Assembly: GCF_003054195.1 (NCBI RefSeq)
Contig: NZ_QBKP01000004.1
Location: 169,350 to 233,349, forward strand
Length of the DNA stretch: 64,000 nt
Direction of reading: 5' to 3'
Source: Gemmobacter caeni
GTDB taxonomy: Bacteria > Pseudomonadota > Alphaproteobacteria > Rhodobacterales > Rhodobacteraceae
The first letter of the stretch is position 1; the number at the start of each line of letters is the position of its first letter. The position numbers and the translations under genes were made by a program. This document shows, piece after piece, positions 1-64,000 of this stretch. The notes under the pieces are model-generated. The model was not told the origin of the DNA, did no database searches, and saw nothing but the letters and a program-made list of their open reading frames with translations.

Positions 1-438
1 GTGCTGTGGGATGACGCCCAGAAGGGCAATTCGTCGCAGCAACTGAAGCCCGATGCCGAGATCCGGCGCGTGGTGATGTGCTCGGGCAAGGTCTACTATG
101 ACCTGCTGGCCGAACGGGATGCCCGAGGCGCCGATGATGTCTACCTGCTGCGGGTGGAACAGCTTTACCCCTTCCCGGCGCAATCGCTGCGCGCCGAACT
201 GGGGCGCTTCCCGCAGGCCGAGGTGGTCTGGTGTCAGGAAGAACCGAAGAACCAGGGTTACTGGAGCTTCATCGAGCCGAATATCGAATGGGTGCTGGAT
301 CAGGTCGGTGGCGCTGCGAAACGCGCGCGCTATGCCGGCCGCACGGCCTCGGCTTCGCCCGCCACCGGCCTCGCCTCCAAACACAAAGTTGAACAGGAAG
401 CGCTCGTGAATGATGCGCTGTCTTTCGAAGGGAAATAA
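1..438 (+). CDS. sucA: 2-oxoglutarate dehydrogenase E1 component, C-terminal fragment
   Basis: The window opens inside this gene; 145 C-terminal residues are visible and the true start lies upstream. E1 of the 2-oxoglutarate dehydrogenase complex uses thiamine diphosphate to decarboxylate 2-oxoglutarate and acylate the lipoyl arm of SucB in the TCA cycle. The visible part matches the last domain of SucA: a strand ending in [18 protein letters not shown], then [12 protein letters not shown] near residue 80 and a tail with [13 protein letters not shown]. The stop at 436-438 is 4 nt before the sucB start, so the two genes are one operon. The leftmost GTG at base 1 is only the edge of the window. 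Confidence 0.95.
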
Positions 439-442
439 GCCA

Positions 443-1669
443 ATGACCGTTGAAGTTCGCGTTCCCGCCCTTGGCGAAAGCGTCACCGAAGCGACCATCG
501 CGACCTGGTTCAAGAAGCCGGGCGATGCCGTTGCCGTCGATGAAATCCTCTGCGAGCTGGAAACCGACAAGGTGAGCCTCGACGTGCCCTCGCCCGCCGC
601 GGGCGTGCTGGGCGAGATCGTCGCACAAGAAGGTGAAACCGTCGCTGCGGCCGCGCTGCTGGCGACGATCAACGAAGGCGCCACCGCTGCCGCAGCCCCC
701 AAGGCCGAGGCGAAAGCCGAAGCCGCCGCTGCGGTGAACTCGCCCGGTGCAGGGCCGGAAACTCCGGCTGCCCGCAAGGACGTGGAAGATGCGCCTTCGG
801 CCAAGAAAGCCATGGCCGAGGCGGGGATTTCCGCCGCGCAGGTGCAGGGCTCGGGCCGTGACGGCCGTGTGATGAAGGAAGACGTGGCCAAGGCCGTCGC
901 TTCTGCCGCTGCTGCCCCGGCGCCCGCCCCGGTTTCGGTGCCGCGCGCGCCGGTCCCGGCCGATGATGCCGCCCGCGAAGAGCGCGTCAAGATGACCAAG
1001 CTGCGCCAGACCATCGCGCGCCGCCTGAAGGACAGCCAGAATACTGCCGCCATGCTGACCACCTATAACGAGGTGGACATGTCCGGCATCATGGGCCTGC
1101 GCAACGAATACAAGGACGTGTTCGAGAAGAAGCACGGCGTGAAGCTCGGCTTCATGTCCTTCTTCGTGAAAGCCTGCTGCCACGCGCTGAAGGAAGTGCC
1201 CGAAGTCAATGCCGAGATCGACGGCACCGACATCGTCTACAAGAACTACGTCCACATGGGTGTGGCGGTGGGCACGCCCTCGGGTCTTGTGGTGCCGGTG
1301 GTGCGCGACGCCGATCAGATGGGCTTTGCGGCGATCGAGAAGAAGATCGCCGAACTGGGCGTCCGCGCCCGCGACGGCAAGCTGTCGATGGCCGAAATGG
1401 CGGGCGGCAGCTTCACCATCTCGAATGGCGGCGTCTATGGCTCGCTGATGTCCTCGCCGATCCTGAACCCGCCGCAGTCGGGGATCCTTGGCATGCACAA
1501 GATCCAGGACCGCCCGGTGGTGGTGAACGGCCAGATCGTCATCCGCCCGATGATGTATCTCGCGCTGAGCTACGATCACCGCATCGTGGACGGCAAGGGC
1601 GCCGTGACCTTCCTCGTCCGCGTGAAGGAAGCGCTGGAAGACCCGCGCCGCCTGTTGATGGATCTGTAA
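443..1669 (+). CDS. sucB: dihydrolipoyllysine-residue succinyltransferase (E2 of 2-oxoglutarate dehydrogenase)
   Basis: E2 core of the complex (408 aa): carries the swinging lipoyl arm and transfers succinyl to CoA. Domains seen in order: one lipoyl domain (about 1-77) with the modified lysine in ETDKVS (K43), an Ala/Pro-rich linker, a peripheral-subunit binding domain (about 112-150, [21 protein letters not shown]) and the catalytic domain (about 185-408) with the HRIVDG motif near residue 379. The ATG at 443 is chosen over one 11 codons earlier because the protein then begins with the canonical [13 protein letters not shown], and an AAGGGA ribosome site precedes it. It follows sucA by 4 nt and is closed by a strong terminator. 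Confidence 0.97.
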
Positions 1670-1683
1670 CAATCCAGAAGAAT

Positions 1684-1717
1684 CCCGGCCCGCTCTGTTG
1701 TGGGCCGGGGTTTTTAT
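1684..1717 (+). terminator. rho-independent terminator after sucAB
   Basis: Perfect 8-bp stem CCCGGCCC (1684-1691) / GGGCCGGG (1702-1709) with a 10-nt loop, followed by GTTTTTAT. It lies 15 nt after the sucB stop and separates sucAB from the two small genes downstream. Confidence 0.85.
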
Positions 1718-1738
1718 CGCCGTGCATATAGGGGCGAC

Positions 1739-1960
1739 ATGACAACTGACGAACTCGCGCGCATTTTCAAGGATCGGTATCAGAAAGCGCCCAAGGGTCG
1801 GGTTGTGACCACGATCCATCTTTTCGGGATCGAATTTGCCTCCGCGCTGGCGGGGAAGTCGATTAAGGAAATCTGTGCGCGCGCCGATGTCCCGGTGTCC
1901 TATCACACGGAAATTCACAAAGGCATCCGCCTCGCCGAATATGTTTCGTTGAAATCATGA
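1739..1960 (+). CDS. small HTH-like protein of unknown function
   Basis: 73-aa protein, acidic and basic residues mixed, no signal peptide or membrane segment. The middle (about 35-60, GKSIKEICARADVPVSYHTEIHKG) reads like a helix-turn-helix with a short turn after 'ARADVPV', so a small DNA-binding or adaptor role is possible, but I cannot name the family. The start at 1739 is preferred to an in-frame codon at 1700 because the region upstream is the sucB terminator. The next gene starts inside its stop codon (ATGA at 1957-1960), so the two are translationally coupled. Function unknown. Confidence 0.7.
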   Translation: MTTDELARIFKDRYQKAPKGRVVTTIHLFGIEFASALAGKSIKEICARADVPVSYHTEIHKGIRLAEYVSLKS

Positions 1961-2352
1961 CTCCCGAACTCACCGCCCTCGCCCTCGCGGGCCTGCTCCA
2001 GGCCGCCCAATACCTGCTCTTCGCCATCCCGGCGAACCGGGAGCTTGGCACGGGGTATACCTCCTCGGCACGTGACCGGCCGCCGTCGCGGCAACTCTCG
2101 CAGACCACCGCCCGCCTGCAACGTGCGCTGAACAACCATTTCGAGGGGCTGATCCTGTTCACCCTCGCGGTCGCGGTTGTCACGCTGGGCGGCAGGGCCT
2201 CGGGCCTGACCGCGGCCTGTGGCTGGGTCTACCTTGGCGCCCGCATCCTCTACGTTCCGGCCTATGCCTTCGGCTGGCGCCCCTGGCGCTCGGCCATCTG
2301 GGGCGTGGGCTTCCTCGCAACCCTCACCATGATTGTGGCCAGCCTGACCTGA
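1957..2352 (+). CDS. MAPEG-family membrane protein
   Basis: 131-aa integral membrane protein of the MAPEG family (membrane-associated proteins in eicosanoid and glutathione metabolism). Four hydrophobic segments are visible (about 5-22, 62-80, 86-104, 110-130), and the family signature [13 protein letters not shown] lies near residues 50-62. Bacterial members are often annotated as glutathione-transferase-like, but catalytic activity cannot be read from sequence. The start overlaps the upstream stop by 4 nt. It sits between sucB and lpdA but has no obvious role in the dehydrogenase complex. Confidence 0.85.
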
Positions 2353-2353
2353 C

Positions 2354-2410
2354 CTTCATCTTGGTATAAATATCCTCGGGGGTCCGGGGGCAGACAGCCC
2401 CCGGCGCTCG
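2354..2410 (-). repeat. Rhodobacterales intergenic repeat, copy A (inverted orientation)
   Basis: On the minus strand this reads CGCCGGGGGC-tgtct-GCCCCCGG ACCCCCGAGGATATTTATACCAAGATGAAG. It is a stem-loop (8-bp CCGGGGGC/GCCCCCGG) with a conserved tail ending in ATG. The same element recurs at 16363-16405 and 21000-21050, and its tail alone at 3901-3927 and 18696-18725. Here it fills the gap between the MAPEG gene and lpdA. Confidence 0.8.
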
Positions 2411-2428
2411 ACACCAAAGGAGACCGAA

Positions 2429-3817
2429 ATGGCAGAATTCGATGTGATCGTGATCGGCGGCGGCCCCGGCGGCTATGTCTGCGCCATCCGCTGTGCGCAA
2501 CTGGGCCTCAAGACCGCCGTGGTCGAAGGGCGCGAGACGCTGGGCGGCACCTGCCTGAACGTTGGCTGCATCCCGTCGAAGGCGCTGCTGCATGCGACGC
2601 ATAACCTGCACGAAGTCCATGAAAACTTTGAAAAGATGGGCCTGATGGGTGCCAAGGTCAAAGTCGACTGGGACAAGATGCAGGCCTACAAGCAGGACGT
2701 GGTGAACGGCAACACCAAGGGCATCGAATTCCTTTTCAAGAAGAACAAGGTGACCTGGCTGAAGGGCTGGGGCTCGATCCCCGCCGCCGGTCAGGTGAAG
2801 GTCGGCGACGAGGTTCACACCGCGAAGAACATCGTCATCGCCACCGGCTCGGAACCCGCGAGCCTGCCGGGCGTGACCGTGGATGAAGAGGTGGTCGTCA
2901 CTTCCACCGGCGCGCTGTCGCTGAAATCGGTGCCGAAATCGCTGGTGGTGATCGGTGCGGGCGTGATCGGGCTGGAGATGGGCTCGGTCTATGCCCGTCT
3001 GGGCGCCGAGGTGACCGTGGTCGAATATCTGGATGCCATCACCCCCGGCATGGATGCCGAAGTGGCCAAGAGCTTCCAGAAGCTGCTGGCCAAGCAGGGC
3101 ATCAAATTCGTGCTGGGCGCGGCGGTGCAGGGCACTGAGCGCACCAAGAAGGGCGCGAAAGTGTCCTACAAGCTGCGCAAGGACGAAAGCGCGCATGAGA
3201 TCGAGGCCGATGCCGTGCTGGTCGCCACCGGCCGCAAACCCTATACCGCCGGTCTGGGGCTGGAAGCCCTGGGCGTGGCGATGGAGCCGCGCGGGCAGGT
3301 CACGATCGACAGCCATTTCCAGACCAGCGTGAAGGGCATCTATGCCATCGGCGACGCGGTGGTCGGCCCGATGCTGGCCCATAAGGCCGAGGACGAGGGC
3401 ATGGCGGTGGCCGAGGTTCTGGCCGGCAAGCATGGCCATGTGAATTACGATGTCATCCCCGGCGTGATCTACACCGCGCCCGAGGTGGCTTCGGTCGGCA
3501 AGACGGAAGAGCAACTGAAGGCCGAGGGCCGTGCCTACAAGGTTGGCAAGTTCCCTTTCATGGGCAATGCGCGCGCCAAGGCGATCTTCCAGGCTGATGG
3601 TTTCGTCAAGATGCTGGCCGACAAGGAAACCGACCGGGTTCTGGGTTGCTACATCATCGGCCCCGGTGCGGGCGATCTGATCCACGAGGTCTGCGTGGCG
3701 ATGGAATTCGGCGCCTCGGCGCAGGATATCGCGCTGACCTGCCATGCCCACCCGACCTATTCGGAAGCGGTGCGCGAGGCGGCGCTGGCCTGTGGTGACG
3801 GTGCGATCCACGCCTGA
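2429..3817 (+). CDS. lpdA: dihydrolipoyl dehydrogenase (E3)
   Basis: Flavoprotein (462 aa) that reoxidises dihydrolipoyl groups of the 2-oxoacid dehydrogenase complexes with NAD+. Visible features: FAD-binding GGGPGGY near residue 9, redox-active disulfide [13 protein letters not shown] (about 38-50), NAD-binding [17 protein letters not shown] (about 177-193), second FAD motif IYAIGDAV (about 305) and the C-terminal interface catalytic pair HAHPTYSE (about 437-444). Start is an ATG with AGGAG 7 nt upstream. It lies downstream of sucAB but is separated from it by two small genes, a terminator and a repeat, so it probably has its own promoter. Confidence 0.97.
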
Positions 3818-3836
3818 GGGACGCTTATCAAGCGGA

Positions 3837-3875
3837 AACGCCCCGGACTGATGTCCGGGGCGTTGCTGTTTTCAG
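3837..3875 (+). terminator. terminator after lpdA
   Basis: Perfect 12-bp stem AACGCCCCGGAC (3837-3848) / GTCCGGGGCGTT (3853-3864) with a 4-nt loop, followed by GCTGTTTTCAG. It is 19 nt after the lpdA stop and could also stop transcription coming from ecm on the other strand, since the arms end in A/T runs. Confidence 0.8.
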
Positions 3876-3879
3876 TATT

Positions 3880-3900
3880 ATGGCCCGCGATGCGGGCCAT
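3880..3900 (-). terminator. hairpin, possible ecm terminator
   Basis: Perfect 9-bp stem ATGGCCCGC / GCGGGCCAT with a 3-nt loop, 40 nt beyond the ecm stop. There is no clear U-tract after it on the minus strand, so it may only help the neighbouring bidirectional hairpin. Confidence 0.4.
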
Positions 3901-3927
3901 GGAAGATGAGTATTTGGGCAAGAAGCA
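3901..3927 (+). repeat. Rhodobacterales intergenic repeat, tail only (copy B)
   Basis: GAGTATTTGGGCAAGAAG matches the tail of copies A and C; the G/C hairpin part of the element is replaced here by a different hairpin (3880-3900). It lies just downstream of the ecm stop. Confidence 0.55.
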
Positions 3928-3940
3928 AGGGCGCTTCGGG

Positions 3941-5908
3941 TTATTCGGCCGCCACCGGCGTCGGATCGACCAGCGCCACGATGTCGAGCATGATGCGGTT
4001 CAGCTCGAAATCCTTCGGCGTATAGACGGCGGCGACGCCCATGGCGCGGAGTTTCGCGGCGTCGTCCTCGGGGATGATGCCGCCGACGACAACGGGGATG
4101 TTGCCGAGGCCTGCGGCCTTCATGCGCTCCATCGTTTCGGCAATCAGCGGCAGGTGGCTGCCCGAGAGGATCGAGAGGCCGACGACATGCGCCTCCTGCT
4201 CTGCTGCGGCGGTGACGATTTCGGCAGGGGTCAGGCGGATACCATCGTAGTGGATGTCCATGCCGCAATCGCGGGCGCGGGCGGCGATCTGTTCGGCGCC
4301 ATTGGAATGGCCGTCGAGCCCCGGTTTACCGACCAGGAACTTGAGCTGCCGGCCGAGGCGTGACGAGACGGCCGACACCGCCTCGCGGATCGGGTCCAGC
4401 CCCTCGGTGCGGTTGGAGCGGTTCTTGGACACGCCGGTCGGGCCGCGATACTGGCCGAAGGCGGCGCGCACGGTGGCGCCCCATTCGCCGGTGGTGGCAC
4501 CGGCCTTTGCGGCGGCGATGGAGGCGGGCATGACGTTGCGGCCATCGGCGCAGGCTTCGCGCAGGGTGGCGAGTGCGGTCTTGACCGCCGCCTCGTCCCG
4601 GGTTGCGCGCCATTGGGTCAGGCGTTCGATCTGGTCGCGCTCGGCGGCTTCATCCACCACCATGATGGCGCCATCGCCGGCGGTCAGCGGCGAGGGGGCG
4701 GCCTCGGTCCAGCGGTTCACCCCGACGACCACGGTTTCATTGCCTTCGATCCGGGCGATGCGTTCTGCATTGGCCTCGACCAGACGGCCCTTCATGTATT
4801 CGATGGAGGCGACAGCACCGCCCATGGCATCGATCTGCGCCAATTCTTCGCGCGCGCCCTGTTTGAGCGCATTCACCTTGGCCTCGACCGCCGGGTTGCC
4901 GTCGAACAGGTCGCCATATTCCAGCAGGTCGGTTTCATAGGCGAGGATCTGCTGCATGCGCAGCGACCATTGCTGATCCCAGGGGCGGGGCAGGCCGAGC
5001 GCCTCGTTCCAGGCGGGCAATTGCACGGCGCGGGCGCGGGCTTTTTTCGACAGCGTCACCGCCAGCATTTCGATCAGGATGCGGTAGACGTTGTTTTCCG
5101 GCTGCTGTTCGGTCAGGCCGAGCGAATTGACCTGCACGCCATAGCGGAAGCGGCGATACTTCGCATCGGTGATGCCATAGCGGTCGAGCAGGATTTCATC
5201 CCACAGGTCCACGAAGGCGCGCATCTTGCACATTTCGGTGATAAAGCGGATGCCCGCGTTCACGAAGAACGAGATGCGGCCCACCATGTTCGGGAAATCC
5301 TCGGGCGCGACCTTGCCCTTGAGGTCGTCCAGCACCGCGCAGGCGGTGGCGAGGGCAAAGGCAAGCTCTTGCTCGGGCGTCGCGCCCGCCTCTTGCAGGT
5401 GATAGGAACACACGTTCATCGGGTTCCATTTCGGCAAGTTCTTTTGCGTATAGGCCGCGACATCGGTGATCATGCGCAGGCTGGGCTTGGGCGGGCAGAT
5501 ATAGGTGCCGCGCGACAGATATTCCTTGATGATGTCGTTCTGCACGGTGCCTTGCAGTTTCGATACATCGGCGCCCTGTTCCTCGGCCACCGCGATGTAC
5601 AGCGCCAGCAGCCAGGGCGCCGTGGCGTTGATCGTCATCGAGGTGTTCATCTGTTCCAGCGGGATCTCGTCGAACAGTGCCCGCATGTCGCCCAGGTGGT
5701 TCACCGGCACGCCGACCTTGCCCACTTCGCCGCGCGACAATTCGTGATCGCTGTCATAGCCGGTCTGGGTGGGCAGGTCGAAGGCGACGGAAAGCCCGGT
5801 CTGCCCCTTGGCGAGGTTGGTGCGGTAAAGCGCATTCGACGCCTTCGCCGTGGAGTGGCCCGCATAGGTGCGGAACAGCCAGGGGGCATCTTTCTTGGCT
5901 TCGGTCAT
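3941..5908 (-). CDS. ecm: ethylmalonyl-CoA mutase
   Basis: B12-dependent mutase (655 aa) converting (2R)-ethylmalonyl-CoA to (2S)-methylsuccinyl-CoA in the ethylmalonyl-CoA pathway, the acetate-assimilation route of isocitrate-lyase-negative Rhodobacteraceae. The N-terminal TIM-barrel has TYAGHSTAKASNALYRTNL and FDLPTQTGYDSDH; the C-terminal cobalamin domain (about 520-645) has GLDGHSNGAEQIA with the cobalt-ligating His, LSILSGSHL, and VVVGGIIPEDD. Length and single-subunit layout fit Ecm/MeaA rather than the two-subunit methylmalonyl-CoA mutase. It is a single-gene unit, with a candidate promoter and palindrome just upstream. Confidence 0.92.
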   Translation of the reverse strand: MTEAKKDAPWLFRTYAGHSTAKASNALYRTNLAKGQTGLSVAFDLPTQTGYDSDHELSRGEVGKVGVPVNHLGDMRALFDEIPLEQMNTSMTINATAPWLLALYIAVAEEQGADVSKLQGTVQNDIIKEYLSRGTYICPPKPSLRMITDVAAYTQKNLPKWNPMNVCSYHLQEAGATPEQELAFALATACAVLDDLKGKVAPEDFPNMVGRISFFVNAGIRFITEMCKMRAFVDLWDEILLDRYGITDAKYRRFRYGVQVNSLGLTEQQPENNVYRILIEMLAVTLSKKARARAVQLPAWNEALGLPRPWDQQWSLRMQQILAYETDLLEYGDLFDGNPAVEAKVNALKQGAREELAQIDAMGGAVASIEYMKGRLVEANAERIARIEGNETVVVGVNRWTEAAPSPLTAGDGAIMVVDEAAERDQIERLTQWRATRDEAAVKTALATLREACADGRNVMPASIAAAKAGATTGEWGATVRAAFGQYRGPTGVSKNRSNRTEGLDPIREAVSAVSSRLGRQLKFLVGKPGLDGHSNGAEQIAARARDCGMDIHYDGIRLTPAEIVTAAAEQEAHVVGLSILSGSHLPLIAETMERMKAAGLGNIPVVVGGIIPEDDAAKLRAMGVAAVYTPKDFELNRIMLDIVALVDPTPVAAE

Positions 5909-5930
5909 GGCGGCCTCGTGAATCGGGTTG

Positions 5931-5982
5931 GCAATTTTATTGCTTGAACGAAGATATGCGGGAAAGATTATGGCATTGTCAA
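5931..5982 (-). promoter_or_regulatory. candidate ecm promoter and palindromic operator
   Basis: On the minus strand a TTGACA box (5977-5982) is followed after about 17-18 nt by GCATAT/CATATC. A perfect palindrome GCAAT-TTT-ATTGC (5931-5943) lies 23 nt before the ecm start codon, between the putative promoter and the gene. Family regulators of C2/C3 assimilation bind GCAA-type sites, but the factor cannot be named from sequence. Confidence 0.4.
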
Positions 5983-6042
5983 TTCGCCGCGTCGCAGCAT
6001 GGCCGGATTTACGCAGATGCGGCGATGGCCTAGGTTCAGGCT

Positions 6043-7395
6043 ATGACCGAAACGGTAGAGCTTCCTCTCTGGCTGGTGGTGCTGGCCCTGATCCTTGCCG
6101 CCGTGGCTGCATTGGAGCGGGTTCTGATGCCTTCGGCACGCTGGTTCCTGCGGCGGCGGGCCGAGCGGCTGGTGGCGCGGCTGAATATCCATCTGGCGCG
6201 GCCGATCCGCCCGTTCCGCCTTATGGCGCGGGCGGATCGCATCGTGCAGCTGACCTATGATTCCAAGGTGGTGCAGGCCGCGATGGACCATGCGCAGGAA
6301 ACCGGCACGCCCGAGCCTGTCGCCTTCGAGGCTGCCCGCAAGGCCGCGCGTGAAATCGTGCCGGGCTTTTCGGCGCTGGTCTATTTTGGTGTGGCGACGC
6401 GATTGGCGCGCTGGCTCAGCCGGGCGCTTTACACGGTGCGCGTGCGGCCGGTGGATGCGGCGCTGGCCGGGATCGACCGTGAGGCGACGGTGGTTTTCGT
6501 GATGAATCATCGCAGCAACATGGATTATGTGCTGGTCACCTGGCTCGTCGCCAACCGTTCAGCGCTGAGCTATGCGGTGGGGGAATGGGCCCGCGTCTGG
6601 CCGCTTTCGGCGATGATCCGGGCGATGGGCGCCTATTTCATTCGCCGTGGCTCGCGCGATCCGCTTTATCGCCGGGTGCTGGCGCGCTATGTGCAGATCA
6701 TCACCGCCGAAGGCGTGACGCAGGCGATTTTCCCCGAGGGCGGCCTGAGCCTTGATGGCCGGGTTGGCGCGGCTCGAATGGGGTTGCTTTCCTACATCTT
6801 GCAGGACTTTGGGCCGGACCATCGCGATGTGGTGTTCGTGCCGGTTGGCATCGGATATGACCGGGTGCTGGAAGATCGGCTGCTGGTCGAGGCGGCGGCC
6901 AAAGGGGAACGCAGGTTCCGGGCAGGCCCGCTGGGGGTGCTGGGGTTCCTCTGGCGTATGGCGCGGCGCAAGTGGAAAGGCACCTATTCCGGTTTTGGCC
7001 ATGCCGGGGTGGCTTTCGGGGCGCCGATATCCCTGCGGGACTGGCTGGCCACGCATCCCGCCGATGCCGAGGCGTTGGGGACGGCCCTGATGCAGCGGGT
7101 GGGCGAGGCTGTGCCGGTGCTGCCGGTACCTCTGGCCGCCGCCGCCCTGCGCAGAGGGGCGGCAGCCGTGCCGGAACTGGTGTCGCGGGCCATGGCGCTG
7201 GCGCAAGATCTGCGCGCGCAAGGCGCGGTGATGGAACTGGGTGAGGCCCCGGAGACAGCACTGGTCGGGGCGTTCGAGGTTTTGCGGATGCGGGGGATGA
7301 TGGATGCTGCGGGGCAGGTGCCTGCGGATCAGATGGCGCTGCTGGCCTTTCAGGCGGGCACCGTGGAGCAGCGGATTTCAAATTCAATAAGTTGA
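6043..7395 (+). CDS. PlsB-like glycerolipid acyltransferase
   Basis: 450-aa acyltransferase of the PlsB/PlsC superfamily, expected at the inner membrane to acylate glycerol-3-phosphate or its 1-acyl form. One N-terminal hydrophobic segment (about 6-24) precedes the catalytic block: NHRSNMD (HX4D, about residue 151), GAYFIRRGSRDPLYRRVL (about 202-219), and IFPEGGLSLDGR (about 233-244). The length and the F-I-R-R-x-S-R-D block resemble PlsB (sn-1 acyltransferase) more than short PlsC enzymes; substrate is inferred. It is divergent from ecm across a 134-bp gap. The stop codon lies inside the palindrome described at 7379-7400. Confidence 0.8.
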   Translation: MTETVELPLWLVVLALILAAVAALERVLMPSARWFLRRRAERLVARLNIHLARPIRPFRLMARADRIVQLTYDSKVVQAAMDHAQETGTPEPVAFEAARKAAREIVPGFSALVYFGVATRLARWLSRALYTVRVRPVDAALAGIDREATVVFVMNHRSNMDYVLVTWLVANRSALSYAVGEWARVWPLSAMIRAMGAYFIRRGSRDPLYRRVLARYVQIITAEGVTQAIFPEGGLSLDGRVGAARMGLLSYILQDFGPDHRDVVFVPVGIGYDRVLEDRLLVEAAAKGERRFRAGPLGVLGFLWRMARRKWKGTYSGFGHAGVAFGAPISLRDWLATHPADAEALGTALMQRVGEAVPVLPVPLAAAALRRGAAAVPELVSRAMALAQDLRAQGAVMELGEAPETALVGAFEVLRMRGMMDAAGQVPADQMALLAFQAGTVEQRISNSIS

Positions 7396-7400
7396 ATTTG
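7379..7400. promoter_or_regulatory. candidate SqrR/BigR-type operator before the DUF2892 gene
   Basis: Perfect 9-bp inverted repeat CAAATTCAA-TAAG-TTGAATTTG. Its core ATTC-N8-GAAT (7382-7397) equals the consensus I recall for SqrR, the persulfide-sensing ArsR-family repressor of Rhodobacter capsulatus. It sits 64 nt upstream of a gene for a YgaP-type transmembrane domain, a kind of gene that BigR/YgaV/SqrR regulators typically control. A candidate promoter TTGAAT/TTTATG...GCTATC overlaps or follows it. Confidence 0.55.
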
Positions 7401-7463
7401 TTTATGTGACATGCTATCTGAGTCGCAAGGGCGCATTTCGCGCCCATGGAGATGGAGCTTCAC

Positions 7464-7667
7464 ATGACCCTTGATCGCACGATCTTCCTTTTCGCCGGCG
7501 TGATGGTGCTGCTCAGCGTCGCGCTGACCGTCTGGGTGTCGCCCTACTTCGTCTGGTTCACCGTCTTTATCGGCGCGAACCTGATCCAGTCGTCGTTTAC
7601 CGGCTTCTGCCCTGCGGCCATGATCTTCCGTGCTTTCGGCATCAAGGCCGGTTGCGCCTTCCAGTAA
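7464..7667 (+). CDS. DUF2892 (YgaP-like) small membrane protein
   Basis: 67-aa protein with two transmembrane segments (about 6-25 and 28-44) and the family motif S-F-T-G-FCPAAMIFRAFGIKAGC, which carries the two cysteines. DUF2892 is the membrane domain of YgaP-type rhodaneses and also occurs alone in sulfide/persulfide detoxification loci. The ATG at 7464 is chosen over those at 7446 and 7452 because GGAG lies 6 nt upstream and the shorter protein fits the family. It is a monocistronic gene behind a SqrR-like operator, which supports a sulfur-stress role. No rhodanese or sulfide:quinone reductase gene is adjacent. Confidence 0.82.
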   Translation: MTLDRTIFLFAGVMVLLSVALTVWVSPYFVWFTVFIGANLIQSSFTGFCPAAMIFRAFGIKAGCAFQ

Positions 7668-7683
7668 GGAAATCCGCGCCCGC

Positions 7684-7745
7684 TTGACGCAGATCATGGC
7701 GGGCGCAAAATCCCCATGTGAAAATTTGTTGCATTGTAGTATAAT
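7684..7745 (+). promoter_or_regulatory. candidate FNR/FnrL-activated promoter of the universal stress gene
   Basis: TTGAC-GCAG-ATCAT (7684-7697) matches the FNR/FnrL box TTGAC/T-N4-ATCAA at 9 of 10 half-site bases. A perfect TATAAT (7740-7745) follows. If transcription starts about 7 nt after it, the box centre lies near -61.5, the classical class I FNR position. No good -35 box is seen, as expected for an activated promoter. Confidence 0.55.
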
Positions 7746-7770
7746 GCGCGAGCAACATGAGGAGGATTGA

Positions 7771-8184
7771 ATGACCCACAAGATCCTGTGCCCGACCGAC
7801 GGCACCGACCATTCGAATATCGCCGTTGCCTATGCCGCCGAACTGGCGGCCAAATCAGGGGCTGCGCTGTCGATCTGCGTCGTCAATGTGGCCCATGGCG
7901 GCGCGAAGGGCCCGCTGATCCATCACTGGACCGATGCCGAAGTCGTGGCGCTGCTTGATGCGGCGGTGGCGCTGGCCGGTCAGCACGGCGCGCCGGACGT
8001 CAAGCGCGTCGATATCGTCAGCCGCGAGGCTGCGGCGGGCATCGTCCATTATGCAGAACAGAATGGCTACGACCACATCGTCGTCGGCACCGGCGACAAG
8101 CGCGGGATTTCGCGGCTGATGCTGGGGTCAGTTGCTGCCGATGTCATGGCGCGTGCGCATTGCACGGTGACTGTGGCACGCTGA
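7771..8184 (+). CDS. universal stress protein, UspA family
   Basis: 137-aa single Usp domain, cytoplasmic, probably a homodimer. The N-terminal strand KILCPTDGTDHS carries the conserved Asp that contacts adenine, and the C-terminal region (about 106-122: IVVGTGDKRGISRLMLGSVA) is the G-2x-G-9x-G-S nucleotide-binding motif, so this is likely an ATP-binding Usp. A strong GAGGAG precedes the ATG. The FNR-like box and TATAAT promoter upstream suggest induction under low oxygen, as for usp genes near the cbb3 oxidase in Rhodobacter. It stands alone in its transcription unit. Confidence 0.9.
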   Translation: MTHKILCPTDGTDHSNIAVAYAAELAAKSGAALSICVVNVAHGGAKGPLIHHWTDAEVVALLDAAVALAGQHGAPDVKRVDIVSREAAAGIVHYAEQNGYDHIVVGTGDKRGISRLMLGSVAADVMARAHCTVTVAR

Positions 8185-8241
8185 CGCTGTTTGCCCCGGC
8201 CGGTTTCCGCTATGCTGCATCGCAGAATAAGGGGGAATCGG

Positions 8242-8877
8242 ATGGGCAAGGTCATCACGGTCGCACAGCAGAAGGGCGGGGCGGGTAAGACCACGCTTGC
8301 CGCGAATCTTGCTGTCTGTCTGGTGCGGCAAGGGCTGGATGTCGCGCTGGTGGACAGCGATCCACAAGGCAGCCTTGGCCGCTGGTTCATGACCCGGCTC
8401 GACCGACTGGGCGAGCCGGACATGGATTTCTCAACCGCCTCAGCCTGGGGGGTCGGCTATGAATGCAAGAAATTGCGCGCGCACCATGACGTTGTGATCG
8501 TTGATACCCCGCCCAAGGTCGACAGCGATCTTCGCCCAGCATTGCGCGAGGCCGATCTCGTTCTGGTGCCGGTTGCGGCCAGCCATGTGGATCTTTGGGC
8601 TACGGATGGCGTGCTGGATCTGGTGGCGCGGGAAAGCGGGCGGGCGCTCATCGTGCTCAATCGCATGAATACAGGCACCCGGCTGGCCGAGGATGTCGCC
8701 AGGGCGGCCGAGGGCGTGGCGCGGGTTGCGAAGTCGCGACTTGCGGCGCGGGTGGCCTTTGCCGAAACGCTGGGGCAGGGGCTGGGGGTTGCGGAAGGGC
8801 GCGGCGCCGCGGCGGCCGAGGCGCGCGCGCTGATGGCCGAGGTTCTTGACGAACTCGACCTCGGGGCCGAAACCTAG
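8242..8877 (+). CDS. orphan ParA/MinD-family ATPase
   Basis: 211-aa P-loop ATPase. The deviant Walker A motif KGGAGKTT (about residues 10-17), ALVDSDPQGSLGRW (Walker A', about 37-50) and VVIVDTPPK (Walker B, about 90-98) place it in the ParA/MinD superfamily. The start at 8242 has AAGGGGGA 6 nt upstream; an in-frame codon 17 residues earlier lacks a site. There is no parB, parS or other segregation gene nearby, so the partner and cargo are unknown; orphan ParAs can position chemoreceptor or carbon-storage complexes. Its last four bases overlap an antisense microprotein gene. Confidence 0.88.
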   Translation: MGKVITVAQQKGGAGKTTLAANLAVCLVRQGLDVALVDSDPQGSLGRWFMTRLDRLGEPDMDFSTASAWGVGYECKKLRAHHDVVIVDTPPKVDSDLRPALREADLVLVPVAASHVDLWATDGVLDLVARESGRALIVLNRMNTGTRLAEDVARAAEGVARVAKSRLAARVAFAETLGQGLGVAEGRGAAAAEARALMAEVLDELDLGAET

Positions 8878-8951
8878 AACACGTCGAACAGGTAAAGCAG
8901 GATGATCAGCGGGATCGGAATGCCGATCAGCCAGGCCAGAATACCTTTCAT
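8874..8951 (-). CDS. 25-codon hydrophobic microprotein
   Basis: The minus strand encodes MKGILAWLIGIPIPLIILLY followed by LFDVF and a TAG stop. It is a single predicted transmembrane helix with a Pro-x-Pro kink in the middle and a lysine at the N-terminus. A textbook ribosome site GGAGGATAAG precedes the ATG with 5-nt spacing, which is unlikely by chance for a spurious frame. It is convergent with, and overlaps by four bases, the ParA gene, and is divergent from lolA. Function unknown; such peptides are normally missed by gene callers. Confidence 0.6.
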   Translation of the reverse strand: MKGILAWLIGIPIPLIILLYLFDVF

Positions 8952-9075
8952 CTTATCCTCCGTCGGTTGCTGAACTGGCAACGTTCGCGGGGCCGTGATG
9001 GTTCCGTGCATATCGCTGCATCACGCTTTCGCGCAGGGGGATGTTCGCCCGCGCAGAGCCGACTATATTGCGGCC

Positions 9076-9675
9076 ATGATGCTTCGTTCCGCCCTTCTGG
9101 CCCCGCTCGCCGCGCTTGTCTTCGCCCTGCCCGCGCAGGCCGAGAAGATTTCGCTTTCCGCCCTGTCGAAATACCTCAACGGGTTGACCACCGTTGAATC
9201 GCAGTTCACGCAGGTGAACAGCGATGGCAGCATCGGCACCGGCACTATCTATATCTCGCGCCCCGGCCGCGTGCGGTTTGAATATGCGCCCCCCGACAAA
9301 TCGCTGGTGCTGGCCAGTTCCGGCAATGTGGCGATCTTCGACCGCAAGTCGAACCAGCCGCCAGAGCAATATCCGCTGGCCAAGACACCGCTGAACCTGA
9401 TCCTGGCGAAGAATGTTGACCTGGCGCAGGCGAAAATGGTGATCGGCCACCGCGAGGATGGCAATACCACGCGCGTCGTGGCGCAGGACCCGAAGCACCC
9501 GGAATACGGCAGCATCGAAATGGTGTTTACCGCCAATCCGGTGGAACTGCGCCAGTGGATCATCACCGATGACGCCGGCAGCACGACAACTGTGATCCTG
9601 GGCGAGATGGCCAAGGGCCGCAGCTTCAAGCCCGGCTTCTTCGATATCCCGCTGGAGATGGAGCGGCGCAACTAG
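9076..9675 (+). CDS. lolA: outer-membrane lipoprotein carrier protein LolA
   Basis: 199-aa periplasmic chaperone that ferries lipoproteins from LolCDE to the outer membrane. A signal peptide (about 1-19, LAALVFALPAQA) is followed by the LolA core: YLNGLTTVESQFTQVNSDGS (about 31-50), ISRPGRVRFEYAPPDKSLV (about 59-77) and DLAQAKMVIGHREDGNTTRV. Start chosen at the first of two adjacent ATGs (9076/9079), giving a normal signal peptide; the longer frame from 8995 adds unrelated sequence. A TATATT box (about 9063-9068) lies close to the start. In proteobacteria lolA often lies near ftsK, which is not in view here. Confidence 0.9.
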   Translation: MMLRSALLAPLAALVFALPAQAEKISLSALSKYLNGLTTVESQFTQVNSDGSIGTGTIYISRPGRVRFEYAPPDKSLVLASSGNVAIFDRKSNQPPEQYPLAKTPLNLILAKNVDLAQAKMVIGHREDGNTTRVVAQDPKHPEYGSIEMVFTANPVELRQWIITDDAGSTTTVILGEMAKGRSFKPGFFDIPLEMERRN

Positions 9676-9686
9676 GCGCCGCCCTC

Positions 9687-10271
9687 TTATCTTCCGCAGC
9701 CGGAAAGCTGCGAGGCGTAATTGTCGGCGCGCTGTTGCACCCGGTTCGCCACGTCAACCAGCCAGGTTTTCGCATTGTAGCTGCCATTGGCAAAGCCGGT
9801 GCGACCTTCATGATAGGCAAGATACTGGCTGCGGGCATCCCATTTGGAAACGCCCAGACGTTTCTCGGTGCCATCCATGTACCAGCCCATGAAATCGGTC
9901 GCATCGTCGATCCGGTCCCGCTTGGCCCGACCGTTGCGCGTTTCCTTCTGGTACTCTTCCCAGGTGCCGTCCAGCGCCTGGCTATAGCCATAGGCCGTGC
10001 TTTGCCGCCCCATCGGAATGATCCCCAGCGCAAAACGATGCGGGGTGCGGGCATTGCCGATGAATTTGCTTTCCTGATGGATGGTCGCCATCTGCACATG
10101 CACCGGCACACCCCAGCGGCGTTCCGTCGCCTTCATGGCGCGGTAGTATTCCGGGCGCTCCCGCAGGATCGCACAGGCATCGTCGAGATTGCGTGGCGCC
10201 GCAAACCTGCTGCCCCCGCCGCAGGAGGCGAGGAGAAGAAGAAGGATCGACGCACGGAGAAGTCTGCTCAT
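9687..10271 (-). CDS. transglycosylase SLT-domain lipoprotein
   Basis: 194-aa predicted lipoprotein: N-terminal hydrophobic stretch ending in the lipobox LLLASC-G (Cys at about residue 17). The following domain resembles an SLT lysozyme-like fold, with the catalytic Glu in IHQESKFIGNA (about residue 70), and YGYSQALDGTWEEYQ (about 94-108), which matches the lytic transglycosylase G-x-x-Q core. It would cleave peptidoglycan glycan strands at a membrane. The ATG at 10271 (GAGGGG upstream) is preferred to one 10 codons earlier because it starts a standard signal peptide. It is convergent with lolA and only 11 nt from it. Confidence 0.8.
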   Translation of the reverse strand: MSRLLRASILLLLLASCGGGSRFAAPRNLDDACAILRERPEYYRAMKATERRWGVPVHVQMATIHQESKFIGNARTPHRFALGIIPMGRQSTAYGYSQALDGTWEEYQKETRNGRAKRDRIDDATDFMGWYMDGTEKRLGVSKWDARSQYLAYHEGRTGFANGSYNAKTWLVDVANRVQQRADNYASQLSGCGR

Positions 10272-10482
10272 CTGCCCCTCGCGTGTCTTTGTTTTTTGCA
10301 AGGATATGCGATTTCCGGCGGGGGGGAAATGGGGCGCCGCAGGATTTCACATCAGTATTCCGCGAGCGGTACAGGCAAACTGTGGGTCGATGCCTGACAG
10401 ACTGTTTCCCCCCGAATCACCCGCGCCCAGTGGACCTGAGGCGATCAAAGGATTAGGAGTCGCCAAAGGGGGTCCGTCACGA

Positions 10483-10809
10483 ATGCTCAAGGCGCAGGCG
10501 AAATATCATCTCGGCCAGGTGCTGCGGCATCGGAAACACCCGTTTCGCGGGGTGGTTTTCGACGTGGACGCCATGTTCTCGAATACCGAGGAATGGTATG
10601 CCGCCATCCCCGAGGACAGCCGCCCGGAGCGGGACCAGCCCTTTTATCACCTTCTGGCTGAAAACGACCAAAGCTATTACGTCGCTTATGTGTCAGAGCA
10701 GAACTTGATCCCGGACGAAACGGGCGAGCCGGTGGATCACCCCGACCTGCACGATCTGTTCGGCGATTTCGAGGACGGGCGTTACCCTCTGCAATTCAAC
10801 CTGAATTGA
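10483..10809 (+). CDS. hspQ: heat shock protein HspQ (YccV family)
   Basis: 108-aa protein of the HspQ/YccV family, which binds hemimethylated DNA and acts as an adaptor for Lon protease on selected substrates. Recognised by LGQVLRHRKHPFRGVVFDVDAMFSN (about 9-33, quoted here as its ends HLGQVLRH and VVFDVDAMFSN), FYHLLAENDQSYYVAYVSEQNL (about 56-77) and the acidic C-terminal helix. Length equals the family norm when started at 10483; longer in-frame starts add a low-complexity head. The gene is monocistronic and faces away from the SLT lipoprotein gene. Confidence 0.85.
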   Translation: MLKAQAKYHLGQVLRHRKHPFRGVVFDVDAMFSNTEEWYAAIPEDSRPERDQPFYHLLAENDQSYYVAYVSEQNLIPDETGEPVDHPDLHDLFGDFEDGRYPLQFNLN

Positions 10810-10843
10810 GACTCAGCGGGCGGTCCCGCTGGTTCCGGTCAGG

Positions 10844-10873
10844 TTCAATACCCCAGAGCTTTCAATACCCCAG
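10844..10873. repeat. 17-bp tandem duplication at the ggt stop codon
   Basis: TTCAATACCCCAG occurs at 10844-10856 and again at 10861-10873, offset 17 bp. The second copy contains the last codons and the stop of ggt; the first lies in its 3' flank. Confidence 0.7.
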
Positions 10874-12439
10874 GGCGCAGCCGTCCTTGCGCGGGTCTGA
10901 CGCGCCTTCCAGAACGCCCGAGGGGTGGATGAGAATGGCCTGCGCGCCGCCGATCGGCTCTTCCGCCGTCTGAACCGCGTGCCCCATCCCGGCCAGTTCG
11001 GCAGCAACCGCCGGATCATAGCCGCGCTCCAGCGTGAATCCTTCCGGCGTAGTGAAGCAGCGCGGGGCGTCGATAGCCTCCTGCAGGTCCATCCCGTAGT
11101 CGCGCAGGTTGGTGACCAGCCGGGCATGGCCGCAAGGCTGATAGGCGCCGCCCATGACGCCAAAGGGCATGGTCACGCGGCCGCTTTCGGCCAGCATGCC
11201 GGGGATGATCGTGTGCATCGGGCGCTTGCCACCCGCCGCCTCGTTCGGGTGGCCCGGTGTCAGGCTGAAGCCCGCGCCGCGGTTCTGGAAATTGATGCCG
11301 AATTTGGTGGAGGCAAGCCCCGCCCCGAAGCCCCAGAAGATCGAATAGATCAGCGAAACCGCCATGCGGTCGCGGTCCACCACGGTGATATAAACCGTGT
11401 CCTTGTGAACCGCCTCGACCAGGGCAGCAGGGTTGGCACTGGCGCGGCGCGGGTCGACCAGCGCCGCCAGCCGGGCCGCGGTTTCGGGCGCCAGCATATG
11501 TGCCAGCCGTGTCGTATGGTCGGGGTCGGCCAGGAAACGGTTGCGTGCGTCATAGGCGAGCTTCGCGGCCTCTGCCTCGATATGGGCGCGGGCGGCCCCG
11601 AAGGGGGCCATGGCGGGCAGATCGAAATGCGACAGGATGTTCAACAGCAGCAGCGCTGTCGCGCCCTGGCCATTTGGCGGATGTTCGATCACCTCGGCGC
11701 CTTTGTAGGCGGCGGCGACCGGATCGGTGTAAAAGCTTTGCACCCCGGCCAGATCGTCCATCGTATGCGGCCCACCCAGCGCATTCAGCGAGGCGATCAT
11801 GTCTTCGGCAACTTCGCCCTCGTAGAACCCGGCCCTCCCCTCGCGGGCAACGCGGCGCAGAACCTCGGCCTGACCGGGCGCGCGGAAGATCTGACCGATT
11901 TTCGGGGCACCGCCGTCCAGCAGGAAGTGCCGCCGCGCCTCGCCCTGCAAAACCGCCGCATCTGTGGCCCAGTCAAAAGCGACGCGCGGGGCGACCGGCA
12001 CACCTTCCTCGGCATAGCGGATGGCGGGGGCAAGCGCCTCGGCCAGCCCGATCCGGCCCCAATCGGCGCTGAGCCGGCAGAAGGCATCCATCGCGCCGGG
12101 CAACGTCACGGCGTCAATGCCGTGAATTGGCATGGCCGTCAGCCCTCTGGCGCGCAGGGCATCGGCAGACAGGCCTGCCGGCGCGGCGCCCGAGCCATTC
12201 AGCGCGATCACCCGCTCGTCCCCGGCGGGTTTCATCAGGATGAAGCAATCGCCGCCGATTCCGGTCATCTGTGGTTCGCAAATACCCAGCAGCACCGCCC
12301 CGGCGATGGCCGCATCGGCGGCATTGCCCCCGGATTGCAACACATCCAGCGCGACCTTCGCCGCCAGCGGATGCGAGGTGGCGCAGATGCCATTGCTGGC
12401 CAGTACCGCCGACCGTCCAGGTTTCTGAAAATCACGCAT
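10862..12439 (-). CDS. ggt: gamma-glutamyltransferase family protein
   Basis: 525-aa N-terminal nucleophile (Ntn) hydrolase, made as a precursor that self-cleaves before a threonine or serine. Here the expected site is HKDTVYITVVD (about residues 343-353), in place of the usual T-T-H-x-S-V-V-D; the Thr is kept but the following Thr-His is Val-Tyr, as in cytoplasmic GGT-like acylases. Other signatures: GGNAADAAIAG (about 37-47), GIGGDCF (about 60-66), GQGATALLLLNIL, and MGGAYQPCGHARLV (about 427-440). There is no signal peptide, so it is probably cytoplasmic. Substrate may be glutathione or another gamma-glutamyl compound. Single-gene unit. Confidence 0.88.
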   Translation of the reverse strand: MRDFQKPGRSAVLASNGICATSHPLAAKVALDVLQSGGNAADAAIAGAVLLGICEPQMTGIGGDCFILMKPAGDERVIALNGSGAAPAGLSADALRARGLTAMPIHGIDAVTLPGAMDAFCRLSADWGRIGLAEALAPAIRYAEEGVPVAPRVAFDWATDAAVLQGEARRHFLLDGGAPKIGQIFRAPGQAEVLRRVAREGRAGFYEGEVAEDMIASLNALGGPHTMDDLAGVQSFYTDPVAAAYKGAEVIEHPPNGQGATALLLLNILSHFDLPAMAPFGAARAHIEAEAAKLAYDARNRFLADPDHTTRLAHMLAPETAARLAALVDPRRASANPAALVEAVHKDTVYITVVDRDRMAVSLIYSIFWGFGAGLASTKFGINFQNRGAGFSLTPGHPNEAAGGKRPMHTIIPGMLAESGRVTMPFGVMGGAYQPCGHARLVTNLRDYGMDLQEAIDAPRCFTTPEGFTLERGYDPAVAAELAGMGHAVQTAEEPIGGAQAILIHPSGVLEGASDPRKDGCALGY

Positions 12440-12492
12440 CTGACCCTCCGCTTTGCAGCGAGGTTAGGGCGCACGAACAGGAAGGGGAAGAG

Positions 12493-12537
12493 CCTCGGCG
12501 CTGCGATCTGGGTGGGGGCTTTCTCACAGCGCCGAGG
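12493..12537. repeat. 11-bp inverted repeat upstream of ggt
   Basis: CCTCGGCGCTG (12493-12503) and CAGCGCCGAGG (12527-12537) are a perfect inverted repeat around a 23-nt loop. A second hairpin, CCGGCA-ttttttc-TGCCGG, lies at 12611-12629. Both lie between the RsbW-like gene and ggt (both minus strand) and could end or attenuate that transcript. Nothing else is seen in the 214-bp gap. Confidence 0.4.
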
Positions 12538-12653
12538 GAAGCCTTGTGCAGCTACACCGCGTTGTTGGCAGAATGCTGCGGCGCTTTTGGGCGAAGATTG
12601 TGGCGGCATTCCGGCATTTTTTCTGCCGGGCAAGCAATGCGCCTCCCGTGCGA

Positions 12654-13076
12654 TCATTGATGCCACGGCACGATCAGTGTCAGATCGTTCTGACCGTTGC
12701 GGTGACGATAGGTCAACCCGGCGCAAAGGCTGCGAATCAGGAACCAGCCAAAGCCGCCCTCCGGCAGGTTTGCCTCCGTCATGGGGGGCGGGTGGCCCGC
12801 AGGGGCGGCAAGCCCCGGCATCGGCAGGCCGTAATCGATCACCTGACAGATCATGCCCGTTGCACCGGGAGACAGACACAGCCCGATCCGCCCTGGTGCG
12901 GCGGGATAGGCATGTTCGGCGATGTTGTTCAGTATTTCGGCCAGAGCGATTTCCAGGCGCTGCCGGAAATCGCTGTCGCCGGTCAGGTCGGGCCGGGCCA
13001 TCAGGCCGGTCAGGGCCGCACGCACTTCGACCGGGGTTGCGGTGATGCGCAGGCAGATCGGGGCAGGATCAGACAT
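12654..13076 (-). CDS. RsbW-like anti-sigma factor / serine kinase
   Basis: 140-aa GHKL-fold ATPase of the RsbW/SpoIIAB type, a switch kinase that holds a sigma factor or other target and phosphorylates a STAS antagonist. The Bergerat motifs are visible: N-box EILNNIAEHAY (about 48-58), G1 DYGLPMPG (about 80-87), and G2 EGGFGWFLIRSL (about 107-118). It lies 19 nt downstream of a STAS gene on the same strand, the classical partner pair. No sigma factor or PP2C phosphatase is adjacent, so the target is encoded elsewhere. Confidence 0.85.
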   Translation of the reverse strand: MSDPAPICLRITATPVEVRAALTGLMARPDLTGDSDFRQRLEIALAEILNNIAEHAYPAAPGRIGLCLSPGATGMICQVIDYGLPMPGLAAPAGHPPPMTEANLPEGGFGWFLIRSLCAGLTYRHRNGQNDLTLIVPWHQ

Positions 13077-13095
13077 GCGATTGCGGCATCCCGTA

Positions 13096-13431
13096 TCAGC
13101 CCGCCTCCCTCAATCCGGCGGGCAGATCGGGGTGGATCAGGAAAACGCTGTCCATCCTAGTCAGACGAAACACCTTGTCCACGGCGGGGGTCAGTCCCGC
13201 AAGTTCCAGCCGTCGGTCTGGACCAAGCAATTTCATCACGGCGACCACGGCACCGAGGCCGGAACTGTCGAGGAACCGCACGCGCGACATGTCGATCAGC
13301 ACGCGCGTCCCCGCCCGGCCCGCCAGTTCGCGCATCGCATCCTTGAACTGGATCGCGCAGGCAGCGTCGATCCGGTCTTCGCCCACCTCGACCACCAAGG
13401 TGTCCGCCAGTTCCCTTGCATACAGGTTCAT
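13096..13431 (-). CDS. STAS-domain anti-sigma factor antagonist
   Basis: 111-aa single STAS domain (SpoIIAA/RsbV family). The phosphorylatable serine is in RFLDSSGLGAVVAVMK (about residues 52-67), where D-S-S-G-L-G is the signature and the first or second Ser is the target of the partner kinase. A short valine/leucine-rich beta-sheet pattern fits the fold. It is the first gene of a two-gene operon with the RsbW-like kinase and is divergent from the msrC-type gene across an 87-bp region. When dephosphorylated it should bind the kinase and release its target. Confidence 0.88.
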   Translation of the reverse strand: MNLYARELADTLVVEVGEDRIDAACAIQFKDAMRELAGRAGTRVLIDMSRVRFLDSSGLGAVVAVMKLLGPDRRLELAGLTPAVDKVFRLTRMDSVFLIHPDLPAGLREAG

Positions 13432-13518
13432 GTTCCGCTTCCTTCTGTCGATGGCTTGCAGGTTACGGCGCGTTCGTTAGCATCCGGTAAGCGCCAGCCG
13501 GCAATTTCAGGAGGCCCG

Positions 13519-13977
13519 ATGACACCCGATTATTCAGAACTCGCGCGCAGCATCGCGGCATTGTGCGCGGGTGAAACCGATACCGTGGCCCTGATGGCGA
13601 CGGTGGTCTGCGAGTTGCATCACGGGCATCCTCTGTCGGACTGGACCGGGTTCTACCGCGTGACCGGGCCCGAGCTTCTGAAGATCGGTCCCTATCAGGG
13701 CGGGCATGGCTGTCTGGTGATACCGTTCAGCCGCGGGGTCTGTGGCGCGGCGGCACGGACGGGTGAGGTGCAGCTTGTGCCGGATGTCGAGGCCTTCTCC
13801 GATCATATCGCCTGCTCGTCCACCACCCGGTCGGAGCTGGTGATGCCGGTGCGCAACGGGGCGGGGCGCCTGCTGGGGGTGCTGGATCTGGACAGCAATA
13901 CCGAGGCGGCCTTCACCGAAACCGATGTCCGTCATCTGACGACGATTCTGGAGGATGTGTTCCGCCATGCCGAATGA
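13519..13977 (+). CDS. msrC: free methionine-(R)-sulfoxide reductase (GAF domain)
   Basis: 152-aa GAF-fold enzyme that reduces free methionine-R-sulfoxide. The three catalytic/resolving cysteines of the E. coli enzyme are kept: GGHGC (about residue 74), RGVCG (about 84) and HIACS (about 108), with WTGFYRV (about 44-50) and IGPYQG (about 59-64). Start ATG at 13519 follows CAGGAGG by 5 nt; longer frames have no site. Its 3' end overlaps the next gene (start 13967) by 11 nt, so the two are coupled. Confidence 0.9.
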   Translation: MTPDYSELARSIAALCAGETDTVALMATVVCELHHGHPLSDWTGFYRVTGPELLKIGPYQGGHGCLVIPFSRGVCGAAARTGEVQLVPDVEAFSDHIACSSTTRSELVMPVRNGAGRLLGVLDLDSNTEAAFTETDVRHLTTILEDVFRHAE

Positions 13978-14746
13978 GGTTCACCGTGGCGCCTGCCTGT
14001 GCGGGGCGGTGGTTTTTGAGGTGGAAACGCCGCTGCGCGATGTGGTCGCCTGTCATTGTACCCAGTGCCGCAAGACCTCGGGGCATTACTGGGCAGCATC
14101 CTCGGTGCCACACGAGAGGTTCCGGCTGATCCGGGCGGATGGGCTTGTCTGGTACCGCTCCTCCCCGACGGCGCGTCGCGGGCATTGCGGCGGTTGCGGG
14201 GCTGCGCTGTTCTGGCAGCCCGAGGGCGAAGCGCGGATATCCTTTTCACCTGGCGCATTGGAAACTGCGACCGGCTTGCAGACCGAGGCGCATATCTTCA
14301 CCGAAGATGGCGGCGACTATTATGCCGAAAGCACCGCCGCACCTGCGACGCCGGGCGCCCGCCTGAAAGCCTCGTGCCTGTGCGGTGACTGCGTCCTTGA
14401 CCTGCCCGCACCCTCCGGGCCGATCACCGCCTGTCATTGCGTGCAATGCCGCAAGGCTTCGGGTCACTTCAGCGCCAGTTTCGATGTGCCCGAGCAGAGT
14501 GTCCACTGGCAGCGCCGCGACGGGCTGGCGGAATACCGCAGCGCGGCGGGTGGCACACGCGGCTTCTGCCGCTCCTGCGGGTCAGGCCTGTGGTTCCGGG
14601 CCACCGATGGCGCGTTTTCGGTCGAGGCCGGTGCGGTGGACGGGCCGACCGGCGGGAAACTGGCCGCGCATATCTTCGTGGCCGAGCGGGGCGACTACTA
14701 CAGCCTCGACGATGCCGTGCCGCAGTTCGCAGGGGCCGAGCCTTGA
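13967..14746 (+). CDS. tandem GFA (CENP-V/GFA) domain protein
   Basis: 259-aa protein built of two successive GFA domains, the zinc fold of glutathione-dependent formaldehyde-activating enzyme. Repeat 1 (about 6-115) has ACLCGAV, VACHCTQCRKTSGH and HCGGCGAALFW; repeat 2 (about 128-240) has SCLCGDC, TACHCVQCRKASGH and FCRSCGSGLWF. All cysteine pairs are present in both halves, so both could bind zinc. Most family members have a single domain, so this is an internal duplication or fusion. Function of most GFA proteins is unproven. It overlaps the methionine-sulfoxide reductase gene, suggesting a shared stress or detoxification role. Confidence 0.85.
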   Translation: MPNEVHRGACLCGAVVFEVETPLRDVVACHCTQCRKTSGHYWAASSVPHERFRLIRADGLVWYRSSPTARRGHCGGCGAALFWQPEGEARISFSPGALETATGLQTEAHIFTEDGGDYYAESTAAPATPGARLKASCLCGDCVLDLPAPSGPITACHCVQCRKASGHFSASFDVPEQSVHWQRRDGLAEYRSAAGGTRGFCRSCGSGLWFRATDGAFSVEAGAVDGPTGGKLAAHIFVAERGDYYSLDDAVPQFAGAEP

Positions 14747-14801
14747 CGCGCCGCCCCGCGCCGCAGACAGTGCGGAACGACAGCAAACCAAGAGGGTGCC
14801 C

Positions 14802-15575
14802 GTGGCGCTGAGTTTCCGGCAGACCGAAATTCTGGCCATCGCGCGCAGCGAAGGCCGCGTGGTGGTCGAAACCCTGGCCGAACGCTTTGGTGTGACGCTG
14901 CAAACCATCCGCCGCGACCTGACGGAACTCGCCGAGGCCGGGCATCTGGACCGGGTTCATGGCGGGGCGGTCATCCGGGCCGGGGTCAGCAATATCGGTT
15001 ATGAAGAGCGGCGCGGGATGCATGGGGGCGCCAAATCTGCGATTGGCCGGGCCTGCGCGCAGGCGATCCCCGACAATTGCTCGATGATCCTCAACCTGGG
15101 CACCACGACCGAGGCGGTGGCCCGCGAATTGTTGCACCACCGCGAAATCACCGTTGTCACCAACAACATGAACGTGGCCAATATCCTTGTGGCCAACCCC
15201 TCGTGCGAGATCATGGTGGCGGGCGGCGCGCTGCGACGGTCCGATGGCGGGCTGGTGGGGGAGCTGACCTCGCAGTTCATGGAGCAGTTCAAGGTCGATT
15301 ACGGTGTCATCGGCATCTCGGCGCTCGACCCTGATGGCGACCTGCTGGACTATGACCTGAACGAGGTCCGGGTTTCGAAGGCGATCATTCGGCAGTCGCG
15401 CCGGGTCTATCTGGTTACCGATGCGTCGAAGCTGGAACGTTCGGCCCCGGCCCGGCTGGCGAGCCTTGCCGATATCGACGCGATCTTCATCGACCGCCCG
15501 CTGCCCGAGGCGCTGATGCAGCGCTGCCGCGACTGGGGCACCGAGGTGCATGTGGCTGTGCAATCTGCCGGGTGA
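14802..15575 (+). CDS. DeoR/GlpR-family transcriptional regulator
   Basis: 257-aa repressor. The N-terminal DeoR helix-turn-helix (about 5-58) includes VVVETLAERFGVTLQTIRRDL with the family's T-I-R-R-D-L-x-x-L, and RVHGGAV at about 51-57. The C-terminal sugar-phosphate-binding domain follows (about 75-230: NLGTTTEAVARELL, TNNMNVANIL, GGALRRSDGGLVG, DYGVIGISALD). The sequence is close to GlpR (glycerol-3-phosphate repressor), but no glp gene is adjacent, so the regulon is not certain. Start is a GTG at 14802 with AGAGGG 5 nt upstream. It may be read from the preceding operon (55-nt gap). Confidence 0.85.
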   Translation: MALSFRQTEILAIARSEGRVVVETLAERFGVTLQTIRRDLTELAEAGHLDRVHGGAVIRAGVSNIGYEERRGMHGGAKSAIGRACAQAIPDNCSMILNLGTTTEAVARELLHHREITVVTNNMNVANILVANPSCEIMVAGGALRRSDGGLVGELTSQFMEQFKVDYGVIGISALDPDGDLLDYDLNEVRVSKAIIRQSRRVYLVTDASKLERSAPARLASLADIDAIFIDRPLPEALMQRCRDWGTEVHVAVQSAG

Positions 15576-15689
15576 GGCGCGCGCGGCAGGCCGCCGGGCG
15601 CGCGGGCGAGCCCGCAAAGCAGGCCATGTGGCATTGATCCCCTGCGCGGAGGGCGATATCACCGGGGGGACCAGACCCCGGACCGCATC

Positions 15690-16355
15690 ATGAACCGACT
15701 GTATCACGTTCCTCTTTCCCCCTTTTGCCGCAAGGTCCGCCTGACCCTTGCGGAGAAACGGATTGAGGTGGAGCTGGTCGAGGAGCGTTACTGGGAGCAG
15801 CAACCCGATTTCCTGCGCCGCAACCCGGCCGGTAAGGTGCCGGTCCTGCGGATGGAAAGCCGGTTGATGAGCGAAAGCCAGGCGATCTGCGAATGGCTGG
15901 AAGAGGCCTATCCGACGCCCGCGCTGATGCCCCGCGATGTGGACGCGCGCTATGAGGTGCGCCGCCTGTGCAACTGGTTTGACGACAAGTTCCACAACGA
16001 GGTGACTTCGAAGCTGCTGTATGAACGGGTGAACCGCAAGGTGCAGGGCACGGGTTACCCCGACAGCAAGGCGGTGAAGTTCGGGGCGAGCCGGATCAAG
16101 TATCACCTCGATTACATGGCGTGGCTCCTTGATCAGCGCCGCTGGCTGGCGGGCGACAGCATGACGCTGGCCGATTTCGCGGCTGCCGCGCATCTGAGCT
16201 GTCTGGACTATATCTCGGATGTCGACTGGAACCGGCATGCGGTGGTGAAGGACTGGTATGTGAAGCTGAAATCCCGGCCGAGCTTCCGCACCCTGCTGGC
16301 GGATCAGGTGCCCGGCTTCACTCAGCCCGGTCATTACGCCGATCTGGATTTCTGA
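15690..16355 (+). CDS. glutathione S-transferase family protein
   Basis: 221-aa soluble GST. The N-terminal thioredoxin-like domain (1-78) starts [17 protein letters not shown], with a Ser-Pro-Phe-Cys at the usual catalytic site, then NPAGKVPVL (about 46-54) and [12 protein letters not shown] (about 61-72), the glutathione-contact region. The C-terminal helical domain (about 85-215) has the N-capping stretch [12 protein letters not shown]. The substrate cannot be told. It is followed after 47 nt by a repeat element and queG. Confidence 0.85.
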
Positions 16356-16362
16356 ACCCGGC

Positions 16363-16405
16363 CGCCGGGGGCCAGCCCCCGGACCCCCGGAGTATTTGGG
16401 CAATG
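16363..16405 (+). repeat. Rhodobacterales intergenic repeat, copy C
   Basis: CCGCCGGGGGC-ca-GCCCCCGG ACCCCCGGAGTATTTGGGCAATG. It is an 8-bp hairpin plus conserved tail. The final ATG of the element is the apparent start codon of queG, so the repeat provides the translation start region. Confidence 0.8.
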
Positions 16406-17449
16406 AGCAAGGGCATGGAGCCTTCGGTGCTGAAGGACCGTCTGGTCGCGCGGGCGGTGGAGGAGGGTTTCTCCAAGACCGGGATCTGCGCGCCGGATGC
16501 CGTGCCCGAAGCGGCAGGGCGGTTGCGGACGTTTCTGGCCGCCGGACGGCACGGGCAGATGGGCTGGATGGCCGAGCGCGAGGGCTGGCGCGGGTCGGCG
16601 GCGGCGCTTTGGCCTGAGGCGCGATCGGTGATCATGCTGGCCGAGGTTTATACGCCCGAGGTTGATCCGCTGGCTGTGCTGGCGCAGCGCGAAAGGGCGG
16701 CGATCAGCGTCTATGCGCAGGGCAAGGATTATCATGATCTGGTGAAACGGCGGCTGAAGCGGCTGGGGCGCTGGCTGCTGGACCAGGCGGGGGGCGAGAT
16801 CAAGGTTTTCGTCGATACCGCGCCGGTGATGGAAAAGCCGCTGGCGCAGGCTGCGGGTCTGGGATGGCAGGGCAAGCATACCAACCTGCTGGCGCGTGAT
16901 CTGGGCAGCTGGTTCTTTCTGGGCGCAATCTTCACCACGCTGGATCTGCCGAAGGACGTGGCCGAGGTCAGCCATTGCGGATCGTGCCGTGCCTGTCTGG
17001 ACATCTGCCCGACCGGCGCTTTCCCTGCGCCCTATCAGCTGGATGCGCGGCGCTGCATTTCCTATCTGACGATCGAGCACAAAGGGCCGGTGGAGCCGGA
17101 TTTGCGCGCCCTGATGGGCAACCGGATTTACGGCTGCGATGATTGTCTGGCGGTTTGCCCGTGGAATAAGTTCGCGCAGGCGGCGCGGGACGCGGGCTAT
17201 CAGCCACGCGTTGGCGCCCCCGAGCTTGCTGAACTGGCGGCGCTGGATGACACTGCGTTTCGTGCGCGTTTCGTGGGCAGCCCGATCAAGCGGATCGGGC
17301 GGGACCGTTTCGTGCGCAATGTCCTCTATGCTATCGGGAACTCGGGCGAGGTCGCGCTGTGCGGGGCCGCCAGTGCCCTGCTTGCAGACCCGGATCCCGT
17401 TGTGGCCGAGGCCGCCGCCTGGGCGGTTGATCGCCTTTCGCGGTGCTGA
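16403..17449 (+). CDS. queG: epoxyqueuosine reductase QueG
   Basis: 348-aa cobalamin- and Fe-S-dependent enzyme making queuosine from epoxyqueuosine in tRNA. Features: GHMGWM-like HGQMGWM (about residue 52), the [12 protein letters not shown] block (about 107-118), two ferredoxin-type clusters [17 protein letters not shown] (about 191-207) and [16 protein letters not shown] (about 240-255), and a short HEAT-like tail. The first ATG (16403) lies inside a repeat and lacks a ribosome site; an alternative ATG is at 16415, behind AAGGG. Its QueG call is firm; the start is not. Confidence 0.92.
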
Positions 17450-17509
17450 GGGGTTGGGAAGGGACCGATTCGGTCCTATATTGCCTTGAGGCAACCGGAG
17501 GAGATGGCC

Positions 17510-17695
17510 ATGAGCAAGCACCTTGCAGACAAGCGCAAGCCCTCGGACGGCGGGCGGACCCGGCAGTTCCTGCGTATCGACCATGATGGCAGCGAGAAGC
17601 TGTGGGACGGGCTGCGCCGGCGCCCCACCGAGAAGCCCGTGGCGAACCGCCGCGCCGCCGAATACCTGCGGATTGACCGCGGCGATCAGGTCTGA
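17510..17695 (+). CDS. small basic protein of unknown function
   Basis: 61 aa, strongly charged, no hydrophobic segment. Sequence contains the near-repeat QFLRIDHDG (about 19) and EYLRIDRGD (about 51), suggesting a short duplicated strand motif x-x-L-R-I-D. GGAGGA lies 7 nt before the ATG at 17510; an ATG at 17504 is too close to it. A TATATT-like box is at 17477-17482 and a GGACCG-att-CGGTCC palindrome lies at 17462-17476 between queG and this gene. Family not recognised. Confidence 0.55.
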   Translation: MSKHLADKRKPSDGGRTRQFLRIDHDGSEKLWDGLRRRPTEKPVANRRAAEYLRIDRGDQV

Positions 17696-18123
17696 GCCGC
17701 GCGCAACCTGTCCCGCAGTGTCGCGATCTCGTCGGTCAGAGACCGGATCGTCGTGGGGTCAAGGCCGCTTTGCGCCAGAAAACAGGCCGGGATTTCTGTC
17801 GCCTCGGCCCGCAGGCCCAGGCCCTTTTCGGTCAGCCGCAGCCGCACCTGACGCTCATCCTGCGCGTCGCGGCTGCGGGTCAGAAAGCCCGCTGACTCCA
17901 TGCGTTTGAGCATCGGGGTCAGCGTATTGCTTTCCAGTTGCAGCGCTTGCGCAAGCCGGGACATCGGCTGATCATCGGTTTCCCATAGAAGCGTCAGTAC
18001 GAGGAACTGCGGGTAGGTCAGCCCCATGCGATCCAACAGGGGTTTGTAGCTCGCCTGAACGGCGTGGCTGGCGGAATACAGAGCGAAGCACAGAAGCTGC
18101 GAGAGCGGGAGGGGCTGGGTCAT
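17686..18123 (-). CDS. ohrR: OhrR organic-peroxide-sensing MarR repressor
   Basis: 145-aa MarR-family repressor. The peroxide-sensing cysteine is in QLLCFALYSASHA (C12), in the position of B. subtilis OhrR Cys15, followed by the conserved Tyr pair region and LTYPQFLVLTLLWE (about 35-48). The winged helix spans about 50-95 (MSRLAQALQLESNTLTPMLKRMESAGFL, quoted here only by its ends MSRLAQAL and LKRMESAGFL). It is divergent from ohr, with two similar palindromes in the gap. A second cysteine in IPACFLAQS suggests a two-Cys sensing mechanism. Its 3' end overlaps the small gene at 17510-17695 by 10 nt. Confidence 0.9.
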   Translation of the reverse strand: MTQPLPLSQLLCFALYSASHAVQASYKPLLDRMGLTYPQFLVLTLLWETDDQPMSRLAQALQLESNTLTPMLKRMESAGFLTRSRDAQDERQVRLRLTEKGLGLRAEATEIPACFLAQSGLDPTTIRSLTDEIATLRDRLRAAQT

Positions 18124-18143
18124 TCCGTAAATGTAAATCGTGC

Positions 18144-18156
18144 GCGATTAAATCGC
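18144..18156 (-). promoter_or_regulatory. candidate OhrR operator 1 (ohrR side)
   Basis: Perfect palindrome GCGATT-A-AATCGC centred at 18150, 21-33 nt before the ohrR start codon. Its core CGATW-W-WATCG matches operator 2 on the ohr side (18186-18212), 49 bp away centre to centre, so it could provide autorepression. Confidence 0.55.
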
Positions 18157-18162
18157 AAGGGA

Positions 18163-18212
18163 TTGACGCATCGTCCGAAGCATGTATCTTGTGCGATATT
18201 ATCGTGTAAGAT
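18163..18212 (+). promoter_or_regulatory. ohr promoter overlapped by OhrR operator 2
   Basis: TTGACG (18163-18168) and TATCTT (18185-18190) are spaced by 16 nt, a good housekeeping promoter. Overlapping the -10 box is a symmetric element ATCTT-N3-CGATA-T-TATCG-N3-AAGAT centred at 18199 (10 of 13 base pairs). Binding here would block RNA polymerase. Confidence 0.65.
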
Positions 18213-18229
18213 AGAAATGGAGAGAGAAG

Positions 18230-18658
18230 ATGGTCAAAGAGATCGTTTACCGCACCGCCGCCGAAGCCAAGGGCGGTGGTCGCAACGGGCAGTCCGCCAC
18301 GCTGGACGGTGCGCTGGGTGTCACGCTGAGCGTGCCGAAGGAAATGGGGGGCGAGGGTAAGGGCAATAACCCGGAACAGCTTTTCGCAGTGGGTTATGCG
18401 GCCTGCTATCTGGGCGCCCTGCGGTTCGCTGCCAGCAACGAGAAGATTGGCGAGGTTCCGGCGGAAGCGACGGTTCAGGCCGAGGTCGGTATCGGACCGC
18501 GCGCCGAAGGTGGCTTTGGGATCGCGGTGACCCTGACGGTTCATCTGCCGGGGGTGGAGCGCCAGGTCGCGCAGCGCATGGTCGAGCGCGGGCATTTCAT
18601 CTGCCCCTATTCGAATGCAATCAAGGGCAATGTTCATGTGGTGACCATTCTGGCCTGA
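18230..18658 (+). CDS. ohr: organic hydroperoxide resistance protein Ohr
   Basis: 142-aa thiol peroxidase of the Ohr/OsmC fold that reduces organic hydroperoxides using lipoylated or dithiol donors. The two catalytic cysteines are in YAACYLGALRFAA (about residue 60) and HFICPYSNAIKGN (about residue 125); the catalytic Arg and Glu lie in GGGRNGQSATLDG and NNPEQLFA. AGAGAGAAG precedes the ATG. It is divergent from ohrR and ends at a strong terminator, so induction by organic peroxide through OhrR is the likely control. Confidence 0.95.
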   Translation: MVKEIVYRTAAEAKGGGRNGQSATLDGALGVTLSVPKEMGGEGKGNNPEQLFAVGYAACYLGALRFAASNEKIGEVPAEATVQAEVGIGPRAEGGFGIAVTLTVHLPGVERQVAQRMVERGHFICPYSNAIKGNVHVVTILA

Positions 18659-18663
18659 TGTGA

Positions 18664-18697
18664 AAAGGCCCGGCTCCTGAGAGAGCCGGGCCTTTCG
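18664..18697 (+). terminator. terminator after ohr
   Basis: Perfect 13-bp stem AAAGGCCCGGCTC (18664-18676) / GAGCCGGGCCTTT (18683-18695) with a 6-nt loop, directly after the ohr stop codon. Confidence 0.85.
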
Positions 18698-18725
18698 CCT
18701 TGTTGCAAATATCCTTGGGGGGAGG
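18696..18725 (-). repeat. Rhodobacterales intergenic repeat, tail (copy D)
   Basis: Reverse strand reads CCTCCCCCCAAGGATATTTGCAACA, matching the ACCCCCGAGGATATTT tail of copy A. It lies between ohr and ilvE. Confidence 0.5.
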
Positions 18726-18761
18726 CGCGTGCATCGCAGCGCGGCAGACGCCCTTCCTCCC

Positions 18762-19628
18762 TCAGGCCCGGACCAGCGCCTCGTATTCGGTGGCGATATC
18801 ACGGGTCAGGGCGCCCACCTCGAACATATAATCGCCGATCTGGCCGACGGGGGTAACCTCGGCTGCGGTGCCGGTCAGCCAGCATTGCTGGAAGCCTTCC
18901 AGTTCCGAAGGCTGAATATGGCGTTCGTGCACGGTGATGCCTTTCGCGCGCAGCATCCCGATGACGGTCTGGCGGGTGATGCCGTTCAGGATTGCATCGG
19001 GGAGCGGCGTATGCACTTCGCCATCCTTGACGAAGAAGATATTGGCCCCCGTCGCCTCGGCCACATAGCCGCGATAGTCAAAGAACAGCGCGTCAGAGCA
19101 GCCTTTGGCCTGTGCCGCATGCTTTGACATGGTGCAGATCATGTAGAGCCCGGCTGCCTTGGCGGCAGTGGGGATCGTTTCGGGCGAGGGGCGTTTCCAC
19201 TTGGCGATGTCGAGCTTGGCGCCCTTCATCTTGGCGTCGCCGTAATAGGCGCCCCAGCTCCAGCAGGCGATGGCAACGCGCACCGGATTGCCCAGGCTTG
19301 CCACTCCCATTTCCTCGCCTGCGCCCCGGAAGGCCAGCGCGCGTACATAGGCATCCGTCAGGCCATTGGCGGCCAGCACCTCGTCCTTGGCGGCATTCAG
19401 CTGTTCGACCGTATAGGGCACCGGCATATCCAGCAGCTCGCCCGATTTCAGCAGGCGCTGCGAATGTTCGGTCGATTTGAAGATCTTGCCGTTATAGCAC
19501 CGCTCGCCCTCGAATACCGACGAGGCATAGTGCAGTGCATGGGTCAGGATGTGGACATTGGCGTCGCGCCATTCCACCAGCCTGCCATCCATCCAGATCT
19601 TGCCATCGCGGTCATCATAGCCAGCCAT
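18762..19628 (-). CDS. ilvE: branched-chain amino acid aminotransferase
   Basis: 288-aa fold-type IV PLP enzyme making or degrading Leu, Ile and Val. Signatures: HALHYASSVFEGERCYNG (about 29-46), YVRALAFRG with the YxR motif (about 93-101), the lysine region IPTAAKAAGLYMICTMSKHAA (Lys about residue 151; ends quoted), EATGANIFFVKDGE (about 189-202) and GITRQTVIGML (about 213-223). The ATG at 19628 (GAGGAGG upstream) gives the normal family N-terminus MAGYDDRDGKIWMDG; a longer frame is out of family length. It is divergent from petP. Confidence 0.95.
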   Translation of the reverse strand: MAGYDDRDGKIWMDGRLVEWRDANVHILTHALHYASSVFEGERCYNGKIFKSTEHSQRLLKSGELLDMPVPYTVEQLNAAKDEVLAANGLTDAYVRALAFRGAGEEMGVASLGNPVRVAIACWSWGAYYGDAKMKGAKLDIAKWKRPSPETIPTAAKAAGLYMICTMSKHAAQAKGCSDALFFDYRGYVAEATGANIFFVKDGEVHTPLPDAILNGITRQTVIGMLRAKGITVHERHIQPSELEGFQQCWLTGTAAEVTPVGQIGDYMFEVGALTRDIATEYEALVRA

Positions 19629-19656
19629 CGAAGCCTCCTCAGGGCCATTTTCCAAA

Positions 19657-19723
19657 AGTTGCGCCACTTTGGCCCGCTGTGGACATAAAGTTGCGTAAAA
19701 ACTGCGTTTCGCTAACAGTTGCA
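19657..19723. promoter_or_regulatory. three AGTTGC repeats in the ilvE-petP divergent region
   Basis: AGTTGCG at 19657-19663 and 19689-19695 and AGTTGCA at 19717-19723 are direct repeats spaced by about 32 and 28 bp, in an AT-richer divergent control region. They could be regulator sites, but no factor can be named. Confidence 0.25.
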
Positions 19724-19779
19724 TCTTGGAAAGTCAACAAGGCTGACGTAACTTCGCACCGAAGTGAGGGGGAGCCGTG

Positions 19780-20280
19780 ATGAGTGAGCCGGCATCGGGT
19801 GGCGAAAGCCTGCTGTTTCTGACCGACGAGCAGCTGCGCAAGGGGATTGAGGCGATGTTCTTCGCCTATCGCGGCTTCACGGCTGATCCCGACCGCATTC
19901 TGGACGGGATGGATTACGGGCGGGCGCACCACCGGGCGATCCATTTCATCCATCGCAGCCCGGGCACGACGGTGAACAATCTGCTGTCGATCCTCGGTGT
20001 GACCAAGCAAAGCCTGAACCGGGTGTTGCGCACTCTGATCGACGACGGGCTGGTGGAAAGCCGCGTCGGGCGCGAGGACAAGCGCGAGCGGCATCTGTTC
20101 CTGACCGCCAGAGGCGCGGAACTGGAGCGCGAATTGTCCGATGCGCAGCGGGCACGGATGCGGGCGGCTTACCGCGCGGCGGGGCCGGTGGCGGTGCAGG
20201 GCTTCCGTCAGGTGCTGGAGGCGATGATGGACCCCGACCAGCGGCGGCAGTATCAGACCTTGAAGGAGGGCGGGGCATGA
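19780..20280 (+). CDS. petP: MarR-family regulator PetP
   Basis: 166-aa winged-helix protein. The HTH lies at about 64-90 (TTVNNLLSILGVTKQSLNRVL; ends TTVNNLLSIL and SLNRVL) and the wing has the MarR signature GREDKRERHLFLT (about 98-110). It overlaps petR by 4 nt (ATGA at 20277), the gene order of petP-petR in Rhodobacter capsulatus, where the pair affects cytochrome bc1 and growth. The ATG at 19780 follows GAGGGGGAG; a GTG at 19777 is an alternative. No histidine kinase is nearby. Confidence 0.8.
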   Translation: MSEPASGGESLLFLTDEQLRKGIEAMFFAYRGFTADPDRILDGMDYGRAHHRAIHFIHRSPGTTVNNLLSILGVTKQSLNRVLRTLIDDGLVESRVGREDKRERHLFLTARGAELERELSDAQRARMRAAYRAAGPVAVQGFRQVLEAMMDPDQRRQYQTLKEGGA

Positions 20281-20990
20281 CGGAACCGCAGGCGCATCTT
20301 CTGGTCGTCGATGATGACGAACGAATCCGGGGGCTTTTGCAGAAATTCCTCATCCGCAATGGCTTTCTGGTCAGCGTGGCGCGGGATGCGGCACAGGCGC
20401 GGCGGTTGCTGGGGGGGCTGGAGTTCGACCTGATCGTGCTGGATGTGATGATGCCGGGCGAGAATGGCATTGCGCTGACCCGCGATCTTCGGGCGAAAAG
20501 CGGGGTGCCGATCCTGCTGCTGACGGCCAAGGGCGAAAGCGCCAACCGGATCGAGGGGCTGGAGGCCGGGGCGGATGACTATCTGGTGAAGCCGTTCGAG
20601 CCGAAGGAACTGCTGCTGCGGATCAACGCCATTCTGCGCCGGGTGCCGGCGGCACGGCCCGAAGTGGCGGTGCCCAAGGTGCTGCATCTGGGCGCGGTGC
20701 GCTATGACCCGGAGCGCGGTGAATTGTGGCGCGGGGACGAGCCGGTGCGGCTGACCGCGACCGAAGCGCAGCTTATGCGGATCTTCGCGGCCCGCCCCGG
20801 CGAGCCGGTCAGCCGCGAGGCGCTGGTGGGTGATCTGGGCACGACCGAGGCGGACAGTGCCGAAAAGGCGCAGGAGCGCGCGGTGGATGTGCAGATCACC
20901 CGGCTGCGCCGCAAGATCGAGGTCGACCCGAAGCAGCCGCGCTATCTGCAAACCGTGCGCGGCGCGGGCTACATGCTTCAGCCGGATTGA
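20277..20990 (+). CDS. petR: OmpR-family response regulator PetR
   Basis: 237-aa two-domain response regulator. Receiver domain (about 1-120): acidic pocket VVDDDERIR, phospho-acceptor Asp in LIVLDVMMPGENG (about residue 55) and Lys in YLVKPFEPKEL (about residue 106). The OmpR/PhoB winged-helix domain follows (about 135-235) with RGDEPVRLTATEAQLM and DVQITRLRRKIEVDPKQPRYLQTVRGAGYML (ends DVQITRLRRKI and TVRGAGYML). Coupled to petP by a 4-nt overlap. The sensor kinase must be encoded elsewhere. Confidence 0.88.
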   Translation: MTEPQAHLLVVDDDERIRGLLQKFLIRNGFLVSVARDAAQARRLLGGLEFDLIVLDVMMPGENGIALTRDLRAKSGVPILLLTAKGESANRIEGLEAGADDYLVKPFEPKELLLRINAILRRVPAARPEVAVPKVLHLGAVRYDPERGELWRGDEPVRLTATEAQLMRIFAARPGEPVSREALVGDLGTTEADSAEKAQERAVDVQITRLRRKIEVDPKQPRYLQTVRGAGYMLQPD

Positions 20991-20999
20991 TCCGTGCCC

Positions 21000-21050
21000 G
21001 GTCTCGGGGGCTGTGTCCCCTGACCTCCGGGATACTTGAGGACAGAAAAT
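21000..21050 (+). repeat. Rhodobacterales intergenic repeat, copy E
   Basis: CTCGGGGGCTGTGTCCCCTGACCTCCGGGATACTTGAGGACAGAAAATG is a diverged copy of the same hairpin-plus-tail element. As in copy C, it ends at the start codon of the next gene. Confidence 0.6.
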
Positions 21051-21981
21051 GACCGATATCGGGCGTATGCTGTTGTTCAGCCATGAGGACTGCCTGGGCC
21101 ATGCCGAACCGCCGGGTCACCCGGAGCAGGCGGCGCGGCTGATGGCGGTTGAACGGGCCCTGGCCGGGTTCGATCTCGACCGCCGCGCCGCCCCGCTGGC
21201 CGGGCGGGACGAGGTGTTGCGCTGTCACCCGGCGGGATATGTCGCTCAAGTCGAGGCGGCGTTGCCTGCGGACGGCTGGGCGATGCTGGATGGTGACACC
21301 TGGCTGGCGCCGGGGTCGCTGACGGCGGCGCTGCGCGCGGTGGGCGGGGTTTGTGCGGCGGTCGATGCGGTGCTGGCGGGCGAGGCGAAGCGCGCCTTCA
21401 TCGCCTGCCGTCCGCCCGGCCATCATGCCGAAACCGCGCGGGCCATGGGGTTTTGCCTGTTCGGCAGCGTTGCCATCGCGGCGAAACGGGCGCTGGATCA
21501 TCACCGTCTCTCTCGTGTCGCAGTGCTGGATTTCGACGTGCATCACGGCAATGGCACGCAGGATCTGCTGTGGGACGAGTCGCGCGCGATGTTTGTCTCC
21601 AGCCACGAGATGCCGCTTTATCCCGGCACGGGGGCCGCGCGGGAAACCGGCGCACATGGACAGGTGGTGAACCTGCCGCTGCGCGCGGGTTCGGGCGGGG
21701 CGGCGATGCGGGCGGTCTGGGCCCCTGCGCTGGCGCGGGTACGCGATTTCGCCCCCGACCTCATCCTTGTCAGCGCCGGGTTCGATGCCCATGCGGATGA
21801 TCCTCTCGCCAGTCTGGAATGGGAGGTGGAGGATTTCCGCTGGCTCACCGCTGCGATCTGCGATCTGGCGGATCAGGTCTGTGGCGGGCGGGTGGTATCC
21901 GCCTTGGAGGGCGGCTATGATCTGCCCGCGCTGGGCGCCTCTGTTGCCGCCCATGTCGATGAGATGATGCGGAGAGCCTGA
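21049..21981 (+). CDS. histone deacetylase / acetylpolyamine amidohydrolase family protein
   Basis: 310-aa zinc hydrolase of the class II HDAC superfamily, expected to remove acetyl groups from small molecules (polyamines) or lysines. Motifs in order: GHPEQAARL (about 23-31), ACRPPGHHAE with the tandem catalytic His (about 124-133), VLDFDVHHGNGTQ with zinc-binding Asp and His (about 163-175), SAGFDAHADDPL (about 241-252) and LEGGYDL (about 286-292). It is the first gene of a tight cluster with xseB and ispA (TGATG overlap with xseB). The start lies at the end of a repeat element. Confidence 0.88.
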   Translation: MTDIGRMLLFSHEDCLGHAEPPGHPEQAARLMAVERALAGFDLDRRAAPLAGRDEVLRCHPAGYVAQVEAALPADGWAMLDGDTWLAPGSLTAALRAVGGVCAAVDAVLAGEAKRAFIACRPPGHHAETARAMGFCLFGSVAIAAKRALDHHRLSRVAVLDFDVHHGNGTQDLLWDESRAMFVSSHEMPLYPGTGAARETGAHGQVVNLPLRAGSGGAAMRAVWAPALARVRDFAPDLILVSAGFDAHADDPLASLEWEVEDFRWLTAAICDLADQVCGGRVVSALEGGYDLPALGASVAAHVDEMMRRA

Positions 21982-22220
21982 TGACCGACAAACCGATTGC
22001 CGAGATGAGCTTTGAAGAGGCGATGGCCGCGCTGGAAGGTGTGGTGACGCAGCTTGAGCGCGGCGATGTGGCGCTGGAACAGTCGATCGCGCTTTACGAA
22101 CGCGGCGCGAAGCTGAAGGCGCATTGCGCCGACAAGCTGCGCGTGGCGGAAGAAAAGGTCGAGATGATCCGTGCGCAGGAAGGCCGCGCCACCGGAACCG
22201 CACCGGCGGAGGGGCTGTGA
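21981..22220 (+). CDS. xseB: exodeoxyribonuclease VII small subunit
   Basis: 79-aa helical protein; with XseA it forms the single-strand-specific exonuclease VII. Recognised by MSFEEAMAALEGVVTQLERGDVALEQSIALYERG (about 9-42; ends MSFEEAMAAL and SIALYERG). It overlaps the upstream gene by one base and the downstream ispA by 4 (GTGA). xseB-ispA-dxs is a common gene order in proteobacteria. xseA is not in the window. Confidence 0.92.
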   Translation: MTDKPIAEMSFEEAMAALEGVVTQLERGDVALEQSIALYERGAKLKAHCADKLRVAEEKVEMIRAQEGRATGTAPAEGL

Positions 22221-23086
22221 CCTTTCCCGACCTGCTGAAACAGGATGCCGCGCTGGTGCAGGCGCGGCTGGATGCGGCGCTGGCCACGCAGGACGATGTG
22301 CCGGTGGTGCAGGCCATGCGCTATGCGGTGCAGGGCGGCAAGCGGCTACGCGCCTTTCTGGTGCTGGAATCGGCCCGGCTGCATGGCATTGCGCCCGAGG
22401 CGGCGGTAGCCGCTGCGGCGGCGGTCGAGGCGCTGCATGCCTATAGCCTGATCCATGACGATCTGCCCTGCATGGATGATGACGACCTGCGCCGCGGCCT
22501 GCCGACCGTCCATGTGAAATGGGACGAGGCGACGGCGGTGCTGGCGGGCGATGCGCTTCAGACGCTGGCGTTTGAACTGCTGTGTGACCCGGCGCTCGGG
22601 GCGCCTGACCGGCGGCTGGCGCTGGTGGCGGGGCTGGCGCGCGCCAGCGGCGCCGAGGGCATGGTGCTGGGACAGGCGCTGGATATCGCCGCTGAAACCG
22701 CTGCCACGCCGCTGACCCTGCCCGAGATCACCCGACTGCAAGCCGGCAAGACCGGCGCGCTGATCTGCTTTTCCGCCGAGGCGGGCGCGGTGCTTGCCGG
22801 GGCCGACCCCGCGCCGCTGCGCGCCTATGCGACGGCTCTGGGCCTCGCCTTCCAGATCGCCGACGATATTCTGGATGTCGAGGGCGACGAGGCGGCGACG
22901 GGCAAGCGCGTCGGCAAGGATGCGGGCGCTGGCAAGGCCACTTTCGTTTCGCTTCTGGGGCTGGAAGGCGCGAAAAATCGCGCAAGTGACTTGATTGCCG
23001 AGGCGGAAGCCGCAGTTTCCCCCTATGGTGACCGGGCCGCTGCCTTGATCGCGGCGGCGCGCTTCGTTATCTCGCGGCAAAGCTGA
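22217..23086 (+). CDS. ispA: (2E,6E)-farnesyl diphosphate synthase
   Basis: 289-aa trans-isoprenyl diphosphate synthase making geranyl and farnesyl diphosphate for quinones, carotenoids and undecaprenyl lipids. Both aspartate-rich motifs are present: [10 protein letters not shown] (about 86-95) and DDILD (about 216-220), with GGKRLRAFL (about 44-52) and GQALDIAAE. The start is taken as the GTG at 22217 that overlaps the xseB stop; no ATG gives a full N-terminus. It precedes dxs by 31 nt, so precursor supply and chain elongation are coexpressed. Confidence 0.93.
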
Positions 23087-23117
23087 CGCCCCCCTACGCC
23101 TGAGCCAAAGGGCTGCC

Positions 23118-25031
23118 ATGACCGACCGACCGAAGACCCCCGTTCTGGACCGCGTGCGCCTGCCTGCCGACATGAAGGCGCTGAGCGACCGTGAATTGCG
23201 CCAGCTTGCCGATGAACTGCGGGCCGAGACGATCAGCGCGGTGTCGGAAACCGGCGGCCATCTGGGCGCGGGGCTGGGGGTGGTGGAACTGACCGTGGCG
23301 CTGCATGCCGTGTTCGACACGCCGCGCGACAAGCTGATCTGGGACGTGGGGCATCAGTGCTATCCGCACAAGATCCTGACCGGGCGGCGTGACCGCATCC
23401 GCACCCTGCGGACCGAAGGGGGGCTGTCGGGCTTCACCAAGCGCAGCGAAAGCCCCTATGATCCGTTCGGGGCGGCGCATAGCTCGACCTCGATCAGCGC
23501 GGCGCTGGGTTTCAAGGCGGCGGCCGACCTGGGCGGCGATCCGGGCGATGCAATCGCGGTGATCGGCGACGGCTCGATGAGCGCGGGCATGGCCTTCGAA
23601 GCGATGAACAACGCTGGCCATCTGAAGAAGCGGCTGTTCGTCATCCTGAATGACAACGAAATGTCCATCGCCCCGCCGGTGGGGGCGCTGTCGTCTTACC
23701 TGTCGCGGCTTTATGCCGAGGCTCCGTTTCAGGAACTGAAACAGGCTGCCAAGGGCATGGTCAGCCTGCTGCCCGAGCCGTTTCAGGAAGGCGCGCGGCG
23801 GGCGAAGGAAATGCTCAAGGGCATGACGGTCGGCGGGACGTTGTTCGAGGAACTGGGGTTCAGCTATGTCGGGCCGGTCGACGGGCATGACCTCGACCAG
23901 CTTCTGCCGCTGCTGCGCACGGTGAAAGCGCGGGCGACCGGGCCGATGCTTCTTCATGTGATCACCAGGAAGGGCAAGGGCTATGCCCCGGCCGAGGCGG
24001 CGGCGGACAGGGGCCATGCCACGGCGAAATTCGATGTGTTGACCGGGGTGCAGGTCAAGGCCAAGTCCAATGCGCCGAGCTATACCAAGGTTTTCGCGCA
24101 GGCACTGGTGGACGAGGCCGCGCGGGATGACAAGATCGTCGCGGTGACGGCGGCGATGCCGGATGGCACCGGGCTGAACCTGTTCGCCGAACGCTTTCCG
24201 AAGCGCTGTTTCGACGTGGGCATCGCCGAGCAGCATGCGGTAACCTTTGCCGCCGGTCTGGCGGCGGGCGGGCTGAAGCCGTTCTGCGCGCTTTATTCCA
24301 CTTTCCTGCAACGCGGTTACGATCAGGTCGTGCATGACGTGGCGATCCAGCGCCTTCCCGTGCGCTTTGCCATCGATCGCGCCGGTCTGGTAGGGGCCGA
24401 TGGCGCCACGCATGCCGGGTCGTTCGACGTGGCTTTCCTTGCCAATCTGCCCGGTATCGTGGTGATGGCGGCGGCGGACGAGGCGGAGCTTGTGCATATG
24501 GTTGCCACAGCGGCAGCCTATGACGAAGGCCCCAGCGCCTTCCGCTATCCGCGCGGCGAGGGTGTCGGGCTGGAAATGCCCGAGCGGGGCCAACCCTTGC
24601 AGATCGGCAAGGGGCGGCTGATCCGCGAGGGCGGACGCGTGGCGCTCTTGCCCTTCGGCACCCGTCTGGCGGAAGTGATGCGCGCGGCTGAGGCGCTGGC
24701 GGCGCGCGGCATCGCCTGCACCGTGGCCGATGCGCGGTTTGCCAAGCCACTGGATCGTGAGTTGATCCTGCAACTCGCCAAGCATCACGAGGCGCTGATC
24801 ACGGTGGAAGAGGGAGCCATCGGCGGTTTCGGCAGCCATGTGGCACAATTGCTGGCCGAGGAGGGCGTGTTTGACCGGGGGCTGAAATACCGCTCCATGG
24901 TGCTGCCCGATACGTTCATCGACCAGGCCAGCCCCGAGGCGATGTATGCGGTTGCAGGCATGAACGCCCCGCAGATCGAGGCGAAGGTGCTGGAAACGCT
25001 GGGCATTGCTGTTGTGGCGAAGCGGGCCTGA
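23118..25031 (+). CDS. dxs: 1-deoxy-D-xylulose-5-phosphate synthase
   Basis: 637-aa thiamine-diphosphate enzyme for the first step of the MEP isoprenoid pathway (pyruvate + glyceraldehyde 3-phosphate). Visible: [16 protein letters not shown] (about 47-62), [13 protein letters not shown] (about 75-87), the TPP motif [17 protein letters not shown] ... LNDNEMSI (about 152-183), catalytic Glu in [18 protein letters not shown] (about 365-382) and the transketolase C-terminal domain with [10 protein letters not shown] (about 568). Full length for the family. It closes the deacetylase-xseB-ispA-dxs cluster and is convergent with acuI, 15 nt away. Confidence 0.96.
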
Positions 25032-25046
25032 GCGGCCCGCCCGTCC

Positions 25047-26033
25047 TTACAGCGCGATGGCGATACGACCGTGCAGGCGGCCGTCCAGCAGGTCGGCGCC
25101 CAGCGTCGGCAATTCGTCAAACTGCCGGGTCGAGGACAGGCGCGCCAGCAGTCCACGATCCAGTTCGGCTTCCAGCCGTGCCCAGGCGGCCTCACGCCGT
25201 GCCATGGGCACCATGACAGAATCGACGCCGCGCAGCGTGACGCCGCGCAGGATGAACGGGTAAACCGTGGTTGCCAGTGACCCGCCGCCCGCCATGCCGC
25301 AGGCCGCGACGATGCCGTCATACCGGGTCTGCGCAATGGCATCGGCCAGCATCGGCCCGCCTGCCACATCCACCACGCCCGCCCAACGCTCTTTCGCCAT
25401 CGGGCGGCCGCCAGAGGAAATTGCGTCGCGGCTCAGCACCTCGGCGGCGCCAAGTTCTTGCAGGAAACCCGCCTGCTCCGGGCGCCCCGAAACCGCGATG
25501 ACGTGATAGCCGCGCCGCGCCAGCAGGCTGACCGCGACCGAGCCAACCCCGCCCGAAGCGCCGGTGACCAGCACCGCATCGCGGCCCGGTTGCAGCCCGT
25601 GATCATCCAGCGCCATGACACAGAGCATGGCCGTATAACCAGCGGTGCCGATCTGCATGGCCTGTTCGGTGCTGAACCCGGCGGGCAGGGGCTGCACGAT
25701 CTCGTCCGGCATGCGCACCAGTTGCGAATAGGCGCCCCAGCGGGTTTCCGACAGGCCCCATCCGTTGACCAGCACTCTTTCACCGGCCTTGAAACGCCCG
25801 CTGTCCTCCAGCACCTCGCCCGCGAGGTCGATACCCAGCACCATGGGGAAGTTGCGGATGATCGGGGCGCGGCCGGTGATGGCCAGCGCATCCTTGTAGT
25901 TCAGTGCCGAATGGGCAACGCGGATCGGCACACCTTCGGGCCAGTCAGCCAGCGTCAGGGTTTCCACCCCCACGGTATAGCTTTTGCCTTCGCCCGCCCG
26001 CGCGATCAGCGCCTTGCCTTGGTCGATGCTCAT
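25047..26033 (-). CDS. acuI: acrylyl-CoA reductase (NADPH), AcuI/YhdH family
   Basis: 328-aa zinc-free medium-chain reductase. AcuI reduces toxic acrylyl-CoA to propionyl-CoA in DMSP and 3-hydroxypropionate metabolism. Family signatures: HSALNYKDALAITGRAPIIRNFPMVLGIDLAG (about 41-72; ends SALNYKDALA and VLGIDLAG), VNGWGLSETRWGAYSQLVR (about 88-106) and nucleotide-binding TGASGGVGSVAVSLL (about 150-164). The start codon overlaps the stop of the DUF4202 gene by 4 nt. The product, propionyl-CoA, would enter the same acyl-CoA pool as the ethylmalonyl-CoA pathway. Confidence 0.9.
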   Translation of the reverse strand: MSIDQGKALIARAGEGKSYTVGVETLTLADWPEGVPIRVAHSALNYKDALAITGRAPIIRNFPMVLGIDLAGEVLEDSGRFKAGERVLVNGWGLSETRWGAYSQLVRMPDEIVQPLPAGFSTEQAMQIGTAGYTAMLCVMALDDHGLQPGRDAVLVTGASGGVGSVAVSLLARRGYHVIAVSGRPEQAGFLQELGAAEVLSRDAISSGGRPMAKERWAGVVDVAGGPMLADAIAQTRYDGIVAACGMAGGGSLATTVYPFILRGVTLRGVDSVMVPMARREAAWARLEAELDRGLLARLSSTRQFDELPTLGADLLDGRLHGRIAIAL

Positions 26034-26599
26034 GCCTCTGCCTCCCTTACGGCCGCTGCCAGATCCGGTGGCAGTTTAAATTCCTCCAGCGCCCGCGCCC
26101 GTGCGGGGGGCGACATCTTGCGCGCGGTCTTGGCCACGATATCGCGCACGGCCTCCGGCGCGTGTTTTGCGGCGAAGGGCGCGAAATAGTGGCGCAGGAA
26201 GACGAAACAGATGACATCCTCCAAAGCCTGCACTTCGGCGTCGCGCTTGATGCCTTCCTTGCGCAGCAGAACACCCACGCGGTCCTGCGCATCACGGTCA
26301 TAGCCCGCCTCCGCCATGATTCCGGCGACGCGTTCCGCGTGGCGGCGGCCCTGTTCGCGGCGCCAGTTCAGATAGCCTGTTTTGCCCTCGGGGTAGTCGG
26401 AGCGGGGCAGCAGCCAGCGTTCCACATGTTGCCCGCGTGCCGCGATTTGCAGGATGTCCGGGGCATCGGGATACTGGCGGGCCAGTTCCGCGCTCATCCT
26501 TTCGCCGTAAAGCAGCGCGGCCGGCTGGCCCTCTTCCTGCGTCGGATCGGCAGCATTCGCCGCGTCGATTGCGGCCAGCGCGGCTTTCAGATTGCCCAT
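26030..26599 (-). CDS. DUF4202 family protein
   Basis: 189-aa soluble protein of the DUF4202 family. It is rich in charged residues and has conserved His/Glu/Asp-bearing helices (VERWLLPRSDYPEGKTGYLNWRR, about 63-85; RRHAERVAGIM, about 90-100; FVFLRHYFAPFAAKH, about 132-146), reminiscent of a metal-dependent HD-like helical fold, though that is only a resemblance. Start at 26599 chosen because the frame further upstream is low-complexity Pro/Arg. The stop overlaps the acuI start, so the two are translated together; function unknown. Confidence 0.8.
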   Translation of the reverse strand: MGNLKAALAAIDAANAADPTQEEGQPAALLYGERMSAELARQYPDAPDILQIAARGQHVERWLLPRSDYPEGKTGYLNWRREQGRRHAERVAGIMAEAGYDRDAQDRVGVLLRKEGIKRDAEVQALEDVICFVFLRHYFAPFAAKHAPEAVRDIVAKTARKMSPPARARALEEFKLPPDLAAAVREAEA

Positions 26600-26671
26600 C
26601 GCATCCCTCCCCTTTGCCGCGATCCTGCGACGGCGGGGCGGGGGATGCAAGGGCAGGGGATGCAAGGGTGG

Positions 26672-26702
26672 GCAAAAGCAAACGCCGCCCCGAAGGGCGG
26701 CG
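26672..26702 (-). terminator. terminator of the RND efflux operon
   Basis: Minus strand: CGCCGCCC (26702-26695) - TTCG - GGGCGGCG (26690-26683), an 8-bp stem on a stable UUCG loop, followed by TTTGCTTTT. It lies just after the RND pump stop codon. Confidence 0.85.
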
Positions 26703-26711
26703 CTTCCGGTG

Positions 26712-29700
26712 TCATTCGGCCACGATCAGCTTGGGCTTGCTGTCAGGCGGCGGGCGCTTCGCCTCCAGATGCGAGAGCCGGGATTCGAGATCGGTCAGTT
26801 CTTTCGTCATCGCCTCGGGGCTCAGCACTTCGGGCTCGGCCTCCTTCGGACCGATCAGCAGACGGGCCAGCCGGGCCAGCAGACGCGACAAGTCGTCCAT
26901 GATCAGGAAGAAAGCGGGCACCACGACAAGGCTCAGCACCGTGGACATGATGATGCCGCCGATCACCGCGATGGCCATGGGCGCGCGGAAGGCGCCACCT
27001 TCGCCCACCCCCAGCGCCGAGGGCATCATGCCCGCCGACATGGCGATGGAGGTCATCACGATGGGCTGCGCCCGCTTGTGTCCGGCCTCGATGACCGACT
27101 GGAACCGATCCATCCCGCGATTGCGCATCTCGATGGCGAAATCCACCAGCAGGATGGCGTTCTTGGTCACGATGCCCATCAGCATCAGCATCCCGATCAT
27201 CACCGGCATCGACAGCGCATTGCCTGTGAGGATCAGCGCCGCCGCCACGCCGCCGATGGCAAGCGGCAGCGACAGCAGGATGGTGAAGGGCTGGATGACC
27301 GAGCCGAACAGCAGGATCAGCACGGTCAGAACCAGCATCAGGCCCATGATCATCGCATTGCCGAAGCTTTGCATCAGTTCAGCCTGAATCTCGGCATCGC
27401 CCGATTCCGCCACGCGGACGCTGAGCGGCAGATCGACGCTGTCGGTGATTGCCTTGAAGCGTTCCGACGCAGTGCCAAGCGCCACACCGACCGGCAGGTT
27501 GGCGCCGATGGTGGCGCGGCGTTCGCGATTCAGGCGGTCCACCATGGACGGGCCTTCCGCGATACGGATGTCGGCCACCGCCCCCAGCGGCACCGTCGCG
27601 CCTGATGCCGTGGGCACGCCAAGCGCCGCAAGCTGCGCCAGATCGCCCCGGCTGGCATCATCCAGCCGCACCCGCACCGGGATCAGCCGGTTGTCGATGG
27701 AAAGCTTCGCCAGCGCCGCATCCACATCGCCAATGGTCGCCACCCGCACCACACCCGCGATGGCCGAGGTGGTCACGCCCAGACGCGCGGCCTCTTCCAG
27801 CTTCGGCTCGATCTGCAATTCGGGCCGGGGAAGGGCACCTTCCGAGGCGACGTTGGCCAGCAGCGGTTCGGCCGACAGGGCGGCCTCCAGCCGGGCGACT
27901 GCAAGGTTCAGGTCATCCTCGTTGTCCGACAGGATCGAGAACGACAGATCGCGCTCCCCCCGGTCATTCAGCTTGAAGGCACGGATATCGGGCACGTCAT
28001 GCAGCCGGGCAAAGATTTCGGCCTCGATCTCGTTCTGTGGCACGGTGCGGCCGTGGCTTTCCACATCCGGCACGATGGCCGCCAGACCGGGAATGCTGTT
28101 CCCGATCTGCGACAGCTTGTAAAGCAGCGAATGATCCAGCTTTTCCAGAAGTACGGTGACCGAGGCACGGCGGATGTCCAGATCGCCGGTCGGCGACGAC
28201 CCGCCAAGGACAAAGACATTCGCCACCCCTTCGATATCGCGGATGCGGGCCACCATCTCGTCGGTCTTCTGCTCGGTATCCTCCAGCGTCGAGCCGGGCG
28301 GCAGTTCGACACTGATGGCAACGCGGCTGACATCCTCGGGCGGCATGAAGCTGCCGGGGACTTGCAGCATGAAGTGGACAGATATGACCAGAACCAGAAT
28401 GCCGGTTACCAGCGTGATATAGCGGGCCGGCACAAGGTGGTGGCCTGACCGCAGGGTGAACAGCCCGCCACTGGTGGAAAGCCGCACCAGCCGCAGATAT
28501 TGCCGCATGAACCAGCCATCACCATGCGCATCGTCATGGCCTGCGGCATCTTTGGACCGCATCAGATAGGCGGTCATCATCGGCGTGATCAGCCGCGCGA
28601 CCAGCAGCGAGAACAGCACCGAAATCGCCACCGTCAGGCCGAATTGCCGGAAATACTGCCCCGGAATGCCGGGCATGAAGCTGACCGGGACAAAGACCGC
28701 GATGATGGTGAAAGTGGTGGCGATGACGGCGAGGCCGATTTCATCCGCCGCGTCGATCGAGGCGCGATAGGGCGATTTGCCCATCCTCATGTGTCGCGCG
28801 ATATTCTCGATCTCCACGATGGCGTCATCGACCAGAATGCCGGTGGCCAGCGTGATGGCAAGGAAGCTCACAAGGTTCAGCGAGAAGCCCAGCAGGTCCA
28901 TCACATAGAAGGTGGGCACCGCCGACAGCGGCAGCGCCACCGCCGCGATCATCGTGGCACGCCAGTTGCGCAGGAAGGCAAAGACCACCAGCACCGCCAG
29001 CAGCGCGCCTTCGATCAGCGTATGCAGCGCGCTTTCGTAGTTGCCGTAGGTGTAATAGACCGTGTCATCCACCAGCGAGATGCCAACATCCGGGTGCTTC
29101 GCCCGCACTTCGTCCAGCGTGCTGTTCACCACCTCGGCCACCGAAACCTCGGAGGCGCCCTTGGCGCGGAACACCGCGAAGGTCACCACCTGATCGCCGT
29201 TGAACTTGGAGAACGACCGCAGCTCCTCGTAGGTGTCATTGATCGTGCCAAGGTCCGACAGCCGCACATGGCGCCCGCCGCCGACGGCGATGGTGGTATT
29301 GGACAGTCGTGCCACGGTATCGGCATTGCCCAGCGTGCGGATCGCCTGTTCGCTGGTGCCGAGTTCTGACCGGCCGCCGCCCAGATTGGCATTGGTCAGC
29401 CGCAGTTGCTGGCTCACCTGCTGCGCGGTGATGCCGTAGCTACCCAGCCGCACGGGGTCCAGCTCGATGCGGATTTCGCGGTCGGCTCCGCCGAAACGAT
29501 CAACCTTACCGACGCCGGGACGGCCTTGAAGCGAGCGGGTGATGGTGTCATCGACGAACCACGACAGTTCCTCCATCGTCATGTTCGGCGCGGAGACGGC
29601 GAAGGTCATGATGGCCTGGCCTTCCACGTCGATGCGGCTGACGATGGGAGCCTCAACATCGCCGGGCAGATCACCGCGGATCTTGTCGATGGCGTCCTTC

Positions 29701-30023
29701 ACATCCTGCACGGCCTTGTCGGTCGGCACTTCCATGCGGAACTCGACCAGCGTTTGCGAATTGCCGTCGGTGATGGTGGAGGTGACGTTCTTCACCCCCG
29801 AGATGCCCGAGACGGCATCCTCCACCTCTTTGGTGACCTGCGTTTCCATCTCGGCGGGGGCGGCTCCGGGCTGAGCCACCACCACCGCAACCAGCGGCAC
29901 GTCGATATTGGGGAAGCGGGTGATGGGCAGGCTGTTGAAGCTTTGCCAGCCCAGCACCATGAGCATGAAGAAGGCCAGAAGCGGCGCGACCGGATTTCGG
30001 ATCGCCCATGCGGAGAAGTTCAT
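26712..30023 (-). CDS. RND multidrug efflux transporter, inner-membrane permease
   Basis: 1103-aa HAE1/AcrB-family proton antiporter. It has the typical plan: TM1 (about 9-29), a large periplasmic loop, TM2-6 (about 340-490), second loop, and TM8-12 (about 870-1035). The proton-relay motif ATGILVDDAIVEIENI (about residue 396-411) carries the Asp-Asp pair of TM4; the second half has GIVTKNAILLVDF. The last ~65 residues (about 1040-1103) are an extra cytoplasmic, charged, partly coiled-coil tail not typical of AcrB. It is the last gene of TetR-adaptor-RND; no outer-membrane channel gene is adjacent. Substrate unknown. Confidence 0.93.
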   Translation of the reverse strand: MNFSAWAIRNPVAPLLAFFMLMVLGWQSFNSLPITRFPNIDVPLVAVVVAQPGAAPAEMETQVTKEVEDAVSGISGVKNVTSTITDGNSQTLVEFRMEVPTDKAVQDVKDAIDKIRGDLPGDVEAPIVSRIDVEGQAIMTFAVSAPNMTMEELSWFVDDTITRSLQGRPGVGKVDRFGGADREIRIELDPVRLGSYGITAQQVSQQLRLTNANLGGGRSELGTSEQAIRTLGNADTVARLSNTTIAVGGGRHVRLSDLGTINDTYEELRSFSKFNGDQVVTFAVFRAKGASEVSVAEVVNSTLDEVRAKHPDVGISLVDDTVYYTYGNYESALHTLIEGALLAVLVVFAFLRNWRATMIAAVALPLSAVPTFYVMDLLGFSLNLVSFLAITLATGILVDDAIVEIENIARHMRMGKSPYRASIDAADEIGLAVIATTFTIIAVFVPVSFMPGIPGQYFRQFGLTVAISVLFSLLVARLITPMMTAYLMRSKDAAGHDDAHGDGWFMRQYLRLVRLSTSGGLFTLRSGHHLVPARYITLVTGILVLVISVHFMLQVPGSFMPPEDVSRVAISVELPPGSTLEDTEQKTDEMVARIRDIEGVANVFVLGGSSPTGDLDIRRASVTVLLEKLDHSLLYKLSQIGNSIPGLAAIVPDVESHGRTVPQNEIEAEIFARLHDVPDIRAFKLNDRGERDLSFSILSDNEDDLNLAVARLEAALSAEPLLANVASEGALPRPELQIEPKLEEAARLGVTTSAIAGVVRVATIGDVDAALAKLSIDNRLIPVRVRLDDASRGDLAQLAALGVPTASGATVPLGAVADIRIAEGPSMVDRLNRERRATIGANLPVGVALGTASERFKAITDSVDLPLSVRVAESGDAEIQAELMQSFGNAMIMGLMLVLTVLILLFGSVIQPFTILLSLPLAIGGVAAALILTGNALSMPVMIGMLMLMGIVTKNAILLVDFAIEMRNRGMDRFQSVIEAGHKRAQPIVMTSIAMSAGMMPSALGVGEGGAFRAPMAIAVIGGIIMSTVLSLVVVPAFFLIMDDLSRLLARLARLLIGPKEAEPEVLSPEAMTKELTDLESRLSHLEAKRPPPDSKPKLIVAE

Positions 30024-30034
30024 CGCGGCCCTCC

Positions 30035-31216
30035 TTACTGCGTCACGGCGGCGATGGGATTGACGCGGTCGCCATCGCGCACGAAGGCGGCGGCCTTGGT
30101 CACCACCTGATCGCCCTCCGTCAGGCCCGAGACGATCTCGACCCAGCCATTGTCGCGGATGCCGGTTTCCACCGGCGTGCGGGTGACAGTGCCATCCTTC
30201 ACCACCATGACCGTCGCGCCCTCAGGGCCGGAGCCCACGGCGCTGACCGGGACGGCCAGCGCCTCGTGCTCGGCCAGCAGGATTTCAGCATCGGCATACA
30301 TGCCGGACCGCACGGTGCGGGCATTGTCCAGCGTGATGCGCGCGGTCCCGAGGCGGGTCGCCGTATTCACGCCGGGCTCCACCAGCCGGACGGTGCCACG
30401 CAGGGCCCCGGTCGCGCCGACGGTGCGGATTTCGGCGCTCATCTCCGGTTGCAGACGCACCAGATCGGCCTCGGCGATATCGGCGCGCAGTTCCAGCGCC
30501 CCATCCTTCATCAGCACGAACATCGGCTGCCCTGCTGCGCTGGCGACCGCACCGACCTGCGCATTGCGGGCCAGCACCTCGCCCGCGACCGGCGCGACGA
30601 CCTTGGTGCGCGTCAGGTTCAGGTCGATATTGGCAAGCTGCGCCTCGGCCAGTTCGACCTGGGCGCGCGCGGCCTCCAGCGATTGCCGGGCGACCGTGAC
30701 ACGGGCGGTGGCGGAAACGGCGGCGGCCTGCGCCTGATCGTTGGCGGCGGTGCTGGCCTGACCGCGATCCTTCAGCGCGGCGGTGCGGGCGGCGACACGC
30801 CCCGCCTCATCCGCCGAGGATTGGGCCTCCAGCACCTGTGCCTCCGCCTGCGCCACAGTCGCGCGTGCCGAGGCCAGCCCGGCCTTCAACTGGCTGCGCT
30901 GCAATTCCAGCGCGGTCAGCGACAGCGTGGCCAGTACCTGACCGGCCTCGACGTAATCGCCGACCTCAGCCTCCAGCGTCTCGATGGGCTGGCCCTCGAT
31001 CAGCGGCTGTACGATCACCTCTTCCACGGCGCCAACCAGCCCTCCGGCAATCACCCGGTCGCGCAGATCGCGGCGGGCGACGGCGGAGACGGTGATTGCG
31101 GGCAGGGCAGGTTTTGCCGTTTCCGTGGCGGCCACGGGTTCTTCGGCCCGCGAAGCACCGGGCGTGGCCAGGGTTGCGGCCATTATCAGGCTGACAGCGA
31201 AATGACGCATTTTCAT
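30035..31216 (-). CDS. RND efflux periplasmic adaptor subunit (membrane-fusion protein)
   Basis: 393-aa MFP/HlyD-family adaptor. Signal peptide about 1-23 (AATLATPGASRA), lipoyl-like half motifs around VQPLIEGQPIETLEAEVGDYVEAGQVLATL (about 69-97) and KVVAPVAGEVLARNAQVG (about 207-224), an alpha-helical hairpin of Ala/Gln-rich heptads (about 105-200), then the beta-barrel and membrane-proximal domains. The ATG at 31216 overlaps the TetR stop as TGATG; the pump follows after 11 nt. It would bridge the RND pump to an outer-membrane channel. Confidence 0.92.
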   Translation of the reverse strand: MKMRHFAVSLIMAATLATPGASRAEEPVAATETAKPALPAITVSAVARRDLRDRVIAGGLVGAVEEVIVQPLIEGQPIETLEAEVGDYVEAGQVLATLSLTALELQRSQLKAGLASARATVAQAEAQVLEAQSSADEAGRVAARTAALKDRGQASTAANDQAQAAAVSATARVTVARQSLEAARAQVELAEAQLANIDLNLTRTKVVAPVAGEVLARNAQVGAVASAAGQPMFVLMKDGALELRADIAEADLVRLQPEMSAEIRTVGATGALRGTVRLVEPGVNTATRLGTARITLDNARTVRSGMYADAEILLAEHEALAVPVSAVGSGPEGATVMVVKDGTVTRTPVETGIRDNGWVEIVSGLTEGDQVVTKAAAFVRDGDRVNPIAAVTQ

Positions 31217-31851
31217 CAATCCTTCGACTTCGCGGCAGCCACTTCGGCCAGAACCGCGTCGATCATACGTTTTACCAATTCATTCAGTTCAGTCCGTCCG
31301 GCGCTGACCTGGTCCCCGGCCTGTGCCTGGATCGCCGCAGCCTTCACCAGCATCACCACCATGGCGGAATGGGCGGCAAAGTGGCGTTCGGCCTCGTCAC
31401 GCGGCATTCCGGCAATCATGGCGAAGGCCGACAGCAGATAGCCGCGAATTTCGCTTTCCATCTTCTGCACAACCGCGCCGATTTCCGGTTTGCGCAGCGC
31501 GGCGGCGGTGATTTCGGCCCAGAGCGGGCCGTCGTCGCAGCCCGAGCATTCTTCCTCGATATGCTGGTGCAGCCCGCAGCGCAGCGCGGCCAGCGGATCG
31601 GCTGCGGCGGCGATGCTGGTGAACTTTTCCTCAACCTCGGCCAGATCGCGGGTCACGATGGCCTCGACCATCGCGGCCTTGGACGGGAAGTAGCGATAGA
31701 AATTGCCGACGCTCATCCCCGCCGCGCGGGCCAGATCCTGCATCGAGGCGCCGTCGAACCCCTTTTCGGCAAAGGTCTGGCGGATACTGTCAAGAATTTC
31801 GGCCTCGCGCGGACGCGCGGCCGTGGCAAGGGCCATACGGGGGCTTGTCAT
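31216..31851 (-). CDS. TetR/AcrR-family repressor of the RND operon
   Basis: 211-aa regulator. N-terminal HTH about 15-60: ILDSIRQTFAEKGFDGASMQDLARAAGMSVGNFYRYFPSKAAM (ends ILDSIRQTFAEKGF and VGNFYRYFPSKA). The C-terminal ligand domain contains a CSGCDDG motif (about 102-108) with two cysteines, unusual enough to suggest metal or thiol sensing. The start at 31851 has GGAGA 8-9 nt upstream; an ATG at 31896 would lie inside the palindrome at 31886-31899 and is less likely. It is cotranscribed with the pump and probably autoregulated. Confidence 0.88.
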   Translation of the reverse strand: MTSPRMALATAARPREAEILDSIRQTFAEKGFDGASMQDLARAAGMSVGNFYRYFPSKAAMVEAIVTRDLAEVEEKFTSIAAAADPLAALRCGLHQHIEEECSGCDDGPLWAEITAAALRKPEIGAVVQKMESEIRGYLLSAFAMIAGMPRDEAERHFAAHSAMVVMLVKAAAIQAQAGDQVSAGRTELNELVKRMIDAVLAEVAAAKSKD

Positions 31852-31885
31852 CAGGGAATCTCCGGCGGGGGCCGCCTGTCGCGAG

Positions 31886-31899
31886 TGAATGTTCATTCA
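31886..31899. promoter_or_regulatory. TetR-type operator upstream of the efflux operon
   Basis: TGAATG-TT-CATTCA, a perfect 6-bp inverted repeat and a common TetR/AcrR operator pattern, 35-48 nt before the regulator's preferred start codon. Its position next to a possible TTGCCT -35 box fits autorepression. Confidence 0.6.
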
Positions 31900-31945
31900 T
31901 CAGATGAGGCAAGTTCTGCCTTGCGTCAACTGGCGTTGAATTTTT

Positions 31946-31996
31946 CATGCTGAAAAGAACGCCGCAGATACGGGTTTGCCCGTTTCTGCGGCGTTC
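31946..31996 (-). terminator. terminator of the opgGIHC operon
   Basis: Long hairpin: GAACGCCGCAGA-t-ACGGG-tttg-CCCGT-t-TCTGCGGCGTTC (31957-31996), 17 base pairs with one mismatch. On the minus strand it is followed by TTTTCAGC, ending the opg transcript 22 nt after the opgC stop. Confidence 0.85.
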
Positions 31997-32017
31997 CTGT
32001 CACGTTTTGCAGGGGGA

Positions 32018-33163
32018 TCAGGTCAGGCGGGCGCGTTTTTCGGCGCGGCGCCAGGCCTCTTTCGACCAGGCGAGCAGCAGCATAAGCCCAATTCCGCCAC
32101 CGATGATCGCGGTATCCAGTGCAAAGCTCTGCGGCAGGACCAGCTTCACCCCGTTCGCGGCATAGCACAGCACGACGCCCAGCCCGAACACCGCCAGCCC
32201 GTTGCGCCCCAGAAGCGCGAAAGGCGCGGCTGCCCGATGCGCCGCCAGTTGCCGCACCAGCGGCCAGCAGGCCAGCAGATAGGCCAGTGCAAGCGCATGG
32301 CTCAGCCGGGGCAGGGCGAGGAAGGTCTTGTCGAAGGAAATGAAGATCCAGTGGAAATGCAGATACTCGGCGGCAAGATACAGCATGTGCCCGAAAGCAT
32401 CCGACACCGGCTTGACCAGCGAGGCGACCAGCGCGAAACCGACCCATGCCAGCGCCAGCCAGATCAGCCAGCGCCGCTTCGGAACGAAGCTGCCGCCCCG
32501 GCGAATGGCCATCCCGCTCAGCAAGCCGACGGTGAAGATCACCTGCCAGCTGAACGGATTGAAGAACCAGCCGCCATCCATCGGATAGTTGGGCATGTTG
32601 AAGTAGATCATTGCCGCCGCCAGCCACAGCACAACCGACAGTGCCATGGTCACACGCGGCCAGCGCAACCCTGCCCAGAGTGTCAGCGGCGCGAAGGCCA
32701 GCAGAACGGCATACAGCGGCAGGATGTTGGCATAGCCGATCTGATGGGTCAGCAGCGGGATGCCGATCAGAAACTCCAGCGGTTTCTGCCACTGGAAACG
32801 GATCGCATGCAGGCGCATCGCCTCGGGCGCGTCGAACCACAGCATCGTCGCGGCCGAGATGCCAAGCGCAATCACCGTGGTCACGATATGCACCTGATAC
32901 AGCGTCCAGACCCGTCGCCAGATATGGCCGACGCCTTCCCAGAACGGGGCGGGGCGGTCGAAATACTTGCCATAGGCCAGCCCGGCAGCGATGCCCGACA
33001 TCAGCACGAACGCCTCTGCCGCATCGGAGAAGCCGAAGTTCCGGGTGGTGAAATTCTCGTAAATCGTGCCGGGCGTGTGGTTAATGAAGATCATCATCAG
33101 ACACAGGCCGCGAAACACGTCGAGCCGGGGATCGCGCGCGGCGCGGGGTTCAGGCGCTGACAT
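32018..33163 (-). CDS. opgC: OpgC, osmoregulated periplasmic glucan succinyltransferase
   Basis: 381-aa polytopic membrane protein with about 10 hydrophobic segments, of the OpgC family. In Rhodobacter sphaeroides OpgC adds succinyl groups to periplasmic glucans. The family head DPRLDVFRGLCLMMIFINHTPG (about residues 11-32; ends DPRLDVFRGL and IFINHTPG) and RNFGFSDAAEAFVLMSGI (about 40-57) are clear. The ATG at 33163 lies inside the 3' end of opgH (14-nt overlap), showing it belongs to the operon. Extra start codons upstream would run through opgH coding sequence. Confidence 0.9.
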   Translation of the reverse strand: MSAPEPRAARDPRLDVFRGLCLMMIFINHTPGTIYENFTTRNFGFSDAAEAFVLMSGIAAGLAYGKYFDRPAPFWEGVGHIWRRVWTLYQVHIVTTVIALGISAATMLWFDAPEAMRLHAIRFQWQKPLEFLIGIPLLTHQIGYANILPLYAVLLAFAPLTLWAGLRWPRVTMALSVVLWLAAAMIYFNMPNYPMDGGWFFNPFSWQVIFTVGLLSGMAIRRGGSFVPKRRWLIWLALAWVGFALVASLVKPVSDAFGHMLYLAAEYLHFHWIFISFDKTFLALPRLSHALALAYLLACWPLVRQLAAHRAAAPFALLGRNGLAVFGLGVVLCYAANGVKLVLPQSFALDTAIIGGGIGLMLLLAWSKEAWRRAEKRARLT

Positions 33164-34940
33164 GGGAAGGTTCGGTTCCGGCAAGTGCGGCGTTGGGAAG
33201 GGCGGTTTCACCCTCCCATATTGCAAGGATTTCGCGCTGGCGCTGCATCACCGCGGGCTCGGCCAGATCGGTGGGCGTGACGAACAGACCGCTGCGTGAG
33301 GGGCGGGAAGACCAGGACAGCAGTAGCGGGGCGGCCAGCATCGGCAGGATCACCGGCAGCATCCAGACCACCAGACCGGGCGCCATGGCCCAGGTGCCCG
33401 CCAGCGCCACGGCGCCGGTCATCACGATCCAGTGGCTTGCCGCCCAGGCCTCTCCGAGGCTCAGCGTGGCATCGCCCCGGTTGTTGGTGGGCCAGCCGCC
33501 ATCGCGGCCCAGAAACACCTGAAACACACTGCGCGTCTGCCAGGCGAGCAGCACCGGCGCGGTGAGCGAGGAAAACAACAGTTCCGCAAAGACCGAAGCG
33601 AAGACCCGTGCGGCGCCACCGAAACTGCGGGCGCGACCGCTCATCGAGGCATGCAGGGCGATGGCGAATTTCGGCAGGATCAGCAGACCGAAGACGCCGA
33701 TGGCAAGGCCGATGGCCTTGGAGGTTTCAGCCTGCGGGAAGATCGGGAAGGGCCAGTAGGGTTCGGGGAAGTAATCGGGCGGCGGTGCGAAATAGGGCGC
33801 CAGAACCGATGCGACCATGAAGCCGATCCAGAACAGCGGCGAGATATAGGCCATGATGCCCTGAAAGAACACGAACCGGCTCCAGGGTTTCAGGCCGGGC
33901 GCCAGCAGCAGGCGGCTGTGTTGCAGATTGCCCTGACACCAGCGCCGGTCGCGTTTCGCATGGTCCACGATGTTTTCGGGGCCTTCCTCATACGACCCGT
34001 CCAGATCGTCGTCCAGCCGCACGCGCCAGCCAGCACGGGCCAGCAGCGCGGCCTCGACATAATCGTGGCTCATCACATGGCCCCCGAATGGCGGCTTGCC
34101 GCGCAGTTCCGGCAGACCGCAGCTTTCGGCGAAGGCGCGGACCCGGACCATGGCGTTATGGCCCCAGAATGGCCCGGTGCGACCCTGCATCATTGCAAGC
34201 CCGCGCGCGAAGACCGGCGAGTGGAAGGCTGCGGAAAACTGCATGGCGCGGCCGAAGCGGGTTTCGGCGCGGGTCACCACCGGCAGGGTTTGCAGCAGAC
34301 CCAGATCGGGGGCAGCCTGCATCCGGCGGGCCATTTCCACAATTGTCGCGCCTTCCATCAGGCTGTCGGCGTCGAGGATCAGGGCAAAATCATAGGCCCC
34401 ACCGGATTTCTGGATGAAATCCTCGATATTCCCGGCCTTCTTGCCCCGGTTATCGGCACGGCGGCGATAGAAGATGCGTCCTTCTGCCGCCCGATCCCCG
34501 ACCAGACGCAGGAACCAGAGGCGTTCGCGCGCGGCAATCGCCTCGTTCCGGCTGTCCGACAGGATGGCGATGTGGAACAGATGACCAAGTCCTGTAGCCT
34601 GAAGGCTTTCGTCCATCGCCGCCACGCGCGAGAAGGTGGCCACCGGATCTTCGTTATAGACCGGCACCAGAACTGCGACTTTCGCGGTCAGCGGTGCATC
34701 GGGCAGGGCAGGGGCGGCGGCCTGTGTTGTCAGGCCCATGAGGCCCTGAACTGCACCCCAAGCCAGCCACCAGGTCGAAATGAAGATGAGGACCGACCGC
34801 GCGATATCGATGGAATCCAGCCCGTCCGACATGCCGAACTGAAGAAACAGCATGAAGGCCCCGGCCCCGGCGATGAGGCTGAGCACAACGGCAACGGCGC
34901 GCGGCAGCGCGGCGCCGGGTTGCCCCGCAGGGCCGGACAT
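33150..34940 (-). CDS. opgH: OpgH, periplasmic glucan glucosyltransferase
   Basis: 596-aa inner-membrane glycosyltransferase (GT2) that polymerises glucose from UDP-glucose into osmoregulated periplasmic glucans. N-terminal TMs (about 15-70), then the catalytic domain with VLVPVYNEDP (about 90-99), the D-x-D site LILDADSLMEG (about 187-197), LDDDLDGSYEEGPEN (about 307-321) and the acceptor motif RDRRWCQGN (about 328-336), followed by more TMs. Shorter than E. coli OpgH because it lacks the long N-terminal cytoplasmic extension that binds FtsZ in E. coli. It starts 3 nt after opgI. Confidence 0.94.
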   Translation of the reverse strand: MSGPAGQPGAALPRAVAVVLSLIAGAGAFMLFLQFGMSDGLDSIDIARSVLIFISTWWLAWGAVQGLMGLTTQAAAPALPDAPLTAKVAVLVPVYNEDPVATFSRVAAMDESLQATGLGHLFHIAILSDSRNEAIAARERLWFLRLVGDRAAEGRIFYRRRADNRGKKAGNIEDFIQKSGGAYDFALILDADSLMEGATIVEMARRMQAAPDLGLLQTLPVVTRAETRFGRAMQFSAAFHSPVFARGLAMMQGRTGPFWGHNAMVRVRAFAESCGLPELRGKPPFGGHVMSHDYVEAALLARAGWRVRLDDDLDGSYEEGPENIVDHAKRDRRWCQGNLQHSRLLLAPGLKPWSRFVFFQGIMAYISPLFWIGFMVASVLAPYFAPPPDYFPEPYWPFPIFPQAETSKAIGLAIGVFGLLILPKFAIALHASMSGRARSFGGAARVFASVFAELLFSSLTAPVLLAWQTRSVFQVFLGRDGGWPTNNRGDATLSLGEAWAASHWIVMTGAVALAGTWAMAPGLVVWMLPVILPMLAAPLLLSWSSRPSRSGLFVTPTDLAEPAVMQRQREILAIWEGETALPNAALAGTEPSHVSA

Positions 34941-34943
34941 GGG

Positions 34944-35123
34944 TTACAGCCCCTGACGCGGCGACGCCAGCAGGTGCAGGCGCAGCATCAGTCCGCGCAG
35001 GAGGCCGCCATGCGGCGCTTCGAGAATCTGTTTGGGCATGACCATGGGCGCCGAAACAGGTGTGCCGATGGCCTGCACCATACGCTCGACCTCGGCAGAG
35101 GAGAGGGGGGCGGTGTTTTGCAT
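34944..35123 (-). CDS. opgI: OpgI-like small protein of the opg operon
   Basis: 59-aa protein between opgG and opgH. Rhodobacter sphaeroides has a small gene opgI in exactly this place (opgGIH), of unknown biochemical role; I assign by position and size, not by alignment. Sequence: polar N-terminus (LSSAEVERMVQAIG) and a more hydrophobic, leucine-rich C-terminus (GGLLRGLMLRLHLLAS) that could be an amphipathic membrane-binding helix. The start is the ATG overlapping the opgG stop (TGATG). It could be a regulator or assembly factor for OpgH. Confidence 0.65.
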   Translation of the reverse strand: MQNTAPLSSAEVERMVQAIGTPVSAPMVMPKQILEAPHGGLLRGLMLRLHLLASPRQGL

Positions 35124-36721
35124 CACGCGTTGATCCATTGATAGAGCCAAGTTTCCGAAAGCTTCCTTCCGAAACCCGCAACATGGGCAACCAGTTCCAC
35201 GGTCGCCCCTTCTTCTGCCTTCACATCCATCGCCAGCCGCCAGATGTCAGAGCCCCAGACACGCTGGAAGCTCTGCGAGACGATCTCGCCGCCATGGACC
35301 GATACGACCGGCTCGACCGGCGCGTCAGCGGGCAGCGGGTCCAGCGGATCGCCGGTGAAATCCACCACGAACTTGCGGGTATTCTGGGCGCTTTCCACCC
35401 CCGAAACCCCGCCGACACCCGACCGCGTTTCCAGCACATGCGCCAGATCGGTCCGATCCTCGACCGGCAGATTGCCCCAGCGCAGGCGGTAGGTAAATTC
35501 GCGCGTATCCCCGGCCTTGACCGAGCCTTCGGGCACCCAGAAGGCGACGATATTGTCGTTCACCTCAAGGTCCGACGGGATCTCAACCAGACGGACAACG
35601 CCCTTGCCCCAGTCCCCCAGCGGCTCCACCTCCAGCGAGGGGCGGCGCTCGTACCGGGCTTCGGCATCCTGATAATGCGCGAACTCGCGGTCGCGCTGAT
35701 GAAGACCGAAGGCATGCGGGGTCGTTTCGGCGAAATGCGAACCTGCCAGACGGGGCGGGTTGCTGAGCGGACGCCAAAGCACATCGCCATCGGCGCGGGT
35801 AATGCGCAGGCCGTCGCTGTCGTGAACCTGCGGGCGGTAATCGTCAAAGGCGTGACGGTTGCGTTCCGAGAACAGATACATCGAGGTCAGTGGCGCCACG
35901 CCAAGCTGCACCACATCGGCCCGGAAGAACAGCCGCGCGGTCACATCCATCACCGTTTCCTCGCCGGGGGTGATGACGAAGCGGTATGCCCCGGTCACGC
36001 TGGGCGAATCCAGCGCGGCGCAGACCGTGACACTGCGCGCGCCCGGTGCCGGACGGTCGATCCAGAAGGCAGAGAAGCGCGGAAATTCCTCGGCCGTGTC
36101 GGTCGCGGTGTTCAGCGCCAGACCCCGGGCCGACAGGCCATAGGCCGATCCCTGACCGAGGGCACGGAAGTAGCTGGCGCCAAGGAAGGCGACCACTTCG
36201 TCCATCACATCCAGCCGGTTCAGCGGATAATGCAGGCGGAAGCCCGCGACACCCGGCATCACCTCGCCCGGCGGCACTTTGGCGGCCAGTTCGTTCAGGA
36301 AGCGGAAATCGTCGGTGGTAAACACCATCTCGCTGGCGTGGCCGTCGCGCACTTCGTAAAGGCGCACGGGTTCGGCAAACAGCCAGCCCATCGGGAAGGC
36401 ATGAAGCTGGAACTGGCTGTCCTTGTCATCGTTCCAGCGTGCCTTTTCCGGATCGAAGCTGACCAGACGATAGTCATCATACTTCAGTCCGGCAAAGAAG
36501 CCGCTGATCTTTTCCGGCGCAGCATAGGGCAGGGCCGCCCGGTCCTGCATCTGGCGCGTCAGCATGTCGAAGCTGAATTGCTGCGGCGCAGCATCTGGGG
36601 CGGGGGTCGCAGCCTCCTGTGCGAAACCACGACCGGCAGCCGCCATGATGGCGCCCGAGGCAGCAGAGAGAATCAGAACGCGGCGCGAGAGGGTGAGCTC
36701 GGCCGAAGAGCCAGGCAGCAT
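35123..36721 (-). CDS. opgG: OpgG/OpgD-type periplasmic glucan biosynthesis protein
   Basis: 532-aa periplasmic protein needed for glucan backbone formation and branching. The N-terminus has a twin-arginine-like signal SRRVLIL followed by a hydrophobic stretch (about 14-34, LSAASGAIMAAAGRGFA), so export may be by Tat, as for OpgD. The mature part has the family blocks FFAGLKYDDYRLVSF, GASYFRALGQGSAYGLSARGLAL (ends GASYFRALGQ and GLSARGLAL), SMYLFSERNRHAFDDYRPQVHDSDGL (ends SMYLFSERN and QVHDSDGL) and a C-terminal Ig-like domain. Start at 36721 is preferred over 36766 because the longer head adds cysteine-rich sequence before the signal. First gene of opgGIHC. Confidence 0.92.
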   Translation of the reverse strand: MLPGSSAELTLSRRVLILSAASGAIMAAAGRGFAQEAATPAPDAAPQQFSFDMLTRQMQDRAALPYAAPEKISGFFAGLKYDDYRLVSFDPEKARWNDDKDSQFQLHAFPMGWLFAEPVRLYEVRDGHASEMVFTTDDFRFLNELAAKVPPGEVMPGVAGFRLHYPLNRLDVMDEVVAFLGASYFRALGQGSAYGLSARGLALNTATDTAEEFPRFSAFWIDRPAPGARSVTVCAALDSPSVTGAYRFVITPGEETVMDVTARLFFRADVVQLGVAPLTSMYLFSERNRHAFDDYRPQVHDSDGLRITRADGDVLWRPLSNPPRLAGSHFAETTPHAFGLHQRDREFAHYQDAEARYERRPSLEVEPLGDWGKGVVRLVEIPSDLEVNDNIVAFWVPEGSVKAGDTREFTYRLRWGNLPVEDRTDLAHVLETRSGVGGVSGVESAQNTRKFVVDFTGDPLDPLPADAPVEPVVSVHGGEIVSQSFQRVWGSDIWRLAMDVKAEEGATVELVAHVAGFGRKLSETWLYQWINA

Positions 36722-36994
36722 AGCAAGAATTCCAAGAGATTCCGGGCACTCGGGACAGTGCCGCATTCGGGGTGCTATATCTGTGCCCGCGCGGGATTTG
36801 CAAGGTGTGCCGGTGACTTGGCCAGCTTATCAGCGCGAAATTGCCCGCCTGTTGCGCGGCCGCCTGCGGAGCCTTGCCGAAGCTGTGCAATTTGCAGGCG
36901 CAGAATGAAGATTTCCGGGGGGCGAGTGCGATGGCGCACTCTTGCCGGTTGGCGCCGGCACGCCCTTTCTGCGGGGGCGATTCTCTCCGCGGGC
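36722..36994. other. opgG-slyX intergenic region
   Basis: 273 bp upstream of opgG. It must contain the opg promoter, but no convincing -35/-10 pair stands out. It carries two hairpins near the slyX end: GAGTGCG-atgg-CGCACTC and GCCGG-ttggcg-CCGGC (about 36929-36960), which may end the slyX transcript. No gene is supported here. Confidence 0.4.
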
Positions 36995-37195
36995 TTACCA
37001 GTGCGGTGGCTTCTGGTCGGCCAGCGGGATGCTGCCGCCCTCGGCCTCGCGTTCGGCCTCACGTTCCATCAGCAGACCGATGCGGCGGGCCATGATGTCC
37101 ATTTCGCGGCTCTGGCGGACCACGATATCCGACAGATCCTCGACCATGCGCGCCAGATGGGCGAGTTGTTCTTCCAGCGTGGTGATCCTGTCCAT
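36995..37195 (-). CDS. slyX: SlyX family protein
   Basis: 66-aa predicted coiled coil. SlyX proteins have an N-terminal E-x-x-L-A-x-L heptad region, here [31 protein letters not shown] (about 5-35; ends [10 protein letters not shown] and RQSREMDIM), and end in the conserved PPHW. Function unknown. Start at 37195 chosen because it gives the family length; a frame from 37237 adds 14 unlike residues. It is divergent from hisS across 80 bp. Confidence 0.88.
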
Positions 37196-37275
37196 GTCCG
37201 GCCTTTCCCTTCCCGCACTTGTCGCGCTGCCCCCCATCCGCTAAGGCAAACGCGATTGCAAGCGAGGCCATCCCC

Positions 37276-38763
37276 ATGTCGAAGGACAAACCCGCCCGCC
37301 GCCCGAAGGCTGAACCTCCCAAGGGCTTCCGCGACTATTTCGGTGCCGAAGTCACCGAGCGCAAGGCGATGCTGGACCAGATCGCCGGGGTTTACCATGC
37401 CTATGGTTTCGATCCGCTGGAAACCAGCGCGGTCGAGACGGTCGAGGCACTGGGCAAGTTCCTGCCCGATGTGGACCGCCCGAACGAAGGCGTGTTCGGC
37501 TGGCAGGACGAGGACGACCAATGGCTTGCCCTGCGCTATGACCTGACGGCGCCGCTGGCGCGGGTGGCGGCGCAGTTCAGGAATGATCTGCCTTCGCCCT
37601 ACCGGCGCTATGCCATGGGCCCGGTCTGGCGCAATGAAAAGCCGGGTCCGGGGCGGTTCCGTCAGTTCTATCAATGCGATGCCGATACGGTGGGCAGCCC
37701 CACCGTCGCGGCGGATGCGGAAATCTGCGCCATGCTGTCGGACGCTTTGGAAGTGGTCGGCATTCCGCGCGGCGACTACATCGTGCGGGTCAATAACCGC
37801 AAGGTGCTGAACGGCGTGATGGAGGTTGCGGGCGTGCTGGACCCCAGCGACCCGACCCGCTTCGAGGCCGAACGCGGCATCGTGCTGCGCGCCATCGACA
37901 AGATCGACCGTCTGGGCGAGGCTGGCGTGCGCGCCCTGCTGGGCGCGGGTCGCAAAGATGAAAGCGGCGATTTCACCAGGGGCGCAGGGCTGTCGGACGA
38001 ACAGGCCGAGGTGGTGATGGCCTTCATGGCCGCCAAGCGCGACACGGGTGCGGCTACAGCCGCGCGGCTGCGCGATCTGGTCGGTGGCTCCGTGATCGGC
38101 CTTGAGGGTGTTGGCGAGCTGGAAACCATGGCTGATCTGTTGGACGCACAGGGCTATGGCGCCGACCGTATCGTGATCGACCCCGGCGTGGTGCGGGGCC
38201 TTGGCTATTACACCGGCCCGGTTTTCGAGGCCGAACTGACCTTTGAGATCCTCGACGAAAAGGGCCGCAAGCGGCAGTTCGGTTCGGTCTCGGGCGGCGG
38301 GCGCTATGACGATCTGGTCAAGCGCTTCACCGGGCAGGCGGTGCCGGCGACCGGGGTTTCCATCGGGGTGGACCGTCTGCTGGCTGCGCTGCGCGCCAAG
38401 GGGCGGATGGGGCAGGCGGCGCAGGGGCCGGTTGTCGTGACCGTGATGGACCGCGACCGCATGGCCGATTACATGGCCATGGTGGGCGAACTGCGCCGCG
38501 CGGGCATCCGGGCCGAGATGTATCTGGGCAACCCGAAGAACTTTGGCAACCAGTTGAAATATGCCGACAAACGCGAAAGCCCGGTTGCGGTGATCCAGGG
38601 CGGCGACGAGGCGGCCAAGGGCACCGTGGTGCTGAAAGACCTGATCCTCGGGGCGAAGATCGCGCAAAGCGCCTCGCTGGAGGAATGGAAGGACCGGCCC
38701 GCGCAGGTCGAGGTCGCGTGCAGCGATCTGGTCAGCGCCGTGCGCCGGATGCTGGACCAATGA
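37276..38763 (+). CDS. hisS: histidyl-tRNA synthetase
   Basis: 495-aa class II aminoacyl-tRNA synthetase, full length for the alphaproteobacterial type. Motif 1 region [19 protein letters not shown] (about 14-32), [13 protein letters not shown] (about 89-101), motif 2 [24 protein letters not shown] (about 111-134; ends [10 protein letters not shown] and RFRQFYQCD), [14 protein letters not shown] (about 310-323), [12 protein letters not shown] (about 341-352) and motif 3 near [13 protein letters not shown] (about 361-373). The stop overlaps the hisZ start by 4 nt, linking the synthetase to histidine biosynthesis genes. Confidence 0.96.
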
Positions 38764-39854
38764 CCATCAGCCCCGCCGCCCGCGTCGAGGCCGAGGCGCT
38801 GTTCGCGGCCTTCCGCGCCACCGGCGCCGCGCCGGTGGAGGCGGATGTGCTGCAACCCGCTGGCACCCTGCTGGACCTGTATGGCGAGGACATCCGCGCC
38901 CGCGCCTATGTCACGCAAGACCCGCTGCGCGGCGAAATGGTGCTGCGCCCCGATTTCACTGTGCCGGTGGTCCAGGCGCATATGTCGGGCGGGGCGGAAC
39001 CGGCGCGCTATTGCTATATGGGCGAGGTGTTCCGCAAACAGGATCATCTTGGCCCGCGCGCCAGTGAATATCTGCAAGTCGGGTTCGAGGTGTTCGATCG
39101 CGATGCACCCAAGGCCGATGCCGAGGTCTTTGCCCTTTTCGCCGGGCTGCTTGGCACGCTCGGGTCGAAGGCGCTGACCGGCGACATCGGCATCCTGCTG
39201 GCGGCCATCGAGGGGCTGACCACCACACCGCGCCGCAAGGCCGCGCTGCGTCGTCATGTCTGGCGGCCGCGGCGCTTTCGCGCGCTGCTGGACCGTTTCG
39301 CGGGCCGCGCGCCGGTATCCGAGGCACGGGCGCGTCTGCTCGGCCACCTGAAAACCGACAGTGCCGAGGCGCTGATGCAGGCCGCCGGGCCGTTGACCGG
39401 ATTGCGCGGTGCCGATGAAATCGCTGACCGTGCCCGTGCGCTGATCGAGGATGCCGAGGCACCGCCGATTGCCGCGCCGGAGGCCGCGCTGCTTTATGAT
39501 CTGCTGGGTCTTGCCGCCCCTGCGGATTCGGCGCTGGCGCATTTGCGCGGCATACAGCCCCTGATGCCCGCCATCGCCCCGGCAGTGGATCGGTTCGAGG
39601 CGCGGCTGGCCGCGCTGCGCGCCCATGGCATCGACACTGCCAGCCTGCCGTTCGAGGCGAGCCATGGCCGCACCACGCTCGAATATTACGACGGTTTCGT
39701 TTTCACCTTCCATGCAGGCGATGCGGAGACGCCGCCGCTGGCCTCGGGCGGGCGCTATGACGCGCTGACCGCGATTCTGGGTCAGGGCCGGTCCATCCCC
39801 GCCGTCGGCGGGATCATCCGGCCCGCGCTGGTGGCCGAACGGAAAGGGGCCTGA
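38760..39854 (+). CDS. hisZ: ATP phosphoribosyltransferase regulatory subunit HisZ
   Basis: 364-aa catalytically inactive paralogue of HisS that forms an octamer with short HisG and gives it histidine feedback control. It keeps the synthetase fold signals ([16 protein letters not shown], about 61-76; [11 protein letters not shown], about 84-94; [17 protein letters not shown], about 328-344) but lacks the full class II motifs for aminoacylation. Starts by ATGA overlap with hisS and is followed after 3 nt by hisG, a coherent hisS-hisZ-hisG operon. Confidence 0.93.
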
Positions 39855-39857
39855 ACC

Positions 39858-40568
39858 ATGAGCCTCAAGATCGGGGTGCCGTCCAAGGGGCGGCTGATGG
39901 AAAAGACCTTCGACTGGTTCGGCGCGCGCGGCGTGACCATGGTGCGCACCGGGTCGGAGCGCGAATATGCCGGCGCGGTGGAAGGCATCGGGGGCGTGGA
40001 ACTGGTGCTGCTGTCGGCTGGGGAGATCCCGCGCGAACTGGCAGCCGGGCGCATCCATCTGGGGGTTACCGGATCGGACCTCGTGCGCGACAAGCTGGCG
40101 GACTGGAACAAGCAGGTGGCCGAACTGGCGCCGCTGGGCTTTGGTCATGCGGACCTCATCATCGCGGTTCCGGCCTGCTGGATCGACGTTGATACGCTGG
40201 ACGATCTGGATGCTGCGGCCAGCGCCTTTCGCGCGCGGCACGGCTTCCGCCTGCGCATCGCCACCAAATATCACCGTCTGGTGCGGGATTTCCTGACGGC
40301 GAATGGTGTGGCGGATTACCAGCTTGTCGATAGCCAGGGCGCGACCGAGGGCACGGTGAAGAACCTGACGGCCGAGGCGATTGCGGACATCACCTCGACC
40401 GGCGAGACGCTGCGCGCCAACCATCTGAAGATCCTGACCGATGCGGTGATCCACCGCAGTCAGGCGACGCTGTTCCTGTCGCATCGCGCCGACTGGGGCG
40501 CGGAACGCGCGGTGCTGGAGGCGCTGGTGGCGAAGCTCGGGCTCAGCGCGCCCGCGCTTTCCGGCTGA
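39858..40568 (+). CDS. hisG: ATP phosphoribosyltransferase catalytic subunit, short form
   Basis: 236-aa enzyme for the first step of histidine synthesis. It lacks the C-terminal regulatory ACT-like domain of long HisG, which fits the presence of hisZ directly upstream. Signatures: LKIGVPSKGRLMEKTFDWF (about 3-21), GIHLGVTGSDLVRDK-like GRIHLGVTGSDLVRDKL (about 68-84), ATKYHRLVRDF (about 134-144), the phosphate loop VDSQGATEGTVKNLTAE (about 156-172). The last 26 nt overlap the convergent DMT gene. Confidence 0.94.
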   Translation: MSLKIGVPSKGRLMEKTFDWFGARGVTMVRTGSEREYAGAVEGIGGVELVLLSAGEIPRELAAGRIHLGVTGSDLVRDKLADWNKQVAELAPLGFGHADLIIAVPACWIDVDTLDDLDAAASAFRARHGFRLRIATKYHRLVRDFLTANGVADYQLVDSQGATEGTVKNLTAEAIADITSTGETLRANHLKILTDAVIHRSQATLFLSHRADWGAERAVLEALVAKLGLSAPALSG

Positions 40569-41427
40569 CCAGCGCGACCCCGAAGGCGGCCAGCGCCATG
40601 CCGGCCCAGGAAAGCGGCGGCATGGCCTCGCCCAGCAGGGGCCATGCGAACAGGGCCGACAGCGCGGGGACAAGGTAGAACAGCGCCGAGACCCGCGCGA
40701 CCTCGCCCACGCGGATCATCGCCAGCAGAAGCGTCATGGCCAGCAGCGAATTGCCGATCACCAGATAGGCCATGGCCCAGAGGAATTCGGCATCCCAGTT
40801 GATCGCCATGCTTTCGGTCGCCAGTGCCACGGGCAGGGTGCAGGCTGCGCCGACGGCATATTGGATCAGGTTCGATGTCACCGGATGGTGGCTGACCCCG
40901 AAGCGTTTCTCGTAAAGTGTGCCGCCGGTGATGCCCAGCAGGGCCACGAAGGTCAGCACCAGACCGAGCGTGTTTTCCGCAGCCACTGCCGAACGGCCAA
41001 GGATCACCATGACCGATCCCGCCAGCCCCAGCGCAAGGCCGGTCCATGCCTTGCGGCCCAGCCGCTCGCCCACTGTCCACGGTGCGGCAAGCGCCACGAG
41101 GATCGGTTGCAGGCAGACGATGATCGCCACCCCGCCTGCCGAAACGCCCAGCTTGAAGGCCACATAGCACAGGCCGAAATAGACCACCTGAATGAGGAAC
41201 CCGACCAGCGCCACATCCCCCGCCGCGCGCCAGCTTTTCGGCAGGGGCGGGCGCATCACCAGTGCCACGGGGATCAGCAGCACCAGTACCAGCGAATAAC
41301 GCAGCGCAAGGATGGTCAGTGGCGCGGCATGGGCGACGGCGATCTTGGCCACGGCGAAGCCCGCCGACCACAGGATCAGGAAGATGACGGGGGCGAGGAT
41401 CAGCCAGAGGGGACGGGTGCTTTGCAT
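40543..41427 (-). CDS. EamA/DMT superfamily transporter
   Basis: 294-aa membrane protein with ten predicted TM helices in two EamA halves (about 5-140 and 150-285), typical of drug/metabolite exporters. Recognisable: SAGFAVAKIAVAHAAPLTILALRY (about 21-44; ends SAGFAVAKI and LTILALRY), GGVAIIVCLQPILVALAAP (about 101-119) and the second half's SALFYLVPALSALFAWPLLGE (about 243-263; ends SALFYLVPAL and LLGE). Substrate unknown. Start at 41427 chosen because the longer frame runs through basic, non-membrane sequence. Convergent with hisG, with a 26-bp overlap. Confidence 0.85.
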   Translation of the reverse strand: MQSTRPLWLILAPVIFLILWSAGFAVAKIAVAHAAPLTILALRYSLVLVLLIPVALVMRPPLPKSWRAAGDVALVGFLIQVVYFGLCYVAFKLGVSAGGVAIIVCLQPILVALAAPWTVGERLGRKAWTGLALGLAGSVMVILGRSAVAAENTLGLVLTFVALLGITGGTLYEKRFGVSHHPVTSNLIQYAVGAACTLPVALATESMAINWDAEFLWAMAYLVIGNSLLAMTLLLAMIRVGEVARVSALFYLVPALSALFAWPLLGEAMPPLSWAGMALAAFGVALVSRKARAR

Positions 41428-41495
41428 GGCCGCACCATCCTGTGCCACCCCGGTTTGCGCAAGCCGCAGCCGCGACATGCGGTGTCGGAAATGCC

Positions 41496-41927
41496 TTAAC
41501 GCAACCCGATCTCGGCCAGCGCGCGCGCAAGGTCTTCGGGCAGGGCATCGTCCTGCGCGCGGCTTTTCGGCAGGTCGCGCGGGCTGTCTTCGGCGGTCAG
41601 ATAGCGCCAGCCCTGAAACGGGCGGCGGGGCGCGGCCTCGGTGCGGATGACCTGCGGGTCCAGCAGCAGCGCGCAGCGCGCGATGCCGTCGCCACCTTCC
41701 ACACGCTCCAGCCCCAGAATGCGCTGGCGGGCCAGCACCTCGCCCTTGATGACCCAATAGAGCGAACCGCCCGCCAGAACCTCGGCCTCGCGCTTGGGCC
41801 ACATGCGGGTGACATGCACCGCCCGGCCTTCCGGCCAGCGATGGGCCTGCGATTGCTGCCAGTCCTCCAGATCCTCGACGGAATCGGCGCCGACGCAGAG
41901 TTTCAGAAGATTGACGAAATCGGCCAC
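41496..41927 (-). CDS. DUF1489 family protein
   Basis: 143-aa soluble protein of the DUF1489 family, restricted mainly to alphaproteobacteria. Conserved block: HVTRMWPKREAEVLAGGSLYWVIKGEVLARQRILGLE (about 38-74; ends HVTRMWPKR and WVIKGEVLARQ), then RPFQGWRYLTAEDSPRDL (about 101-118). No catalytic motif is visible; the W-V-I-K-G-x-x-x-x-R-Q pattern is like small proteins that bind nucleic acids, but this is a guess. It is divergent from nrdJ across 128 bp. Confidence 0.85.
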   Translation of the reverse strand: MADFVNLLKLCVGADSVEDLEDWQQSQAHRWPEGRAVHVTRMWPKREAEVLAGGSLYWVIKGEVLARQRILGLERVEGGDGIARCALLLDPQVIRTEAAPRRPFQGWRYLTAEDSPRDLPKSRAQDDALPEDLARALAEIGLR

Positions 41928-41983
41928 CTTGCCCCCCGTTGCTGATCCGCAGTTAGGACGATGATCCCGTCACGGCAAGCCCT

Positions 41984-42012
41984 TTGACGCTTCCGTCTGA
42001 CAAGCGTATCCT
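41984..42012 (+). promoter_or_regulatory. nrdJ promoter
   Basis: TTGACG (41984-41989), a 17-nt spacer, then TATCCT (42007-42012): a well-spaced sigma-70-type promoter 44 nt before the nrdJ start. No NrdR box pair is evident in the gap. Confidence 0.6.
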
Positions 42013-42055
42013 GTAGGGCCTCCCCCCCGCAGACCACCATATGAAGGAAAATCCG

Positions 42056-44329
42056 ATGTCTCGATTCGCAGCACCCATTGCCGAGCAGATCTGGGACATG
42101 AAATACCGGCTGAAACAGGCGGATGGCACGCCGGTGGACGGTTCGGTCGAGGATACCTGGCGCCGCATCGCGCGGTCGCTGGCTGAGGTGGAAAAAGACC
42201 CGGCGCTGTGGGAAGAGCGATTCTATTCCGCGCTGGAAGGTTTCAAATATCTGCCCGCCGGGCGGATTACCGCCGGTGCGGGCACCGGCCGCAGCGTCAC
42301 TTTGTTCAACTGCTTTGTCATGGGCACCGTGCCGGACAGCATGTCGGGCATTTTCGACGCTCTGAAAGAAGCCGCGCTGACCATGCAGCAGGGCGGCGGG
42401 ATCGGCTATGATTTCTCGACCATCCGCCCGCGCGGCGCCGAGGTGAAGGGCGTCGCTGCCGATGCCTCCGGCCCGCTGTCGTTCATGGATGTGTGGGATG
42501 CGATGTGCCGCACCATCATGTCGGCCGGTTCGCGCCGGGGCGCGATGATGGCCACCATGCGCTGCGACCACCCGGATGTGGAGGCCTTCATCGAGGCCAA
42601 GAAAGACCCGGCCCGTCTGCGAATGTTCAACCTGTCGGTTCTGGTCACCGATGCCTTCATGGATGCGGTGAAGGCTGATGGCCCATGGGAGCTGCAATTC
42701 GGCGGCAAGGTCTATCACACGGTTCAGGCGCGCGATCTGTGGAACAAGATCATGCGCAACACCTATGATTTCGCAGAACCCGGCGTCATCTTCATCGACC
42801 GCATCAACAAGATGAACAATCTTGGCTATGTGGAAACCATCGCCGCGACCAACCCCTGCGGGGAACAGCCGCTGCCGCCCTATGGCGCCTGTCTGCTGGG
42901 GTCGGTCAATCTTGCGACGCTGGTGACGGACCCTTTCACGCCGAAAGCAAAGCTTGATCCGGTCGCGCTGGATGAACTGGTCCGCCTTTCGGTGCGGATG
43001 ATGGACAATGTGGTGGACGCCAGCCGCTTCCCGCTGGAACAGCAGGCGCTTGAGGCGCGCAACAAGCGCCGCATCGGGCTGGGCGTGACCGGCCTCGCGG
43101 ATGCCCTGCTGATGCTGGGCCTGCGCTATGGCAGCACCGAGGCTGCGGCGCAGACCGAAGCCTGGATGAAGGCCATTGCCCGCGCCTCCTACCTCGCCTC
43201 GGTCGATCTGGCGAAAGAGAAAGGGCCCTTCCCGCTGTTCGATGCCGAGGGATATCTGGCCTCCGGCAACATGATGCAGATGGACGAGGACGTGCGCGAG
43301 GCGATCCGCACGCATGGCATCCGCAATGCCCTGCTGACCTCCATTGCGCCTACCGGCACCATCTCGCTTTACGCGGGCAACGTTTCGTCCGGGATCGAGC
43401 CGGTCTTTGCCTATGCCTACACGCGCAAGGTCTTGCAGAGAGACGGCTCGCGCACCGAGGAAGAGGTGGTCGATTACGCGGTGAAGCTGTGGCGCGATCT
43501 GAAGGGCGATGCGGCCCTGCCGGATTATTTTGTCAACGCCCAGACCCTGCCGCCGCTGGATCATGTGCGCATGCAGGCCGCCGCGCAGAAATGGATCGAC
43601 TCGTCGATCTCCAAAACCATCAACTGCCCCGAGGACATCAGCTTTGACGATTTCAAGGAGGTCTACATGGCCGCCTGGGATCAGGGCTGCAAGGGCTGCA
43701 CCACCTACCGTCCGAATGCGGTGACGGGTTCCGTGCTGACCGTTTCGGAAAGCAGCGAAAAGACTCCGGCCGAGGCACATGCCCCGGTGGAGGGCGGCGA
43801 GGTGGTCTATCTGTCCGAACCGCTGGATCGCCCCGCCGCGCTGGAGGGGCAGACCTACAAGGTGAAATGGCCGGGCAGCGAACACGCGCTTTACATCACC
43901 ATCAACGACATCGTCATTGCGAACCATCGCCGCCCGTTCGAGGTTTTCATCAATTCCAAGAACATGGAGCATTTCGCCTGGACCGTGGCGCTGACCCGGA
44001 TGATTTCGGCGGTGTTCCGGCGTGGTGGCGATGTGTCCTTCGTGGTGGAGGAGTTGAAAGCCGTATTCGACCCGCGCGGCGGTGCCTGGATGGAAGGGCG
44101 CTACATTCCCTCGATCCTCGCAGCGATCGGCGGCGTGATCGAACGCCACCTCATCTCCATCGGCTTCATCGAGGGCGAGGGCATGGGCCTGAAATCCGAC
44201 CCCAAGGCCGAAGTCGTCGCCATCGGCGGCCGCCCCGGCAAGTCCTGCGACAGCTGTGGCAGCTATGACCTGCGCATGGTCGAAGGCTGCATGACCTGCG
44301 GCAGCTGTGGTCAGAGCAAGTGTGGCTGA
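42056..44329 (+). CDS. nrdJ: adenosylcobalamin-dependent ribonucleotide reductase (class II)
   Basis: 757-aa B12-dependent reductase making deoxynucleotides with or without oxygen. The barrel has the substrate-site cysteines (FNCFVMGTVPDS, about 83-94; NPCGEQPLPPYGACLLGSVNL, about 268-288, ends NPCGEQPLPP and LLGSVNL), NKRRIGLGVTGLADAL (about 336-351), and APTGTISLYAGNVSSGIEP (about 425-443). The tail carries DSCGSYDLRMVEGCMTCGSCG (about 733-753; ends DSCGSYDL and CMTCGSCG), a zinc-ribbon-like cysteine cluster that rereduces the active site. Start at 42056 (MSRFAAP) is behind AAGGA; an ATG five codons earlier lacks one. It would depend on cobalamin, as do ecm and queG in this window. Confidence 0.95.
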   Translation: MSRFAAPIAEQIWDMKYRLKQADGTPVDGSVEDTWRRIARSLAEVEKDPALWEERFYSALEGFKYLPAGRITAGAGTGRSVTLFNCFVMGTVPDSMSGIFDALKEAALTMQQGGGIGYDFSTIRPRGAEVKGVAADASGPLSFMDVWDAMCRTIMSAGSRRGAMMATMRCDHPDVEAFIEAKKDPARLRMFNLSVLVTDAFMDAVKADGPWELQFGGKVYHTVQARDLWNKIMRNTYDFAEPGVIFIDRINKMNNLGYVETIAATNPCGEQPLPPYGACLLGSVNLATLVTDPFTPKAKLDPVALDELVRLSVRMMDNVVDASRFPLEQQALEARNKRRIGLGVTGLADALLMLGLRYGSTEAAAQTEAWMKAIARASYLASVDLAKEKGPFPLFDAEGYLASGNMMQMDEDVREAIRTHGIRNALLTSIAPTGTISLYAGNVSSGIEPVFAYAYTRKVLQRDGSRTEEEVVDYAVKLWRDLKGDAALPDYFVNAQTLPPLDHVRMQAAAQKWIDSSISKTINCPEDISFDDFKEVYMAAWDQGCKGCTTYRPNAVTGSVLTVSESSEKTPAEAHAPVEGGEVVYLSEPLDRPAALEGQTYKVKWPGSEHALYITINDIVIANHRRPFEVFINSKNMEHFAWTVALTRMISAVFRRGGDVSFVVEELKAVFDPRGGAWMEGRYIPSILAAIGGVIERHLISIGFIEGEGMGLKSDPKAEVVAIGGRPGKSCDSCGSYDLRMVEGCMTCGSCGQSKCG

Positions 44330-44372
44330 GACAAGGTTTTGTGGTTGTTGTTGTTGTAGGACCCACTAAAAC

Positions 44373-44405
44373 TTGTCCATTTCCGGGGTAATTTGTCCAT
44401 TCCGG
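44373..44405. repeat. tandem 13-14 bp repeat resembling a transposon terminus
   Basis: TTGTCCATTTCCGG (44373-44386) and TTGTCCATTCCGG (44393-44405) are direct repeats in a short stretch of about 43-50% GC, against about 65% nearby. Repeated transposase-binding motifs of this style occur at the ends of some IS families (IS21-like is the closest I recall). No transposase gene or second end is visible, so if it is an IS end it is a relic. Confidence 0.3.
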
Positions 44406-44418
44406 CACAGACCAAATG

Positions 44419-44454
44419 ACCATCGGCTGCGCTGCAGTCGGTGGTTTCTTTTTA
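44419..44454 (+). terminator. strong rho-independent terminator
   Basis: ACCATCGGCTGC (44419-44430), loop GCT, GCAGTCGGTGGT (44434-44445): a 12-bp stem with two G-U pairs, then TTCTTTTTAT. It can end the nrdJ transcript 90 nt after the stop, or it came with the accessory segment. Confidence 0.8.
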
Positions 44455-44649
44455 TATCAATGGCTTGCACGTTTGACTGATTTGCGACCTTTGATGCGCA
44501 GTTGCAGCGCTCCGTCCTGGTGGGTGCTGTTGACGGCCTGACGCGCTTTCGGCATCCCTCAGGGCCAATCCGGCCGGGTTCTTTCCAACTTCCCCCTCGT
44601 GCAGAGCGTCTGCCCGAGGGCATGGCGCAACGCGCCTGAAAGGACCTCC

Positions 44650-45078
44650 ATGACGAAGATCAAGTTCATCGATGCCCGCATCGCCGATCCCGACGAGGAC
44701 GAGTTCGCCCTCAAGCGCCGCTTCGAGTGGCACCTGCGCAAGCTCCGTGCGCTCCGAGACGGGGTGTCTCCGAAGGTGCCGGGAGACTTTGAAGATGAGT
44801 TGCGCTGGAACGAGGACCTTATCGCGGTGCATCTCTCGGAGAAGGATCGGACCAAGGTCTTGCGCCGCGCGCGTCGGGTGAGTTTCCGTCCATGGCTGCC
44901 CCCCGGCTGGACGGCGGTGCGATTTTCTCTGTGGTGGCATGGAAGCCGGATCACGGTGTGTATCAGGCAGGAAGATGCGACCTTCCTTCTGGAACCCGGC
45001 CCTGTGTCCCGCCTGACCATCTGCGTCGAAAATCGGGAAATCAATCTGGAAACCGGGCATGTCGTCAGGGATTGCTGA
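44650..45078 (+). pseudogene. chimeric ORF: unknown N-terminus joined to the tail of a GH65 disaccharide phosphorylase
   Basis: 142-aa open frame behind AGGACC. Residues 1 to about 75 (TKIKFIDARIADPDEDEF...) are charged and helical and I do not recognise them. From about residue 78 the sequence WLPPGWTAVRFSLWWHGSRITV...LLEPGPVSRLTICVENREINL reads as the C-terminal beta-sandwich of glycoside hydrolase family 65 (maltose/kojibiose/trehalose phosphorylase), whose catalytic barrel (several hundred residues) is absent. The piece is followed immediately by part of a beta-phosphoglucomutase, its normal operon partner. It is therefore most simply a deletion relic with a foreign head. Whether it is translated is unknown. 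Confidence 0.55.
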
Positions 45079-45355
45079 TGAATTCGCGGCGATCGTCGGA
45101 GGCGACGATGTTGCCAATGGGAAACCCAATCCCGATATTTTTCTGCTGGCGGCTGAACGGCTTGGAATGGCGTCAGACGCCTGCATTGTCATTGAAGATG
45201 CGATCTCGGGCGTTGCCGCCGCCAAGACCGGCGGGTTTTTCTGCATCGGGATCGACCGCAGCGGGCAAAGCCAACGCCTTGCCGGGGCCGATCTGATCGT
45301 CGCGAGCCTCTCAGAGCTGCGGCCCTGTGAAATTGAGAAACTCATGAAGAAATGA
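45068..45355 (+). pseudogene. beta-phosphoglucomutase, C-terminal remnant
   Basis: About 95 codons matching the second half of HAD-family beta-phosphoglucomutase: GIADEFAAIVGGDDVANGKPNPDIFLLAAERLGM (ends GIADEF and NGKPNPDIFLLAAE), then CIVIEDAISGVAAAKTGG with the HAD motif 4 acidic pair. The N-terminal nucleophile D-x-D-G and cap domain (over 100 residues) are missing, so it cannot be active. It is in another frame from the preceding GH65 tail, and the junction is at about 45060-45068. An ATG at 45059 opens the frame. GH65 phosphorylases and this mutase normally work together: the phosphorylase releases beta-glucose-1-phosphate and the mutase converts it to glucose-6-phosphate. Confidence 0.7.
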
Positions 45356-45568
45356 GCGCACAGGGCAGGCGGTTGCTCCGAAGCGGGCAATCAACGTCAG
45401 GTGCGGCGAAACGCGGCTGCGAATGTCGCTGGTCCCGCACCTCTGATGCCGGCATTCTTTCTGAATGGCCGCCTCGGCGAGGCAGCTATATCGAACTGGC
45501 GGCAGGGGATCAGGGGGCGCCAGAACTGAACAAACAGGAATGGCCCTCCGGGGCGCGTTTTTCGAACG
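45356..45568. other. no gene supported (213 bp)
   Basis: Between the mutase remnant and alkB. Short open frames on both strands have no recognisable motif or ribosome site. It may be further decayed sequence of the same accessory segment. No terminator for alkB is evident. Confidence 0.4.
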
Positions 45569-46675
45569 TCATCCGGCAGTCCCGGCACGCCAGTCGGTGA
45601 CGTCGGGATAATACCGGCGGCGCCATGCCCGGACGCGCGGGTTCATCCGGCGCCGCCAGAGCGGTGGGATCATCGCCAGAACGCCCATCGCGGGATATCC
45701 CATCGGCAGCATCGGCGCTTCGTCGGCGGAATAGGTTTGCAGCAGCGGGAAGCGCCGGTCGGGTTTGTAATGGTGGTCGGAATGGCGTTGCAGGTTGATC
45801 AGCAGCCAGTTTGACGCCTTATGCGGGGCGTTCCAGCTGTGGTGCGGGCGGACGGGTTCGTATTTGCCGCCCGGAAGCTGCCGCCGCGTCAGGCCGTAAT
45901 GCTCGATGTAGTTGGTCAGCTCCAGCTGCCAGACCGCGAAGAAGGCCTGAAGCAAGAACAGCACCAGCCCTGCCCAGCCGCCGACCAGCCAGGCCAGCGC
46001 CAGCGCCGTCAGTTGCAGCCCGCCGTAGCGCCAGAACGGGTTAGACGGATGCCAGACCGGGCGGCCCGCGCGGGCGAGCTTTTCCTTTTCCGCCACCCAG
46101 GCCGAAGCCGGGCATTCGCGCAGCACACGCCAGAAGAAGCGGTGGAACCCTTCATTGTACCGCGCCGTCACCGCGTCGCGCGGGGTGCCGACATAGCGGT
46201 GATGCACCAGCAGATGCTCGGTACGGAAATGGCTGTAAAGCACGGTCGCCAGCAGCAGATCGGCCAGCCAGCGCTCGACCCGGTTGCTCTGGTGCATCAG
46301 CTCATGCGCATAGACGATCCCGATGGTGCCCGAGGCGACGCCGACGCCGAACATCAGCGCCACCTGTTCCGGCACCGACAGCCCGCCGGAACGGGTGATC
46401 CACCAGATCGAGCCATAGATGATCAGCGCCTGAAGCGGCAGCCAGATCAGCGTGATGGCGCGATACCAGAACAGGTCTGCCTCTTCGGTCTGCGGATCGG
46501 GGTTTTCCTCGCTCCGGCCCAGCAGCAGGTCCAGAAATGTCGTCAGCGTCCAGGCGTAGGCGGGCATCAGAGCCACGGTCCAGCCCCCTTGTGTGACGCC
46601 GATCATCACCAGCGGCACGAGGCCCAGCGACAGCCAGAAGGGCAGGGCGTTGCGAAAATCGGCGATGTTGCGCAT
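45569..46675 (-). CDS. alkB: alkane 1-monooxygenase (AlkB)
   Basis: 368-aa integral-membrane di-iron hydroxylase that oxidises terminal methyls of medium-chain alkanes. Six TM helices are visible, and the eight-plus histidines are conserved: HELMHQSNR (about 124-132), HLLVHHRYVGTP (about 154-165), LQRHSDHHYKPDRRFP (about 300-315), plus the NYIEHYGL signature (about 257-264). GAGGC upstream of the ATG. No rubredoxin or rubredoxin reductase gene is adjacent, so electron donors are encoded elsewhere. It sits at the border of the accessory scar. Confidence 0.92.
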   Translation of the reverse strand: MRNIADFRNALPFWLSLGLVPLVMIGVTQGGWTVALMPAYAWTLTTFLDLLLGRSEENPDPQTEEADLFWYRAITLIWLPLQALIIYGSIWWITRSGGLSVPEQVALMFGVGVASGTIGIVYAHELMHQSNRVERWLADLLLATVLYSHFRTEHLLVHHRYVGTPRDAVTARYNEGFHRFFWRVLRECPASAWVAEKEKLARAGRPVWHPSNPFWRYGGLQLTALALAWLVGGWAGLVLFLLQAFFAVWQLELTNYIEHYGLTRRQLPGGKYEPVRPHHSWNAPHKASNWLLINLQRHSDHHYKPDRRFPLLQTYSADEAPMLPMGYPAMGVLAMIPPLWRRRMNPRVRAWRRRYYPDVTDWRAGTAG

Positions 46676-46720
46676 GGGGGCCTCCGTCGCGGCGGAGTGT
46701 AGGCGGGCGCCGGGGCGGGC

Positions 46721-47770
46721 TCAACCACCCGTGATGTCGCGGGGCACGAGATCCCAGCCCTTGCGCATGACCGTGGGCAGGGCCGCGGGGCGAAAGGCGG
46801 CGCGCGGCAGGAAGGTGCCGCGCTCCGGCTGCGCTTCGGTCACCGCAGTCAATATCTCCAGCACCAGATGGAAATGGGTGAAGGTGTGGCGCACCTCGCC
46901 CACGCGCTGCCAGTCGGCCTTCAGAGGGGCAGGGGCGGTGGAGCCATCCCAGCCAGAGGTTGGAAAGCCCGCCATGCCGCCCAGCAGCCCGGATTGCGGG
47001 CGCTCCTCCAGCAGCACCGCGCCATCGGGGCGCAGGGCGATCCAAAGCACGCCTTCGCGCTGCGGTTTCGCGGGCTTCTGGGTCTTACGCGGCAGTTCGG
47101 CCTGTACCCCTGCCGCGCGGGCCGTGCATTCTGTGCTCAGCGGGCAGATCGCACAGGCCGGGTTGCGAGGTGTGCAGATTGTGGCACCAAGGTCCATCAC
47201 CGCCTGCGCATAGTCGCCGGGACGTTCCGCGGGCGTCAGCCGTGCGGCGTGGGCCACCAGAACAGGTTTCGCACCGGGCAGCGGCTCCTCCACCTGGAAC
47301 AGCCGTGCCATTACCCGTTCGACATTTCCATCCACCACCGTCTCGGCCCGGTCAAAGGCGATGGAGGCCACCGCCGCTGCCGTATAGGGGCCAACACCGG
47401 GCAGCGACAGCAGCCCCTCGCGCGTGTCGGGAAAGCGCCCGCCGTGATCGGTCGCCACGGCGCGGGCGCATTTCAGCAGGTTGCGGGCGCGGGCGTAATA
47501 GCCAAGACCGGCCCATTCGGCCATGACCTCGGCATCTTCCGCAGCCGCCAGCGCCGCCACGTCCGGCCAGCGCGCGGTGAAACGGTGGAAATAATCGCGC
47601 ACCGCCGCCACGGTGGTCTGTTGGAGCATCACCTCGGACAGCCAGACGCGGTAGGGGTCGGCCTGCGCCCCGGCGGCGCGGTCGGCGGGCGAGACGCGCC
47701 AGGGCATGATCCGGTGGTGCCGGTCATACCAGGCCAGAAGCAGCGCCTGCACGGTGGCGGGATCGGTCAT
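46721..47770 (-). CDS. mutY: A/G-specific adenine DNA glycosylase MutY
   Basis: 349-aa base-excision repair enzyme removing adenine opposite 8-oxoguanine. N-terminal helix-hairpin-helix: VMLQQTTVAAV (about 47-57), LPGVGPYTAAAVASIAF (about 122-138) and VDGNVERVMARLF with the catalytic Asp (about 145-157). The 4Fe-4S loop C-x6-C-x2-C-x5-C is at CTPRNPACAICPLSTEC (about 200-216). A NUDIX-like C-terminal domain (about 235-345) reads the oxidised base. Full length. It lies 12 nt from rppH on the same strand. Confidence 0.96.
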   Translation of the reverse strand: MTDPATVQALLLAWYDRHHRIMPWRVSPADRAAGAQADPYRVWLSEVMLQQTTVAAVRDYFHRFTARWPDVAALAAAEDAEVMAEWAGLGYYARARNLLKCARAVATDHGGRFPDTREGLLSLPGVGPYTAAAVASIAFDRAETVVDGNVERVMARLFQVEEPLPGAKPVLVAHAARLTPAERPGDYAQAVMDLGATICTPRNPACAICPLSTECTARAAGVQAELPRKTQKPAKPQREGVLWIALRPDGAVLLEERPQSGLLGGMAGFPTSGWDGSTAPAPLKADWQRVGEVRHTFTHFHLVLEILTAVTEAQPERGTFLPRAAFRPAALPTVMRKGWDLVPRDITGG

Positions 47771-47782
47771 GCGCTGCGTGGC

Positions 47783-48265
47783 TCAGGCCAGGTGCGGGCG
47801 AAACTGCGCCACGACTTCTTCATAGACCGCGCGCTTGAAGGGAACGATGGCGGCGACCATCGCATCGGCATGTGTCCATTGCCAGCGGTCGAACTCGGGG
47901 TGTTCGGTGGCGATATTCACCTGATCGTCGCGGCCCAGATAGCGGAACAGAAACCATTTCTGCTTCTGCCCGCGATATTTGCCCCCCCAGACCTTGCCCA
48001 GAAGCTCGGGCGGCAGGTCATAGGTGACCCAGCCGCCGGATTTGGCAACGAATTCCACCAGATCCTCGGTTATGCCGGTTTCTTCCCACAATTCGCGCAG
48101 CGCGGCCTTGCGGGGCTTTTCGCCCTCGTCGATGCCCCCCTGCGGCATCTGCCAGGCGGCACTGGTGCTGTCCTTGCGGTTGCCGGTGAAAATCAGCCCG
48201 TCGGGATTGATCAGCACGACGCCCACACAGGGGCGATAGGGCAGGGAAGCGGGATCTGTCGCCAT
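47783..48265 (-). CDS. rppH: RNA 5'-pyrophosphohydrolase RppH
   Basis: 160-aa Nudix hydrolase that removes pyrophosphate from 5'-triphosphate RNA and starts mRNA decay. Head [21 protein letters not shown] (about 9-29; ends YRPCVGVVL and FTGNR) with [12 protein letters not shown] (about 38-49) and the Nudix box [22 protein letters not shown] (about 43-64; ends GGIDEGEK and RELWEETG), then [16 protein letters not shown]. The ATG at 48265 gives the family N-terminus; a longer frame from 48406 would run through the 3' end of ctpA. Confidence 0.93.
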
Positions 48266-48305
48266 GATGCATCGGGGCCGGTCGCCCGGCCCCCCTTTCC
48301 TGATC

Positions 48306-49655
48306 TTACTCGGCTTTCGGGGCGATGGCCTCGGCCCCGCGCAGGATGTCCACCGCATAGGCGAGCTGATAATCCTCGTCCCGCAGCTTCGCGGCCTCGG
48401 CGGCACGCTCCTGCTCTTCCTTGTACTGACGCTTCTCGTCGTCGGTCATCGAGTCGTTGGACAGAACGCCGCGCAGATCGGCCTCGGTGCGCGCCTTGGC
48501 CGCCGCTTCGGCTGCTGCCGCCTCGGTGCCCGCCTCGCCATCCTTCTTCATCGGCTGGTTCACCACGATGTCGGGCGAGATGCCAAGCGCCTGGATCGAC
48601 CGGCCCGAGGGCGTGTAATAACGCGCCGTGGTCAGCCGCATCGCGCCTTCGCCGCGCAGCGGGATGACCGACTGCACCGATCCCTTGCCGAAGCTCTTCG
48701 TCCCCACCACGATGGCGCGGCGGTGATCCTGCAAGGCCCCCGACACGATTTCCGAGGCCGAAGCTGAACCGCCGTTGATCAGCACGACCATCGGCTTGCC
48801 TTCGATCAGATCGCCCGGCGTCGCGTTGAACCGTTCGCCATCCTGCGGGTTGCGGCCACGGGTCGACACGATCTCGCCCTTGTCGAGGAAGGCATCCGAC
48901 ACCTTGATCGCCTGCGTCAGAAGACCGCCGGGATTGTTGCGCAGATCAAGCACGACCCCGTTCAGTTTGTCTTTGCCACCCAGCTGTTCCAGCGCCTTCT
49001 TCAGTTCCGTTTCCAGCCCCGGATAGGTCTGGTCGTTGAAGGTGGTCAGGCGCAGCACGGCGGTATGGCCGACCACGCGGCCCTTCACCGCCGTCAGCTT
49101 GATCGTGTCGCGGACAATCGACACGTCGAACGGGTCTTGCACACCATCGCGTACCACTGTGATGACGATTTCCGAACCGACCTCGCCGCGCATCTTGTTC
49201 ACCGCATCGTCGAGGCTCAGGCCCAGCACACTTTCGCCATCGACATGGGTGATGAAATCGCCGGACTGGATGCCGGCCTTGTCGGCAGGAGTGTCATCCA
49301 TGGGCGAGACGACCTTGATGAAACCGTTCTCCTGCGTCACCTCGATGCCGAGCCCGCCGAATTCGCCGCGCGTCTGCACCTGCATGTCGCTGAAATCATC
49401 GGCGGGCAGGTAGTTTGAATGCGGGTCGAGCGAGGTCAGCATGCCGTTGATCGCGGCCTCGATCAGCTTCTTGCTGTCAACATCTTCCACATATTCGGCG
49501 CGGATACGTTCGAAGATGTCGCCGAACAGATCCAGCTGTTCATAGACCGAGCTGTTCTTCGCGGCTTCCTGCGCGATGAGCGGGCCTGCGACCTGCGTCG
49601 ACAGAAGCACACCTGCCACGGTGCCGCCCAGAGCGGCCATAACGAATTTCTTCAT
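48306..49655 (-). CDS. ctpA: carboxyl-terminal processing protease, S41 family
   Basis: 449-aa periplasmic serine protease. Signal peptide about 1-28 ([22 protein letters not shown]), a PDZ domain (about 90-170, [37 protein letters not shown]; ends GGLGIEVTQ and KAGIQSGD), and the S41 core with NNPGGLL (about 248-254), the nucleophile region [14 protein letters not shown] (Ser about residue 302) and catalytic Lys in [12 protein letters not shown] (about residue 327). An acidic/Lys-rich C-terminal tail (about 385-449) follows. It is in the same direction as the EnvC-like gene upstream (52-nt gap), the usual gpmI-envC-ctpA order. Confidence 0.95.
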
Positions 49656-49707
49656 CGCCTTCGTCGTTCCCTTTCTCAAGGCTTCCGCCTCATCGCACCT
49701 TTACCCG

Positions 49708-50862
49708 TCACGGCACCTGCTGGCGCTCGGCAAGCGGGGCGGTGGCCTCGAACCACGGCATCGGGTCTACCGGCTGCCCCCCCTGCCGCAACTCGACATA
49801 CAAAGTCGCCGTTTCGCGTGTGGCGCCATCCTGGGCCGGGACGAGAAATTCGTCCACCCCCGGTTCGCCGCCACCCATCAGACCAAGTGGCGCGCCCGCC
49901 GCAACGACCTCGCCCACCTCGCCATATACGGTTTCCAGCCCTGCCAGAACCAGAAGATAGCCGGGTCCGGGCTCAAGGATCATCACGTTTCCGAAATTGA
50001 GCAAGGGCCCGCGGTAGCGGATCGTGCCGGACCAAGGCGCTGTGACCAGTGCGCGAGGGCGGGTCGCCAGTACCATGCCGGGGCGGCGCACGCCTGCGCT
50101 GTCGGCCTCGTCCGGGCGGCGCAGCAGCGTCCCCAGGGCAGGCAGCGGCAGCTTGCCATGCGAGAAGCCGAAATCGGCCATCCCCTCGGCCTCAACCTCG
50201 TTCAGGGACAGGCCGGCGGCAAAGGCATCCAGCGTATCGGCGCTTTGCAGCAGGTTCTTCAGAACCTCGGGATCTTCGGTGAACCGCTTCGGCAGTTGCG
50301 TGCGTTCCGAAATCGACTGGCTCAGCGCGGTGCGGGCCTCCTGCGCGGCGCGCAGCCCGTCGGCCAGCGTGCGCCCGGCGGCGGTTTGCAGGGCCCGCAG
50401 GTCGCGCACCTCCTGCAACTGGGCACGCAGGGTTTCCGCCTCGGCCCGGATGGCCGGGGTGACATCGGCGATCATCATGCCCGAACGCACGGTGCCCAGC
50501 GGCCCCGAGGGATGCAGCAGCAGCAGCGGCGCCGGGTCGGATTCCATCCGTCCCAGCACGCCCAGCAATTGCGCTAGCCGGTCGCGCTTGGCCTCGAACT
50601 GGTAAAGCAGGGTCGCCTCGCGGATCGAGGCCTGCCGCAGGCTTTCGCGCAGCGCGGTCAGCCCCTGTTCATAGGCGGTAATGGTGCGGGTCAGCGCCTG
50701 CACCCGGTCGCGTGCCTGCCGCGCCTCGCCCAGGGCGATGACTGCCTCTTGCAGATTGCGTGCCGCCGTCTGTGCCTGTTCGGCAACGGAAGCCGCCACC
50801 GCAGGCCCGCCGAAGGCCAGCGCGGTCAACAGGGCAAGGACGGCGAAGCGGTAGCGCATCAT
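49708..50862 (-). CDS. EnvC-like murein hydrolase activator
   Basis: 384-aa periplasmic protein: signal peptide about 1-22, long coiled coil (about 25-235), then a degenerate LytM/M23 domain (about 265-370). The usual zinc ligands H-x-x-x-D and H-x-H are missing: the fold is kept (TAPWSGTIRYRGPLLNFGNVMIL, YVELRQGGQPVDPMPWF; ends TAPWSGTIRY and QPVDPMPWF), but the ligand histidines are Tyr, Leu, Ala or Val. It therefore probably activates an amidase at division sites rather than cutting itself, as EnvC does. The start at 50862 overlaps the gpmI stop; an ATG at 50859 is equally possible. Confidence 0.85.
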   Translation of the reverse strand: MMRYRFAVLALLTALAFGGPAVAASVAEQAQTAARNLQEAVIALGEARQARDRVQALTRTITAYEQGLTALRESLRQASIREATLLYQFEAKRDRLAQLLGVLGRMESDPAPLLLLHPSGPLGTVRSGMMIADVTPAIRAEAETLRAQLQEVRDLRALQTAAGRTLADGLRAAQEARTALSQSISERTQLPKRFTEDPEVLKNLLQSADTLDAFAAGLSLNEVEAEGMADFGFSHGKLPLPALGTLLRRPDEADSAGVRRPGMVLATRPRALVTAPWSGTIRYRGPLLNFGNVMILEPGPGYLLVLAGLETVYGEVGEVVAAGAPLGLMGGGEPGVDEFLVPAQDGATRETATLYVELRQGGQPVDPMPWFEATAPLAERQQVP

Positions 50863-52382
50863 CCGGCGATCAGGCTCTGCCCGGTCATTTCGGCCGGTTG
50901 CGGCAGGCCCATCAGGTGCAGCACCGTCGGCGCCAGATCGGCAAGCCGTCCACCCGCGCGCAGATGAGCGCCTTCCGGTCCGCCCACAAGGATCACCGGC
51001 ACCAGGTTGGTGGTATGGGCGGTATGCGGCCCGCCGGTCACCGGATCCACCATCAACTCGCAATTGCCGTGGTCGGCGGTGACGATCATCGCGCCGCCCG
51101 CCTTCTCCAGCGCCGCCAGTGCAAGGCCAAGCCCGGTATCAACTGCCTCGCAGGCCTTCATCGCGGCCTGAAGGCTGCCGGTATGGCCCACCATGTCGGG
51201 GTTGGCGAAGTTCACCACGATCAGGTCATAGCCATGCTCGATGGCGCCGACCAGACGCTCGGCCACCTCAGGTTCGCTCATCTCCGGTTGCAGGTCATAG
51301 GTGGCGACCTTGGGCGATTTCGGCATGAACCGATCCTCGCCCGCCGAAGGGGTTTCCTTGCCGCCGTTCAGGAAGAAGGTGACATGGGGGTATTTCTCGG
51401 TCTCGGCCAGACGGAACTGGCTGCGGCCATGGCTCGCCACCCATTCACCCAGCGTGTTCACGATGTCCTGCTTGGGGTAGCAGGTGGTCATGAAAGTGTT
51501 ATGGGTGGTGGAATAATCCACCATCCCCAGCAGGGCGGCCCATTGCGGGCGGGCGCTGGCGTCAAAGCCATCAAAGCCCGGCTGGCCCAGCGCCAGCAGG
51601 ATTTCCCGCGCGCGGTCGGCGCGGAAGTTCAGGCAGAAGAAGCCGTCGCCATCCTTCGCACCCGCATAGCCCGCGACCACGGTGGGCGCGATGAATTCAT
51701 CCGTCTCGCCGCGCTGATAGGCGGCATCGACGGCGCGGGCGGCAGTGGTCGCACGTTCGCCCTCGGCTTTCACCATAGCGTCGAAGGCGCGGCCCACACG
51801 TTCCCACCGATTGTCGCGGTCCATCGCCCAGTAGCGGCCGATCACGGTGCCGATGCGCGCACCTTCCGGCAGATCCTCGGTCAGTTCGCGCATGAAGGTG
51901 ACGGCGGATGAGGGCGCCACGTCGCGCCCGTCGGTGATGGCGTGCAGCACCACCGGCACCCCGGCACCAGCAATGGCGGTGCAGGCTGCCAGCACATGCC
52001 GGATATGGCCATGCACCCCGCCATCCGAAATCATACCCATCAGATGCGCTGTGCCGTCGGTCTTCTTCAGCGTTTCGATGAACTCCAGCAGCGCCGCATT
52101 GCGGTAGAAGCTGCCATCCTCAATGGCGAGGTCGATCTGCCCCAGATCCATCGCCACCACCCGGCCCGCGCCGATGTTGGTATGCCCGACCTCGGAATTG
52201 CCCATCTGCCCGGTGGGCAGGCCCACATCGGGGCCATGGGTGATCAGCAGCTCATGCGGGCATTCGGCCCAGATCCGGTCGAAATTCGGGGTTGCAGCCA
52301 GGGCAGGGGCATTGGCGGCGCGTTCCTCGCGGTAGCCCCAGCCATCCAGAATGCACAGAACGACGGGTTTCGGGATGGTCAT
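50859..52382 (-). CDS. gpmI: 2,3-bisphosphoglycerate-independent phosphoglycerate mutase
   Basis: 507-aa di-manganese glycolytic mutase of the alkaline-phosphatase superfamily. CILDGWGYRE (about 9-18), the phosphorylated Ser in GQMGNSEVGHTNIGAGRVV (about 58-76), HAITDGRDVAPSSA (about 149-162), FRADRAREI (about 255-263) and metal ligands NFANPDMVGHTGSL (about 396-409) and TADHGNCE (about 433-440) are all present. First gene of the gpmI-envC-like-ctpA cluster on the minus strand, with a 4-nt overlap to the EnvC gene. Confidence 0.96.
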   Translation of the reverse strand: MTIPKPVVLCILDGWGYREERAANAPALAATPNFDRIWAECPHELLITHGPDVGLPTGQMGNSEVGHTNIGAGRVVAMDLGQIDLAIEDGSFYRNAALLEFIETLKKTDGTAHLMGMISDGGVHGHIRHVLAACTAIAGAGVPVVLHAITDGRDVAPSSAVTFMRELTEDLPEGARIGTVIGRYWAMDRDNRWERVGRAFDAMVKAEGERATTAARAVDAAYQRGETDEFIAPTVVAGYAGAKDGDGFFCLNFRADRAREILLALGQPGFDGFDASARPQWAALLGMVDYSTTHNTFMTTCYPKQDIVNTLGEWVASHGRSQFRLAETEKYPHVTFFLNGGKETPSAGEDRFMPKSPKVATYDLQPEMSEPEVAERLVGAIEHGYDLIVVNFANPDMVGHTGSLQAAMKACEAVDTGLGLALAALEKAGGAMIVTADHGNCELMVDPVTGGPHTAHTTNLVPVILVGGPEGAHLRAGGRLADLAPTVLHLMGLPQPAEMTGQSLIAG

Positions 52383-52454
52383 GCGCGGCCCCTCTGCTTG
52401 GCGTTGCCGGGGTTTTACGCCGCCCTGCGCTGTGCTGCAACTGCCCGCCGCGCC

Positions 52455-52916
52455 TCAGGCGCCTTCGGCCGGACCCAGCACCTTTTCTGCCGTTCCGGCG
52501 TGCAGCATGTCCTCCAAAGTCAGCGAGTCGATGATGACCAGATAGGACCAGAACACCTCGGCAAAGACCTTGCGGATGCGACAGGTCGCCTCGTCGGTAC
52601 AATCCTCGCAGCGCTGGTAGGCACTGCGCGACAGGCAGGTCAGCGGGGCAATCGGCCCGTCGATCTTGCGCAGCAGATCCGAAATCGAAATCTCGCCCGG
52701 CGCCTTCACCAGCGAATACCCGCCCGAACGGCCACGGGTCGACGCGATGACACCCGCATTTCGCACGTCCAGCAGGATATGTTCCAGAAACCGCTTCGGC
52801 GTCGCGGCGCGGCGGGCGATTTCCTCGATGGTCAGCGGTTCCGGCCGTTTGGACCGGGCCTCGTCGGCCAGAACCAGCAACGCCTTCAGCGCATATTTCA
52901 TCTTCTGGGTGATCAT
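52455..52916 (-). CDS. Rrf2-family Fe-S transcriptional regulator
   Basis: 153-aa winged-helix regulator. HTH about 22-50 (PLTIEEIARRAATPKRFLEHIL; ends LTIEEIARRA and RFLEHIL), then GRSGGYSLVKAPGEISISDLLRKIDGPI (about 62-89; ends GRSGGYSL and LLRKIDGPI), and cysteines C-x8-C-x2-C-x6-C in TCLSRSAYQRCEDCTDEATC (about 92-111), a likely Fe-S ligand set that could sense iron, oxygen, NO or sulfur. Start taken at MITQKMKYALKAL (52916); other in-frame starts upstream lack a site. It is divergent from the five-gene operon at 53.1-59.4 kb and may control it. Confidence 0.88.
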   Translation of the reverse strand: MITQKMKYALKALLVLADEARSKRPEPLTIEEIARRAATPKRFLEHILLDVRNAGVIASTRGRSGGYSLVKAPGEISISDLLRKIDGPIAPLTCLSRSAYQRCEDCTDEATCRIRKVFAEVFWSYLVIIDSLTLEDMLHAGTAEKVLGPAEGA

Positions 52917-53093
52917 GTCGTGCCGGGCCGTCTGCGGGGTTTTCCCTCCATACCGGCCTCGGGACGGCATGACAATCACCGGGGGGCAATCCGGGCAATG
53001 TTTCATCCACTGACGCAGCCGTGAATGCAAATGATGTAGCAGTTCGCCCCGCGCTGCGTATTGACCTATAGAGGAAGAACGGAGGCTTGACCG

Positions 53094-55277
53094 ATGAACG
53101 GCGGGCAAAAGTCGCGGAGGAACGGCATGAAACGGCCCGTGCTGTTTCTTGGACTGGCGGTTGCGGTGCTCCTGGCCGGGATTTTCCTGCGCGATGTGGT
53201 GCCCGATCTCGCGGCGCTGCGGGCGCATCTGGCAGGGGTCGAGGCCTGGCGGACGGCGCATCCTTCGCTGGCGGCGGGGCTGTTCTTCCTGCTCTACCTC
53301 GGTGTCACCGCGCTGTCTCTGCCGCTGGCGGTCTGGCTCACGCTGGCAGGGGGGGCGCTGTTCGGCTTCTGGGCCGGGCTGGTGCTGGTGTCCTTTGCTT
53401 CCACAGCGGGGGCGACGCTGGCCTTTCTGGCGGCGCGGCACCTGCTGCGCGACTGGGTTCGCGCCCGGCTGGGGACGCGGGCGGGCGCCATCGACGCGGG
53501 CCTGCGCCGCGACGGGGCCTTCTATCTGTTCAGCCTGCGGCTGATCCCGGTGGTGCCCTTCTTCGCCGTCAATTCGCTGATGGGGCTGACGCCGATCCGC
53601 ACCGGGGTGTTCTATGGCGTCAGTCAACTGGCCATGCTGCCCGCGACGGCGGTCTATGTGAATGCGGGCACCCAGATTGCGAAGATCGACAGTCTGTCCG
53701 GCCTCGTTTCGCCCGCGCTGCTGGCATCTTTCGCGGCCTTGGGCCTGTTCCCGTGGCTGGCGCGGCTGGTTGTGGGCGCTTTGCGCCGTCGCCGGGTGCA
53801 GGCGCGCTGGACCCGGCCGCGCCGGTTCGACCGCAATCTGGTGGTGATCGGGGCAGGCTCCGCCGGGCTGGTGACCGCCTATATCGCCGCTGCCGCGCAG
53901 GCGAGTGTCACGTTGGTCGAGGCGGGTGAGATGGGCGGTGATTGCCTGAACACCGGCTGCGTGCCGTCGAAGGCGCTGATCCGCAGCGCGAAGCTGGCGC
54001 AGGAGATGCGGCAGGCTTCGGCGCTGGGCATCGGCGCCCCGGAGCCGCAAATCCGCTTCGCAGAGGTGATGGAGCGTGTGCATCGCGCCATCACCCAAAT
54101 CGCCCCGCACGATAGTGTGGAGCGCTATACCTCCCTCGGGGTCGAGGTGTTGCCGGGCCGCGCCCGTATCCTCGACCCCTGGACGGTGGAGGTGGCGCTG
54201 AACGGGGGCGGCACAGAGCGGCTCACCACCCGCAGCGTCGTCATCGCCACCGGCGCGCGCCCTGTGGTGCCACCGCTGCCGGGCATTGATACGGTGGACT
54301 GTCTGACCTCGGATACGCTCTGGTCTCGTCTGCGCGGGCGCGAAACAGCCCCGGCGCGGTTGGTGGTGCTGGGCGGCGGGCCGATCGGGACCGAACTCGC
54401 GCAAGCGTTTCAGCGGCTTGGATCGCGGGTCACGCAGGTGGAAATGGCGGATCGGCTTATGATCCGTGAAGACCCGGAGGTTTCCGCCCATGTCCGAACC
54501 GCGCTGGAGGCAGATGGCGTGCGGGTGTTGACCGGGCACAAGGCGCTGGCCTGCGGGCGCGACGACACCGGCAAATGGATCGAGGTCGAGGGGCAAGAGG
54601 GCCGTCAGCGCATTCATTTCGACGAGATCATCGCCGCTGTGGGTCGCGCGGCCCGGCTGCAAGGCTTCGGGCTGGAGGAGCTGGGCATTCCAACCGACCG
54701 GGTGGTGCAGACCAACGACTATCTCGAAACGCTGTATACGAACATCTATGCAGCGGGCGATGTGGCCGGACCTTATCAGTTCACCCATACCGCTGCGCAT
54801 CAGGCCTGGTTTGCTGCGGTCAACGCCATGGCCGCCCCGTTCTGGCGTTTCCGCGCCGACTATCGTGTTATCCCCTGGGCCACCTTCTGTGACCCCGAGG
54901 TTGCCCGTGTCGGCCTGTCCGAGACCGAGGCGCAGGAGCGCGGCATCGCGCACGAGGTCACACGCTACGGCATCGACGATCTGGACCGTGCCATTGCCGA
55001 TGGACGGACCGAGGGCTTCGTAAAGGTGCTGACGGTGCCGGGCAGGGATCGTATTCTGGGCGTCACCATCGTCGGTCATCATGCGGGCGATCTGATCGCG
55101 GAATTTGTGCTGGCCATGAAACACGGACTGGGGCTGAACAAGATCCTTGGCACCATCCACATCTACCCGACGCTGGCCGAGGCCAACAAATACGCGGCAG
55201 GCAACTGGCGTCGGGCGCATGTGAACCCGAAGCTTCTTGCGCTGGCCCGCCGTTTCCACGACTGGAGGCGCGGATGA
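53094..55277 (+). CDS. TVP38/TMEM64 membrane domain fused to a flavin disulfide reductase
   Basis: 727-aa two-part protein. Residues about 1-225 are a TVP38/TMEM64 (SNARE-associated/DedA-like) membrane domain with GGALFGFWAGLVLVSFASTAGATLAFLAARHLLRD (ends GGALFGFWAG and LAFLAARHLLRD) and FSLRLIPVVPFFAVN. Residues about 243-727 are a pyridine-nucleotide disulfide oxidoreductase like mercuric reductase: VVIGAGSAGLVTA, redox pair C284/C289 in GGDCLNTGCVPSKAL, NAD motif LGGGPIGTELAQAF, YAAGDVAG and catalytic HIYPTLAEA. No N-terminal metal-binding domain or C-terminal Cys pair for mercury. Alternative ATG at 53127 also has GGAGG. The next gene overlaps by 4 nt. Confidence 0.9.
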   Translation: MNGGQKSRRNGMKRPVLFLGLAVAVLLAGIFLRDVVPDLAALRAHLAGVEAWRTAHPSLAAGLFFLLYLGVTALSLPLAVWLTLAGGALFGFWAGLVLVSFASTAGATLAFLAARHLLRDWVRARLGTRAGAIDAGLRRDGAFYLFSLRLIPVVPFFAVNSLMGLTPIRTGVFYGVSQLAMLPATAVYVNAGTQIAKIDSLSGLVSPALLASFAALGLFPWLARLVVGALRRRRVQARWTRPRRFDRNLVVIGAGSAGLVTAYIAAAAQASVTLVEAGEMGGDCLNTGCVPSKALIRSAKLAQEMRQASALGIGAPEPQIRFAEVMERVHRAITQIAPHDSVERYTSLGVEVLPGRARILDPWTVEVALNGGGTERLTTRSVVIATGARPVVPPLPGIDTVDCLTSDTLWSRLRGRETAPARLVVLGGGPIGTELAQAFQRLGSRVTQVEMADRLMIREDPEVSAHVRTALEADGVRVLTGHKALACGRDDTGKWIEVEGQEGRQRIHFDEIIAAVGRAARLQGFGLEELGIPTDRVVQTNDYLETLYTNIYAAGDVAGPYQFTHTAAHQAWFAAVNAMAAPFWRFRADYRVIPWATFCDPEVARVGLSETEAQERGIAHEVTRYGIDDLDRAIADGRTEGFVKVLTVPGRDRILGVTIVGHHAGDLIAEFVLAMKHGLGLNKILGTIHIYPTLAEANKYAAGNWRRAHVNPKLLALARRFHDWRRG

Positions 55278-55885
55278 TCGACGCCGCCCTTCTGCCCCTG
55301 CAACACCGCCTGCTGCGCCCCCCGGCGCAGGTGCTTGTGGCGCGTGGCATCAGCGCCGATCAGGTGACGCTGGCGGGCTTTGCCCTCGGGGCGCTGGCGC
55401 TGCCCGCGCTGGCCTTCGGCGCCTGGGGGCTGGCGCTGGTGCTGATTGTGGCGAACCGGCTGGCCGACGGGCTGGATGGTGCAGTGGCGCGGTTGACGGG
55501 CCCGACCGACCGGGGCGCCTTTCTTGACATCGCCTTTGACTTTGCTTTTTACGCGCTGGTGCCCCTGGGTTTTGCGCTGGCCGATCCGGGCGCCAATGCG
55601 CTGCCCGCCGCGCTGTTGATCGCGTCCTTCATCGGCACCGGGTCGTCCTTCCTTGCCTTCGCTGCCATCGCGGCCAAACGGGGTGAGGTGGCGCCTGCCT
55701 ATCCGTCAAAAGGCATCGCCTATCTGGGCGGGCTGACGGAAGGGGCGGAAACCATCGCTTTGTTTCTGGCCATGTGTCTTGTGCCCACGGCCTTCCCGCT
55801 GCTCGCCTGCCTTTTCGCTGCCGCCTGCACGCTGACCACCGTGCTGCGCTGGTGGTGGGGCTGGCGCGCTTTCGCCCCTTTATGA
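55274..55885 (+). CDS. CDP-alcohol phosphatidyltransferase family protein (YnjF-like)
   Basis: 203-aa membrane enzyme with about five TM helices. The CDP-alcohol phosphatidyltransferase signature D-G-x2-A-R-x8-G-x3-D-x3-D is visible as ADGLDGAVARLTGPTDRGAFLDIAFD (about 63-88; ends DGLDGAVAR and FLDIAFD). It would join a CDP-activated lipid to an alcohol, with product unknown. The length equals E. coli YnjF, and as there it sits next to ynjBCD homologues. ATGA overlaps on both sides put it inside one translationally coupled operon. Confidence 0.88.
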   Translation: MIDAALLPLQHRLLRPPAQVLVARGISADQVTLAGFALGALALPALAFGAWGLALVLIVANRLADGLDGAVARLTGPTDRGAFLDIAFDFAFYALVPLGFALADPGANALPAALLIASFIGTGSSFLAFAAIAAKRGEVAPAYPSKGIAYLGGLTEGAETIALFLAMCLVPTAFPLLACLFAAACTLTTVLRWWWGWRAFAPL

Positions 55886-55896
55886 CAGGAGTTTTC

Positions 55897-57087
55897 ATGC
55901 GCCTTGCGACGCTTGCCGCCCTTCCCCTGACGCTGGCGCTTGCCAGCCCTGCGCTTGCCGACTGGCAGGCGACGCTGGATGCCGCGAAAGGGCAGACGGT
56001 CTACTGGAACGCCTGGGGCGGCGATGACCGCACCAATGCCTTCATCCAGTGGGTCGGGCAGGAGACCGAGCGGCTTTACGGCGTGAAGGTCGAGCTGGTG
56101 AAGCTGACCGATACCGCCGAGGCGGTAACTCGGGTCATCGCTGAAAAAGCGGCGGGGCAGGACAGCGGTGGCTCGGTGGATCTTATCTGGATCAACGGGC
56201 CGAACTTCCTGGCGATGAAGGAACAGGGGCTGCTGCACGGCCCGTTCACGGCCGATCTGCCCAACGCGAAATATGTCGATCTGAGCGGCGCCGCGCCTGC
56301 GGCGGTGGATTTTACCGTGCCGGTGGAGGGGATGGAAAGCCCGTGGCGGCTGGCGAAGTTCGTCTTCGTCCATGACAGCGCGCGCGTGGCCGAACCGCCG
56401 CGCAACATGGCGGCTTTCGTCGATTGGGCGGCGGCGCATCCGGGGCGGATGACGCATCCCGACCCGTCGAACTTCATGGGGGCGACCTTCCTGAAACAGG
56501 CGCTGATCGAGCTGGCGCCCGATCCGGCGGTGCTGCAACAGCCGGTGACGGATGCCACGTTCGAGGCCACGACCGCGCCGCTTTGGGCGTGGTATGACGC
56601 GCTGCGCCCGAACCTCTGGCGCGGTGGCGCGACCTTCCCGGAAAACCAGTCGGTGCAGCAGCAATTGCTCAACGATGGTGAGGTCGACATCGCCATGAGC
56701 TTCGATCCAGCCTCTACCGCTGCGGCCATCGAACAGGGGCTTCTGCCCGAGACGGCGCGTGTTTTCGTGCCCGAGGGCGGCACCATCGGCAATGTCAGCT
56801 TCGTGGCCATCCCCTATAACGCCGCCCATGCGGCGGGGGCCGAGGTGGTGGCGAACTTCCTTCTGGACCCGGCAACCCAGGGGCATATGCAGAATATCGA
56901 AGTGCTGGGGTCGTTCTCGGTTCTTGATCCGGCGAAACTGGATGATGCCGGACGCGCGGCCTTCACCGCCCTGCCCACCGCGCCAGCGCTGCCGCAGCTG
57001 GAGGATCTTGGGCCGACACTGCTGGAGCCGCACGCCAGCTGGATGACCCGCCTGACCGGGGAATGGGCGCGGCGCTACACGAAATGA
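55897..57087 (+). CDS. ynjB: ABC transporter substrate-binding protein, YnjB family
   Basis: 396-aa periplasmic binding protein (COG4134 type). Signal peptide about 1-20 (AALPLTLALASPALA-D). The mature protein begins with the type II binding fold: GQTVYWNAWGGDDRTNAFIQWV (ends GQTVYWNAWGG and NAFIQWV), VDLIWINGPNFLAMKEQGLL (ends VDLIWINGPN and KEQGLL), then MTHPDPSNFMGATFLKQ. The fold is like thiamine- and iron-binding proteins, but the ligand is not known for YnjB. The ATG at 55897 with CAGGAG is preferred; an ATG at 55882 overlaps the upstream stop and is the alternative. Confidence 0.88.
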   Translation: MRLATLAALPLTLALASPALADWQATLDAAKGQTVYWNAWGGDDRTNAFIQWVGQETERLYGVKVELVKLTDTAEAVTRVIAEKAAGQDSGGSVDLIWINGPNFLAMKEQGLLHGPFTADLPNAKYVDLSGAAPAAVDFTVPVEGMESPWRLAKFVFVHDSARVAEPPRNMAAFVDWAAAHPGRMTHPDPSNFMGATFLKQALIELAPDPAVLQQPVTDATFEATTAPLWAWYDALRPNLWRGGATFPENQSVQQQLLNDGEVDIAMSFDPASTAAAIEQGLLPETARVFVPEGGTIGNVSFVAIPYNAAHAAGAEVVANFLLDPATQGHMQNIEVLGSFSVLDPAKLDDAGRAAFTALPTAPALPQLEDLGPTLLEPHASWMTRLTGEWARRYTK

Positions 57088-58775
57088 GCGATGGCCGGGG
57101 CCTGCGCGGGCTGGTTCTGCTGATCGTTGGGACGGGGCTGCTGGCCCCGATTCTGGCCGGTCTGGCGGAAACGGCCTCTGCGGCCTTCGGTCATCTGCCC
57201 GCGCTGGGGTTTGATGGCTGGAGCCTCACGGCCTGGCACGCCCTCGCCGCCGAGCCGGGGCTGGCCACCAGCCTGCGGCTGACGCTGGTCACCGGGCTGG
57301 GGGCGACGGCGCTTTCGGTCGTGCTGGCGATGGGCGCCGTGGCGGCGCTGGCCGGGCGGGTGCCCGCTGCGCGCGGGATGCGGGCGCTGGCGCCGTTTCT
57401 GGCGGTGCCACACGCGGCCATGGCGATTGGTCTTGCCTTCCTTCTGGCACCCTCGGGCTGGATCGCGCGCGGGCTGGCGCCGCTGATGGGTTGGGCGCTG
57501 CCGCCGGACCTCGCCAGTGTGAATGATCCTTGGGGGCTGGCGCTGATCCTTGGCCTGCTGGTCAAGGAAGTGCCCTTCCTCATGCTGGTCACCTGGTCGG
57601 CGCTGGGGCAGATCGACGCCGGGCGGCAGATGGCGGCAGGCAGGGCGCTGGGTTATGCGCCTGCCGCCATCTGGGCCAAGGTGCTGCTGCCGCAGCTTTG
57701 GCCGCTGGTGCGACTGCCGGTGGCGGTGGCGCTGGCCTATGCGTTGTCGGTGGTGGATATGGCGATCATCCTTGGCCCGTCGAACCCGCCCGTGCTGGCC
57801 GTGGCGCTGACCCGCTGGTTCTTCGACCCCGATCCCGCGCGTATCCTGCCCGCCGCCGCCGGGGCGCTGGTGCAGGCGGCCATCGTGGCGCTGGGTTTGG
57901 TGCTGCTGTGGGCGGCGGAGCTTCTGGCACACGGGCTTGGCCGACGGTGGGTGCGGGCGGGTGGGCGTCGCGCCTTCGGTCCGGGGCTTGCCGCCGTGCT
58001 GGTTGGCGGGCTGCTGACCCTTGCCACCCTGGCGCTGCTGGCTCTGGCCGTCTGGTCGCTGGCCTGGCGGTGGAGCTTTCCGCAACTGCTGCCCGAAAGC
58101 TGGTCGCTGAAATTCTGGCTGGCCTCGGGTCGCTGGGGCGCCGCTTTGGGCATGACGCTCTGGCTCGCAATGGCCTCTGCCGCACTGTCCGTCGCGCTGG
58201 CGATCCTGTGGCTGGAAGCGGAGGATCGCGGCCAGCGCACCCGCGCCCGCTGGGCCGAAGCGCTGATCTACCTGCCGCTGATCCTGCCGCAGATCGCGTT
58301 CCTTTACGGGCTGAACGTGGTGGCGCTGCGGGCGGGCCTGTCGGGTCACCCCGGCGCGGTGATCTGGGCGCAGGCGATTTTCGTCTTTCCCTATGTGATG
58401 ATCGCGCTGACCGCGCCCTGGCGGGCGCTTGACCCACGCCTCAGCCGCGCGGCGGCGGCACTGGGGGCGGGGCCATGGCGCCGGCTGGTCCGCGTCAAGC
58501 TGCCGGTGCTGCTGCGCCCGATCCTGACCGCCGCCGCGATTGGCGTGGCGGTGTCGGTCGCGCAATATCTGCCGACGCTGTTTCTGGGTGCGGGCAGGGT
58601 GACGACACTGACGACCGAGGCGGTGACGCTGTCGTCCTCCTCCGATCGCCGGGTGGTGGCGGTCTATGCCAGCCTTCAGGCGCTGGTGCCCTTCGTTGCC
58701 TATGCGCTGGCGGCGCTGCTACCCGCATGGGTGCATCGCAACCGCCGCGATCTGGCCGGAGCCGTGCCCGCATGA
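57084..58775 (+). CDS. ynjC: ABC transporter permease, YnjC family (duplicated)
   Basis: 563-aa permease with about 12 TM helices in two homologous halves, each carrying an EAA loop for the ATPase: first half GRALGYAPAAIWAKVLLPQLWP (about 194-215; ends GRALGYAPAA and LLPQLWP), second half AAALGAGPWRRLVRVKLPVLLRP (about 453-475; ends AAALGAGPWR and LPVLLRP). One polypeptide thus forms the whole channel, as in ThiP/FbpB-type and E. coli YnjC. It begins with an ATGA overlap with ynjB and ends with one at ynjD. Confidence 0.9.
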   Translation: MSDGRGLRGLVLLIVGTGLLAPILAGLAETASAAFGHLPALGFDGWSLTAWHALAAEPGLATSLRLTLVTGLGATALSVVLAMGAVAALAGRVPAARGMRALAPFLAVPHAAMAIGLAFLLAPSGWIARGLAPLMGWALPPDLASVNDPWGLALILGLLVKEVPFLMLVTWSALGQIDAGRQMAAGRALGYAPAAIWAKVLLPQLWPLVRLPVAVALAYALSVVDMAIILGPSNPPVLAVALTRWFFDPDPARILPAAAGALVQAAIVALGLVLLWAAELLAHGLGRRWVRAGGRRAFGPGLAAVLVGGLLTLATLALLALAVWSLAWRWSFPQLLPESWSLKFWLASGRWGAALGMTLWLAMASAALSVALAILWLEAEDRGQRTRARWAEALIYLPLILPQIAFLYGLNVVALRAGLSGHPGAVIWAQAIFVFPYVMIALTAPWRALDPRLSRAAAALGAGPWRRLVRVKLPVLLRPILTAAAIGVAVSVAQYLPTLFLGAGRVTTLTTEAVTLSSSSDRRVVAVYASLQALVPFVAYALAALLPAWVHRNRRDLAGAVPA

Positions 58776-59419
58776 GTCTTGTTCTGGAAAAGCTGATGGT
58801 CACCTTGCCCCGCGCCGACAGGCCGCTGTTCGAGGTTAGCCTGCGGGTCGAGCCGGGGCAGGTGGCCAGTGTCATGGGGCCATCAGGCGTCGGGAAATCC
58901 ACGCTGCTCGATGCGGTGGGGGGACATCTGGCGCCGGGCTTTCGTTGCGCGGGTCGGGTCTGGCTGGAAGGACGCGATGTGACGCACCTGCCCGCCGAGG
59001 CCCGGCGCATCGGGCTGATGTTTCAGGAGGCGCTGCTGTTCCCGCACCTGTCTGTGGGCGACAACCTTGCCTTCGGGCTGAGCCCCGCCGTGAAGGGGCG
59101 CGCCGCGCGCCGTGCGGCCGTGGCTACCGCGCTGGAGCGCGCGGGGCTGGCCGGGATGGAGGGGCGAGACCCGGCTACCCTGTCGGGCGGGCAGCGGGCG
59201 CGCGCGGCGCTGATGCGCACGCTGCTTGCCGATCCCGCCGCGCTTTTGCTGGATGAGCCCTTCTCGCGGCTGGACACCGGGTTGCGGGCTGAAATGCGCG
59301 CCTTCACCTTCGCCCATATCGCTGAACGGGGTATTCCGGCGCTGATGGTGACGCATGATCCCGAAGATGCGACCGCAGCAGCGGGGCCGGTGCTGCGATT
59401 ATCTGCCACGGGGACTTGA
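58772..59419 (+). CDS. ynjD: ABC transporter ATP-binding protein, YnjD family
   Basis: 215-aa ABC ATPase. Walker A GPSGVGKST (about 34-42), Q-loop LMFQEALLFPHLSVGDNL (about 80-97), signature LSGGQRARAAL (about 138-148), Walker B ALLLDEPFSRLD (about 158-169) and H-loop VTHD (about 194-197). It is short, with no regulatory domain. Last gene of the operon (ATGA overlap with ynjC); it is followed by the large inverted repeat at 59424-59468, with no classical terminator. Confidence 0.92.
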   Translation: MSLVLEKLMVTLPRADRPLFEVSLRVEPGQVASVMGPSGVGKSTLLDAVGGHLAPGFRCAGRVWLEGRDVTHLPAEARRIGLMFQEALLFPHLSVGDNLAFGLSPAVKGRAARRAAVATALERAGLAGMEGRDPATLSGGQRARAALMRTLLADPAALLLDEPFSRLDTGLRAEMRAFTFAHIAERGIPALMVTHDPEDATAAAGPVLRLSATGT

Positions 59420-59423
59420 AAAT

Positions 59424-59468
59424 CTGAACAGTTCGGTTCACTTTCACAAAATGAACCGAGTCGTTCAG
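59424..59468. promoter_or_regulatory. large inverted repeat, candidate TetR operator
   Basis: CTGAACAGTTCGGTTCA (59424-59440) and TGAACCGAGTCGTTCAG (59452-59468) pair at 14 of 17 positions around an 11-nt spacer. Each arm also holds a smaller GAAC/GTTC dyad, so two regulator dimers could bind. A TTGAAA (59416-59421) and CACTTT (59439-59444), 17 nt apart, form a possible promoter across it. It lies upstream of the small secreted protein and a TetR gene. Confidence 0.6.
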
Positions 59469-59484
59469 TTTGTGGAGCCCCCTG

Positions 59485-59658
59485 ATGCGCCTGACCCTTG
59501 CCGCCCTCTGCCTTGCCGCCTTGCCCACCCTCGCCGCCGCGGGGGGCGCGCCTTTCGACCTGCCGCGCCTGACCTTCCCCGACCCGGCGCCGCCCGTCAC
59601 ACAATCCTGCACCGATCCGGTGGCCATCGGCGGCGCGACCTGCACGCAGGGTCTGTGA
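59485..59658 (+). CDS. small secreted protein of unknown function
   Basis: 57 aa. Signal peptide about 1-19 (AALCLAALPTLAAA-G), leaving a mature peptide of about 38 residues with FDLPRLTFPDPAPPV, rich in proline, and two cysteines (SCTDP..GATC) that could form a disulfide. GGAG about 8 nt before the ATG. It lies between the large inverted repeat and a TetR regulator in the same direction, so it is probably controlled by that regulator. Family not recognised. Confidence 0.6.
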   Translation: MRLTLAALCLAALPTLAAAGGAPFDLPRLTFPDPAPPVTQSCTDPVAIGGATCTQGL

Positions 59659-59704
59659 GCGCCGGTGCTTGCGGGCGCCCGGTCGGCTCGTCTACTCTGG
59701 TGTG

Positions 59705-60328
59705 ATGGAAAGCCAGGTAATGCCGCGCGCCCGTAAGGGCCGGAAGTTCGATCAGGTGCTGGAAGGCGCCCGAAACGTGTTTCTTCAACACGGATTCGAG
59801 GGTGCCTCGGTCGATGACATCGCCCGCGAGGCGGGGGTCAGCAAGGCCACGCTTTACAGCTATTTCCCTGACAAGCGCCTGCTGTTCATGGAGGTGGCTC
59901 AAAGCGAGTGCCGCCGTCAGGCCGATGAGGCGGTGGAGCTGATCGACCAGAACGCCCCTGTCGACAAGGTGCTGACCGAGGCGGCGCGGCGCATGGTCGC
60001 CTTCCTCATGTCCGATTTCGCACAGAAGGTGTTCCGCATCTGCGTGGCGGAAAGCGAGCGCTTCCCCGAACTGGGGCATCAGTTCTACCATTCCGGCCCT
60101 GTGCTGGTGCGGGAGCGGCTGATGGAATACCTCGCCAAGGCGGTGGAGCGTGGCGAGTTGCAGATCGACGATCTGGCCTTCGCCGCCGACCAGTTCGCGG
60201 CGCTGTGCAAGGTGACACTGCACGAACAGACGATCTTCGGCGTCGCCGCCTGCTGTCCGCCGCAGGAGGCCGACAAGGTGGTCTCGGGCGCGGTCGAGAT
60301 GTTTCTGGCGCGCTACGGGGTGCGTTAG
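59705..60328 (+). CDS. TetR/AcrR-family transcriptional regulator
   Basis: 207-aa regulator. HTH about 12-58: FDQVLEGARNVFLQHGFEGASVDDIAREAGVSKATLYSYFPDKRLLF (ends FDQVLEGARNVFLQHGF and KATLYSYFPDKR). The C-terminal domain is like AefR/PF14246 members (ARRMVAFLMSDFAQKVFRICVAESERFPELG; ends ARRMVAFLMS and SERFPELG). Start at 59705 or 59720. It is probably cotranscribed with the small secreted protein and may bind the inverted repeat upstream. The ligand and the rest of its regulon are unknown. Convergent with the NYN gene and overlapping it by 4 nt. Confidence 0.88.
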   Translation: MESQVMPRARKGRKFDQVLEGARNVFLQHGFEGASVDDIAREAGVSKATLYSYFPDKRLLFMEVAQSECRRQADEAVELIDQNAPVDKVLTEAARRMVAFLMSDFAQKVFRICVAESERFPELGHQFYHSGPVLVRERLMEYLAKAVERGELQIDDLAFAADQFAALCKVTLHEQTIFGVAACCPPQEADKVVSGAVEMFLARYGVR

Positions 60329-61029
60329 AGCAGCCGGACGCTGCCGCCGGGCGTGGACTTGTCCAGCCTGAAGCGGTCGGAATGGGCAGACAGAAACTTG
60401 CCCCAGCTTGCGTGCCCCGTGGTCTTCAATCTGCCCTTCAGCTCCTGCCCGATTTTGGTCAGTGGCAAGGCACCACCCGATGCGCTGTCACGCAGCAAGT
60501 TTTCTACATCCTTCAGCAGGGCGGCTTCAGGCAGGTTGGCCGGCAGGACATGCGCTGGCTTGGGCGCGGATGTTTGTGTCGGTCCCGGCGCAGCTTTCAA
60601 CTCTACAAACCCCGTGCAGCTTTTACGCCAGTTTTCTGGTGCTGTAGCCTCGCCCATGCCATAGACCGGAATGCCGCGCTCGCGCAGGTGGCTGGCGATA
60701 TGGCTGAAGTCGCCGTCATTGCTTGCCAGAACGATCACATCCGCCAGCCGGTCATGCACCAGCGCCAGGGCCTCGATACACAAAAGCAGATCGGCCGCGT
60801 TCTTGCCCCGCCCGGCATGGATCAGCCGGTAACCCGGCGCCGCGTCCCAGCGCGGCAGCCTGGCCGCATCGCCATAGACCCGCTTAACCGTCACCGCACC
60901 ATGTTTTGCTGCCTGAATGATCAATGGTCCGGCATGGCGGTCGCCAAGATTCTCGCCATCGACCAGCAGAGCAACACGGGCGCGACCGGAGGTATGGGTC
61001 GCCATGAGTTCGGGGGACAAGGCATTCAT
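60325..61029 (-). CDS. NYN-domain / OST-HTH (LOTUS) protein 1
   Basis: 234-aa predicted RNA-acting protein. The N-terminal NYN (PIN-like nuclease) domain (about 15-145) has ALLVDGENLGD (Asp about residue 23), YGDAARLPRW, GKNAADLLLCIEAL (Asp about 80) and ASNDGDFSHIA with the catalytic Asp pair (about 103-112). The C-terminal OST-HTH/LOTUS domain (about 165-230: LLKDVENLLRDSA, LTKIGQELKGRL) is an RNA-binding winged helix. All acidic residues for metal binding are present. A paralogue with the same architecture lies directly upstream on the same strand. Confidence 0.85.
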   Translation of the reverse strand: MNALSPELMATHTSGRARVALLVDGENLGDRHAGPLIIQAAKHGAVTVKRVYGDAARLPRWDAAPGYRLIHAGRGKNAADLLLCIEALALVHDRLADVIVLASNDGDFSHIASHLRERGIPVYGMGEATAPENWRKSCTGFVELKAAPGPTQTSAPKPAHVLPANLPEAALLKDVENLLRDSASGGALPLTKIGQELKGRLKTTGHASWGKFLSAHSDRFRLDKSTPGGSVRLL

Positions 61030-61091
61030 CGGAGACTCACACTGATTTCAGTCAGTCAAGTCGCCGATTATGGCCCTGTCATGGCGATGGG

Positions 61092-61886
61092 TCAGGAGCG
61101 GTCGCGCGCCAGCAGTTGACCACCCGGACCCGGTTTCACCTCGAACCGGCTGGAGATCTTGCGGATCAGGTCCGACAGTTTGGCGCTGCCGTAGGTGCGG
61201 GTGTCGAAATCGGGATTGGCCTGCGTGATATACTGGCCGATCTGGCCCAGCGAATACCATTCGCCCTCGGGGTCGATGGCGCGCATCGCGGCGGCGATCA
61301 GCGGGATGGCCTTTTGCGGCGATTCCGTCTCGCGCCTGCCGCGCGGAGCGCGCGGTTCGGCCGGCGTATCGGCGGGCGTGGTATCCACAGGCTCCGGCGC
61401 GCGGTCTATCCGTGGCTCGGGCGTGTGATCATCGCTTTCCTCGGCCCCGAGGTTCTCCACATAGATGAACCGCTTGCAGGCCATGCGGAAGGCTTCGGGC
61501 GTTTTCTTCTCGCCGATGCCGTAAACATCCAGACCCTGTTCGCGGATGCGCGCGGCCAGACGGGTGAAATCGCTGTCAGAGCTGACCAGAACGAACCCGT
61601 CAAACAGGCCCGAATGCAGGAAATCCATCGCCGCGATCACCAGCCCGATATCCGAGGCATTCTTGCCCTTGGTGTTGGAAAACTGCTGATCCGCCACCAT
61701 GCCCAGCCGCGCGACCTTCTTTGCCCAGCCGCCAAGACGCTGTGCCGACCAGTCGCCATAGATGCGGCGCACGCTGGCTTCGCCCAAGGCGGCGATTTCC
61801 TCGAAGATTGCTTCGGCATAGCCGGCGGGCACGTTGTCAGCGTCGATCAGCACACACAGGCGGGGAGTTCTGGTTTCGGGCATCAT
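61092..61886 (-). CDS. NYN-domain / OST-HTH (LOTUS) protein 2
   Basis: 264-aa paralogue of the gene at 60325-61029, with a longer linker. NYN domain about 6-140: CVLIDADNVPAGYA (Asp pair about 14-16), YGDWSAQRLGGW, KGKNASDIGLVIAAMDFL (ends KGKNASDIGL and AAMDFL) and VSSDSDFTRLAARI (about 101-114). A Pro/Arg/Thr-rich linker (about 150-190) leads to the OST-HTH domain (about 190-260: AIPLIAAAMRAI, LGQIGQYITQANPDF). GAGG before the double ATG at 61886/61883. The two genes (63-nt gap) likely form one operon; both could be endoribonucleases in RNA turnover or defence. Confidence 0.87.
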   Translation of the reverse strand: MMPETRTPRLCVLIDADNVPAGYAEAIFEEIAALGEASVRRIYGDWSAQRLGGWAKKVARLGMVADQQFSNTKGKNASDIGLVIAAMDFLHSGLFDGFVLVSSDSDFTRLAARIREQGLDVYGIGEKKTPEAFRMACKRFIYVENLGAEESDDHTPEPRIDRAPEPVDTTPADTPAEPRAPRGRRETESPQKAIPLIAAAMRAIDPEGEWYSLGQIGQYITQANPDFDTRTYGSAKLSDLIRKISSRFEVKPGPGGQLLARDRS

Positions 61887-62034
61887 GGTCCTCTTGTTCT
61901 TTTGCAACCATTGTCACAGGTTCGGCGCCTCAGGGGAAGCGGATTTGCCGGTTTCCCCTGCGCGAGGTCGCCATCAGGCGGGAAACACACGGAAAATCCC
62001 GTGACCCTGCACCGGGCGAGGGCAGGAGGACAGG

Positions 62035-62913
62035 ATGGAGCAGGGACGCGGAACGCTGGCCGGGATCGGGCTGATGCTGGCGGCAATGGCGGTGCTGCCG
62101 TTTCTGGATGTGGTGGCCAAGACACTGGGTCAGCAGGGCATGCCGATCCTGCAAATCGTCTGGGCGCGCATGGCAATGGGCACGCTGATGACCGCGCCCT
62201 TCGCCGCGCGGATCGGCGGGATGCGGGGGCTCTGGCCCTCGCGGCCGGGGATGCATGCGCTGCGCACGGCTTTCCTGATCGGGGCGACCTTCTGTTTCTT
62301 CTTCGCGCTGAAGTTTCTGCCGATTGCCGATGCGCTGGCCATCTTCTTCGTGCAGCCGCTGGTGGTCACTGCCCTGTCGCCGCTGGTGCTGGGCGAAAGG
62401 GTCGGGCCGCGCCGCTGGGCTGCGGTCGCCGTGGGTTTCATCGGTACGCTGGTCATCATCCGTCCCGGCTTTCAGGCGGTCAATCCGGGCATGTTGCTGG
62501 CACTTGCCGCAGGGACGAGCCTTGCGCTTTACATGCTGATCACCCGGCGCATGGCGGGGCGCGATCACGCGATGGTCACCACCTTCCAGACCAGCCTGAT
62601 CGGCGCCATTGCCGTCAGCCTTGCGGTGATCCCGGTCTGGCAGGCGCCCACGCCTGCGCAATGGACGCTGTTCCTCGCCCTCGGCTTCGTGGCGACCTTC
62701 GGCCATTACCTGATCGTCATGGCCTATGACCGGGCTGAGGCGAGCCTGCTGGCCCCCTTGGCCTATACCGAGATGATCATGGCCGTTGCCGTGGGCTGGT
62801 GGTTCTTCGGCGATTTCCCGGATCTGTGGACCTTCGTGGGCGTCGGCATCCTGATGGCCTGCGCCCTTTACATCTCGGCCCGCGAGCGTGCCGTGACTAA
62901 ACCTGCGGAATAA
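62035..62913 (+). CDS. EamA/DMT superfamily transporter
   Basis: 292-aa, ten predicted TM helices in two EamA repeats. Features: MAVLPFLDVVAKTLGQQGMP (about 18-37), LKFLPIADALAIFFVQPLVVTALSPLVLGERVG (about 92-124; ends LKFLPIADALA and LSPLVLGERVG) and the second half APLAYTEMIMAVAVGWWFFGDFP (ends APLAYTEMIM and WWFFGDFP). This pattern is close to RhaT/YdcZ-like exporters annotated broadly as DMT permeases. AGGAGGACAGG precedes the ATG. Substrate unknown. It is divergent from the NYN pair. Confidence 0.86.
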   Translation: MEQGRGTLAGIGLMLAAMAVLPFLDVVAKTLGQQGMPILQIVWARMAMGTLMTAPFAARIGGMRGLWPSRPGMHALRTAFLIGATFCFFFALKFLPIADALAIFFVQPLVVTALSPLVLGERVGPRRWAAVAVGFIGTLVIIRPGFQAVNPGMLLALAAGTSLALYMLITRRMAGRDHAMVTTFQTSLIGAIAVSLAVIPVWQAPTPAQWTLFLALGFVATFGHYLIVMAYDRAEASLLAPLAYTEMIMAVAVGWWFFGDFPDLWTFVGVGILMACALYISARERAVTKPAE

Positions 62914-62996
62914 AGACCGGATTTCAACCCCTTGCCGACTTGCCCTGCGGGCTTTGCCTGCCCAGCCTCTGCCCGCAACAGGCAAGGGAAACAGAA

Positions 62997-63959
62997 ATGC
63001 GCGCAGCGATATGTCGGGACTATGGCGGCCCCGGAGTGGTGAGGATTGAGGATCGGCCCGTGCCGGTGCCCGGACCGGGGCAGGTGCTGATCCGTGTTCT
63101 GGCGACGACCGTCAGCGCCGGGGATGCGCGCATCCGCGCGATGCGGATGCCACCGGGGATGGGGGTGCTGGGCCGGGTGCTGTTCGGCCTGCGCCGCCCG
63201 CGTCAGCCGGTGCTGGGGGCCGAGTTCTGCGGCAGGGTCGAGGCGCTGGGGCCGGGCGCCACGGGCTTTGCGCCAGGCGATCTGGTGGTCGGCATGGCGC
63301 GTGGCGGTGTTCATGCCGATTATGCCGTGCTGCCGGCCAACGGCCCGCTGATCCGCAAACCCGGGGCACTGAGCCTGCATGAGGCCGCTGCGATGGCCTT
63401 CGGGGGCACCACGGCGCTGACGTTTCTGCGGGGTGTGACGCGGCTGCGGGCGGGGGAGCGGCTGCTGGTGATTGGTGGCGCCGGGGCTGTCGGCACAGCG
63501 GCCGTGCAGATCGGTCGCGCGCTGGGGGCCGGGGTCGCGGCCCTGACCCGGCCCGGAAATACCGCGCTGCTGGCCGGGCTGGGGGCCGAGCCGCTGCCGT
63601 TTCACCCGGCCGCCCTGATGCACGAGGCACGGCGCTGGGATGTGGTACTGGATACGATGGACCTGCCGCGCCCCACTGCCCGCGCGTTGCTGGAACCAGA
63701 CGGGCGGCTGCTGATGGTGGCAGCCGGGCTGGGCGGCATGCTGGCGCCGGTGGGCAATGCGCTGCGGCGACAAAAGCTGCATGTCGGGATGGCCGGTGAA
63801 ACCCGCGCCGATCTGGAAGCCCTGGCCGATCTTGTTGCGCGCGGGCACTTCCGCCCCGTCATCGACTGCGTTCTGCCGTTCGAACGTATCGCCGAGGCAC
63901 ACGCGATTGCGGACAGCGGCGCGAAACGCGGCAGCTTGGTGCTGGATCTGACCATCTGA
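62997..63959 (+). CDS. medium-chain NAD(P)H-dependent oxidoreductase (zinc-free)
   Basis: 320-aa MDR-superfamily protein. GroES-like N-terminal domain (about 5-120; RVLATTVSAGDARIRAM, PVLGAEFCGRVEALG, GFAPGDLVVGMA) and a Rossmann domain with VIGGAGAVGTAAVQIGRALGA (about 156-176; ends VIGGAGAVGTAAVQ and ALGA). The zinc-binding cysteines of alcohol dehydrogenases are absent, so a quinone- or enoyl-reductase-type reaction is likely. Start at 62997 behind AAGGGAAACAGA. It follows the DMT gene by 83 nt on the same strand; a functional link is possible but not shown. Confidence 0.86.
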   Translation: MRAAICRDYGGPGVVRIEDRPVPVPGPGQVLIRVLATTVSAGDARIRAMRMPPGMGVLGRVLFGLRRPRQPVLGAEFCGRVEALGPGATGFAPGDLVVGMARGGVHADYAVLPANGPLIRKPGALSLHEAAAMAFGGTTALTFLRGVTRLRAGERLLVIGGAGAVGTAAVQIGRALGAGVAALTRPGNTALLAGLGAEPLPFHPAALMHEARRWDVVLDTMDLPRPTARALLEPDGRLLMVAAGLGGMLAPVGNALRRQKLHVGMAGETRADLEALADLVARGHFRPVIDCVLPFERIAEAHAIADSGAKRGSLVLDLTI

Positions 63960-64000
63960 GCAGGGTGGTTGCCGGAAGGTCACGCTGCGGTTTTCCTCGC

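Follow-up and report, generated by a model that had tools for sequence, protein, structure and literature searches.

The transporter proteins YnjBCD and the CDP-alcohol phosphatidyltransferase YnjF form a constant core whose association is strong and phylum-wide, and a TVP38-reductase fusion is a facultative third partner of this core. The genes lie at positions 53094–59419 of the window, a 64,000-nucleotide stretch of Gemmobacter caeni DNA (GCF_003054195.1, contig NZ_QBKP01000004.1, positions 169,350–233,349 of the forward strand). They constitute a genuine operon of five open reading frames, all on the + strand, that encode in order the reductase fusion, YnjF, YnjB, YnjC, and YnjD. The Pfam domains in the same order are VTT_dom with Pyr_redox_2 and Pyr_redox_dim, CDP-OH_P_transf, SBP_bac_8, BPD_transp_1, and ABC_tran; all are above the Pfam gathering scores, and the domain assignments of the first-pass annotation are upheld. 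The features are as follows.

53094–55277, + strand: fusion of a TVP38/VTT membrane domain with an FAD disulfide reductase, 727 residues, with an alternative start at 53127 (by Pfam domains)
55274–55277, + strand: ATGA stop/start overlap between the reductase and YnjF (by sequence)
55274–55885, + strand: YnjF-type CDP-alcohol phosphatidyltransferase, 203 residues (by PF01066, catalytic motif, and model fold)
55882–55899, + strand: YnjF stop and two candidate ynjB starts (55882 and 55897), with AGGAG at 55887–55891 (by sequence)
55897–57087, + strand: YnjB periplasmic solute-binding protein, 396 residues including the signal peptide, with an alternative in-frame ATG at 55882 (by NF008633)
57084–57087, + strand: ATGA overlap between ynjB and ynjC (by sequence)
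57084–58775, + strand: YnjC permease, 563 residues in a single long chain (by BPD_transp_1)
58772–58775, + strand: ATGA overlap between ynjC and ynjD (by sequence)
58772–59419, + strand: YnjD ABC ATPase, 215 residues (by ABC_tran)

The operon had been described as fully overlapping, with four ATGA junctions, but the overlap is certain only at the three that lie at 55274, 57084, and 58772. At the fourth, an in-frame ATG at 55882 overlaps the YnjF stop but has no visible ribosome site upstream, whereas the ATG at 55897 follows AGGAG at a distance of 5 bases and opens an apparent signal peptide; ynjB probably starts here, 11 bases beyond the YnjF stop and with its own ribosome site. Among 76 loci in which YnjF precedes YnjB in the same orientation, 72 have more than 20 bases between the ends of the tblastn matches, which are not gene starts. 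The reductase-YnjF spacing (a match gap of -1) recurs in 20 of the 28 pairs that adjoin on one strand, some genomes contributing two loci. The overlapping starts suggest co-translation, and to that extent the earlier statement that the proteins are made together stands, but they are no proof of joint action. Two neighboring genes were rejected as conserved partners: the divergent Rrf2 gene has a match only in its own locus among 60, and TetR matches strongly only in its own locus and L069 and weakly in L074 and L084, so that its proximity is more likely plain synteny.

Co-occurrence was counted in an even draw of 398 genomes from the phylum, as raw counts that ignore kinship. YnjF is present in 49 of the 51 genomes with YnjB versus 11 of the 347 without it and, when taxonomic families are compared (their total taken as 87), in 15 of the 16 families with YnjB and, alone, in two more. 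In the window's own family, the corresponding counts are 67 of 76 genomes with YnjB and 15 of 122 without. In 14 of the 49 genomes the two genes are either separated by more than 10 kb or carried on different contigs, so that the co-occurrence does not depend on synteny. Among 119 loci with YnjF near YnjB, some from genomes represented twice, YnjF is upstream on the same strand in 79, upstream and divergent in 14, downstream on the same strand in 19, and downstream and convergent in seven; a single inherited gene order therefore does not explain the association. The grouping might still be a coincidence in which one lineage conserves the gene order and no function is shared, and the order is partly inherited in Rhodobacteraceae-like genomes, but the four arrangements, the co-occurrence of unlinked genes, and the spread over 15 taxonomic families make this explanation strongly disfavored and highly improbable. 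The first-pass annotation had itself proposed that the grouping should be considered coincidental if YnjBCD homologues in related genomes were rarely next to TVP38 or phosphatidyltransferase genes, and this check favored the association.

The third activity is less constant. The earlier proposal of a phylum-wide association of three activities holds for YnjBCD and YnjF, and TVP38 recurs beside both, but the TVP38-reductase fusion is found in only 21 of the 51 genomes with YnjB. It occurs together with YnjB or YnjF in 26 genomes and within 10 kb of them in 21. In three locus sets, the reductase is present in 7 of 60, 18 of 80, and 14 of 50 YnjB loci, and 19 of 60, 18 of 80, and 12 of 50 YnjBCD loci have no scored partner nearby. 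The family draw used large regions for 60 of the 76 genomes with YnjB; of the remaining 16, ten were represented by loci of up to about 4 kb and six are fragments. For the fusion counts, 58 of 63 reductase matches were kept; those left out were G215 (reductase part only) and G511, G213, G416, and G323 (about 40% identity).

The window YnjF is, by computation, a CDP-alcohol phosphatidyltransferase with an intact catalytic motif. It scores 31.6 bits against PF01066 (gathering score 22), and the motif DxxDGxxAR-x7-GxxxDxxxD occupies residues 65–89, with its four Asp residues invariant in 31 YnjF sequences. The structure model (pLDDT 88.6) superimposes on a phosphatidylinositol phosphate (PIP) synthase fold with Z 20.7 and an rmsd of 2.2 over 187 aligned residues. 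The PIP synthases RsPIPS (5d92), MkPIPS (6wm5), and MtPgsA1 (6h59) share this fold (Z 19.5–20.7) and the catalytic Asp motif, and AF2299 (Z 19.3) and AfDIPPS (Z 19.0) score just below them. The C-terminal half of YnjF, as a profile, matched no solved structure in the PDB. In the excerpted text of PMC6506517 and PMC4634129, the phosphate-binding arginines of the PIP synthases are R94, R155, and R195, and according to the former the residue after the fourth Asp is always R or K. The position of R94 is F90 in YnjF and Phe in 31 of 31 sequences; R155 aligns with E or T, the equivalence around E156/E159 being uncertain; and R195 lies opposite R192, a retained C-terminal Arg, although the stretch that places it is weak on its own. 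With two of the three key arginines absent and a score of 34.2 bits against NF045883 (cut-off 170), YnjF was rejected as a PIP synthase.

The genome also encodes PgsA, PssA-like, and Pcs-like enzymes, and YnjF is thus additional to the housekeeping set. The residue after the fourth Asp is Lys in the genome's PgsA, Phe in its PssA-like enzyme, and Tyr in its Pcs-like enzyme, so that YnjF shares an aromatic residue with the serine and choline phosphatidyltransferases. The acceptors of PssA and Pcs carry no phosphate. The YnjF profile matches phosphatidylserine synthase structures only at positions 32–114, with a structural Z of 11.8. From the loss of the two arginines we infer that the acceptor alcohol of YnjF is probably unphosphorylated and may bear an amine or another cation.

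By computation, YnjB, YnjC, and YnjD have the components of an ABC importer that works with a solute-binding protein. Against NF008633 (PRK11622; cut-off 203) YnjB reaches 481 bits, and the Escherichia coli protein also exceeds this cut-off. Its structure model (pLDDT 92.6) matches phosphosugar, ferric, polyamine, and glycoside binders, including TMBP, AfuA, and UgpB, with scores close together; the sequence alone had no match in the PDB, and its profile gave weak matches with polyamine binders first. An alignment of 36 YnjB sequences has six invariant Trp residues and no invariant Tyr, Y394 being nearly invariant but among the last residues. Ferric-binding proteins such as FbpA and FutA have conserved metal-binding Tyr residues, and ferric import was rejected on this ground. 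In YnjC, BPD_transp_1 is found at residues 386–546 and the ThiP model (TIGR01253) spans residues 49–513, so that the single chain seems to cover both permease halves. YnjD scores 102 bits against ABC_tran, and ThiQ (TIGR01277) is its best NCBIfam model.

These matches bear on the explanation that YnjBCD imports a solute related to thiamine, sulfur, or the molybdenum cofactor for redox enzymes, as the E. coli annotation and YnjE might suggest, with only an indirect link to YnjF. According to excerpts of the respective papers, a "thiamine" annotation is quoted (PMC9184624), in E. coli FNR is an activator of ydjXYZ-ynjABCD and of ynjE (PMC3688515), and ynjABCDEFI cluster with the Suf iron-sulfur genes in an E. 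coli genetic screen (PMC3930520); the Suf clustering gives no pointer to lipids. However, the scores for ThiQ (159.6 bits, cut-off 245) and ThiP (22.5 bits, cut-off 395) are far below the cut-offs, and a ThiBPQ thiamine transporter was rejected. The constant partner is YnjF, whereas among the 50 loci from the phylum draw YnjE appears in 6, with one further, weak 29% match among the named loci (L119). We consider this explanation unlikely.

In the reductase fusion, PF09335 (residues 80–193), PF07992 (248–571), and PF02852 (593–701) lie in one chain, which by these domains is a predicted COG0398-type TVP38 protein joined to a pyridine nucleotide-disulfide oxidoreductase. The Cys-pair motif GGDCLNTGC begins at residue 281, and HIYPTLAE at residue 689 has a Tyr at the position of the base His in lipoamide-type enzymes. 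The relatives comprise 45 distinct reductases with 50% identity or more that were not preselected on the motif (the window's own genome is present twice, as whole L051 and cut L261); GGxCxxxxC is kept in all 45, and the VTT part is in 39 of the open reading frames; of the six without it, one is truncated by the end of the stretch. MerA mercuric reductase has a C-terminal vicinal Cys pair. The last 12 residues of the window protein, which ends ALARRFHDWRRG, contain no Cys, and among the 45 relatives the last 25 residues are Cys-free in 44 and lack CC in all. The earlier description as mercuric-reductase-like is apt as a resemblance, MerA and lipoamide dehydrogenase being the best equivalog models, but membership does not follow, because the score against TIGR02053 is 375.6 bits (cut-off 454) and the C-terminal Cys pair is missing; a role in mercury resistance was rejected. 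The conserved Cys pair and the two models would also suit a redox or detoxification unit (mercury, quinone, or oxidant) in which the reductase is central and a lipid change is a secondary defense. The low MerA score, the Cys-free C termini, and the small share of YnjB loci that contain the reductase make such a unit distinctly improbable.

The fusion also adjoins TIGR04283/TIGR04282 glycosyltransferase genes. It is found in 55 of the 194 genomes that have YnjB, YnjF, or TIGR04283 versus 3 of the 204 that have none of them. Of the 35 genomes with both the fusion and TIGR04283, 10 have the two within 10 kb, and in G495 the fusion adjoins an ArsS gene. Three loci of one genus (L211, L212, and L216) unite BCD, both glycosyltransferases, a kinase, and the fusion. 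These data would fit an organometalloid (arsenic or selenium) pathway around TIGR04282/TIGR04283 and ArsS, in which YnjF and YnjBCD would serve the synthesis, uptake, or recycling of headgroups or lipids that resemble arsenosugars. Against it, TIGR04283 is rarer with YnjB (7 of 51 genomes versus 133 of 347 without; 140 distinct genomes over the cut-off, in 141 rows), and ArsS is over its cut-off in only two of eight chosen genomes, G495, which lacks YnjB and YnjF, and G556, which has YnjF alone. The best scores in the window genome are 43.7 bits for TIGR04283 (cut-off 182) and 26 bits for ArsS (cut-off 300), and arsenosugar synthesis in this organism was rejected. We give such a pathway little credence.

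The preferred reading, to which we assign slightly less than an even chance, is that the operon is a membrane-lipid headgroup module that combines import, headgroup attachment, and either redox chemistry at the membrane or movement of the lipid. The coupling on which it builds is that observed above, with the TVP38-reductase as a frequent third partner; the ligand, the product, and the redox step we infer as follows. A small, polar, non-ferric solute, which in one form of the cluster a TonB receptor encoded alongside probably delivers, would be captured by YnjB in the periplasm, and YnjCD would carry this headgroup or precursor inward. YnjF would then transfer phosphatidate from CDP-diacylglycerol to a hydroxyl of the solute or a derivative, an acceptor probably without phosphate and possibly with an amine or other cation, to give a phospholipid with an unusual headgroup. 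The TVP38 part may move the lipid across the inner membrane or anchor the reductase there, and the reductase may use its Cys pair for thiol/disulfide or comparable redox chemistry on the headgroup or on a partner. Counted for this module are the co-occurrence, the place of YnjF beyond the housekeeping enzymes, the Phe after its fourth Asp, the invariant Trp and lack of invariant Tyr in YnjB, and, from an excerpt of PMC9184624, the lower fitness under colistin of E. coli upon reversion of ynjC P213S. Counted against it are the mixed, close-scoring fold matches of YnjB, the YnjBCD loci without partners, the 11 genomes that have YnjF without YnjB, the uncertain residue equivalence around E156/E159 and the weak placement of R192 in YnjF, the Suf clustering in E. 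coli, and the neglect of kinship in the co-occurrence counts.

A broader and more doubtful possibility, advanced tentatively, is that Pseudomonadota including E. coli K-12 have an undescribed phospholipid branch, in which YnjBCD would import a redox-relevant and probably unphosphorylated alcohol and YnjF would attach it to CDP-diacylglycerol. The product would then be processed by a membrane-bound TVP38 reductase, shared with a parallel pathway of the arsenosugar type. If so, YnjF would add another type of acceptor to those used by the glycerol-phosphate, serine, choline, inositol, and inositol-phosphate enzymes. The co-occurrence unites two orphans in a single question that can be tested, namely the identity of the alcohol that is taken up and attached to a lipid, and the answer could bear on the benefit of the ynjC mutation under colistin.

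Several known systems share parts of this arrangement. The first-pass annotation was correct that TVP38 and the flavoreductase are in one chain, but the fusion is not new: according to Todor et al. 2023 (PMC10127716), Pyr_redox is the commonest fusion of COG0398 DedA proteins, whose single chains contain the same domain families as the window protein, and lipid scrambling is suggested for COG0398 proteins. The terms "ABC transporter" and "CDP-alcohol" are absent from its main text, so that, under these terms at least, it does not treat the operon partners. The TIGR04282/TIGR04283/ArsS loci, labeled "arsenosugar biosynthesis" in NCBIfam, have the TVP38-reductase in common with the ynj loci in some genomes, whereas 132 of the 140 genomes with TIGR04283 have neither YnjB nor YnjF; the matches listed in openly licensed PubMed Central literature held nothing useful on arsenosugar, TVP38, or DUF547 links. 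Another close counterpart is the E. coli K-12 neighborhood ydjXYZ-ynjABCD-ynjE/ynjF, which had been cited as containing TVP38 proteins, the same ABC transporter, and a CDP-alcohol phosphatidyltransferase-like protein, and orthologues of YnjB (44% identical to the window protein) and YnjF (54%) were indeed found there with nearby TVP38 proteins. In the K-12 record YnjB, YnjC, and YnjD are only a "putative ABC transporter" and YnjF is described by domain only, and the matches listed in the same literature included none on the YnjB ligand, the YnjF product, or the function of YnjBCD or YnjF. E. coli ynjF is convergent, unlike that of the window. Its TVP38 proteins, YdjX and YdjZ, are separate and unfused to a reductase, and YdjY, YnjA, and YnjE, which have no match in the window's own locus, replace the fused reductase.

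The five open reading frames of the operon (53094–59419) are present where the first-pass annotation had placed them, in a genome of 5.1 Mb (the window is on contig C4). By profile search, the first gene combines the TVP38/VTT and FAD disulfide reductase families (the fusion), and genes 2–5 encode a CDP-alcohol phosphatidyltransferase (YnjF), a YnjB solute-binding protein whose nearest named relatives include one at 86% in a Rhodobacteraceae MAG, a long YnjC permease, and a YnjD ATPase. From these YnjB relatives, the genome is presumed to belong to Rhodobacteraceae. All four junctions had been read as ATGA overlaps; those at 55274, 57084, and 58772 are 4-base ATGA overlaps, but the one at 55882 is less certain. 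An in-frame ATG at 55882 overlaps the stop of ynjF, and an ATG at 55897 is preceded by AGGAG with a 5-base spacing and begins an apparent signal peptide; on these features, 55897 is preferred as the putative start of ynjB. The operon is flanked by the following genes.

52455–52913, minus strand, Rrf2-family regulator with three closely spaced Cys residues, divergent from the operon (profile search)
59705–60328, TetR/AefR-like regulator, after a 57-codon ORF (profile search)
60325–61029, minus strand, first of two similar neighboring ORFs (by eye), presumably an NYN-domain protein
61092–61907, minus strand, second of the two, presumably likewise

The Rrf2 gene, which adjoins an ORF (50859–52382) that we take to be gpmI, does not recur beside YnjBCD in the 60 family loci. 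An imperfect inverted repeat directly after ynjD (59410–59482; 35-base arms, 74% complementary) is perhaps the operator of the TetR/AefR-like regulator; the 57-codon ORF (59485–59658) has a signal peptide-like start followed by two Cys residues.

Co-occurrence was counted in two sets, 198 genomes from the family to which the window belongs (family draw) and 398 genomes drawn evenly over the phylum (phylum draw). In the family draw, YnjB (over the cut-off of its family model, NF008633) is present in 76 genomes and YnjF (E values up to 1e-10) in 82, and YnjF accompanies YnjB in 67/76 as compared with 15/122 of the others. The phylum draw has YnjB in 51 genomes and YnjF in 60; YnjF is found in 49/51 genomes with YnjB versus 11/347 without it, an odds ratio of ∼750 that is uncorrected for phylogeny. 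Among taxonomic families (87 assumed, the highest label encountered; like the counts of both draws, uncorrected for phylogeny), 15 of 16 with YnjB also have YnjF, and two more have YnjF alone. Because YnjF is >10 kb from YnjB or on a different contig in 14 of the 49 genomes, the link does not hinge on gene order.

Neighborhoods were scored in 2.5-kb steps from YnjB in three sets of loci that may overlap, the same species possibly being in more than one: 60 of the 76 family-draw genomes with YnjB, 80 loci of named genomes (the best 80 of 568 confirmed), and the 50 phylum-draw loci other than the window's. The grouping would have been coincidental, according to the first-pass annotation, if YnjBCD rarely adjoined TVP38 or phosphatidyltransferase genes; YnjF is in fact commonly near YnjB (40/60, 44/80, and 34/50, respectively), in four arrangements. 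In the 119 loci with both close, YnjF is upstream on the same strand (79) or divergent (14), or downstream on the same strand (19) or convergent (7, including Escherichia coli K-12). No scored partner is near YnjB in 19/60, 18/80, and 12/50 loci. A diverged YnjB (31–40% identity) with no adjoining YnjF accounts for 12 of the 60 family-draw loci, and NF008633 lumps two transporter types. Most of these diverged loci (L033–L037, L052, L053, L059, L061, L064, L066, and L071) have two separate permease ORFs, with YnjB nonetheless over the cut-off. Coincidence is a very unlikely explanation of the YnjF, YnjBCD, and TVP38 grouping, and YnjF and YnjBCD are almost certainly coupled, behaving as a phylum-wide functional unit.

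The TVP38-reductase fusion stands as a true partner, but an optional one. Counted at ≥50% identity over its length, the fusion occurs in 58 of the 398 phylum-draw genomes (21/51 with YnjB and 37/347 without) and lies within 10 kb of YnjB or YnjF in 21 of the 26 that have it plus either. The reductase is in the YnjB cluster in 7/60, 18/80, and 14/50 loci of the three sets, and the 4-base overlap of fusion and YnjF genes in the window has the same spacing in 20/28 adjacent pairs. In the 11 phylum-draw genomes with YnjF and no YnjB, the fusion is near YnjF in five (G209, G556, G283, G543, and G570) and was not counted at this identity in the remaining six. A second setting is near TIGR04283, an "arsenosugar"-type glycosyltransferase model (10 of 35 genomes with both); in one genome (G495), the fusion is beside the arsenosugar-pathway protein ArsS. 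The fusion is in 55/194 genomes with YnjB, YnjF, or TIGR04283 versus 3/204 with none. TIGR04283 is itself rarer with YnjB (7/51 versus 133/347 without) and with YnjF (6/60 versus 134/338) in the phylum draw, as if these were mutually avoiding, alternative pathways. With this enrichment and avoidance, the fusion looks like a tool common to two pathways. TIGR04283 and ArsS both score below model cut-offs in the window genome. Fusion matches in seven genomes (G317, G511, G213, G334, G309, G416, and G323) have one in-frame stop (TGA, TAG, or TAA), which could reflect alignment ends, pseudogenes, or, if TGA, selenocysteine.

Among 45 distinct reductase relatives (≥50% identity), 39 of them encoded in one ORF with the TVP38 part, the Cys-pair motif is kept in all and the last 25 residues lack Cys in 44; the reductase is thus predicted to be a disulfide-type flavoreductase, and identity as a proper MerA is rejected. 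A Tyr precedes P-T of the H-x-Y-P-T-type motif in 38 (the other 7 did not match the pattern), a position at which lipoamide-type enzymes carry a base His.

One cluster form, in genomes that are probably Gammaproteobacteria, a class other than the window's, has a TonB receptor (7 loci) and a DUF547 protein (8 loci). The DUF547 gene sits between fusion and ynjB (L193, L194, L205, L206, L209, and L213–L215), with the TonB receptor within the cluster in 7/8. Other recurrent neighbors of YnjBCD are a kinase-like APH protein and TIGR04282/TIGR04283 glycosyltransferases, YnjA/YnjE (six E. coli-like loci), and a radical SAM/SPASM protein (15 loci, all sets together), a representative of which matched no NCBIfam model. 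In a variety of genomes from Alphaproteobacteria and Burkholderiales, the last gene (L164:6708–7787 and 14 more loci) is located upstream of ynjB.

Excerpts of open papers report that the TVP38-reductase fusion was already described and COG0398 proteins were suggested as possible phospholipid scramblases (Todor et al. 2023, PMC10127716), that FNR activates ydjXYZ-ynjABCD (PMC3688515), that ynjC P213S reversion lowers fitness under colistin (PMC9184624), that a genetic screen placed ynjABCDEFI in a cluster with Suf genes (PMC3930520), that BaeR overexpression raises ynjAB 1.4–1.6-fold, perhaps indirectly (PMC2731931), and that YnjBCD is called uncharacterized in a Marinobacter pangenome (PMC9207381). 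Neither a YnjB ligand nor a YnjF product was found in such excerpts.

The predicted YnjB model (pLDDT 92.6) has a binding-protein fold matching phosphosugar, ferric, polyamine, and glycoside binders with scores too close for choice. Ferric-iron binders use Tyr ligands; 36 YnjB sequences share six invariant Trp and five invariant Asn residues and no invariant Tyr, which disfavors ferric iron. The conserved residues would loosely fit an organic solute of sugar-like or cationic character. The most likely function, put forward tentatively, is a headgroup mechanism in which YnjBCD would take up a headgroup or its precursor, which would then be attached to a phospholipid, with a membrane redox step before or after attachment.

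A housekeeping role for YnjF in the window genome is unlikely, since PgsA, PssA-like, and Pcs-like genes are also present there (the latter two proteins score below their models' cut-offs). The four catalytic Asp residues of YnjF are invariant in 31 sequences. The best structural matches of the YnjF model (pLDDT 88.6) are PIP synthases (5d92, Z 20.7, rmsd 2.2, 187 aligned), followed by AF2299 (Z 19.3), AfDIPPS (19.0), choline phosphotransferase (14.8), and PgsA (13.5). According to excerpts of two papers (PMC6506517 and PMC4634129), PIP synthases hold the acceptor phosphate with R94, R155, and R195. In YnjF, R94 is replaced by Phe (31/31) and R155 by Glu159 or Thr160, depending on the alignment, whereas R195 is kept as R192 in a stretch whose alignment is weak on its own. 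The residue following the fourth Asp in the window-genome enzymes is Lys in PgsA, Phe in the PssA-like protein, and Tyr in the Pcs-like protein; among these few enzymes, the YnjF pattern suggests an enzyme with a phosphate-free acceptor.
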